From the NCBI GenBank assembly GCA_947589115.1, contig CANPZP010000016.1, positions 1 through 33,182 of the forward strand: a stretch of 33,182 bases of DNA, given 5' to 3'. Source of the stretch: Candidatus Gastranaerophilales bacterium (GTDB taxonomy: Bacteria > Cyanobacteriota > Vampirovibrionia > Gastranaerophilales > Gastranaerophilaceae). This document shows positions 1 to 33,182 of this stretch, one piece after another. The notes beneath the pieces are model-generated. The model made no database searches. It saw only the letters and a list, made by a program, of their open reading frames with translations, and had not been told where the DNA came from. The position numbers were made by a program, and so were the translations under genes. Positions within the stretch are counted from its first letter, which is position 1; each line of letters opens with the position of its first letter.

Positions 1-1014
1 GAATTAAGTGAAGAATATATTGCACAAGTGCCTGCAAAACGGCGTGATATGTCAAAAATGATGGTGCTTGACAGAAAGCAAAAAAACTTTATTCACGCTC
101 ATTTTTCTGATATTACCGATTATTTGACTGATAATGACTTATTGGTTTTGAATGATACTAAAGTTATTCCCGCAAGACTTTATGCCTATAAAGATACGGG
201 TGCTTTAATTGAAATTTTTCTGGTAAGAGAAATTGAAAAAGATATTTGGGTTTCTTTAATTAAACCTTCAAAACGTGTTAAAGAAGGTATGATTTTAAAA
301 ATAGCTGATGAATTAAGTGTTGAAATTCTAAAAAAAGATGATGATAAATGGCATGTTCGGCTTTTATATGAGGGTAACATCTATGAAATATTGGATAAAG
401 TGGGACATATTCCTCTTCCGCCTTATATAGAACGTAATATGACTAAAGATGAATATAATAAGCTTGATTTTGAACGATATCAAACGGTATATGCGCATAA
501 AGAAGGTGCAGTGGCTGCACCTACGGCAGGATTGCATTTTACTCCCGAAATCCTTGATAAACTTGATAAACAAGGTACTAAACATTGCTTTATTACTTTA
601 AATGTCGGGCTTGGAACTTTTAAACCCGTAAAATGCTCCAATATTCTTGCGCATAAAATGGATTCGGAATATTTTGAAATATCCCCTCAGTCTGCTGAAA
701 TTATTAATCAAGCTAAATCTGAAGGTAAAAATATTGTAGCTGTAGGTACTACATCCGTCAGAACATTGGAAACCGTTATGAATAAATATAATAAAATTAT
801 TCCCGTAAAAGATTCAAGTGAACTCTTTATTTATCCGGGTTATGAATTTAAAATTACAGATAAACTTATAACAAATTTTCACCTTCCGAAATCGACACTT
901 TTAATGCTGGTTAGTGCTTTTGCTTCTAAAGAATACATTTTTAAGGCGTATCAAGAGGCGATTAAAGAAAAATACAGGTTTTACAGCTACGGTGACTGTA
1001 TGTTAATAAGGTAA
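1..1014 (+). CDS. queA: tRNA preQ1(34) S-adenosylmethionine ribosyltransferase-isomerase QueA (5' end cut by window)
   Basis: QueA moves the ribosyl part of S-adenosylmethionine onto preQ1 in tRNA to make epoxyqueuosine, the penultimate step of queuosine synthesis; it is cytosolic. The frame is open from base 1 and the residues before the first possible start (ELSEEYIAQVPAKRRDMS) match the usual QueA N-terminus, so the gene begins upstream of the window. The GTG at 28 is not the real start. Family landmarks are NDTKVIPARL, the VAAPTAGLHFT block, LNVGLGTFKPV, VGTTSVRTLE and the C-terminal TNFHLPKSTLLMLVSAF. A multi-pass membrane protein gene follows after 6 bases on the same strand, so the two are probably co-transcribed. 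Identification is firm; only the first residues are missing. Confidence 0.96.
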   Translation, partial: ELSEEYIAQVPAKRRDMSKMMVLDRKQKNFIHAHFSDITDYLTDNDLLVLNDTKVIPARLYAYKDTGALIEIFLVREIEKDIWVSLIKPSKRVKEGMILKIADELSVEILKKDDDKWHVRLLYEGNIYEILDKVGHIPLPPYIERNMTKDEYNKLDFERYQTVYAHKEGAVAAPTAGLHFTPEILDKLDKQGTKHCFITLNVGLGTFKPVKCSNILAHKMDSEYFEISPQSAEIINQAKSEGKNIVAVGTTSVRTLETVMNKYNKIIPVKDSSELFIYPGYEFKITDKLITNFHLPKSTLLMLVSAFASKEYIFKAYQEAIKEKYRFYSYGDCMLIR

Positions 1015-1020
1015 ATAATT

Positions 1021-3069
1021 ATGATTTTGGTTTCATTAGCTTTGATTTTGTTATCATCATATTTTATTTTATCTCTTTTGGAAAATAAATCTAAAGACGG
1101 ATTTATATATTTTTATCTTATTTGTTTTTCTCAGTTTGTTATTACTTTTGAGTTATTATCTTTATTCGGGAAAATTAATAAAGACAGTTGTTTAATTTTA
1201 AATGCTTTAATATTTTTGATTTCATTAATTATATTGTTAATTAAGCGCAAACCTTTATTTAAAATTGATATTAAAGATGGGCTCAGAAGGATATTTAATT
1301 CATTTAAATCGGATAAGATGTTAATGATTCCGGGGATTTGTTTTATTATATTTATAATTTCCGAATATTTGGTTGCAAGATATCATCCCATTGTTTTTGG
1401 TGATGCGCTTTCATATTATCTGCCAAGATGTACACAGTGGATACAAAACGGTAATATAAATCATTTTTTAACTCCTGATCCCAGAGAAATTATAATGCCT
1501 GTTAATCTTGAATTTGTGTATACGTGGAAATTATTATTTTCTTTTAAAGAATACGGGCTTTCTTTAATACCATATTCCGCATTATTTTTACTTATAACAG
1601 TTATATATAATTTTTTGGGCGAGCTTGGATTTTGCACAAGAAAAAGATTATATTCAATATTTGTTATATGCTCTTTTGCAGTAATCGGTGTTATGTCATA
1701 TACGCCTTGTGCCGATTTATTAATAGGTGCTTTATTATCGGCATCTTTGTATTTATTTATAAAGTGGTTAAAAAATGACGGAATCCTGCCTTTATATTTT
1801 TCGGCGTTGTCGGCAGCTCTTGCCGTCGGCACTAAAACAACAGCTATTATTACTTTGCCTTCGATATTTATTTTAATAATTGTTTGTGCATTTCTTTTTA
1901 ATAAAAATAAATTAAAAAAAGGATTAATTTTATATATTACTTTCTTATTCATTAATTTTATAATTTTTTCTTCATACAATTACATATTAAATTTTCTTCA
2001 ATTTTTAAACCCTGTATCTTGTAATTCGGAATTGTTATTAAATAAATTCAGAGGCGGAATTAAGGGATATGCATGCAACTTTATAAAATATATTTTTATG
2101 TTTTTTGATGCCTCAGGAATTAAAAATTTTAATTTTTATAATAATTTTATGCAAAATCTTTTGGAAAAAACTTTAAATTTAATCGGGGAAGATTCAAATA
2201 GCTATACTTCGAAATTTTTTGAAGGGGTGTTTATTTATGGTTATGACTTTTCAATAGCAAAAGCAGGACTTGGTATTATAGGTATTATAGTTTTTATTCC
2301 TTCTTTTTTTATTGCAATTTTTAAAGGATTAAAACCGGGTGCTTCAAAAAAAATGAAATTACTTTGTGCGCTGGCATTATCGTTGTTATTTAATATTCTT
2401 TTGTTTTCAAGAGTAATGATATATACAAAATATAATTTCAGATATTTGGTTACATTTATAATAATAGCGGCGCCTATTGTTGTTCTTACTTATATAAAAT
2501 CAAATAAAAACATATATAAATGGATTATTATATATTATATGTTTGTTTATTTATTTATAATTGCGCATACAAAACCTGTTTCAATCTTTCTTTATTATTG
2601 GGGATTTAAATCAGTTAATTCGAATATAAAAAATATTGAAAACGTAATGACTATAGCAGGTGAAGAACCTTTGATTTATGACTATTTTAAAAAGAAAAAT
2701 AAAACAAAAATGGCATTAATAGTTAGAAAAAAATATGAAGCTTTATTCTATATAGTTAAGTTAAGACTCGAAGGCTTCATTATTGACAGATTGTTAATTG
2801 AGGATATTGAAAGCTTTGATTTGAAAAAATACGAATATATTATTACAAGTGAAGGAGATCAAGTTTCATCGTATATATTAAAAAAATATCCAAAAAATTG
2901 TATTTATATGGATTATGAAAAAAATATTACGAAAAATGCAGATAAAGCGGCTAGTGTTCAATGTTTTGTTCCCGACGATTATTATAATAAACAAGGATTT
3001 GAAAAAGTCAAAGACATAAATTTAAAAGATTTTGTAATATTAAAAAATAAGAATTACGATGCATCTTAA
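1021..3069 (+). CDS. Multi-pass membrane protein, probable GT-C-type glycosyltransferase
   Basis: This 682-residue protein has many hydrophobic segments from residue 1 to about 520, then a soluble C-terminal part of about 160 residues. After the fourth hydrophobic stretch comes an extracytoplasmic-type loop with FGDALSYYLPRCTQWIQNG. Its acidic residue followed by aromatics resembles the first loop of GT39/GT83-like lipid-linked sugar transferases. That suggests transfer of a sugar from a polyprenyl-phosphate donor at the membrane, but substrate and acceptor cannot be told. It starts with ATG 6 bases after the queA stop and has no clear Shine-Dalgarno of its own, which fits translational coupling. 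Base composition is very AT-rich, as expected for a Phe/Ile/Leu/Lys-rich membrane protein. It could instead be an O-antigen ligase-like or unassigned membrane protein. Confidence 0.6.
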   Translation: MILVSLALILLSSYFILSLLENKSKDGFIYFYLICFSQFVITFELLSLFGKINKDSCLILNALIFLISLIILLIKRKPLFKIDIKDGLRRIFNSFKSDKMLMIPGICFIIFIISEYLVARYHPIVFGDALSYYLPRCTQWIQNGNINHFLTPDPREIIMPVNLEFVYTWKLLFSFKEYGLSLIPYSALFLLITVIYNFLGELGFCTRKRLYSIFVICSFAVIGVMSYTPCADLLIGALLSASLYLFIKWLKNDGILPLYFSALSAALAVGTKTTAIITLPSIFILIIVCAFLFNKNKLKKGLILYITFLFINFIIFSSYNYILNFLQFLNPVSCNSELLLNKFRGGIKGYACNFIKYIFMFFDASGIKNFNFYNNFMQNLLEKTLNLIGEDSNSYTSKFFEGVFIYGYDFSIAKAGLGIIGIIVFIPSFFIAIFKGLKPGASKKMKLLCALALSLLFNILLFSRVMIYTKYNFRYLVTFIIIAAPIVVLTYIKSNKNIYKWIIIYYMFVYLFIIAHTKPVSIFLYYWGFKSVNSNIKNIENVMTIAGEEPLIYDYFKKKNKTKMALIVRKKYEALFYIVKLRLEGFIIDRLLIEDIESFDLKKYEYIITSEGDQVSSYILKKYPKNCIYMDYEKNITKNADKAASVQCFVPDDYYNKQGFEKVKDINLKDFVILKNKNYDAS

Positions 3070-3199
3070 ATAAACAGAGTAAAATTGTTTAAAAATTGAC
3101 GTTTAAGACTTTTTTGGATTAAAAAATGTAAAGAAAAACGGAAATATTGTAATAACTTAAAATATGTGGTAAAAAATACATATCGGATAGGAGAGGTAA

Positions 3200-4009
3200 A
3201 TGTCAAAAACAATCAATGCAGAAATAGGAATAATAGGTGGCAGCGGATTTTATAGTTTTTTTGAAGAAGCAAAAACACCTTATGAAGAAATACAAATTGA
3301 TACACCCTACGGAAGTCCTTCGGATTCAATAACGGTAGGTGAACTTTTCGGGAAAAAGGTAGCATTTATACCGAGGCACGGAAGAAATCACAGTTATTTA
3401 CCTCACACCGTAAACTATAGAGCTAATGTTTGGGCAATGAAATCGTTAGGTGTAAAAAGAGTAATATCTCCATGTGCGGCAGGCAGTCTGCAAACTTATG
3501 TGAAACCGGGTGATTTTGTAATCTGCGATCAGTTTGTTGATTGGACGGACGGAAGAAAAAATACATTTTTTGAAGGTCCTGTTTGCGTACATCCTTCAAG
3601 CGCTGACCCATACTGCCCGGAATTAAGACAAATTGCCATTGAGCTTGCAAAAAAACAGGGAATTAATGTTCATGAAAAAGGGACTGTGGTTGTTATTAAC
3701 GGCCCTAGATTTACCACAAAAGCCGAATCAAAATTCTTTACTTCTCAGGGTTGGGAAGTTATTAATATGAGTCAATTTCCGGAAGTTCATCTTGTTAAAG
3801 AACTTGATATGTGCTCATTAACTATAGCTTTAATTACTGATTATGATGCAGGTCTTGTAGGAGATGTACCGCCGGTTACTCATCAAGAGGTTATGCAGGT
3901 GTTTAAATCCAATATAAGCAGGTTAAAAAGTTTATTACTTGCTATTATTGAAAATATTCCTTCCGAGAGAAATAATTGTGATTGTTTTAATACCTCGCAC
4001 ACTTCATAA
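3200..4009 (+). CDS. mtnP: S-methyl-5'-thioadenosine phosphorylase
   Basis: The enzyme splits methylthioadenosine (from polyamine synthesis and radical SAM chemistry) with phosphate into adenine and methylthioribose-1-phosphate, in the cytosol. Visible motifs are the phosphate loop IGGSGFY (residues 12-18), PRHGRNHSYLPHTVNYRAN, the CAAGSLQ turn, NGPRFTTKAES, NMSQFPEV and ITDYDAG. NMSQFPE and the TDYDAG aspartates point to adenine-type nucleosides (MTAP) rather than a guanine/hypoxanthine PNP. At 269 residues the length is normal. The C-terminus carries a Cys-Asp-Cys pair (residues 260 and 262), like the CXC described in archaeal MTAP II. The ATG has a GGAGAGG ribosome-binding site at 3189-3195. 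yggT follows after 12 bases. A related 6-oxopurine phosphorylase is the only realistic alternative. Confidence 0.92.
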   Translation: MSKTINAEIGIIGGSGFYSFFEEAKTPYEEIQIDTPYGSPSDSITVGELFGKKVAFIPRHGRNHSYLPHTVNYRANVWAMKSLGVKRVISPCAAGSLQTYVKPGDFVICDQFVDWTDGRKNTFFEGPVCVHPSSADPYCPELRQIAIELAKKQGINVHEKGTVVVINGPRFTTKAESKFFTSQGWEVINMSQFPEVHLVKELDMCSLTIALITDYDAGLVGDVPPVTHQEVMQVFKSNISRLKSLLLAIIENIPSERNNCDCFNTSHTS

Positions 4010-4021
4010 TAAGGAGAATTT

Positions 4022-4285
4022 ATGATTTCATCTGCTGTTTCAATTATATTCAGACTTATATATTTGGTAATTTTAATAGTTGTTCTTTTAAGTTGGATAC
4101 CGATTTTTGATATCAGAAGAGAACCTTTGGCATCATTGGTAAAATTATATAATATAATTATGGCTCCTTTTAAAGCTATAATCCCGCCTATAGGTGTGAT
4201 TGACATTTCGCCGCTTATAGCTTTTATTGTTTTACAAATTATGGAACAGTTGATAGTAAGAATACTTCTTTCTTTCGGGTTATAA
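4022..4285 (+). CDS. yggT: YggT family small membrane protein
   Basis: This 87-residue protein has two hydrophobic segments (about residues 3-24 and 55-78). Between them are a short loop with LSWIPIFDIRREPLASLVKLYNIIMAPFKAIIPP and then IDISPLIAFIVLQ, the recognised YggT layout (hydrophobic helix, polar loop with proline-rich turn, D-x-SP motif). YggT proteins are integral membrane proteins of uncertain role; in cyanobacteria and other bacteria they have been linked to division or cell-shape loci and to osmotic behaviour. It starts 12 bases after mtnP with AAGGAGAA just upstream of the ATG, so it is probably co-transcribed with mtnP. Its stop lies 2 bases from the stop of the convergent bioY gene. 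Confidence 0.88.
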   Translation: MISSAVSIIFRLIYLVILIVVLLSWIPIFDIRREPLASLVKLYNIIMAPFKAIIPPIGVIDISPLIAFIVLQIMEQLIVRILLSFGL

Positions 4286-4287
4286 GA

Positions 4288-4929
4288 TTAACCTATAAAT
4301 ACCCATAAAATTTTTCTTATACATTTGGCACTAATGACTGCTATAAAACTGAAAACAATGTCATACAGTATCTTTGAAAGTGACTGATAATATATTAAAT
4401 TAGAAATAAAGTTTGCGCCGTCATGTCTTAAAATTGCAATAATACTCATATAAACAATTCCTATTGCATGTATTGCCAAAACTCCGTATAAAACGGCTAA
4501 AAACATATTTAATACGGAATTATTATTTTTAAAAGTTTTAGAGGATAAAATTACTCCGAAGATGTATCCGAAAATATACCCGAAATTGTATTGAAATATA
4601 TAGGATAACCCGCCTCCGAGTGCAAAAATCGGGAACATGGGAGTTAATCCGAGTATGATATATAATAATATAGTTATTAATCCCCAAAATTCGCCAAGCA
4701 GGGCAGAAATGAAAAGTACTACGGGTATCTGCGGAATATATTCGAATTTTAAGTATGTAGAAAGTGAATCGGAAGGAATATTAAAATTAATTTTAATCTG
4801 AGTAAAAGTAGCTATTATAAGAAGCATTAAACATCCTAAAACCAATGCTGTTGTTCCCAGACAAAATTTTATTTTGACGTTTGGTTTATGATATTTTTTT
4901 ATGCCTTCTTTTATTCTTTTATTCATCAT
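4288..4929 (-). CDS. bioY: Biotin transporter BioY (ECF S component)
   Basis: BioY binds biotin in the membrane and, with ECF energising ATPases encoded elsewhere, imports it. The 213-residue protein has about six hydrophobic segments after a basic N-terminus. The central block from about residues 85 to 125 (LLYIILGLTPMFPIFALGGG, then NFGYIFGYIFG) matches the BioY pattern of a glycine/proline turn followed by GY-x2-GF. No biotin synthesis genes and no ECF module genes lie in the window, so this may be a shared-module (group II) or stand-alone importer. The gene overlaps the end of rimI by 11 bases on the same strand, so it is translated from the rimI message. Substrate assignment rests on family resemblance only. 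Confidence 0.82.
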   Translation of the reverse strand: MMNKRIKEGIKKYHKPNVKIKFCLGTTALVLGCLMLLIIATFTQIKINFNIPSDSLSTYLKFEYIPQIPVVLFISALLGEFWGLITILLYIILGLTPMFPIFALGGGLSYIFQYNFGYIFGYIFGVILSSKTFKNNNSVLNMFLAVLYGVLAIHAIGIVYMSIIAILRHDGANFISNLIYYQSLSKILYDIVFSFIAVISAKCIRKILWVFIG

Positions 4930-5446
4930 AAATAATTTCTGCCTTATTTGAGATTTCTTTTAATTTATTATAGTTATTTTTAAATGTATCATACCAGATA
5001 TTTTGAGTAAACATAATAATAGCATTTTCACCGTTATCTTGGTAATAATTTTTTCTTTGTCCTATAGATTCAAACAGAAATTTTTGGTAAAGCGATATAG
5101 CCGCAATATTGCTTTCACGTACTTCCAGAGTAATATATTTGACCATAAGCTTATAACAAACTTCAATAATTTTTAAAATAAGAATTTGAGCCAAATGTAA
5201 TCTTCTGAAATCGGGATGAGTGCCAAGGGTTGTTATATGAGCTTCTTCAAATATTATCCAAGCTCCTATAAATGCAAGTATTTTATTATTTTCATCTTTT
5301 ATAACCCAATATGATGCTAATTTATTTGATAATTCATTATAAAAAGAATTTTTTGACCAATGATGATTAGGGTGGATTAATTTTTCTATCTGAAAAACTT
5401 CTTCAACATCTTCGGCGGTCATTTGTTTTACTGTGATTTTTATCAT
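4919..5446 (-). CDS. rimI: Ribosomal-protein-alanine N-acetyltransferase (GNAT family)
   Basis: A 175-residue GNAT acetyltransferase of the RimI type, which acetylates the N-terminal alanine of ribosomal protein bS18 and some other proteins. Evidence is the N-terminal VKQMTAEDVEEVFQIEKL, the central strand HITTLGTHPDFRRLHLAQIL (the acetyl-CoA loop, normally R-x2-G-x-G/A, here R-R-L-H-L-A and therefore degenerate) and the family hallmark LEVRESNIAAISLYQKFLF with GQRKNYYQDNGENAIIM. The odd loop could mean weakened cofactor binding or a lineage variant. The last 11 bases overlap bioY. The gene diverges from hemW across a 70-base gap. TAAGGAA lies just before the ATG. Confidence 0.85.
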   Translation of the reverse strand: MIKITVKQMTAEDVEEVFQIEKLIHPNHHWSKNSFYNELSNKLASYWVIKDENNKILAFIGAWIIFEEAHITTLGTHPDFRRLHLAQILILKIIEVCYKLMVKYITLEVRESNIAAISLYQKFLFESIGQRKNYYQDNGENAIIMFTQNIWYDTFKNNYNKLKEISNKAEIIYDE

Positions 5447-5516
5447 TTCCTTATCCCCGCTAAGATTTTAACAAATAATATATAAACTTTCAAATAAGTA
5501 TAATATAATAATATTT

Positions 5517-6599
5517 ATGACGGAAAATGCTTATATACACATACCATTTTGCAAAAGAAAATGCAGATATTGTGCTTTTATTTCGGGTTTAAATATTGAA
5601 TATAAAGAACAATATTTGCAAGCTTTAGAAAAAGAAATAAAAACCGAATATCAAAATGAAGAATTAAAGACTCTTTATATAGGGGGAGGAACTCCTTCAT
5701 TGCTTGATACTGAGGATATTCAAAAAATAATTTCATTTTTTAATTTTGCGCCCGATGTTGAAATAACTTTAGAGGTTAACCCTGAAACGATTGAATTAAA
5801 TAAATTCAAAAAAATAAGAGATATCGGAGTTAACAGAATATCCATGGGAGTTCAAACATTTAATAACACTATTTTAGAAACAATAGGCAGATTACATAAT
5901 GAAAAAACCATATATAAGGCGGTAAAAATCATAAAAAACTCGGGATTTAAAAATATCAATACGGATATAATATACGGACTTCCCACTCAGACAATGAAAA
6001 ATCTTGAACAGGATGTAAAAAAACTTTTAGAGCTTGAGATTCAACATATTTCAGCATACGGATTAAAAATAGAGGATGGAACTTATTTTGCATTAAACTT
6101 ACCCGAAAACCTTCCTGACGATGAACTTCAGGCTGAAATGTACTTATATTTGTGTGATATTCTTGCAAAGAACGGATATAATCATTATGAAATAAGTAAT
6201 TTTTCAAAAGAAGGTTATGAATCTAAACATAATACTGTTTATTGGCTGAATAAAAATTATTACGGATTCGGATTAAATGCTTCAGGTTTTATAGGTAATA
6301 TAAGGTATAAAAATTTTTCTTTAATCGACGATTATATTGAAAATCCTTTAGGTTATGAGGAAAAGGTCTTTTTGAGCGAAATGGAGAATATTGAAAATGA
6401 AATATTTCTTGCTTTAAGATTAAAAAAAGGGCTAAATATAACTGAATTTAATAAAAAATATAATATTGATTTTGAAAGTAAATATAAAAATGTAATAAAA
6501 AAATACGAAAAATTTATAAATTATAACGGGGAAAATATTAGTCTTACAAAAGAAGGAATACTTATAAGTAATGAAATAATGTCAGAGTTTATAAGTTAA
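5517..6599 (+). CDS. hemW: Radical SAM protein HemW (coproporphyrinogen III oxidase-like; heme chaperone)
   Basis: The N-terminus AYIHIPFCKRKCRYCAF has the C-x3-C-x2-C cluster motif with HemW's extra cysteine and leading HIPFC. It is followed by YIGGGTPSLL, EVNPETI, RISMGVQTFN, GRLHNEKTIYKAV, NTDIIYGLPTQT, HISAYGLKIEDGT and NHYEISNFSKEG, all in family order. HemW proteins are radical SAM enzymes thought to bind heme and hand it to membrane respiratory proteins; older annotation calls them oxygen-independent coproporphyrinogen oxidases. At 360 residues the C-terminal HemW domain is present but short. A TATAAT at 5499-5504 lies only 13 bases from the ATG and no strong Shine-Dalgarno is visible, so the message may be nearly leaderless. 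It ends 1 base from the convergent gene at 6601. Confidence 0.93.
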   Translation: MTENAYIHIPFCKRKCRYCAFISGLNIEYKEQYLQALEKEIKTEYQNEELKTLYIGGGTPSLLDTEDIQKIISFFNFAPDVEITLEVNPETIELNKFKKIRDIGVNRISMGVQTFNNTILETIGRLHNEKTIYKAVKIIKNSGFKNINTDIIYGLPTQTMKNLEQDVKKLLELEIQHISAYGLKIEDGTYFALNLPENLPDDELQAEMYLYLCDILAKNGYNHYEISNFSKEGYESKHNTVYWLNKNYYGFGLNASGFIGNIRYKNFSLIDDYIENPLGYEEKVFLSEMENIENEIFLALRLKKGLNITEFNKKYNIDFESKYKNVIKKYEKFINYNGENISLTKEGILISNEIMSEFIS

Positions 6600-6600
6600 A

Positions 6601-7434
6601 TTATTTTTTATAAAATTCTTTAAAGGTATCGGAGAAATTAAGATTTCTGTAATCAACGGAATCTGATTTTTTATCTGGCGCTTGCTGTATGCCTGTTTTA
6701 GAGCCTGAAACTATAAAAGATAAAGGAAGAAGCGTTGAAGTAACGGAAGTAATTGATTTAACATCTTTTAAAAGCATGTTGGCGGTAATACAAATATCGT
6801 CGGCATGAACAAGATAGTCTTCAGCTTTTACATCGTGTTTAACTTCTTCTTTAAATAGTTTATTATTAACAATATTAATAACTTTATTTCCCGTTTCCAT
6901 ACCCAAAACAAGAGCTGAAACGGTCATGACGGCTTTAGGCAGAACATTAATAAAATTATTTGCATATTTAGCGAATGCAGTAGCAGATTTAATTTGAGGC
7001 ATTTTTATATTAATTTTTTTAAGCAACTTATTGCCCAGAGCTAACGTTCCTAAGGGGAAAACCATATTACCTACAAATTGCTGAGAAGCTTCTCTTAATT
7101 TAGGTTTAATGTTTTTTTTATCTTTATCGGCTGTAAGTCCTCCGATTAAGCCTCCGAGAACGGAGCCGAAACCGATACACAAAGCACCCGCTTCCGAATA
7201 AGACATTTTATAAGGTAAAAGGGAAGGATTTTTCTTTTTGCATGCGGAATAAACACAAAGAACGGCACTTGCAATACCGATTGCGCTTCCTGCAATTGAA
7301 GCTGCTTTTACTTTTTGAAAGGAGCTTTTAGAGCGTTCGGAAGTTGATGAAGAGCCTGCGCCAAAGTGTAATGTCCTGTTTAAAGAATTCGGCTTTTTAT
7401 CTATATTAACAGAATTTATTGCATTTATTGACAT
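6601..7434 (-). CDS. Unknown membrane-associated protein with N-terminal FG leader
   Basis: I do not recognise a family. The 277-residue product starts with a polar leader whose TLHFGAG lies at residues 21-27, then a Ser/Lys-rich stretch. Hydrophobic segments follow at about residues 45-64 (SIAGSAIGIASAVLCVYSAC), 83-103 (a glycine-rich GFGSVLGGLIGGL helix), 122-138 and 160-185. The C-terminal third is mixed and polar. The glycine spacing suggests helix packing in a membrane. Unrelated proteins at 22855 and 24762 have a similar short leader ending in FG. The ATG has AAGGTAAG upstream. The gene is convergent with hemW (1 base apart) and divergent from tatD. Function unknown. Confidence 0.75.
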   Translation of the reverse strand: MSINAINSVNIDKKPNSLNRTLHFGAGSSSTSERSKSSFQKVKAASIAGSAIGIASAVLCVYSACKKKNPSLLPYKMSYSEAGALCIGFGSVLGGLIGGLTADKDKKNIKPKLREASQQFVGNMVFPLGTLALGNKLLKKINIKMPQIKSATAFAKYANNFINVLPKAVMTVSALVLGMETGNKVINIVNNKLFKEEVKHDVKAEDYLVHADDICITANMLLKDVKSITSVTSTLLPLSFIVSGSKTGIQQAPDKKSDSVDYRNLNFSDTFKEFYKK

Positions 7435-7568
7435 TTTCTTACCTTAAAGAATTACATTTATTTAAATCATCAGAATGATTTTTTTTGCGGTTTTGTTAAT
7501 TCTTTTTTACATAAATATAATACGGCTCATCTCTATATTAAAATAAAATAAGTATTGGGGCAATAAAT

Positions 7569-8324
7569 ATGATTGATACACATTCACATATAAATTTTGA
7601 AGAATATAAACCTGATTTTGACAATTTTATTACGACATTAAAAAAGGAAGGTATAGAAAATGTTATTATACCGGGTGTTGAACCTTCAACGTTTGATGAA
7701 ATAATATCGTATTGTGAAAAATATGAGATGTTATACGGGTTAATCGGGGTGCATCCTTCTGAATATCAAACATATAATTCTGATGCGGAAAGAAGAATAT
7801 ATGAGCTTACGGAACATAAAAAAATAGTGGGGATAGGAGAAATAGGCTTAGATTATCATTATGGGCCGGATACAAAAAAGGAACAACAGTATATATTAAG
7901 GAAACAACTTAAAATTGCACAGGAGAAACAACTCCCCGTAGTAATACATGACAGGGAATCACATGAAGATGTATTTAACATACTTAATGAATATAAGCTG
8001 AAGGATGTAATTTTTCATTGTTTTTCGGGGAATAAAGAGTTTGCATTAAAATGTGCGGAAAAAGGTTATTATATAGCTATAGGCGGAATAGTAACGTTTA
8101 AGAATGCAAAGGATGTAAAAGAAACGGTAAAGGTAATTCCGGCTGAAAATTTATTGCTTGAAACTGATGCTCCGTATTTAGCTCCTGTTCCGTACAGGGG
8201 GAAATTAAATACTCCTTTGTATTTAAAGTATATTGCGCAGGAAATAGCACAATTAAGGGGAGAGGCATACTCAGAAATCAGTGAAAAGACAACTCAAAAT
8301 GCGAAAAAGGTGTTTAAGATATAA
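7569..8324 (+). CDS. tatD: TatD family metal-dependent hydrolase (DNase)
   Basis: A 251-residue TIM-barrel hydrolase. TatD proteins are metal-dependent nucleases acting on DNA ends in repair or degradation. The two-metal site motifs are all present: IDTHSHI (H-x-H) at residues 2-8, GEIGLDYHYG near residue 91, PVVIHDRESHEDVF, IFHCFSGN and LLETDAPYLAPVPYRGK. Length and order are typical. Translation probably begins at the ATG after GGGGCAATAAAT. The stop codon is followed with no gap by the tlyA ATG, so the two genes are translationally coupled. Upstream, 7435-7568 separates it from the divergent FG-tagged gene and must hold both promoters; TATATT near 7535 is the only plausible -10 I see. Confidence 0.94.
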   Translation: MIDTHSHINFEEYKPDFDNFITTLKKEGIENVIIPGVEPSTFDEIISYCEKYEMLYGLIGVHPSEYQTYNSDAERRIYELTEHKKIVGIGEIGLDYHYGPDTKKEQQYILRKQLKIAQEKQLPVVIHDRESHEDVFNILNEYKLKDVIFHCFSGNKEFALKCAEKGYYIAIGGIVTFKNAKDVKETVKVIPAENLLLETDAPYLAPVPYRGKLNTPLYLKYIAQEIAQLRGEAYSEISEKTTQNAKKVFKI

Positions 8325-9131
8325 ATGGGAAAAGAAAGATTAGATAAAATTTTAACGGATAAAGGATTGTTTGAAAGTAAGAGTAAAGCACAAGCCGCAA
8401 TAATGGCGGGGGATGTAAAAGTAGACGGAATTGTAATAACAAAAGCCGGATATCAAACCGAGCTTAAAGATGATACGGTTATTGAAATAAAATCCATGCC
8501 ATATGTATCGAGAGGGGGATTTAAACTTGAGAAAGCCTTAAAAGAGTTTAATATTGATTTAAGGAATAAAATATGTATGGATATAGGAGCATCTACAGGC
8601 GGGTTTACGGATTGCATGCTGCAAAACGGTGCTGAAAAAGTGTACAGTATTGATGTCGGATACGGGCAAATTGCTTGGAAATTGAGGGTTGATAACAGGG
8701 TTAAAGTTATTGAAAGAGTGAATATTAAATCTTGTAATTTTGATGAAATATATTCTCAGGGAGATGAAAAACCTCAATTTATAGCAATGGATTTATCGTT
8801 TATTTCAATAATTAAGGTGTTAAATAACGTATTAAAACTTGCACAAAATCAAAATATTGAAATCGTTTCATTAATTAAACCTCAATTTGAAGCGGGCAGG
8901 AATCAGGTCGGAAAAAATGGTGTAGTAAGAGAAAAAGAGATACATATTGAAGTTATACATAATGTTATAAATTATGCACGGACTCTTCAACTGAAGGCAG
9001 TAAATCTTACATATTCTCCCATAAGAGGTCCTAAGGGGAATATAGAATATTTGGTTTATTTAAAAAATCAATCCGAAGATACGGATATTGATGTGGAATC
9101 AGTAGTGTCTGATGCGCATAAAGAAATTTAA
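8325..9131 (+). CDS. tlyA: TlyA family rRNA 2'-O-methyltransferase / hemolysin-like protein
   Basis: TlyA methylates riboses in 16S and 23S rRNA using SAM; it was first described as a hemolysin. The N-terminal S4 RNA-binding domain spans residues 3-60 (RLDKILTDKGLFESKSKAQ, then AGDVKVDG). After the linker YVSRGGFKLEKAL comes an FtsJ-like Rossmann methyltransferase with DIGASTGGFTDCMLQNGA (SAM loop), VYSIDVGYGQIAWKL, MDLSFISI and the lysine-bearing LIKPQFEAGR. At 268 residues it is full length. The start is the ATG directly after the tatD stop. The stop abuts the stop of the convergent XRE gene with no intervening base. Confidence 0.93.
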   Translation: MGKERLDKILTDKGLFESKSKAQAAIMAGDVKVDGIVITKAGYQTELKDDTVIEIKSMPYVSRGGFKLEKALKEFNIDLRNKICMDIGASTGGFTDCMLQNGAEKVYSIDVGYGQIAWKLRVDNRVKVIERVNIKSCNFDEIYSQGDEKPQFIAMDLSFISIIKVLNNVLKLAQNQNIEIVSLIKPQFEAGRNQVGKNGVVREKEIHIEVIHNVINYARTLQLKAVNLTYSPIRGPKGNIEYLVYLKNQSEDTDIDVESVVSDAHKEI

Positions 9132-9362
9132 TTATTGATTAACGGCAAGATTAAGTTTTTGCTGAACGGGTTCTGCTTCAAATAAATCCCCTACACTGCA
9201 GTTTAAAGTTTCACATAGTCTGTCCATATTTTCATAAGAAGGTTGAGTTCTGCCGTTTGCCCAGGAGTATACTGTTTGTTGAGGAAGATTTAATACTTTT
9301 GCAAGTTTGTATAAACTCCATCCTCTTTTTGATTTAACAGTTTCTTTAATTTTAATTTTCAT
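9132..9362 (-). CDS. Small XRE-family DNA-binding protein (single HTH)
   Basis: A 76-residue protein that is almost entirely one helix-turn-helix of the Cro/C1 (XRE) type: WSLYKLAKVLNLPQQTVYSW, then ANGRTQPSYENMDRLCETLNCSVGDLFE. The first helices, the Q-Q-T-V recognition helix and the final SVGDLF are typical of chromosomal XRE repressors. No toxin partner lies beside it, which argues against a toxin-antitoxin unit. AGGAGGCGGG lies directly before the ATG. Inverted repeats at 9376-9391 and 9398-9418, the second overlapping a TATAAT on the minus strand, suggest it represses itself. The target genes are not evident; the TPR operon that starts at 9671 is the nearest candidate. Confidence 0.88.
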   Translation of the reverse strand: MKIKIKETVKSKRGWSLYKLAKVLNLPQQTVYSWANGRTQPSYENMDRLCETLNCSVGDLFEAEPVQQKLNLAVNQ

Positions 9363-9375
9363 CCCGCCTCCTATT

Positions 9376-9418
9376 TTTGTTATTCAACAAATACATATAA
9401 CAAATTATACATTTGTTA
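9376..9418 (-). promoter_or_regulatory. Candidate operator/promoter of the XRE gene
   Basis: Two inverted repeats lie in tandem: TTTGTT-attc-AACAAA (9376-9391) and TAACAAAT-tatac-ATTTGTTA (9398-9418). They share the half-site AACAAA(T). The minus-strand TATAAT at 9409-9404 sits inside the second repeat, so a bound dimer would cover the -10 box of the XRE gene. No convincing -35 is seen. The arrangement is as expected for XRE autoregulation, but binding is inferred. Confidence 0.5.
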
Positions 9419-9598
9419 CAAAAGTTAATATAGTATTTTTTTTAAAAATTCATATAAAAGTATGAAATAAAAAATAAAATTTCCTATAAATTTAGTATAA
9501 TAAATATATAAAATGTAAAAAGAGTGTATAATAAAATAAAGCCTGTATAAGATTAATGCGGGATTATTGATAAATAAGTAAATAAAAAAACAATAATA

Positions 9599-9628
9599 TT
9601 GAGATTTTTTGAAAATTGGGTATATAAT
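9599..9628 (+). promoter_or_regulatory. Sigma-70-type promoter of the TPR operon
   Basis: TTGAGA (9599-9604), an 18-base spacer and TATAAT (9623-9628) precede the TPR gene by 42 bases. The rest of the gap 9419-9598 is AT-rich with no recognisable gene or terminator. Confidence 0.6.
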
Positions 9629-9670
9629 TTAAGTAGATAGTTAAAGAATCTGAGATGCAAGAGGATTTAT

Positions 9671-10243
9671 ATGAAAAAACAAATAGTACTGGGTTTAGTT
9701 TTCACATTAATTATAAGCATGATAAGCATATTAGAATGTAGTGCGGCGGATAAAAATCCTGCGGCATTAAAGAGTGCGATTGCACAATATAAAAATAAAA
9801 ATTACTTAGGGTGCATATCCGAGTTAAAGGATTATACGAGTAAAGACCCTAGTAGTGCGGTTGCTTGGTATTATTTAGGCAGTTCATACATGAATATAGC
9901 AATGCAGGATGAAGCAAATAATGCATTTGCAAAAGTAATAGAATTAAATTCCGTACCGAAATTAACATCATATTCAATTCAAGCTCAGTTGTGCATGAAA
10001 GACCCGAGTCAATGTGAATATAAGAATTACACATTAAAAGAAATAGAACAATTAAAGCTTGATCCGGCTAAATTTATAGAAGAGTATAATAAACCGAAAG
10101 TAGAAGAACAAGCACCTCAAGACCCGAGAGTTGTTGAGATTAATAAACTTATAAACGGCGAATATCAGGGTAATATTCATCCTGATGCGGATACATTTAT
10201 CAGACAGGAATCTTTGAAGATGGAAGGTCAAAGAATGAATTAA
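9671..10243 (+). CDS. Exported TPR-repeat protein
   Basis: The 190-residue product begins with a clear Sec signal peptide (MKKQ, hydrophobic core to about residue 20, probable cleavage near CSA-A at residues 23-26). The cysteine context (ILEC) does not fit a lipobox well. Residues 35-100 form about two tetratricopeptide repeats (AIAQYKNKNYLGCISELKDY and AWYYLGSSYMNIAMQDEANN), a protein-binding scaffold. The C-terminal 60 residues are polar with a proline-rich piece. It is therefore probably periplasmic and binds partners; no enzymatic motif is seen. Promoter at 9599-9628; AGAGGA lies before the ATG. The stop overlaps the next TPR gene's start by one base (TAATG), so the two are translationally coupled. 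Confidence 0.8.
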   Translation: MKKQIVLGLVFTLIISMISILECSAADKNPAALKSAIAQYKNKNYLGCISELKDYTSKDPSSAVAWYYLGSSYMNIAMQDEANNAFAKVIELNSVPKLTSYSIQAQLCMKDPSQCEYKNYTLKEIEQLKLDPAKFIEEYNKPKVEEQAPQDPRVVEINKLINGEYQGNIHPDADTFIRQESLKMEGQRMN

Positions 10244-10935
10244 TGCCTGATATTTTAAGTTTGAATATTAATAAATTGTTATATGAAAAAAAATATTCCG
10301 AATTAATAGAGCTGTTAGAAAGCAGTAATAATATTCGGAAATTTTTTATAATCGGGGAAATTTTGTTAAATTCCGGCAATATAGAGAAGGCACAAGAGAA
10401 TTTTGAAAAAGCTCAATGCATGTGGGCTGTGGGATATTGCAAGTTTTTAAATGCAAAATTGGGGGAAGCAAAAGCGATTTTAAATGAGTATGCTTTTTCC
10501 TCTTCTTTTTCCGATTGGATTTTAAAGTTAATAAATGTAATTAATGATAACTATAGTAATCCGCCTACATATTTTCAAATAAGGAATTTTTATGAGCAGG
10601 ATTTAGAAATGTTGTATTTATATAAAAGGTATTCGTTTATAAATAAAATAATATCGAAATCAAAGTATTTCGGGAATTTTAATATGGAGATATATAAATA
10701 TAACGGAAGATTTTTATATAATCATAATTACAATGAAGATGCCGTAAAGTTTTTAAAAAAGAGTCTTGATATATATTATAAAGACCCGGAAACACATTTT
10801 ATACTTGGCGGAATATATGAGAAAAGTAAAGATAAAGAAAGCGCAATAAAATCATATAAAAAATCCATAGAAGTGAACGGAGAATATTATCCTGCGCTTA
10901 AACGAATAAAGGAATTAGAAGAAAACATAATATAG
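10243..10935 (+). CDS. TPR-repeat protein, cytoplasmic
   Basis: A 230-residue protein without a signal peptide, built of helical repeats. Two clear tetratricopeptide units lie at the C-terminus (about residues 155-222: YNEDAVKFLKKSLDIYYKD, then HFILGGIYEKSKDKESAIKSYKK), and a weaker one near residues 35-60 (GEILLNSGNIEKAQENFEKA). It overlaps the preceding exported TPR gene by one base, so the pair is made together, one exported and one staying inside. Function unknown beyond protein-protein interaction. An inverted repeat (TGCTATATAGCA, 10957-10968) lies just after the stop, without a T-run. Confidence 0.75.
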   Translation: MPDILSLNINKLLYEKKYSELIELLESSNNIRKFFIIGEILLNSGNIEKAQENFEKAQCMWAVGYCKFLNAKLGEAKAILNEYAFSSSFSDWILKLINVINDNYSNPPTYFQIRNFYEQDLEMLYLYKRYSFINKIISKSKYFGNFNMEIYKYNGRFLYNHNYNEDAVKFLKKSLDIYYKDPETHFILGGIYEKSKDKESAIKSYKKSIEVNGEYYPALKRIKELEENII

Positions 10936-11096
10936 TAAGCAGGGTACATTCTTACTTGCTATATAGCAGGTTAAATTTGAACTTTTTTAAAATTTTCAGT
11001 CAAAAAATTCAGGAATAAATTTTATATAATAGATTGTATAATTTAGATTATTGTGTAAAATATATAATATAGAGTCTTGTTAGGAGAAGTAAAGCA

Positions 11097-13538
11097 ATGT
11101 TTGAACGTTTTACCGAAAAGGCTATAAAAGTAATTATGCTTGCGCAAGAAGAAGCAAGAAGACTGGGTCATAATTTTGTAGGTACTGAACAAGTTCTGCT
11201 CGGATTAATAGGTGAAGGAACCGGAGTTGCGGCAAAAACTTTAAAAACGATGGGTGTAACACTGAAAGATGCCAGAGTAGAGGTAGAGAAAATTATAGGC
11301 AGAGGTTCAGGCTTTGTTGCGGTAGAGATTCCTTTTACGCCTAGAGCAAAGAGAGTATTAGAATTGTCTTGGGATGAAGCAAGACAGTTAGGACATAATT
11401 ATATAGGAACGGAGCATCTTTTATTAGGCTTAATAAGAGAAGGAGAAGGTGTTGCGGCAAGAGTATTGGAAAATTTAGGTGTTGATTTAAATAAAGTAAG
11501 AAGTAATGTAATAAAAATGCTCGGGGAAACGAAGCCTACACAGGCAGCTACAGCAGCAACTTCTTCGTCAGGTAAAACAAAAACTCCGAGTTTGGATGAA
11601 TTTGGTACTGATTTAACGCTTGCGGCACAGGAACAAAGGCTTGACCCTGTTGTGGGCAGAGAAAAAGAAATAGAACGTGTAATTCAAATACTTGCAAGAA
11701 GGACTAAAAATAATCCCGTATTAATAGGTGAGCCGGGTGTAGGTAAAACAGCGGTAGCTGAGGGGCTTGCAACCAGAATTGTTAATTCGGAAGTACCTGA
11801 TATTTTGGAAGGCAAAAAAGTAGTTCAATTGGATATGGGCTTACTTGTTGCCGGTACAAAGTACAGAGGTGAATTTGAAGAACGTTTGAAAAAAATAATG
11901 GATGAAATTCGTCAAGCGGGGAATATAATTCTGATTATTGATGAGATGCATACATTAATCGGAGCGGGAGCGGCAGAAGGTGCTATTGATGCGGCAAACA
12001 TATTAAAACCCGCACTTTCAAGAGGCGAAATTCAAGTAATAGGTGCTACAACACTTGAAGAATACAGGAAGTACGTTGAAAAAGATTCCGCACTTGAAAG
12101 AAGATTCCAGCCTATTATTATTGAGGAGCCTTCCGTAGAAGATACAATAGAAATTATAAAAGGGTTAAAACCTAAATATGAAGAGCATCACAGGTTAAAT
12201 ATATCAGATGAAGCGATAGTGGCGGCAACGGAATTATCGTATAAATATATAACCGACAGGTTTTTACCTGATAAAGCAATAGACATAATAGATGAAGCAG
12301 CTTCTAAATTAAGGATTCAAACGAGTGCACTGCCTCCCGAGGGTAAGGAACTTGAAAAACAATTAAAAGGAATTATTAAACAAAAAGAAGATGCAATAAG
12401 AAATCAAGAATTTGAAACAGCTTCAAACCTAAGAGATGATGAAGCGGATTTAAAAGAAAAAATCCGTGAAATGTCATTAAAGTGGCGAGAAGATAATGAG
12501 GAAAATAAACCGACGGTAACTCCCGAACAAGTTGCTCAGGTAGTAAGCCAAATGACAGGTATACCTACAACTAAGATAACCGAAGGCGAAAGTGAACGTT
12601 TATTAAAACTTGAAGAAACGCTTCATAATAGGGTTATAGGACAAAACCAAGCCGTTGAAGCATTATCAAAAGCTATAAGACGTGCAAGAGTCGGTTTAAA
12701 ATCTCCTAATAGACCTATAGGAAGCTTTATTTTCTCAGGTCCTACCGGTGTAGGTAAAACAGAACTTGCCAAAGCATTGGCAGAAGCCGTTTTCGGAAGT
12801 GAAGATAATATGATTCGTGTTGATATGTCAGAATTTATGGAAAAACATTCAACATCAAAACTTATAGGTTCACCTCCGGGGTATGTAGGATATGATGACG
12901 GGGGTCATTTAACCGAGATTATCAGAAAGAAGCCTTACAGTGTTATACTTTTTGATGAAATTGAAAAAGCGCATCCTGATGTATTTAATATTATGCTTCA
13001 AATATTGGATGACGGTCGTTTAACTGATTCAAAAGGCAGACATATTAACTTTAAGAATACAATTATAATAATGACAAGTAACGTAGGCGCCAGCATGATT
13101 ACTACAACAAGTAAGCTTGGTTTCTCCGTTGCCGATGATGAGCAAAAAGATAAATATGAACATTTAAAAGATACTGTTATGGAAGAAATGAAAAAGTCAT
13201 TCCGTCCGGAATTTTTAAACAGAATAGATGATATTATTGTATTTGCTCATTTGTCTAAACCGGAAATACGTCAAATTGTTGATTTAATGTTAAATGATTT
13301 ATTTAAACGTTTGGAATCTCAAAATTTGACAATAGAAGTAACGGAAGAAGTAAAGGATTATCTTGGAGAAGCAGGATACTCTGAAGCATATGGAGCAAGA
13401 CCATTAAGAAGGTTAATTCAAAAGCGGATAGAGGACGGCTTGGCGGAAGAAATTCTATCAGGAAAATATAAAGAAGGTAATAAAATAGTTCTTAAATTAA
13501 AGGATGAGAAAATTACTTTTGAATGTGAACCGATTTAA
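11097..13538 (+). CDS. clpC: ATP-dependent Clp protease ATP-binding subunit ClpC
   Basis: ClpC is an AAA+ unfoldase that feeds proteins to the ClpP peptidase in the cytosol. The 813 residues contain two N-terminal Clp repeats (from residues 4 and 80, each with L-G-H-N-F/Y-I/V-GTEH/Q-LLGL). AAA domain 1 has Walker A GEPGVGKT (211-218) and [21 protein letters not shown] middle UVR-type coiled-coil ([20 protein letters not shown]) distinguishes ClpC from ClpA. AAA domain 2 has [29 protein letters not shown] and the arginine-finger region [15 protein letters not shown], followed by the ClpB-D2-small domain. The start has TAGGAGAAG upstream. TATAAT boxes occur at 11025 and 11063 without well-placed -35 elements. 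A strong terminator follows. No mcsA, mcsB, ctsR or clpP is adjacent, unlike Firmicutes operons. Confidence 0.97.
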
Positions 13539-13568
13539 AAAAGCCCCGTTTAAGGGGGCTTTTTTTTC
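13537..13568 (+). terminator. Rho-independent terminator of clpC
   Basis: AAAAAAGCCCC and GGGGCTTTTTT form a GC-rich stem with a 7-base loop and a run of eight T. It begins just before the end of the clpC stop codon. Confidence 0.93.
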
Positions 13569-13582
13569 GCCGAAAAGCATGG

Positions 13583-13663
13583 TATAATTTTTGTATGGTA
13601 AAAATATTATTAAACTGTTTATCTTCTTATTCATCTGACACATGAAGTCCGTGTCAGGATTTT
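13583..13663 (+). ncRNA. Candidate small RNA or attenuated leader between clpC and the small membrane gene
   Basis: An extended -10 box TGGTATAAT (13580-13588) lies just after the clpC terminator. About 50 bases later CTGACAC (13635-13641) and GTGTCAG (13651-13657) form a 7-bp hairpin followed by GATTTTTA, a weak intrinsic terminator. A transcript starting near 13595 would be about 65 bases long. It could be a free small RNA or an attenuator in the leader of the gene at 13708. No family is recognised and no good -35 is present. Confidence 0.35.
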
Positions 13664-13707
13664 TAGTGTTATTTTTTAATTTTTAGAATAAGAAAAGGCG
13701 GTATTTT

Positions 13708-13935
13708 ATGCATAAGTTTGTGCTATCTTTTACGGTAATATTTTTATTACTTGCTTTAACAATGGTTTTTAGTATTCTTTATTTTAATTTGCCATTGTTG
13801 TTAAACGGGAATAAAATAGTTCTGTTCGGGCTTATTAATTCAATTTTGTTGGTAGGGGTCGGAATATTCTTTTTGGTATTCAAAGATAGAATTATATTAT
13901 ATTTTGAAAACTACAGACGTGAAAAGCGAATATAA
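13708..13935 (+). CDS. Small two-helix membrane protein of unknown function
   Basis: A 75-residue protein with two hydrophobic helices (about residues 5-28 and 40-60), an asparagine/glycine turn between them (LLLNGNKIVLF) and a basic C-terminal tail ending ENYRREKRI, which should face the cytoplasm. The layout resembles small LapA-like (DUF1049) membrane proteins, but the match is too weak to name. AAAAGGCGG lies before the ATG and a bidirectional terminator follows directly, so it forms its own transcription unit. The gene ends 56 bases from the convergent ahcY. Confidence 0.65.
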   Translation: MHKFVLSFTVIFLLLALTMVFSILYFNLPLLLNGNKIVLFGLINSILLVGVGIFFLVFKDRIILYFENYRREKRI

Positions 13936-13965
13936 AAAATAGCCCAATTTGGGCTATTTTTTTTG
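13934..13965. terminator. Bidirectional terminator between the small membrane gene and ahcY
   Basis: AAAAAATAGCCC (13934-13945), loop AATTT and GGGCTATTTTTT (13951-13962) give a perfect 12-bp hairpin with T-runs on both strands, so it can serve the rightward small gene and the leftward ahcY. Confidence 0.9.
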
Positions 13966-13991
13966 AATATTAAATTATAAAACATCATCAC

Positions 13992-15329
<1,338 letters not shown>

Positions 15330-15343
15330 TTAAAACATGTAAA

Positions 15344-16033
15344 TTATTTTGCGGTTAAAAGAGCTTCATGATTCTCGTCAAACGTAAATTCAACTAATTC
15401 ATCATCATTTTCGCTCATTGGTATTTCGCTAAATGGTTGGGTGTTATTTGCTTGAGTTTGCATGGAGTTTTCACTAATATAACTGAATCCCATAACCATG
15501 GTAATAAAAAGTAAAGCGCTAACCATAATACCGAGCATAATTGCGGCTCTTTGATAAATTTTATCAAACGAATCATGATTTTCATTTTTTAATTTTTTTA
15601 TTACTTTTTTTGAAAAATTTATGTTCGTATTATTTTTAAAAATTGCAACCGAATGTTTTATATTATTTTTAAGATTATAAGCATTGGCTAATTCATTCCT
15701 TGCGGGTTTTGATTTCAAAAGATATCTTCTGAATTTTATACTGTCATTATAACTTAATTCATCGTCTATATAAGGAGAAATATTATTATAAAATGATTCA
15801 TATTCTCTTATATTAAACATTTTTCCGTTTTCAATTTTATCAAATTCATTAATTAATTTTTCATATTCAAAATGAAGATTAGACATTACCTCTTTCATTT
15901 CAAGATATTTGTTATAACAATCAGGGCAGATTTCAAAATGATTTTCAATAAGAATTCTGTCTTCAATGTCAAGTTTATTTTCAATATATAAAGAGAGTAA
16001 TGATATAACTTTTTTACAAACTGAATTTTCCAA
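15344..16033 (-). CDS. Anti-sigma factor with zf-HC2 domain and one membrane helix
   Basis: The 229-residue protein starts with a zinc-binding anti-sigma domain: Cys6, His32, Cys36 and Cys39 in the order C-x25-H-x3-C-x2-C (ENHFEICPDC), the ZAS/zf-HC2 signature used to hold ECF sigma factors. A second, cysteine-free copy of the fold follows (about residues 80-125, NNISPYIDDELSYNDSIKF). One membrane helix is at about residues 165-187 (IMLGIMVSALLFITMVMGF), then a short acidic exported tail. It is encoded 14 bases after the sigma gene on the same strand. The inferred role is to keep that sigma factor at the inner membrane until an envelope signal arrives. Confidence 0.85.
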   Translation of the reverse strand: MENSVCKKVISLLSLYIENKLDIEDRILIENHFEICPDCYNKYLEMKEVMSNLHFEYEKLINEFDKIENGKMFNIREYESFYNNISPYIDDELSYNDSIKFRRYLLKSKPARNELANAYNLKNNIKHSVAIFKNNTNINFSKKVIKKLKNENHDSFDKIYQRAAIMLGIMVSALLFITMVMGFSYISENSMQTQANNTQPFSEIPMSENDDELVEFTFDENHEALLTAK

Positions 16034-16047
16034 TATTAAATCTCCCG

Positions 16048-16656
16048 TTAAGTTAAATAAGGTTTAAGGTTTTCTTGAAGTTTATTTCTGGCTCTTGAAA
16101 TTCTTGATTTAACAGTACCTACATTTGTATTTGTAATTTTAGCTATTTCTTCATAGCTGAGACCTTGAAGTTCTCTTAAAATAATAACCAGCCGAAAATG
16201 TTCGGGCAGAGTGCAGATAGTATCTTTTATTATATCTGTTAATTCTTTGCCTAATGTTTTCTCATCGGGTTTTAAGGTTGTATCACAAATGTTAAGAACA
16301 CTGTTTTCACTGCTTTCCTCGTTATTCCAATATGACTCGATTGAAACGGAATCAGGAATCCTTTGTTTTTTTCTCAACTCATCATAAAAAAGATTTGTAA
16401 CAATTTGTCCGAGCCACGATTTAAATAACTTGGGATTTTTTAAATTCTTGATATTTTTTGACATCCTGAAAAGAGCTTCTTGTGTTAAATCAGAAATATT
16501 TTCTTTATTAGCACCTAAATAACAAAAAGAAGCATATATATTTTTTTGTTCACGTTTAATTAACTCTTCAAGTGCATCATAATTGCCTGTTTGAGAAGTG
16601 CAAATTAAATCGTAACTATTCATATCTTTATATTTTCTTTTGGATGGATTTTGCAA
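16048..16656 (-). CDS. ECF-type RNA polymerase sigma factor
   Basis: A 202-residue sigma-70 relative with only regions 2 and 4. Region 2 covers about residues 25-95 (DLTQEALFRMSKNI, then FKSWLGQIVTNLFYDELRKK). Region 4 covers about residues 145-198 (LPEHFRLVIILRELQGLSYE, EIAKITNTNVGTVKSRISRA). The linker between them is long and acidic. The likely start is a TTG at 16656 because GAGGT lies 6 bases before it. The first ATG (16623, residue 12) has no ribosome-binding site. The gene is followed 14 bases later by its zf-HC2 anti-sigma factor and preceded on the same strand by a pilin-like gene 163 bases away. Target promoters are not known. Confidence 0.92.
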   Translation of the reverse strand: MQNPSKRKYKDMNSYDLICTSQTGNYDALEELIKREQKNIYASFCYLGANKENISDLTQEALFRMSKNIKNLKNPKLFKSWLGQIVTNLFYDELRKKQRIPDSVSIESYWNNEESSENSVLNICDTTLKPDEKTLGKELTDIIKDTICTLPEHFRLVIILRELQGLSYEEIAKITNTNVGTVKSRISRARNKLQENLKPYLT

Positions 16657-16728
16657 TATATACCTCTGTTTGATATAAATTTTTCAGAACTAAATAATAA
16701 ATAATCAAAATAGAAGAGGTATACTATA

Positions 16729-16752
16729 ACCTGACAGGGCAGACACTCAGGT
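16729..16752. promoter_or_regulatory. Inverted/direct repeat upstream of the sigma gene
   Basis: ACCTGA (16729-16734) and TCAGGT (16747-16752) form a 6-bp inverted repeat around a GC-richer 12-base centre. AGGTATAC also occurs twice in direct orientation (16717-16724 and 16749-16756). The site lies between the pilin-like gene and the sigma gene and is a candidate operator or sigma-dependent promoter element. No T-run follows, so it is not a terminator. Confidence 0.35.
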
Positions 16753-16819
16753 ATACATCCGGATAATATGAAAATAATTACAGAAGTAAATATAAAAATA
16801 TTTAATTTTTTTTAAAACT

Positions 16820-17522
16820 TTATAACCTGTACGGATAATCGCTTTTTATCTCCCACCCGTCATTCATGATTAAATCAAGACAACAACTAGTGTTAGAAGA
16901 TTTACATAGTTTTAACAGTTCTTCTCTTGTATAATTTGAATTTGAAGATGTTACAGAATATCCACCCAATAATTGTTTAGGGTTCTCTTTTAAGTTAAGA
17001 TAAAAATTAAATTGATCTCTTCCTTCTTTATTAGGTCCTTTAGGTCCGTTAACATCTATTTTAAAATAAGTATAAGAATCTCCCTTATGTATCCAGCCGT
17101 CGGTACTAACAATTTGAGAACCGTCATTAAATTGAGCTAAAAAACTGCAGCTAGACCAGTCACTACACTGTGTTTGGTCATTTATCGGAAAATATTTTGC
17201 TAAATATTTATTCCAAAATATTAATCCATCTGTATACTGTGTTTTGGTGCTGCTGTCATAGAGTCGTGTATCAACAATATTCCCCCATTCAGAGATTGGT
17301 ATACCTTGTTCGGTTTCAGCAAGTTTTATTGCCTGAGAAAGAGATGAGTATATTTTTTTCAGCCTTGCTGCCGTTTCTGTTCTTTTATGATTTTGCATTA
17401 CAATTGGAACAGTTATTGCAGCAATAATTCCCAAGACGACAAGAGTGATTAAAACCTCAGCAAGAGTAAACGCAAGCGTTTTTCCGCCACGGGGGGGGGT
17501 AGATTTGATGTTTATTTTCCAT
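16820..17522 (-). CDS. Type IV pilin-like protein, start out of frame at a C9 tract (phase-off or assembly slip)
   Basis: The readable part encodes a prepilin-type N-terminal segment FTLAEVLITLVVLGIIAAIT and a pseudopilin body ending DGWEIKSDYPYRL, paralogous to the gene at 17856. The best start is the ATG at 17522 after AAGGAGAG. From there the frame runs into a run of nine C (17491-17499 on the plus strand) and hits a stop after about 20 codons. With eight C (or eleven) the frame joins perfectly, giving a leader of about 17 residues (MENKHQIYPPRGGKTLA) directly before FTLAE. The residue before the cleavage site would be Ala instead of the usual Gly. No start codon with a ribosome-binding site exists in the pilin frame itself; the in-frame TTG at 17434 lies inside the hydrophobic helix. 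Either the tract switches expression on and off or the base count is a sequencing error. Confidence 0.75.
17491..17499. repeat. G9/C9 homopolymer inside the pilin leader
   Basis: Nine G on the plus strand (nine C in the coding direction) in a genome where such runs are otherwise rare. It sits 8 codons after the likely ATG of the pilin-like gene and decides its reading frame. The flanks CCAC before and TA after are shared with the second tract at 17699. Confidence 0.85.
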
Positions 17523-17614
17523 ATTTTCTCTCCTTATTTCCTTCATGACTTCCTATTTTATCATTTATTATAATTTTAATCAAGAAAATAAAATTTTATG
17601 AGATACCGTTTATA

Positions 17615-17643
17615 TTTACATTATCTTAAATTGCTGATATAAT
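17615..17643 (+). promoter_or_regulatory. Strong extended -10 promoter in the pilin intergenic region
   Basis: TTTACA (17615-17620), a 17-base spacer and TGATATAAT (17635-17643) make one of the best sigma-70 promoter matches in the window. It points towards the small open frame and G9 tract at 17673-17723, not directly at the pilin gene 210 bases away. Apart from this, 17523-17855 holds the two homopolymer-related features and the pilin promoter. Confidence 0.6.
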
Positions 17644-17672
17644 AACATTATAACCATGAAGGAGAAAGTATA

Positions 17673-17723
17673 ATGTTTATTAGCGCTAAAACCCGCACGG
17701 GGGGGGGTAAAATCAGGATTTAA
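17673..17723 (+). CDS. Possible 16-codon open frame containing a second G9 tract
   Basis: ATG at 17673 with GAAGGAG 8 bases upstream, behind the promoter at 17615-17643. It encodes MFISAKTRTGGGKIRI and stops at 17721-17723. The run of nine G is at 17699-17707; losing one G would extend the frame to about 36 residues, while gaining one stops it at once. It may be a leader peptide, a decayed pilin start or chance. No homology is recognised. Confidence 0.3.
   Translation: MFISAKTRTGGGKIRI
17699..17707. repeat. Second G9 homopolymer
   Basis: Nine G preceded by CGCAC and followed by TA, nearly the same surroundings as the tract at 17491 (CGCCAC...TA) and in the same orientation 208 bases away. 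The two probably derive from one repeated element. Confidence 0.8.
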
Positions 17724-17780
17724 TTATAATTTATTTCTCCTTTTGAATATTAAAAAAAATTTATGCACCAGACAAAAAGT

Positions 17781-17835
17781 TTGAGTGCATTTTTAGCATT
17801 AATATTATTGACTTATATATACATACAAATATAAT
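17781..17835 (+). promoter_or_regulatory. Tandem promoters of the pilin-like gene
   Basis: TTGACT (17808-17813), a 16-base spacer and TATAAT (17830-17835) lie just upstream of the AAAAGGAG site and ATG of the gene at 17856. A second possible pair, TTGAGT (17781-17786) and TATTAT (17803-17808), overlaps it. Confidence 0.55.
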
Positions 17836-17855
17836 TATATAAAAGGAGTTTAAGT

Positions 17856-18518
17856 ATGAAGAGAAATAGAGGTTTTACGTTATCTGAAGTATTGATAACT
17901 CTTGTTATAATTGGGATTATAGCCGGTTTGACCGTACCCGTATTAATACAACATCATAAAAGAGTAGAGACAGCGGCTAAATTAAAGAAAGCATATTCAG
18001 CAATGGCTCAAGCTATAAGGCTTGCAGAAACGGAAACCGGAACACCTTCTCCTCAATGGAGAAATGATAGGAATACTCATGATAGCTCTAGTATTTGGTT
18101 TAAATATATAGCAAAATATCTTCCGACAACGGAAGTTGAATATGAAGTTGATGATGAGTCAACAGGTATATTATATACATTTAATGATGGTACTGCCATT
18201 TCATATTTTGGTTCCGGTTATGGATGTGGTAGTTGGGCAAGCGGTTTTGAAGTGGATATTAACGGCTTGAAAGGTCCGAATGAAAGAGGGCGGGATAGGT
18301 TCTGTTTTTGTCTGCACACGGAGAATCATATTAATAATGATTATCATAATTTAGCTAAGCCATTTGAGCCGGCGCAATCTGATAGTTATTTTATGAATGG
18401 AAAAACTGCTACCCGTGAAGAACTTTTAGATGATTGTAAAAAATATTCTTATTATTGTACGGCTTTAATTATGAATGACGGGTGGGAGATAAAAAGCGAT
18501 TATCCGTACAGGTTATAA
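17856..18518 (+). CDS. Type IV pilin-like / pseudopilin protein with class III signal peptide
   Basis: The 220-residue protein starts MKRNRGFTLSEVLITLVIIG, a textbook prepilin peptide: short basic leader, Gly before the cleavage site, Phe at +1 and Glu at +5, then one long hydrophobic helix that anchors the pilin and forms the filament core. The rest is a secreted globular domain with DINGLKGPNERGRDRFCFCL and several cysteines (Cys-x10-Cys pairs) that could form disulfides. It is paralogous to the divergent gene at 16820; both share KRVETAA-type residues after the helix and an identical C-terminal IMNDGWEIKSDYPYRL. Its own promoter is at 17781-17835 with AAAAGGAG before the ATG. A minor pilin or a secreted pseudopilin cannot be told apart. 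A prepilin peptidase is not in the window. Confidence 0.87.
   Translation: MKRNRGFTLSEVLITLVIIGIIAGLTVPVLIQHHKRVETAAKLKKAYSAMAQAIRLAETETGTPSPQWRNDRNTHDSSSIWFKYIAKYLPTTEVEYEVDDESTGILYTFNDGTAISYFGSGYGCGSWASGFEVDINGLKGPNERGRDRFCFCLHTENHINNDYHNLAKPFEPAQSDSYFMNGKTATREELLDDCKKYSYYCTALIMNDGWEIKSDYPYRL
18471..18518 (+). repeat. 48-bp sequence identical in inverted orientation to 16820-16867
   Basis: The last 48 bases of this pilin-like gene, stop codon included, are identical to the last 48 bases of the divergent pilin-like gene (16820-16867, minus strand), while the rest of the two genes has clearly diverged. It suggests gene conversion between the copies or strong constraint on the C-terminus. Confidence 0.9.
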
Positions 18519-18619
18519 TATATCTTAATAAAATTTTACAAAAATATTTAGTAACGGAAAATATGTTAGGTTTTTAATATTAAATATGGTGTATTATTAT
18601 AATATACAGGAGGAATAAT

Positions 18620-18982
18620 ATGCCGTATTTTAATTTAGGCAAAAAGAATTTAAAGTTGACCGTAGTTGATAAATCATGTAAAAATGAACAAGATTGTTTT
18701 ATAGAAATAGTTTTAAATTTAGATTTTTTAAGAAATAAAATAGAAGAACTAAGAGATTATTCCGTTAGTGATATATCCTCCGATATAGTAATGACGGAAA
18801 GAGAGCTTGAAATTTTGAGTTTTTTATCCGAAGGAAAAAATAATACTCAAATAGCGAAAGAAATGAATATAAGTATACATACCGTAAAAGTGCATTTACA
18901 TAATATTTTCAGTAAACTGTCGGCGCAAGACAGGACGGAAGCAGTTATAAAAGCAGTAAGAGCAAAATTTATAAAAATTTAA
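18620..18982 (+). CDS. LuxR/NarL-type HTH transcriptional regulator without receiver domain
   Basis: In this 120-residue protein the C-terminal 65 residues are a GerE/LuxR helix-turn-helix: MTERELEILSFLSEGKNNTQ followed by IAKEMNISIHTVKVHLHNIF and SKLSAQDRTEAVIKAV, with the conserved Thr-Val-Lys-x-His recognition helix. The N-terminal 55 residues are not a phosphoreceiver or autoinducer domain. They contain two cysteines (about residues 19 and 25, KSCKNEQDCF) that could sense redox or metal, which is a guess. It has an AGGAGG site before the ATG and a terminator right after the stop, so it is a single-gene unit. It lies beside the pilin and sigma cluster and could control it, but nothing in the sequence proves this. 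Confidence 0.85.
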   Translation: MPYFNLGKKNLKLTVVDKSCKNEQDCFIEIVLNLDFLRNKIEELRDYSVSDISSDIVMTERELEILSFLSEGKNNTQIAKEMNISIHTVKVHLHNIFSKLSAQDRTEAVIKAVRAKFIKI

Positions 18983-19006
18983 CGGCATAAAAATTGCCGT
19001 TTTTTT
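18981..19006 (+). terminator. Terminator of the LuxR-type regulator gene
   Basis: AACGGCA (18981-18987) and TGCCGTT (18995-19001) form the stem, followed by a T-run. It begins within the stop codon of the preceding gene. Confidence 0.88.
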
Positions 19007-19082
19007 GTATTGTACAATTAATTTTTTTTACAATATAATTTTATTAAATTCAAGGATATTATGTAAAGAAACAGGAGGTCTG

Positions 19083-19784
19083 ATGGATAATATGCAGCTT
19101 ACACATGAAATTGAGAATCAATGTTGTGTAAAAAGAGGAGTAAAAGGTGTACCTGCCCCGATACCGCAAGAAGGGGAATGGACAAAGTGTAAAGAAATAA
19201 AGGATATTTCCGGATTAACACATGGATGCGGATGTTGTGCGCCGCAGCAAGGTACTTGTAAGTTATCCTTAAACGTAAAGAACGGTGTTATACAAGAAGC
19301 GTTAGTTGAAACAATAGGATGTTCAGGTATGACGCATTCAGCAGCCATGGCAGGTGAAATATTACCGGGTAAAACACTTCTCGAGGCGTTAAATACCGAT
19401 TTAGTATGTGATGCTATTAATGTGGCGATGAGAGAATTATTTTTACAAATAGTATACGGAAGAACTCAAACCGCATTTTCTGAAGGCGGATTACCGATTG
19501 GAGCAGGTTTGGAAGATTTAGGTAAAGGTTTATGCTCTATGGTCGGTACTATTCATTCTACTAAACAAAAGGGTGTAAGATACCTTTCTTTAACGGAAGG
19601 TTATATTTTAGAGCTTGGTTTAGATAAAAATAATGAAGTAATCGGGTATAAATTTGTAAACTTGGGTAAAGTTATGGATGCCATAAAAGCAGGTAAAGAC
19701 TCTAAAGAAGCATATGAAAGTAATATAGGTACATATGGCAGATTTAACGAAGCCGTTAAAACTATAGACCCGAGAAAAGAATAA
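19083..19784 (+). CDS. NifU-like iron-sulfur scaffold-related protein paired with GGGtGRT
   Basis: The start is the ATG at 19083, directly after AGGAGGTCTG; the frame's longer upstream extension has no ribosome-binding site. The 233-residue product has GLTHGCGCCAPQQGTCKLSL near residue 45 and EALVETIGCSGMTHSAAMAG, a pattern of conserved cysteines and a GCSGM turn that resembles NifU/IscU-type scaffold folds. Proteins of this group are usually encoded next to a GGGtGRT-family gene, as here (59 bases apart). It also has an unusual cysteine-rich N-terminus (CCVKRG). The likely role is iron-sulfur cluster handling or a related cofactor task, but the biochemistry is not established to my knowledge. 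Confidence 0.7.
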   Translation: MDNMQLTHEIENQCCVKRGVKGVPAPIPQEGEWTKCKEIKDISGLTHGCGCCAPQQGTCKLSLNVKNGVIQEALVETIGCSGMTHSAAMAGEILPGKTLLEALNTDLVCDAINVAMRELFLQIVYGRTQTAFSEGGLPIGAGLEDLGKGLCSMVGTIHSTKQKGVRYLSLTEGYILELGLDKNNEVIGYKFVNLGKVMDAIKAGKDSKEAYESNIGTYGRFNEAVKTIDPRKE

Positions 19785-19843
19785 ATTTATTTTACGGACA
19801 AAACAGAGAATATAAGTATAACTAATAAAAAAGGAAATAAAAT

Positions 19844-20842
19844 ATGGCAAAATTTGAAGGACAAGACAGACGTGAAAAATCCTTAGCTAAAGTTTTAAAC
19901 CAATACGGATTTAAATCATTAGATGAAGCTAATGAATTATGTTTGTCAAAAGGTATAAATGTTGATGAAATAGTAAAAGGTATTCAGCCTATTGCATTTG
20001 ATAATGCATCATGGGCATATACATTAGGTTGCGCAATAGCAATAAAGAAGGGTATAAAAAATGCAGCAGATGCAGCAGAAGCAATAGGCGAAGGCTTGCA
20101 AGCATTTGCAGTTCCGGGTTCAGTAGGTGATACAAGAAAAGTAGGTTTAGGTCATGGTAATTTAGGTGCAATGCTTTTAAGAGAAGAAACAAAATGTTTC
20201 TGTTTTTTAGCGGGTCATGAATCATTTGCGGCTGCTGAAGGTGCAATAGGTATTGCAAGGAATGCCAATAAAGTAAGAAAAGAACCTTTAAGAGTTATTT
20301 TAAACGGTTTAGGTAAAGATGCGGCATATATTATTTCAAGGATTAACGGTTTTACCCATGTAGAAACCGAATATGATTATAAAACAGGTGAATTAAAAGT
20401 AGTAAAAGAAACACCGTTTTCAGACGGAGAAAGAGCCAAAGTTAAATGTTACGGCGCTGATGATGTATCAGAGGGTGTAGCAATAATGATAAAAGAGGGT
20501 GTAGATGTATCTATTACGGGAAACTCTACTAACCCCACAAGATTTCAACATCCTGTAGCAGGGACATATAAGAAATGGTGTTGGGAAAACGGGAGAAAAT
20601 ATTTCTCTGTAGCATCAGGCGGCGGAACAGGCAGAACGCTTCATCCTGATAATGTAGCAGCAGGCCCTGCATCATACGGTATGACTGATACAATGGGAAG
20701 GATGCATGGAGATGCTCAATTTGCGGGTTCTTCATCGGTTCCGGCTCACGTTGAGATGATGGGTGTAATAGGCATGGGGAATAATCCTATGGTAGGTGCT
20801 ACCGTTGCCGTTGCCGTTGCTGTAGAAAAAGCTATGGCGTAA
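19844..20842 (+). CDS. GGGtGRT family protein of unknown function
   Basis: The 332-residue protein carries the signature SVASGGGTGRTLHPDNVAAG that names the family. It also has GHGNLGAMLLREETKCFCFL, GNSTNPTRFQHPVAGTYKKW, and GMGNNPMVGATVAVAVAVEK at the C-terminus. The glycine-rich segments suggest nucleotide or phosphate binding, but no function is known to me. It follows the NifU-like gene in the same direction with AAAAGGAAATAAAAT before the ATG, and the two form an apparent operon ended by the terminator at 21370. Between the stop and that terminator lies a structured repeat island. Confidence 0.9.
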   Translation: MAKFEGQDRREKSLAKVLNQYGFKSLDEANELCLSKGINVDEIVKGIQPIAFDNASWAYTLGCAIAIKKGIKNAADAAEAIGEGLQAFAVPGSVGDTRKVGLGHGNLGAMLLREETKCFCFLAGHESFAAAEGAIGIARNANKVRKEPLRVILNGLGKDAAYIISRINGFTHVETEYDYKTGELKVVKETPFSDGERAKVKCYGADDVSEGVAIMIKEGVDVSITGNSTNPTRFQHPVAGTYKKWCWENGRKYFSVASGGGTGRTLHPDNVAAGPASYGMTDTMGRMHGDAQFAGSSSVPAHVEMMGVIGMGNNPMVGATVAVAVAVEKAMA

Positions 20843-21360
20843 TTTCCGTAGGCTGAGCGAAGCGAACGCCGAAAAGGCGCAAATCGGTCGGAGTGCAAAA
20901 AGCCGAAAGGCTTTTGAAACGAAGATGCAAGATTGAGCCGAAAGGAAATTACAAGAAGCGGATTTTGCGTAGAGTGAAGCGAAGCAAATTACTCTGCCGA
21001 AATGGAGCAAAATCAAGTGGAAAGATTTTCCGCAGGCTGAGCGAAGCGAACGCCGAAAAGGCGCAAATCGGTCGGAGTTACAAAGCGAATTATTGAGCCG
21101 AAAGGCGAAATCAATGAGCCTGTATCCGAAACAGAGTGTAGGTGCAAAAAGCCGAAAGGCTTTTGAAACGAAGATGCAAGATTGAGCCGAAAGGAAATTA
21201 CAAGAAGCGGATTTTGCGTAAGGCGGAGTCGAGCGAGTGCGAGCGAGCCTGAAGTAATGAGGCAGAAAATTTGCGACAGCGAAGCGAAGCAAATTACTCT
21301 GCCGAAATGGAGCAAAATCAAGTAGAAAGATTTTCCGTAGGCTGAGCGAAGCAAACGAAT
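20843..21360. repeat. GC-richer mosaic repeat island with many short hairpins
   Basis: About 515 bp without a gene, visibly richer in G+C than its neighbours and composed of repeated modules. A 52-base module occurs at 20843-20894 and 21027-21078, a 79-base module at 20893-20971 and 21142-21220, and a roughly 70-base module at 20976-21048 and 21281-21353. Short words such as GAGCGAAGCGAA recur throughout. Small hairpins are frequent: AAAAGCC-GAAA-GGCTTTT (20898-20915), CGCC-GAAAA-GGCG and GATTTTGC...GCAAAATC (20961-20968 with 21007-21014) enclosing AGAGT...ACTCT. Open frames on both strands through it show only repeated, compositionally odd peptides and are not genes. Possible explanations are a miniature mobile repeat, a structured 3' UTR or an array of small RNA modules. 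Confidence 0.8.
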
Positions 21361-21369
21361 CAAAATATT

Positions 21370-21401
21370 AAAAAAGGAAGCGTAACAGCTTCCTTTTTTT
21401 T
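21370..21401. terminator. Bidirectional terminator between the GGGtGRT operon and the NSS transporter gene
   Basis: AAAAAAGGAAGC (21370-21381), loop GTAACA and GCTTCCTTTTTT (21388-21399), a perfect 12-bp stem with A and T runs suitable for both strands. Confidence 0.92.
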
Positions 21402-21407
21402 AATTTA

Positions 21408-22715
21408 TCAAGCACTAATACCTGAAACAAGTACCAGAATCAAAATAACAGGTACTATAAATTTAAGCAGGATTTTAAATATTTTTGAAATAAATCCCGT
21501 ACCAAAAACTTTTTTACAAAAATCTTGTGTAAACCATCCGGCAATTAAACAAATTAACAAGGTATTAAACGGAAGCAGAATATTTGATGTTGAATAGTCC
21601 AATAAATCAAAAACAGTTCTGTTTAATATTTTAAAATTACTCAATAATCCAAAAGATAAAGAAGCGGGTATGCTTATTATGGCAATAATAAAAGTAGTTA
21701 TAATTGTTGCCGTTTTTCTTGATATTTTGAAATTATCTAAGAAAGCAGCAATAGTGGTTTCCATCATACTTATACCGGAAGTTATTGAAGCAAAGAACAG
21801 AAGAGCAAAGAAAATAAGACCGAAAAAAGCCCCTAAAGGCAGTTCAGAGAACATTTGAGGCATGGAAATAAAAGCTAAAGTTGCACCTGCTGAGGGTTCT
21901 ACATTAAAAGAAAAGACTATAGGAAATATCATAATTCCTGCCAAAACAGCGATAAAGGTATCGCAAATAATAAGGGTATATGCGGATTTAACAATATTTG
22001 TATTTTCCTTCATATAACTTCCGTAGGTTAAAATAGTACCCATACCTATACTCAAAGTGAAAAGTGCCTGCCCGAGAGCCGTAAGAATCATGGTTTTATC
22101 AAAATGACTAAAATCGGGTTTAAACATAAATAATAATCCGTCTTTTGCACCGGGCAAGGTTATTGCGAAAATTGCCAAAACAATTAAGATTATTGTGAAT
22201 AACGGCATCATTATGTTATTTGCTTTTTCTATCCCGTTATTTATACCTTTATAGGGGAAAATAGCAGTCAATATTAAAAATAAAATTGTTAAAAAGCATG
22301 GAATAAAAATTTGGGAACTGAATTGAGAAAAATAAACTGAAAAGTTTTCAGGTAATTGGTTTGTTAAGAACACCCAAATATAATTCAGAATCCAGCCGCC
22401 CACAACGAAATAAAAGCAGGGTATTAATGTTACGGTTATAATGCATAACCAGCCCAGCCATTTAAATTTCGGATTAATTGTATAAAAAGTATTAATTGCA
22501 TCTTTTTTATAAATTTTTCCCAATCCCAATTCACAGCATAAAGGGATAATACAAATAAAAGCGATTAATAAAAGATAAGTAAGAAGGAATATCCCTCCTC
22601 CGTTTTTACCCATAATGTAGGGGAATCTCCAAATATTACCAAGTCCTACGGCGCTTCCTACAGTTGCTATTATAAAACTTATATGTGAACTCCATTCAGG
22701 TCTTTGAGTGTCCAT
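21408..22715 (-). CDS. Sodium:neurotransmitter symporter (NSS/SNF) family transporter
   Basis: The protein from the ATG at 22715 has 435 residues and about eleven to twelve hydrophobic helices. The first contains SAVGLGNIWRFPYIMGKNGG, the hallmark of the family (unwound helix 1 with sodium and substrate binding). The EWSSHISFIIATVG before it and the later ITSGISMMETTIAAFLD helix 8 region fit bacterial NSS proteins such as LeuT or MhsT. The inferred function is Na+-coupled uptake of an amino acid; the substrate is not predictable. The start was chosen because ATCGGAGG lies just before it; a longer frame to 22754 has no such site. It is convergent with the GGGtGRT operon and divergent from the glucanotransferase gene. 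Confidence 0.93.
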   Translation of the reverse strand: MDTQRPEWSSHISFIIATVGSAVGLGNIWRFPYIMGKNGGGIFLLTYLLLIAFICIIPLCCELGLGKIYKKDAINTFYTINPKFKWLGWLCIITVTLIPCFYFVVGGWILNYIWVFLTNQLPENFSVYFSQFSSQIFIPCFLTILFLILTAIFPYKGINNGIEKANNIMMPLFTIILIVLAIFAITLPGAKDGLLFMFKPDFSHFDKTMILTALGQALFTLSIGMGTILTYGSYMKENTNIVKSAYTLIICDTFIAVLAGIMIFPIVFSFNVEPSAGATLAFISMPQMFSELPLGAFFGLIFFALLFFASITSGISMMETTIAAFLDNFKISRKTATIITTFIIAIISIPASLSFGLLSNFKILNRTVFDLLDYSTSNILLPFNTLLICLIAGWFTQDFCKKVFGTGFISKIFKILLKFIVPVILILVLVSGISA

Positions 22716-22854
22716 ATAAAAACCTCCGATAAGTACACAAAAAAAATAGCACATTTTAATATAAATGAAAAGTTTTCTTAATATTTTTTCTTAAACTGGC
22801 AATTATTTTTTTTAGGGTTATTATATATATATGGTCTTATAGGAGTATGTGTTT

Positions 22855-24711
22855 ATGCAGGTAGGAAAAATAAGTCAAAGTGTATCTTTCGGGCGGGCGT
22901 TGACTACAAAGGAACAAAAAGAATATTCTAAAGTAATTAACGAAGCAAAAAAAGAATTGGGACTTGATAAAACAAGTGCAACAATCTTTGATTTCAGTTT
23001 TCCTTCAGGTGAAAAAAATACCGGAATAGGTACAAGTTTTTCACCGTCAGCACAAGAACTTGCAGGCTTTCTTAAAACAATGTGCGGAATAAATTCAATC
23101 CAACTGCAGCCTCAAGGACAAATATCTAACTATATACGTTCACCCTATTCCGGGACGGGATTTTCTTTAGGGATGCACATTATTGATTTGAATAAACTTG
23201 CCGATAAAAAATACGGCTCACTGCTTAGCGCTGAAGATTTAGATTCTGACTATATGAACAGAACACACATAGAAGATAGTGCAGATTATGATAATGTATT
23301 TTCTTCTGGCGGACAAAAAGCTATGCTGCAAAAAGCGTATGAGAATTTTACCCACTTGAAAAAAACAAGTTCTCTGAAAAAAGAATTTGAAGCATTTAAA
23401 AAAGAGAACAGTTTTTGGGTAGAAAAAGATGCATTATTTGATGCATGCGCAGCAGCGAACGGTTCAAATGATATGAGAACGTGGTCTGAAAGAGATAAAA
23501 ATGTGTTTGCAACAAAAGAAGGGGATAAGGCAAGAATAGAAGAATTAAAGAATGTAGTTGATGAAAAAGGAAATAATGTTGTAGATTTTGAAGAATTTGT
23601 TCAATTTATAGCCGATAAACAACAAAAAGAATCAAAACAAAACTATAATAAACAAGGTATAGATGTCTATGGCGACTGTCAAATCGGATTTTCGGCAAAA
23701 GATTTTTGGGCACATAAATCTGCATTTTATCCTGATTATGAATTTGGATGTGATATAGGTAACGGGCAATATTCATGCTGGTCACCGGCAATAGATTTCA
23801 ATAAGCTTAATTCAGATGCCGGAGAATTGTTATATAACAAGTTTAATTTATTCTTTAAAAGATATGACGGAGTAAGAATAGATGCGGCATGGCAATTAAT
23901 AAATCCGTTAATATGTTTGCCTGAGAAAGAAAACGGACATGATAAATTTGATTCAAACGGAAATAAACTCGGAAGAAAAATATCTAATCAACCCGTAATA
24001 GGTCACGGCGGAAAAGAAATTATTCAAAATATTATACTTAAAGCGGCTGATAAAAATAATGTAAGCCATGACAAAATTTTCCTGGAATTATTAGGCGGTA
24101 ACTCTTATGATTCTTTAGATGCGGTTAAAGGGTTAGGTACTTCTTTAATTCATATCACAAGATATGGTTCTGATTCTTGGGGAAGAGTTAAATATTATGA
24201 ATCAAAAGGTAATAATAAATATCAAAACATGAATCCCGGAGATTATATAATAGGGCCGGGAACTCATGATGATATAAGCTTGATTGAACAAGTTAAAAAC
24301 GGAAAAAATAAGGCCGATTATCTTTCAAAAGATTTACATCTTTCAAAACATGAACTTGAAAATCATCCTTCTAAACTTTCCGATGCTATGTTCGGTGAGT
24401 TATTTACCACTTCATGCCAGTTTGCTACATTACCTGATATATTAGGTTCAGACAGAAGAATAAATACTCCTAATACAGTTGAAGGAAATTGGTCATATAG
24501 AGTATCTCCCGATTATGAACGTGAATATTTCACAAATCTGGCTCAATCTAAAGGATTAAATTTGCCGCAAGCTCTCAGTATTGCGCTAAAAGCTAAAAAT
24601 AACGGCAAATCTTCTTCTTTAACCGATAAATTAAATGAGTTTGCTTTTAAACTCACTCAAAATGGCCCGATGACAACAAAAGAAGCCGACAAATTAAATA
24701 TCAAAGGTTAA
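22855..24711 (+). CDS. malQ: GH77 4-alpha-glucanotransferase-like protein with FG leader
   Basis: The family match is to amylomaltase/MalQ: SPYSGTGFSLGMHIIDLNKL near residue 100, the VDFEEFVQFIADKQQK helix, IDVYGDCQIGFSAKDFW, FKRYDGVRIDAAWQL (probable nucleophile Asp343), FLELLGG (probable acid/base Glu411) and GPGTHDDISLIEQ (Asp472). GH77 enzymes move maltodextrin segments between glucans in glycogen and maltose metabolism. At 618 residues it is longer than typical 500-residue enzymes, and several usual GH77 residues are altered (RIDAAWQ instead of RIDH-type), so activity or substrate may differ. Residues 1-13, MQVGKISQSVSFG, form a leader ending in FG that is also seen on unrelated proteins here. 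The ATG at 22855 follows AGGAG; a GTG 2 codons upstream is less likely. Confidence 0.75.
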   Translation: MQVGKISQSVSFGRALTTKEQKEYSKVINEAKKELGLDKTSATIFDFSFPSGEKNTGIGTSFSPSAQELAGFLKTMCGINSIQLQPQGQISNYIRSPYSGTGFSLGMHIIDLNKLADKKYGSLLSAEDLDSDYMNRTHIEDSADYDNVFSSGGQKAMLQKAYENFTHLKKTSSLKKEFEAFKKENSFWVEKDALFDACAAANGSNDMRTWSERDKNVFATKEGDKARIEELKNVVDEKGNNVVDFEEFVQFIADKQQKESKQNYNKQGIDVYGDCQIGFSAKDFWAHKSAFYPDYEFGCDIGNGQYSCWSPAIDFNKLNSDAGELLYNKFNLFFKRYDGVRIDAAWQLINPLICLPEKENGHDKFDSNGNKLGRKISNQPVIGHGGKEIIQNIILKAADKNNVSHDKIFLELLGGNSYDSLDAVKGLGTSLIHITRYGSDSWGRVKYYESKGNNKYQNMNPGDYIIGPGTHDDISLIEQVKNGKNKADYLSKDLHLSKHELENHPSKLSDAMFGELFTTSCQFATLPDILGSDRRINTPNTVEGNWSYRVSPDYEREYFTNLAQSKGLNLPQALSIALKAKNNGKSSSLTDKLNEFAFKLTQNGPMTTKEADKLNIKG

Positions 24712-24734
24712 GTAAATAATTATATTATTCAAAT

Positions 24735-24763
24735 AAAAAAGAATGTAAAAAACATTCTTTTTT
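24735..24763. terminator. Bidirectional terminator between two convergent FG-tagged genes
   Basis: AAAAAAGAATGT (24735-24746), loop AAAAA, ACATTCTTTTTT (24752-24763). Its last two bases overlap the stop codon of the minus-strand gene. Confidence 0.85.
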
Positions 24764-25925
24764 ATTTTATATTATAAAGCTGTTTAAATTTATATTTCCC
24801 CGGCATGTAATCACTGATTGTTCTTACATTAATGCTGTCATTATCGGTAGTAATAACAAGTGTATCAGGTTTAGCAAATTTAGTATTCAATAATCCTAAA
24901 GTTTTAATGCTTACGACACCGTCATTATGGATAGTACCGTAAGAATCGGTAGAAAGATTATTACCCGCATAACATATACATTGAATATCAGTATCTTCGC
25001 CAAATTCTTCAATAGCCTTATATGCTGCAAAAAGAGCAGGTTCGGTAAACCATCTTTTAGAAAAGTCTATTTTTGATGCCGTATATTTTTTTCCGTTAGC
25101 TATAACGCTTGCGGCTATATTGTGTCCTGAAATATCTGCGAGCTTATTATTGTTGTATAATCTTTTCGTATCTTTAGCCAATTTTTTAATATCTTCTTTT
25201 GAGTATCCTTTTTTCTTAACGGAGTCTAAAGCTTTTTGAGTCATTTTGACATCCAGTTCTTCACAAGGTCTGTCAAGAACAGTACACAATTCATTTCTAT
25301 AGGGCAGATATTGACCTATTGTATTTAAATGTAAATAATATTTTCCGGTTTCATCATCTTTTTCAAGATGTGCGATTGTGGTATCATCATCAAAAAATCT
25401 GGTTGTATTAAACCAGCTTAAACACTCGGCACACGGTGAAGCCGCATTTTTATCCGTTCCTATTCCTTTATCACTGGACATTGCCAAAAATTTTACTTTA
25501 AAATTTAACGGCTTTGTTTGAGAATCTTTTAATGATTGTGATTTTAATAATTCATTATATGCGCCTATAACAGCTGCCCGTTCTCCGCATAATGAAGATA
25601 TTTCATTTCTTGTATTGTTAAAATTTGTGGCAAGATGCCAATTACCGTTTGTTAATCCTATATTAGTAGCATATCCGACTTTTGCAATATTTCCGAAATT
25701 GTAATTCTTTTTAGCAAGTTCATAGGCTTCAATTATTTTTTCAACTAAAACCGCTTTTTCTTCGTCGGAAATTTGCTTGTTTTTATCCGAAACAACCTCA
25801 ACATCATTAATATTTATTCCGTATTTTTGCGTTAATGACGGTTTTGCGGGTTTTATATTTAAAGCACCGAATTTTACAGGGACAATTTTATTATATTTAT
25901 TTATACTAACAGGATTAATTTGCAT
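24762..25925 (-). CDS. Cytidine-deaminase-like protein, two-domain, with FG leader
   Basis: The 387-residue protein has a catalytic cytidine-deaminase signature in its first half. Cys113-x-Glu115 (SSLCGERAAVIGAYNELL) and Pro164-Cys165-x2-Cys168 (AASPCAECLSW) provide the three zinc ligands and the proton-shuttling glutamate. Such enzymes convert cytidine or deoxycytidine to uridine. Residues 250-385 look like a second, degenerate deaminase fold (FTEPALFAAYKAIEEFG and DGVVSIKTLGLLN) lacking the cysteines, comparable to the non-catalytic C-terminal half of E. coli Cdd. Residues 1-20 are a leader, MQINPVSINK...VPVKFG, like those at 6601 and 22855. The protein is longer than usual and the substrate is uncertain. 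Its upstream region is shared with divergent adhE. Confidence 0.7.
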   Translation of the reverse strand: MQINPVSINKYNKIVPVKFGALNIKPAKPSLTQKYGININDVEVVSDKNKQISDEEKAVLVEKIIEAYELAKKNYNFGNIAKVGYATNIGLTNGNWHLATNFNNTRNEISSLCGERAAVIGAYNELLKSQSLKDSQTKPLNFKVKFLAMSSDKGIGTDKNAASPCAECLSWFNTTRFFDDDTTIAHLEKDDETGKYYLHLNTIGQYLPYRNELCTVLDRPCEELDVKMTQKALDSVKKKGYSKEDIKKLAKDTKRLYNNNKLADISGHNIAASVIANGKKYTASKIDFSKRWFTEPALFAAYKAIEEFGEDTDIQCICYAGNNLSTDSYGTIHNDGVVSIKTLGLLNTKFAKPDTLVITTDNDSINVRTISDYMPGKYKFKQLYNIK

Positions 25926-25943
25926 CTTATTTTCCTCTTATAA

Positions 25944-26042
25944 AATATTCAAAACTCCAAAAAAAATTTTTTGCTATTATGAATATTTCTTGAATATTAA
26001 AATTATAATTGACTTTCTTGGGATTTTATGGTTTGCTATAAA
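25944..26042 (+). promoter_or_regulatory. adhE upstream region: repeated GAATATT elements and extended -10
   Basis: AATATTCAA (25944-25952) and TTGAATATT (25990-25998) are perfect inverted copies, with another GAATATT at 25981-25987. TGCTATAAA (26034-26042) is an extended -10; TTGACT at 26009 is 22 bases away, too far for a standard -35. The GAATATT copies could be Rex or other operator sites but are not the canonical TTGTTAA-type Rex box. Confidence 0.4.
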
Positions 26043-26076
26043 TAGAGATTTTAATCACGAAAGGATTCGAAACATT

Positions 26077-28770
26077 ATGGTAACAAAAAGCAAAGCTACA
26101 GCTAAAAAAGCTACAAGTAAGGCTGAAAAAAATAAGCAAAAAGTTGAAGCCTTAGAAAAAGCTTTGAAGCAGTCAAATACTGTTGAAACTCTTGAACAGT
26201 TGGAAGTATTAATATCAAAAGTAAAAAAAGCTCAAAAAATATTTGAAACATACACCCAAGAACAAGTGGATGCAATATTTAAAGCAGCAGCAGCTGCGGC
26301 TGATAAAGCACGTATTCCGCTTGCGAAAATGGCTGTTGAAGAAACAGGCATGGGTATTTTGGAAGATAAAATTATAAAGAATCACTTTGCATCAGAATAT
26401 ATATATAACAAACATAAGAATGCAAAAACATGCGGAATAATCAGAGAAGACAGAGCCAACGGTATAAAAATTGTTGCGGAACCTTTAGGGGTTTTAGCAG
26501 GTATTGTACCTACAACAAATCCTACATCAACAGCTATATTTAAATCTTTAATCGCTCTGAAAACAAGAAACGGAATTATTTTCTCACCCCATCCGAGAGC
26601 AAAAAAATGTACGATAGCTGCTGCAAAATTAGTATTGGATGCAGCTGTTGAAGCAGGTGCTCCCGAAAATATAATCGGGTGGATAGATGTTCCTTCCGTT
26701 GAATTATCGGCTGCACTTATGAATCATAGTGAAATAGATTGTATTTTGGCAACAGGCGGTCCCGGCATGGTTAAAGCTGCATATTCTTCAGGAAATCCGG
26801 CATTGGGTGTAGGCCCCGGAAATACTCCGGCTGTTATTGATGAAACTGCTGATATTAAAACTGCCGTATCTTCAATTTTAATGTCAAAAACTTTTGATAA
26901 CGGTATGATTTGTGCTTCTGAACAATCCGTTATTGTTGTTGATAAAGTATATGAAGAAGTAAAAAAAGAATTTGTTTATCGTGGTGCTTATTTGGTTAAT
27001 AAAACAGAAACCAAAAAGTTAGCTGATTTACCGTTAATTGATACAAAACGAGGTACTGCTCATCCTGATATCGTAGGTCAATGCGCACACAGAATAGCGG
27101 AACTTGCAGGATTTAAAGTACCTGATAATGCTAAAATTTTATTGGTAGAAAGACCTAAAGTTGATTGGAATGACCCGTTCAGCCGTGAAAAACTTTCGCC
27201 CGTATTATCAATGTATAAAGCAAAAGATTTTGAAGAAGCTGCAGAGATGGCATATGAGCTTGTTTCAAGAGGCGGTTTAGGTCATACCTCAGTAATATAT
27301 ACCGATGAACGTCATAAGGAAAGAATTGATGCATATGCCGAAAAAATGCCTACATGCAGAGTTTTGGTTAATTCACCTTCTTCACATGGCGGTATAGGTG
27401 ATTTATATAACTTTAAATTGGAACCGTCTTTAACTCTCGGCTGCGGTTCTTGGGGCGGTAATGCCGTTTCGGGTAACGTAGGAGTTGAAAATTTATTGAA
27501 CTACAAAACCGTTGCTGAAAGGAGAGAAAATATGTTATGGTTTAAAGTTCCTGCTAAAATTTACTTTAAAAGAGGTGCTACTGACTTGGCACTTAGAGAA
27601 CTTGCAGGTAAAAAACGTGCATTTATTGTTACTGACCGATTCTTATTTAATTCGGGTGCTGTTGACAATATTACTAAAGTGCTTGATGAAATCGGTATTG
27701 AACATGAAGTATTCTTTGATGTAAAACCAGATCCTACATTATCTACAATTAATCAGGCAATATCTATATTAAGACCTTTTGAACCTGATGTAATTATTGC
27801 ATTAGGCGGCGGTTCTCCTATGGATGCAGCTAAAATATTATGGTTAATGTATGAACAGCCTGATATTAATTTCTCTGATATTTCAATGAGATTCATGGAT
27901 ATAAGAAAGAGAATCTGCTCTATTCCGGAATTAGGTAAAAAAGCTACAATGGTTGCAATACCTACAACATCAGGTACGGGTAGTGAAGTTACTCCGTTTG
28001 CTATTATTACGGATGATGAAACTCATGTTAAATATGCTATTGCGGATTATGCATTGACACCTAATATGGCTATTGTAGACCCTAACTTTGTTGACGGAAT
28101 GCCTAAAGGCTTAACCTCAGCATCAGGTATTGATGCTTTGGTGCATGCTCTTGAAGCTTATGTTTCTTCTATGGCAACAAACTTTACTAATTCAAATGCC
28201 TTAGAAGCTTCAAAATTAGTATTCAGATACTTAGAACGTTCATACAATGAGGGTGCAAATGATCCTGTAGCAAGAGAAAAAATGCATTATGCCGCAACTA
28301 TTGCAGGTATGGCATTTGCTAATTCATTCTTAGGCGTATGCCACTCAATGGCTCATAAACTTGGAGCTATGTATCATGTTCCGCACGGTGTAGCTAATGC
28401 ATTATTAATCAGACAAGTTATTAAATATAATGCTTCCGATGCACCTAAAAAACAAGCTACATTCCCTCAATATAAATTCCCTTGTGCTAAAACAAGATAT
28501 GCTCAAGTGGCTGATGAACTTGGTTTGGGCGGAAAAAATGATGACGAAAAAGTCGAACTGCTTATTAAAGCCGTTGATAAATTAATGAAAAACATTAATC
28601 TTCCAAATTCTATTAAAGATTTTGGAGTTGATGAAAAAACCTTTATGGCTAATTTAGATGAATTGGTTGAACTTGCATTTGATGACCAATGTACTGGTGC
28701 AAATCCTGTTTATCCTTTAATGTCAGATATTAAGAAAATTTATCTTGATGCTTATAAAGGTATTGTTTAA
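26077..28770 (+). CDS. adhE: Bifunctional acetaldehyde/alcohol dehydrogenase AdhE
   Basis: AdhE reduces acetyl-CoA to acetaldehyde and then to ethanol with two NADH; it forms cytosolic spirosomes in fermenting bacteria. The ATG at 26077 follows GAAAGGA; an open frame reaching back to 25777 overlaps the divergent gene and lacks such a site. In the 897 residues, the aldehyde dehydrogenase half has GIVPTTNPTSTAIFKSLIAL, GVGPGNTPAV and catalytic Cys279 in DNGMICASEQS. The iron alcohol dehydrogenase half has LGGGSPMDAAK, PTTSGTGSEVTPFA and metal ligands Asp686, His690, His756 and His770. The first 45 residues are an unusual Lys/Ala-rich, probably coiled extension not part of the aldehyde dehydrogenase core. 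The gene is followed by a terminator and then rex. Confidence 0.97.
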   Translation: MVTKSKATAKKATSKAEKNKQKVEALEKALKQSNTVETLEQLEVLISKVKKAQKIFETYTQEQVDAIFKAAAAAADKARIPLAKMAVEETGMGILEDKIIKNHFASEYIYNKHKNAKTCGIIREDRANGIKIVAEPLGVLAGIVPTTNPTSTAIFKSLIALKTRNGIIFSPHPRAKKCTIAAAKLVLDAAVEAGAPENIIGWIDVPSVELSAALMNHSEIDCILATGGPGMVKAAYSSGNPALGVGPGNTPAVIDETADIKTAVSSILMSKTFDNGMICASEQSVIVVDKVYEEVKKEFVYRGAYLVNKTETKKLADLPLIDTKRGTAHPDIVGQCAHRIAELAGFKVPDNAKILLVERPKVDWNDPFSREKLSPVLSMYKAKDFEEAAEMAYELVSRGGLGHTSVIYTDERHKERIDAYAEKMPTCRVLVNSPSSHGGIGDLYNFKLEPSLTLGCGSWGGNAVSGNVGVENLLNYKTVAERRENMLWFKVPAKIYFKRGATDLALRELAGKKRAFIVTDRFLFNSGAVDNITKVLDEIGIEHEVFFDVKPDPTLSTINQAISILRPFEPDVIIALGGGSPMDAAKILWLMYEQPDINFSDISMRFMDIRKRICSIPELGKKATMVAIPTTSGTGSEVTPFAIITDDETHVKYAIADYALTPNMAIVDPNFVDGMPKGLTSASGIDALVHALEAYVSSMATNFTNSNALEASKLVFRYLERSYNEGANDPVAREKMHYAATIAGMAFANSFLGVCHSMAHKLGAMYHVPHGVANALLIRQVIKYNASDAPKKQATFPQYKFPCAKTRYAQVADELGLGGKNDDEKVELLIKAVDKLMKNINLPNSIKDFGVDEKTFMANLDELVELAFDDQCTGANPVYPLMSDIKKIYLDAYKGIV

Positions 28771-28781
28771 TTATTTATTAC

Positions 28782-28816
28782 AGAAGAGGAACATTATTTG
28801 TTCCTCTTCTTTTTGG
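28782..28816 (+). terminator. adhE terminator overlapping the rex leader
   Basis: AGAAGAGGAACA (28782-28793), loop TTATT and TGTTCCTCTTCT (28799-28810) followed by TTTT. It ends only about 9 bases before the rex ATG, so any read-through mRNA would carry this hairpin next to the rex start site. Confidence 0.88.
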
Positions 28817-28824
28817 GATTTTTT

Positions 28825-29457
28825 ATGAAAAAATTTATTTCTGATAAAGTTATAAACAGATTAACTCTTTATCATAGTATTTTAACCGATTATATTGAAA
28901 AAAATATAGATTACATCTCCAGCCCGCAAATTGCGGATTTGCTTCATATTGATAATACACAGGTTAGGAAAGATATTGCGCTTTTACAATATAAAGGTAA
29001 ATGTAAGGTAGGTTATAAAGTAAAAGAGTTAAAAACTTTTATCGAAGATACTTTGGGTTTTAAATCGGTTAAAACTGCTTTTATAGTCGGCGCAGGTAAT
29101 CTTGGTATGGCGCTTGCTAAATATGATAATTTTGAAGCGTACGGATTTAATATTTCCGCACTCTTTGATAATGATTCCGATAAAATCGGGGCTAAAATTA
29201 ATAATAAGCAAATATTTAATATACTTCAGCTTCCTGTTTTGGTAAAAAAATTTAATGCTAAAATAGCTATCCTTACTGTACCGAGAATATATGCTCAAGA
29301 AGTTTCCGATTTTCTTGTTGATTCGGGTATTAAATATATTTGGAATTTTACTCCTTGTGTTTTAAATGTTCCGGATTATGTTCAAGTGTGGAATGAAAAT
29401 TTAATAGGTAATTTTCTTCAATTTACGGTTAATCATTCGGTAAATGAAACTAATTAA
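28825..29457 (+). CDS. rex: Redox-sensing transcriptional repressor Rex
   Basis: Rex binds DNA when NADH/NAD is low and releases when NADH rises, controlling fermentation genes such as adhE. The ATG at 28825 gives 210 residues; a TTG at 28798 lies inside the adhE terminator and is not credible. The N-terminal winged helix includes SSPQIADLLHIDNTQVRKDI, then ALLQYKGKCKVGYKVKELKT. The Rossmann domain starts with TAFIVGAGNLGMALAKYDNF and contains AALFDNDSDKIG-like sequence (SALFDNDSDKIGAKI). The canonical RKDL-x-G-x-FG motif is altered to RKDIALLQYKGKCKVGY. The gene directly follows adhE, strong context support. Its stop codon overlaps by bases the stop of the convergent GT-C-like gene. Confidence 0.92.
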   Translation: MKKFISDKVINRLTLYHSILTDYIEKNIDYISSPQIADLLHIDNTQVRKDIALLQYKGKCKVGYKVKELKTFIEDTLGFKSVKTAFIVGAGNLGMALAKYDNFEAYGFNISALFDNDSDKIGAKINNKQIFNILQLPVLVKKFNAKIAILTVPRIYAQEVSDFLVDSGIKYIWNFTPCVLNVPDYVQVWNENLIGNFLQFTVNHSVNETN

Positions 29458-30965
29458 TCTTTTATATATTTATATATATAATATTTTTCGTTTCTGACTA
29501 CTGTATTATTATTACTTTCATATATTAGTTTAAAAGAGTCTTTATATGTATCACTTAAATATGCTTTATTTTTTAATCCGTCATTACCCTGAATTATGTA
29601 TAAATCTCCTTTAAATCCGTTTTCTCTTAAATATTCGGCACAATCCTTCCATGCTTCATTAGAATATACATAATATCCGATTTTATCCCATATAACATAT
29701 TTAACTCTTTTACTTCGTAATACGGAATATAAATTTTCCGCCAGATTGTCTTTATCAAGAAAGTATATTAATGCAATGGTAAATGGTTCGTTATCAATTA
29801 GCATTAAATCTTCTTGTTTTACTTGTGTTTTTAAAAATTCATATGCACTTTTTGCAGGGGAATAATTTGAATAAATATCATGAAAATAGTAATTTATTCC
29901 GTTAAATATACTTAAACTGAAAAATATTGTTATAAGAATATTTGTTGCTTTTTCACTGCATATTTTGTATTTATCGTTAAAGTTTTTATTGCATATAAGT
30001 ATCCAAAAGCAAAACAGCATTATAGTATGTGCAGTAAATATTCTTGTGCAGTATGTATGAGCCGGATATAAGAATAAGTATATTCCAAACTGAAATAATA
30101 AACTTGAAAATAATATCCAAAATATTTTTTTATTATTTAAGTATAAATTTATTAAACACATTATATATGATGCTATGAAAATTATTATTAAAGGTATATT
30201 TATAAACCGATAAGGTATAGATTTATTAAATGTGAATTCATTATTATATGCATTTATGAAGAAGAATGATATTATTTTAAAAGTTTTGATAAATAAGTCA
30301 GAAAAATCTAATTTGATACATGCATTACTTGAGGTTGTATCATGTAATTGAAGAAATACATAAATAATTGAGATTAAGAATATTGAGCAAGCCAATATAA
30401 ACTTTTTTGAGTTATCTTTATTTTTCAGAATATTATCATAAATAAATAATACAAACAGAAATACACTAAAACAGAGCATAATAGCATGCGTCATAGCAAT
30501 AAGAGATAGGGTTAGAATATAAATAAACGGATGTTCTTTTTGTTTATTATAAAAAATAGCGGCAAGAAATACCAAAAAAGGTATTATTGAATAACTTCTT
30601 GCAATTACTGGGAAATAGTATAAAAAGCCTCCGCTTAACATAATGGCAAATTTTGTTATCAGCTTGAACGGTGAATAATAAAAGAGCATAAAGACAGCAA
30701 AACACATAAATGCCCAACAAATCATCTGCATATAAATAATATCGGGAAATATTTTTGCGAAGGGCATAACCATGAGATAAAATAATATAGGATGACCTTC
30801 ATTATGCAGGTGATTGTATAACTCAGGTATGTTTAAATATTTACATAGCTGCCAAACTTGTGCTTCATCAGCCCAGGTTTCATGATGTAATACACATATT
30901 AATGTAATAACTGCATATATAAAAGTAATACAAATAGCAAATACAAGATTTTTATTTAATTTCAT
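29454..30965 (-). CDS. Multi-pass membrane glycosyltransferase-like protein (GT-C/GT39 type)
   Basis: The 503-residue protein has about ten to twelve membrane helices in the first 380 residues and a soluble C-terminal domain of about 120 residues. The first outside loop reads HHETWADEAQVWQLCKYL, followed by NHLHNEGHPILFYLMVMPFA. The pattern (acidic residue after helix 1, then HPILFY) is typical of GT-C sugar transferases and uncharacterised ArnT/GT39-like proteins that use polyprenyl-phosphate sugars. Transfer to lipid or protein at the outer face of the inner membrane is inferred. It converges on rex with stop codons overlapping by 4 bases and no terminator between. The 60-base gap to rpsU on its 5' side holds the rpsU terminator. 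Confidence 0.62.
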   Translation of the reverse strand: MKLNKNLVFAICITFIYAVITLICVLHHETWADEAQVWQLCKYLNIPELYNHLHNEGHPILFYLMVMPFAKIFPDIIYMQMICWAFMCFAVFMLFYYSPFKLITKFAIMLSGGFLYYFPVIARSYSIIPFLVFLAAIFYNKQKEHPFIYILTLSLIAMTHAIMLCFSVFLFVLFIYDNILKNKDNSKKFILACSIFLISIIYVFLQLHDTTSSNACIKLDFSDLFIKTFKIISFFFINAYNNEFTFNKSIPYRFINIPLIIIFIASYIMCLINLYLNNKKIFWILFSSLLFQFGIYLFLYPAHTYCTRIFTAHTIMLFCFWILICNKNFNDKYKICSEKATNILITIFFSLSIFNGINYYFHDIYSNYSPAKSAYEFLKTQVKQEDLMLIDNEPFTIALIYFLDKDNLAENLYSVLRSKRVKYVIWDKIGYYVYSNEAWKDCAEYLRENGFKGDLYIIQGNDGLKNKAYLSDTYKDSFKLIYESNNNTVVRNEKYYIYKYIKD

Positions 30966-30974
30966 ACCGTCCTC

Positions 30975-31013
30975 AAAAATTTGAAGAGGCTGCCTTAAAA
31001 AGGTCAGCCTCTT
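30975..31013 (-). terminator. Terminator of rpsU (minus strand)
   Basis: AAGAGGCTG (30984-30992) pairs with CAGCCTCTT (31005-31013), extended inward by CCTT/AAGG. On the minus strand the hairpin is followed by CAAATTTTTG. Confidence 0.82.
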
Positions 31014-31025
31014 ATTTATTAAACC

Positions 31026-31199
31026 TTATACACGTCTTTTGCGAGCTGCTTCAGATTTGCGTTTTTTCTTAATACTTGGTTTTTCATAACGTTCACGACG
31101 TTTGATTTCAGAAAGTATTCCTGCTTTTTGGATTTTCTTCTTAAATCTTTTAAGAGCGCTTTCGATACTTTCGTTTTCGCCAACCCTTACTTCAGGCAT
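31026..31199 (-). CDS. rpsU: Small ribosomal subunit protein bS21
   Basis: bS21 is a small basic protein of the 30S platform that helps ribosome-mRNA pairing during initiation. The 57 residues [20 protein letters not shown]..., [13 protein letters not shown] and the lysine/arginine-rich end [14 protein letters not shown] match bS21 throughout. The start is the ATG at 31199; the alternative TTG at 31217 would add six residues, but AAGGTGG sits 8 bases before the ATG and the family begins with MPEV. It forms its own unit between two terminators, with a minus-strand terminator at 30975 and an upstream one at 31276. Confidence 0.97.
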
Positions 31200-31275
31200 T
31201 ATTTTCACCACCTTCAATGTTTTTGATTTTCAATAAACACATACTAGCAGGAACATAATTAAATTTCAAGTATAT

Positions 31276-31309
31276 AAAAAACCCTTTGAAATATTTCAAA
31301 GGGTTTTTT
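31276..31309. terminator. Terminator between the SLH gene and rpsU
   Basis: A 34-base perfect palindrome centred at 31292/31293: an A-run, CCCTTTGAAAT, ATTTCAAAGGG and a T-run. It ends the SLH transcript on the minus strand and could work both ways. Confidence 0.88.
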
Positions 31310-31330
31310 AAACTTATTAACAACTTAAAA

Positions 31331-32593
31331 CTAGTTAGGAATAGATAAGTCTTGAGTTAATTCTAACCAAACATAGTCGCCGTCGTTAGCTTTGTATGTT
31401 CTACCTTTAGTAGTTAAACCGGTTAATAAACCAACACCTGCGCCTACAGGAGTACCGATAGCTATACCTTCACCGTAGTGACGATGACCGTTATGGCTGA
31501 ATGAACCGGCACCAACACCAATACCGCCGCCTACTAAAGCACCGCCTACTGTGTAACCTAACGGTTTTGCCCATCTGTTTTCGGTTAATACACCGTTATT
31601 GTTTACTACATCAGCTTTAAACGGTACACATACGCCGTTCGGTAATGTCATTGATTCAAATTCTACAGTAACTTTATCGTTCTTATTCCACCATTTTTTA
31701 GGTTCAATACTTGTTATTTTAGCTGCCATTGTTGTGTCAGCAGGAATTACTAAAGTTCCTTCTTCTGTATAGATATCATGTTTAGCTGTGAAAGTAACTG
31801 TATCTCCTACTTGTGCATCTTTTGATGTGAAGTATGTGTAGAAATAACCTTTGATTATGTTTTTAGCTAAAACGATTTTTCTTGTGTTTGTTATTTGAAC
31901 TTCGTCAACTTCAGCTTTTTTAGTTTCATTTAAATGTTCTGTAGCTAATAAAGCTTCTTTGTTAACATATTGTTCTTTAACAGCTGTGATTGATTGTTTT
32001 AATTTATATAACAATACGGCTGCTTCAGCTCTGTTTAAGTTTTTGTTAGGAAGTAATTCATCAGCATCGGGATAATTTACATAAATACCTAAATCAATAG
32101 TTTTAGCAAATTGTTTTGCACCCCAGCACGGAATTTCTTCTTTATCTTTAAACGGATTTAAAGATTTAACGTTTCCTTTGTAATCTTTTGTTATATGGCT
32201 GATAACAGATGCTGCTTCTGTTTTTGTCATTATTCTGTCCGGTTTAAATGTTCCGTCATTATAACCATAAATCAAGCCTAATTTTGATGATAACAGAATA
32301 TCTCCGTAATCACCTCTTGAGGAAACAACATCAGAAAACGGATTGTTGTCTGATAATGATGCCGTTCTGTGACCTAATGTTCTCAATAAAGCTGAGTTGA
32401 AGTCAGATCTTGAAACATCTTTTGTAGGTAAGAATGATTTACCTTCTAACTGTAAGATACCATCATTTACTACTGCTGTGATTTCTTTGTTTGCCCAGTA
32501 ATCAGCCGGTACATCGCTGTAAACATCTGCATTAACTGTGTTAAATGCGCCTGTCATTAACATTACAGCGAAAATAGTTAAAATCTTTTTCAT
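31331..32593 (-). CDS. Exported SLH-domain envelope protein with glycine-zipper C-terminus
   Basis: The product from the ATG at 32593 has 420 residues. This start is preferred over 32605 because GGAG lies 7 bases before it. It begins MKKILTIFAVMLMTGAFNTV, a signal peptide with cleavage near VNA-DVYSD. Three S-layer homology domains follow: YSDVPADYWANKEITAVVND (about residues 24-72), NPFSDVVSSRGDYGDIL...GYNDGTFKPD (about 80-138) and NPFKDKEEIPCWGAK...NLNRAEAAVLLYKLK (about 142-195). SLH domains bind cell-wall polymers. A beta-rich region follows, then a glycine-zipper segment (GYTVGGALVGGGIGVGAG) that may sit in a membrane or oligomerise. In cyanobacteria-like bacteria such proteins tie the outer membrane to peptidoglycan. 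A strong promoter is at 32637-32665. Confidence 0.85.
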   Translation of the reverse strand: MKKILTIFAVMLMTGAFNTVNADVYSDVPADYWANKEITAVVNDGILQLEGKSFLPTKDVSRSDFNSALLRTLGHRTASLSDNNPFSDVVSSRGDYGDILLSSKLGLIYGYNDGTFKPDRIMTKTEAASVISHITKDYKGNVKSLNPFKDKEEIPCWGAKQFAKTIDLGIYVNYPDADELLPNKNLNRAEAAVLLYKLKQSITAVKEQYVNKEALLATEHLNETKKAEVDEVQITNTRKIVLAKNIIKGYFYTYFTSKDAQVGDTVTFTAKHDIYTEEGTLVIPADTTMAAKITSIEPKKWWNKNDKVTVEFESMTLPNGVCVPFKADVVNNNGVLTENRWAKPLGYTVGGALVGGGIGVGAGSFSHNGHRHYGEGIAIGTPVGAGVGLLTGLTTKGRTYKANDGDYVWLELTQDLSIPN

Positions 32594-32636
32594 TTTTTTC
32601 TCCATTTTTTGTAAAGTACAAATTAAAGATACAAAA

Positions 32637-32665
32637 ATTATATACTAATATAATTTTTTTTGCAA
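32637..32665 (-). promoter_or_regulatory. Promoter of the SLH-domain gene
   Basis: On the minus strand TTGCAA (32665-32660), a 17-base spacer and TATAAT (32642-32637), about 45 bases before the ATG, as expected for an abundant envelope protein. Confidence 0.65.
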
Positions 32666-32748
32666 ATTTTAATCCAAATTATAAAAAAAATTTTTTTTAT
32701 ATTATAATAAATTATTGAAAACATTAGTATATAATTTATATCGAATTA

Positions 32749-32821
<73 letters not shown>

Positions 32822-32836
32822 ATTTTATATAATAAC

Positions 32837-33182
32837 TAATGGGCGTGTGGCACTGTGCCGAGAAAAACGATTAAGTATCGTTTTTCGAGAGGTGGTAGAC
32901 GCACCTCAGCCCGAAAGAAAATAGAACCTTAAAAAAATAATATCAAGCCTACAAGGGCTGATATTCATAGATTAATGGGCGTGTGGCACTGTGCCGAGAA
33001 AAACGATTGAGTATCGTTTTTCGAGAGGTGGTAGACGCACCTCAGCCCGAAAGAAATAGAACCTTAAAAAAATAATATCAAGCCTACAAGGGCTGATATT
33101 CATAAATTAATGGGCGTGTGGCACTGTGCCGAGAAAAACGATTGAGTATCGTTTTTCGAGAGGTGGTAGACGCACCTCAGCC
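32837..33182 (+). repeat. Tandem array of 135-136 bp units downstream of tRNA-Lys (runs off the window)
   Basis: Unit 1 is 32837-32972 (136 bp), unit 2 is 32973-33107 (135 bp) and unit 3 is 33108-33182, cut by the edge. The copies differ only in a hairpin loop (TAAGT or TGAGT), one A in a spacer A-run and one base before the next unit. No open frame is plausible. The number of copies beyond the window is unknown. The period is too long and the unit too structured for a CRISPR repeat. Confidence 0.95.
32841..32912 (+). ncRNA. Candidate structured RNA, first copy: 72-base four-armed fold
   Basis: GGGC (32841-32844) pairs with GCCC (32909-32912) and closes three hairpins: GGCA-CTG-TGCC (32849-32859), GAAAAACGAT-TAAGT-ATCGTTTTTC (32862-32886, 10 perfect pairs) and GAGGTG-GTAGACG-CACCTC (32889-32907). 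A separate hairpin with AATATC, AGCC, GGCT and GATATT follows at 32939-32965. The size and cloverleaf shape recall a tRNA, and the words GTGTGGC and TGGTAGACGCACCT recall the 5' part of tRNA-Leu. It lacks a T-loop, a 7-bp acceptor and CCA, so it is not a functional tRNA. Further copies start at 32977 and 33112. Family unknown; expression is inferred. Confidence 0.45.

Follow-up and report, generated by a model that had tools for sequence, protein, structure and literature searches.

The rtT repeats of Escherichia coli tyrT (RF00391) are arranged in tandem 3′ of tRNA-Tyr, and each of them contains a piece of the tRNA end; they are not known to share a mobile palindrome. The Rickettsia palindromic elements (RPE) are clade-specific palindromic insertions that have no known transposase and are known for their insertion into protein genes. 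The palindrome-associated elements of the IS200/IS605 type are small, non-autonomous stretches of hairpin DNA that insert without loss of the target sequence. REPs are imperfect palindromes of 20–40 bp, whose mobilisation by single-strand (Y1) transposases has been hypothesised and whose GTAG and CGTC tags define two superfamilies (PMC3733652).

The window, a stretch of 33,182 nucleotides from a Candidatus Gastranaerophilales genome (G000), is the entire contig C16, and its right end falls within a tandem array. The original observation of such an array was confirmed with TRF, which reports 2.6 copies with a period of 135 and 98% matches at 32837–33182. The array starts 15 bases past the end of tRNA-Lys(CTT), and its third copy is cut by the contig end. 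The units are 135–136 bp long and are built, in this order, from a tRNA 5′ end (GGGCGTGTGGC), a 41-bp palindromic element, a D-arm remnant (GGTAGACGCACC) and a spacer. The features of the region are as follows:

32749..32821, + strand: tRNA-Lys(CTT), the neighbour of the array and not its source (ARAGORN, Rfam)
32837..32972, + strand: unit 1, 136 bp (TRF and repeat search)
32973..33107, + strand: unit 2, 135 bp (TRF and repeat search)
33108..33182, + strand: unit 3, incomplete at the contig end (TRF)
32841..32851, again at 32977–32987 and 33112–33122, + strand: tRNA-Leu(UAG)-type 5′ end copy GGGCGTGTGGC, equal to the start of tRNA-Leu(UAG) in G368
32852..32892, + strand: palindromic element of unit 1, ACTGTGCCGAGAAAAACGATTAAGTATCGTTTTTCGAGAGG (R1 match at 32848–32892, 72.1 bits; covariation)
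32988..33028, + strand: palindromic element of unit 2 (R1 match at 32984–33028, 70.8 bits)
33123..33163, + strand: palindromic element of unit 3 (R1 match at 33119–33163, 70.8 bits)
32893..32905, also 33029–33041 and 33164–33176, + strand: tRNA-Leu D-arm remnant TGGTAGACGCACC after the element (the tRNA-Leu sequence beyond the replaced GAAAT, from related loci)
32938..32966, again in unit 2, + strand: unit-specific spacer hairpin AATATCAAGCC-TACAAG-GGCTGATATT (fold)

Fold prediction recovered both the four-armed fold and the separate hairpin that had been described for the unit. The 72-mer at 32841–32912 forms four arms (−30.8 kcal/mol, z −4.7, 0/200 shuffles), and the full unit, with its second hairpin, reaches z −5.7. 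The units differ by A/G in a loop, by a two-base deletion in the spacer and by one G/A in the spacer, which bears out the observation that the differences spare the stems. The four-armed unit stands as a fold of this locus; as a conserved trait of the family it does not, since only the central 41-bp palindrome is kept. The spacer hairpin is not conserved either: among the matches listed, the alignments from other genomes end within approximately the first 101 of the 138 query bases.

The first 11 bases of each unit, together with the D-arm that resumes past the hairpin, belong to a tRNA-Leu class. The tRNA-Leu(UAG) of the congener G368 (L012), which comes after one such unit, begins with exactly these 11 bases. 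The start of tRNA-Lys, GGACTTGTAGC, differs from the units, and tRNA-Lys was rejected as the source of the repeat. Judged from the sequence, tRNA-Leu is most likely the tRNA copied in the array of the window. Inspection of all long, Leu-sized tRNA matches revealed no tRNA-Leu(UAG) in the assembly of the window; the Leu isoacceptors UAA, CAG, CAA and GAG are present in this genome. Since the units match tRNA-Leu(UAG) and the UAG gene is missing from the assembly, the array is interpreted as running up to a tRNA-Leu(UAG) gene that was not assembled. An intact tRNA-Leu(UAG) would then lie just beyond the right edge as the missing partner. tRNA-Lys is a bystander to the array. A function shared by tRNA-Lys and the units found no support; what the units reproduce is the 5′ part of another tRNA.

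The 41-bp palindrome, hereafter the element, consists of ACTsTGCCGA, a hairpin stem-loop with the conserved apical loop TRAGT, and (C)GAGAGG. The covariance model R1 was built from 35 distinct cores of 43–49 bases each. The hairpin covaries, with 97.6% of the cells paired and 37 double-change cells, a value as high as which was obtained in 0/500 shuffles; the cores are possibly related by descent. Compensatory changes in distant copies, which had been set beforehand as a test of the proposal, are thus present. Such covariation of the stem can originate from selection on RNA, from selection on single-stranded DNA or from palindrome correction. One copy (L097, 1693) has its hairpin tip inverted with respect to its feet.

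A DNA search gave matches in 309 of the 383 genomes of the family to which the window belongs. Of 240 genomes of the class, the model R1 matched 143, of which 138 belong to the same family, one to a sister family and four, with weak matches, to another. The copy number per genome ranges from none detected to 75, and the four genomes that were counted fully contain 8 to 75 copies (75 in G047, 37 in G141). The contigs found in an exact-pattern scan of GTDB are labelled Candidatus Gastranaerophilales or Cyanobacteria MAGs, or are unlabelled gut MAGs; a few carry other labels, such as Clostridia and Heliobacteriaceae, given here as deposited. No match was obtained from the phage and plasmid collections or from pattern scans of IMG/VR. 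In Rfam, tRNA was the only match of the array region above the gathering threshold, nothing relevant appeared at E ≤ 10 and rtT (RF00391) was not matched, which agrees with the earlier impression that the repeat belongs to no described family. The literature yielded nothing relevant on this repeat or on tRNA repeats of Gastranaerophilales. The element apparently represents an undescribed, order-specific palindromic family of the REP/MITE-like kind.

The context of the element was surveyed in 14 genomes of 14 genera and in the loci of the window's own genome, and 123 hits were placed. Eighty of the 123 are located upstream of an intact tRNA on the same strand, 10 adjoin a tRNA 3′ end in antisense orientation, 7 lie on the far side of the nearest tRNA and 26 have no tRNA within reach. 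The neighbouring tRNAs in this survey include Leu (five isoacceptors), Met, Pro (three), Lys, Ile, Val, Ala and Thr. In the GTDB sample, Phe, Glu, Gln, Cys and His also occur as the closest tRNA. The flank before the element is usually a copy of the end of that same tRNA with its outer flank, and units copying the end of their own neighbour were seen for Leu, Met, Lys, Thr, Pro, Ile, Val and Ala. Of 228 distinct contexts, which are not independent of each other, 214 have the element pointing toward the tRNA body; in 174 of these it shares the strand of the tRNA and in 40 it lies on the other strand. The same polarity was found in 74 of 77 cases of the GTDB sample, a separate exact-pattern scan that shares many species with the main set. 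Some of the exceptions, that of the window among them, are arrays whose sequence breaks off ahead of the tRNA. Within tRNA genes the element was seen only in partial duplicate copies; an intact tRNA therefore remains on the side that the element faces. The motif TTGA(A/C)AATTNAATA (TTGA(A/C)AA(T/C)TNAATA) stands directly upstream of units or intact tRNAs in 75 of 82 occurrences at tRNA-linked loci. With one mismatch allowed, it precedes 52 of 93 tRNAs that have the element upstream, versus 8 of 47 that do not.

Comparison of the intact tRNA with the element-bearing copy within the same locus shows that the element takes the place of GGAA, GAAAT, GCAGC, GCACC, GTAT or GGAG, and of longer forms of these. 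GGAC is a further replaced segment in the comparison of empty sites as a whole. Over all sequence compared, an empty counterpart exists for 62 flank pairs. The replaced segment mostly measures 4–6 bases and starts with G-N-A in 50 of the 62, although tRNAs dominate these pairs, so that the GNAN rule amounts to about ten independent contexts. The replacement of a short, mostly GNAN, segment is common to tRNA and non-tRNA contexts. The region downstream of rpmJ provides an example of the latter. It holds a plain spacer in G075, G121 and G140, a GGATT repeat containing GC|GTAG|TG in G009, and the element in place of the GTAG in G047. This comparison, made between species and not between strains, identifies the element as a nested insertion that one species has and its congeners lack.

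Many copies of the element have no tRNA nearby. The copies read in G047 and G141 are mostly dispersed within other intergenic repeats, and the hosts away from tRNAs include a composite repeat of G047, GGATT...AATCC repeats, GTCATCCTGAGC repeats and apparent terminator hairpins. In L164 (553, TTCGGGATGG followed by the element), and likewise in L102 (115), the element lies within a partial antisense copy of what we take, from its sequence, to be 5S rRNA.

The duplication of tRNA ends may be a step separate from the insertion of the element or coupled to it. In the genome of the window, tRNA-Arg(ACG) (L263, G000:C10:6400-7200) is preceded by a 5′ partial copy of approximately 44 bases without the element, which shows that partial duplication of a tRNA end can exist without it. 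Another type of hairpin insert, AAGGACTCC...GGAGAG, which has a comparable loop of the TTAAGTA type, occupies the same tRNA position in L106 (minus strand, ~603) and in L149 (from 426 onward); in the array of L149 it alternates with the element. At the opposite end of tRNAs, 3′ ends from the T-loop onward are repeated approximately 100–200 bases downstream of the tRNA without the element, similar to the rtT repeats of E. coli:

L029 1700–1860; L048 2048–2180; L060 1844–2030; L030 2053–2201: tRNA 3′-end repeats without the element

We propose, with reasonable but not full confidence, that the array arose beside a tRNA by tandem amplification of a shortened tRNA-Leu 5′ end carrying a mobile palindromic element in its D-loop. 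The link to mobile elements that was suggested at the outset is supported by the polarity, the empty sites and the nested insertion. The element would be a non-autonomous, REP/MITE-like insertion of the Gastranaerophilales, which would prefer sites of the form ...GC|GNAN|... and replace about four bases. Transposition may proceed via an intermediate in the form of a single-stranded hairpin, on which an enzyme provided in trans would act. The units would probably multiply by recombination between their long direct repeats, and unequal recombination may shift their number. The partial tandem tRNA copy is not obviously the product of a single insertion event.

Alternatively, the palindrome-bearing copies of tRNA ends might be kept for a function, as structured decoys (RNA folds or DNA cruciforms) outside the gene that control tRNA output or shield the tRNA from integrating elements. 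We regard this as unlikely. The array can be explained without small RNAs or decoys, and a reading of this kind is less likely than a mobile element.

It is also rather improbable that the units represent a structured RNA family, either tRNA leaders and trailers or small RNAs, that is co-transcribed with the tRNA and acts in the processing, folding or attenuation of its transcript. The conserved TRAGT loop and the covarying stem could reflect selection on RNA. The position of the element ahead of tRNAs in the majority of the family's genomes, the motif directly upstream of units or intact tRNAs, and the presence after the element of a strand able to pair with the copied tRNA end in the Leu(CAG), Leu(GAG), Met, Lys and Pro(GGG) units are in line with such a role. 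However, this closing stem is weak or missing in the Leu(UAG), Pro(CGG/UGG), Val and Ile units, and the closing-stem test, which rests on the class means free of sentinel energies and on individual examples, gave a mixed result. A conserved four-arm fold with an acceptor-like closing stem, as expected of a tRNA-like small RNA, was not found across the tRNA classes. The four-arm fold was rejected as the conserved unit, because the closing stem occurs only with some tRNA species and the element hairpin alone is general. Against an RNA gene also speak the 40 of 228 contexts in which the element is antisense to the tRNA with its polarity toward the tRNA body unchanged, the many copies without a nearby tRNA and the wide span of the copy number. 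The antisense copies and those in intergenic repeats and in the 5S-like sequence fit insertion at the DNA level better than an RNA gene, and leave the predicted array of small RNAs or processing units unsupported. A T-box or tRNA-leader riboswitch was set aside on the antisense and non-tRNA copies.

The size, the palindrome and the intergenic spread of the element resemble those of REPs, which raises the question of whether it is a typical REP mobilised by a RAYT (REP-associated tyrosine transposase, Y1). Genes matching PF01797 (Y1) occur in 9 of 14 high-copy versus 2 of 15 low-copy genomes, in groups that were hand-picked from the R1 survey, without correction for phylogeny and with G000 not counted; G000 itself has no PF01797 gene. 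The element was found near the Y1 gene in only 3 of the 20 loci fetched, and the Y1 genes examined closely are flanked by another palindrome, of the GTAG type, GTAGGGTGCAATTTATTGCACC or similar. Furthermore, the element has no terminal GTAG or CGTC tag, its termini being ACTsTGCC and GAGAGG (alignments A2 and A4). No transposase at the inspected Y1 loci could be tied to the element. RAYT, although enriched in high-copy genomes, was rejected as its own transposase on the grounds that the Y1 loci carry other palindromes, and mobilisation as a typical REP is very unlikely. The Y1 genes and the GTAGGGTGCAATTTATTGCACC-type palindromes form a REP system of their own within this clade. In L223, L228, L232, L234 and L238, such RAYT-like Y1 genes, bordered by palindromes such as GTAGGGTGCAATTTATTGCACC, are located near tRNAs.

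Repeated integration of mini-circles with a tRNA end by a site-specific integrase, giving tandem units and a restored tRNA, would account for the Campbell-type architecture, in which direct repeats of flank and tRNA end bracket each unit and the intact tRNA stands at the inner end, but it appears very unlikely. The D-arm resumes after the element within the unit, which places the element inside the tRNA-end copy and not between copies; away from tRNAs, too, the element replaces an equally short segment; and a partial tRNA copy without the element exists.

Under the proposed insertion of a mobile palindrome, the family occupies, on one strand or the other, duplicated end pieces of essential tRNA genes, with a GNAN tetranucleotide swapped out. 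It offers a tractable case for studying the movement of very small palindromes without a recognised transposase, and its arrays help to explain assembly breaks at tRNA genes in some of these gut bacteria. Similar to the rtT repeats, the tandem units of the window adjoin a tRNA, and each contains a piece of a tRNA end. With the RPEs, compared here by description only, the element shares the character of a clade-specific palindrome, but it resides in tRNA-end copies and other repeats. Unlike the palindrome-associated elements of IS200/IS605, it replaces about four bases, and no paired left and right end was seen. In contrast to the REP/RAYT system, it has no dedicated transposase that we could find, replaces about four bases and keeps a fixed polarity in partial tRNA ends. 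Like the REPs, the element is an imperfect palindrome with many, mostly intergenic copies that also forms tandem clusters together with its flanking DNA.
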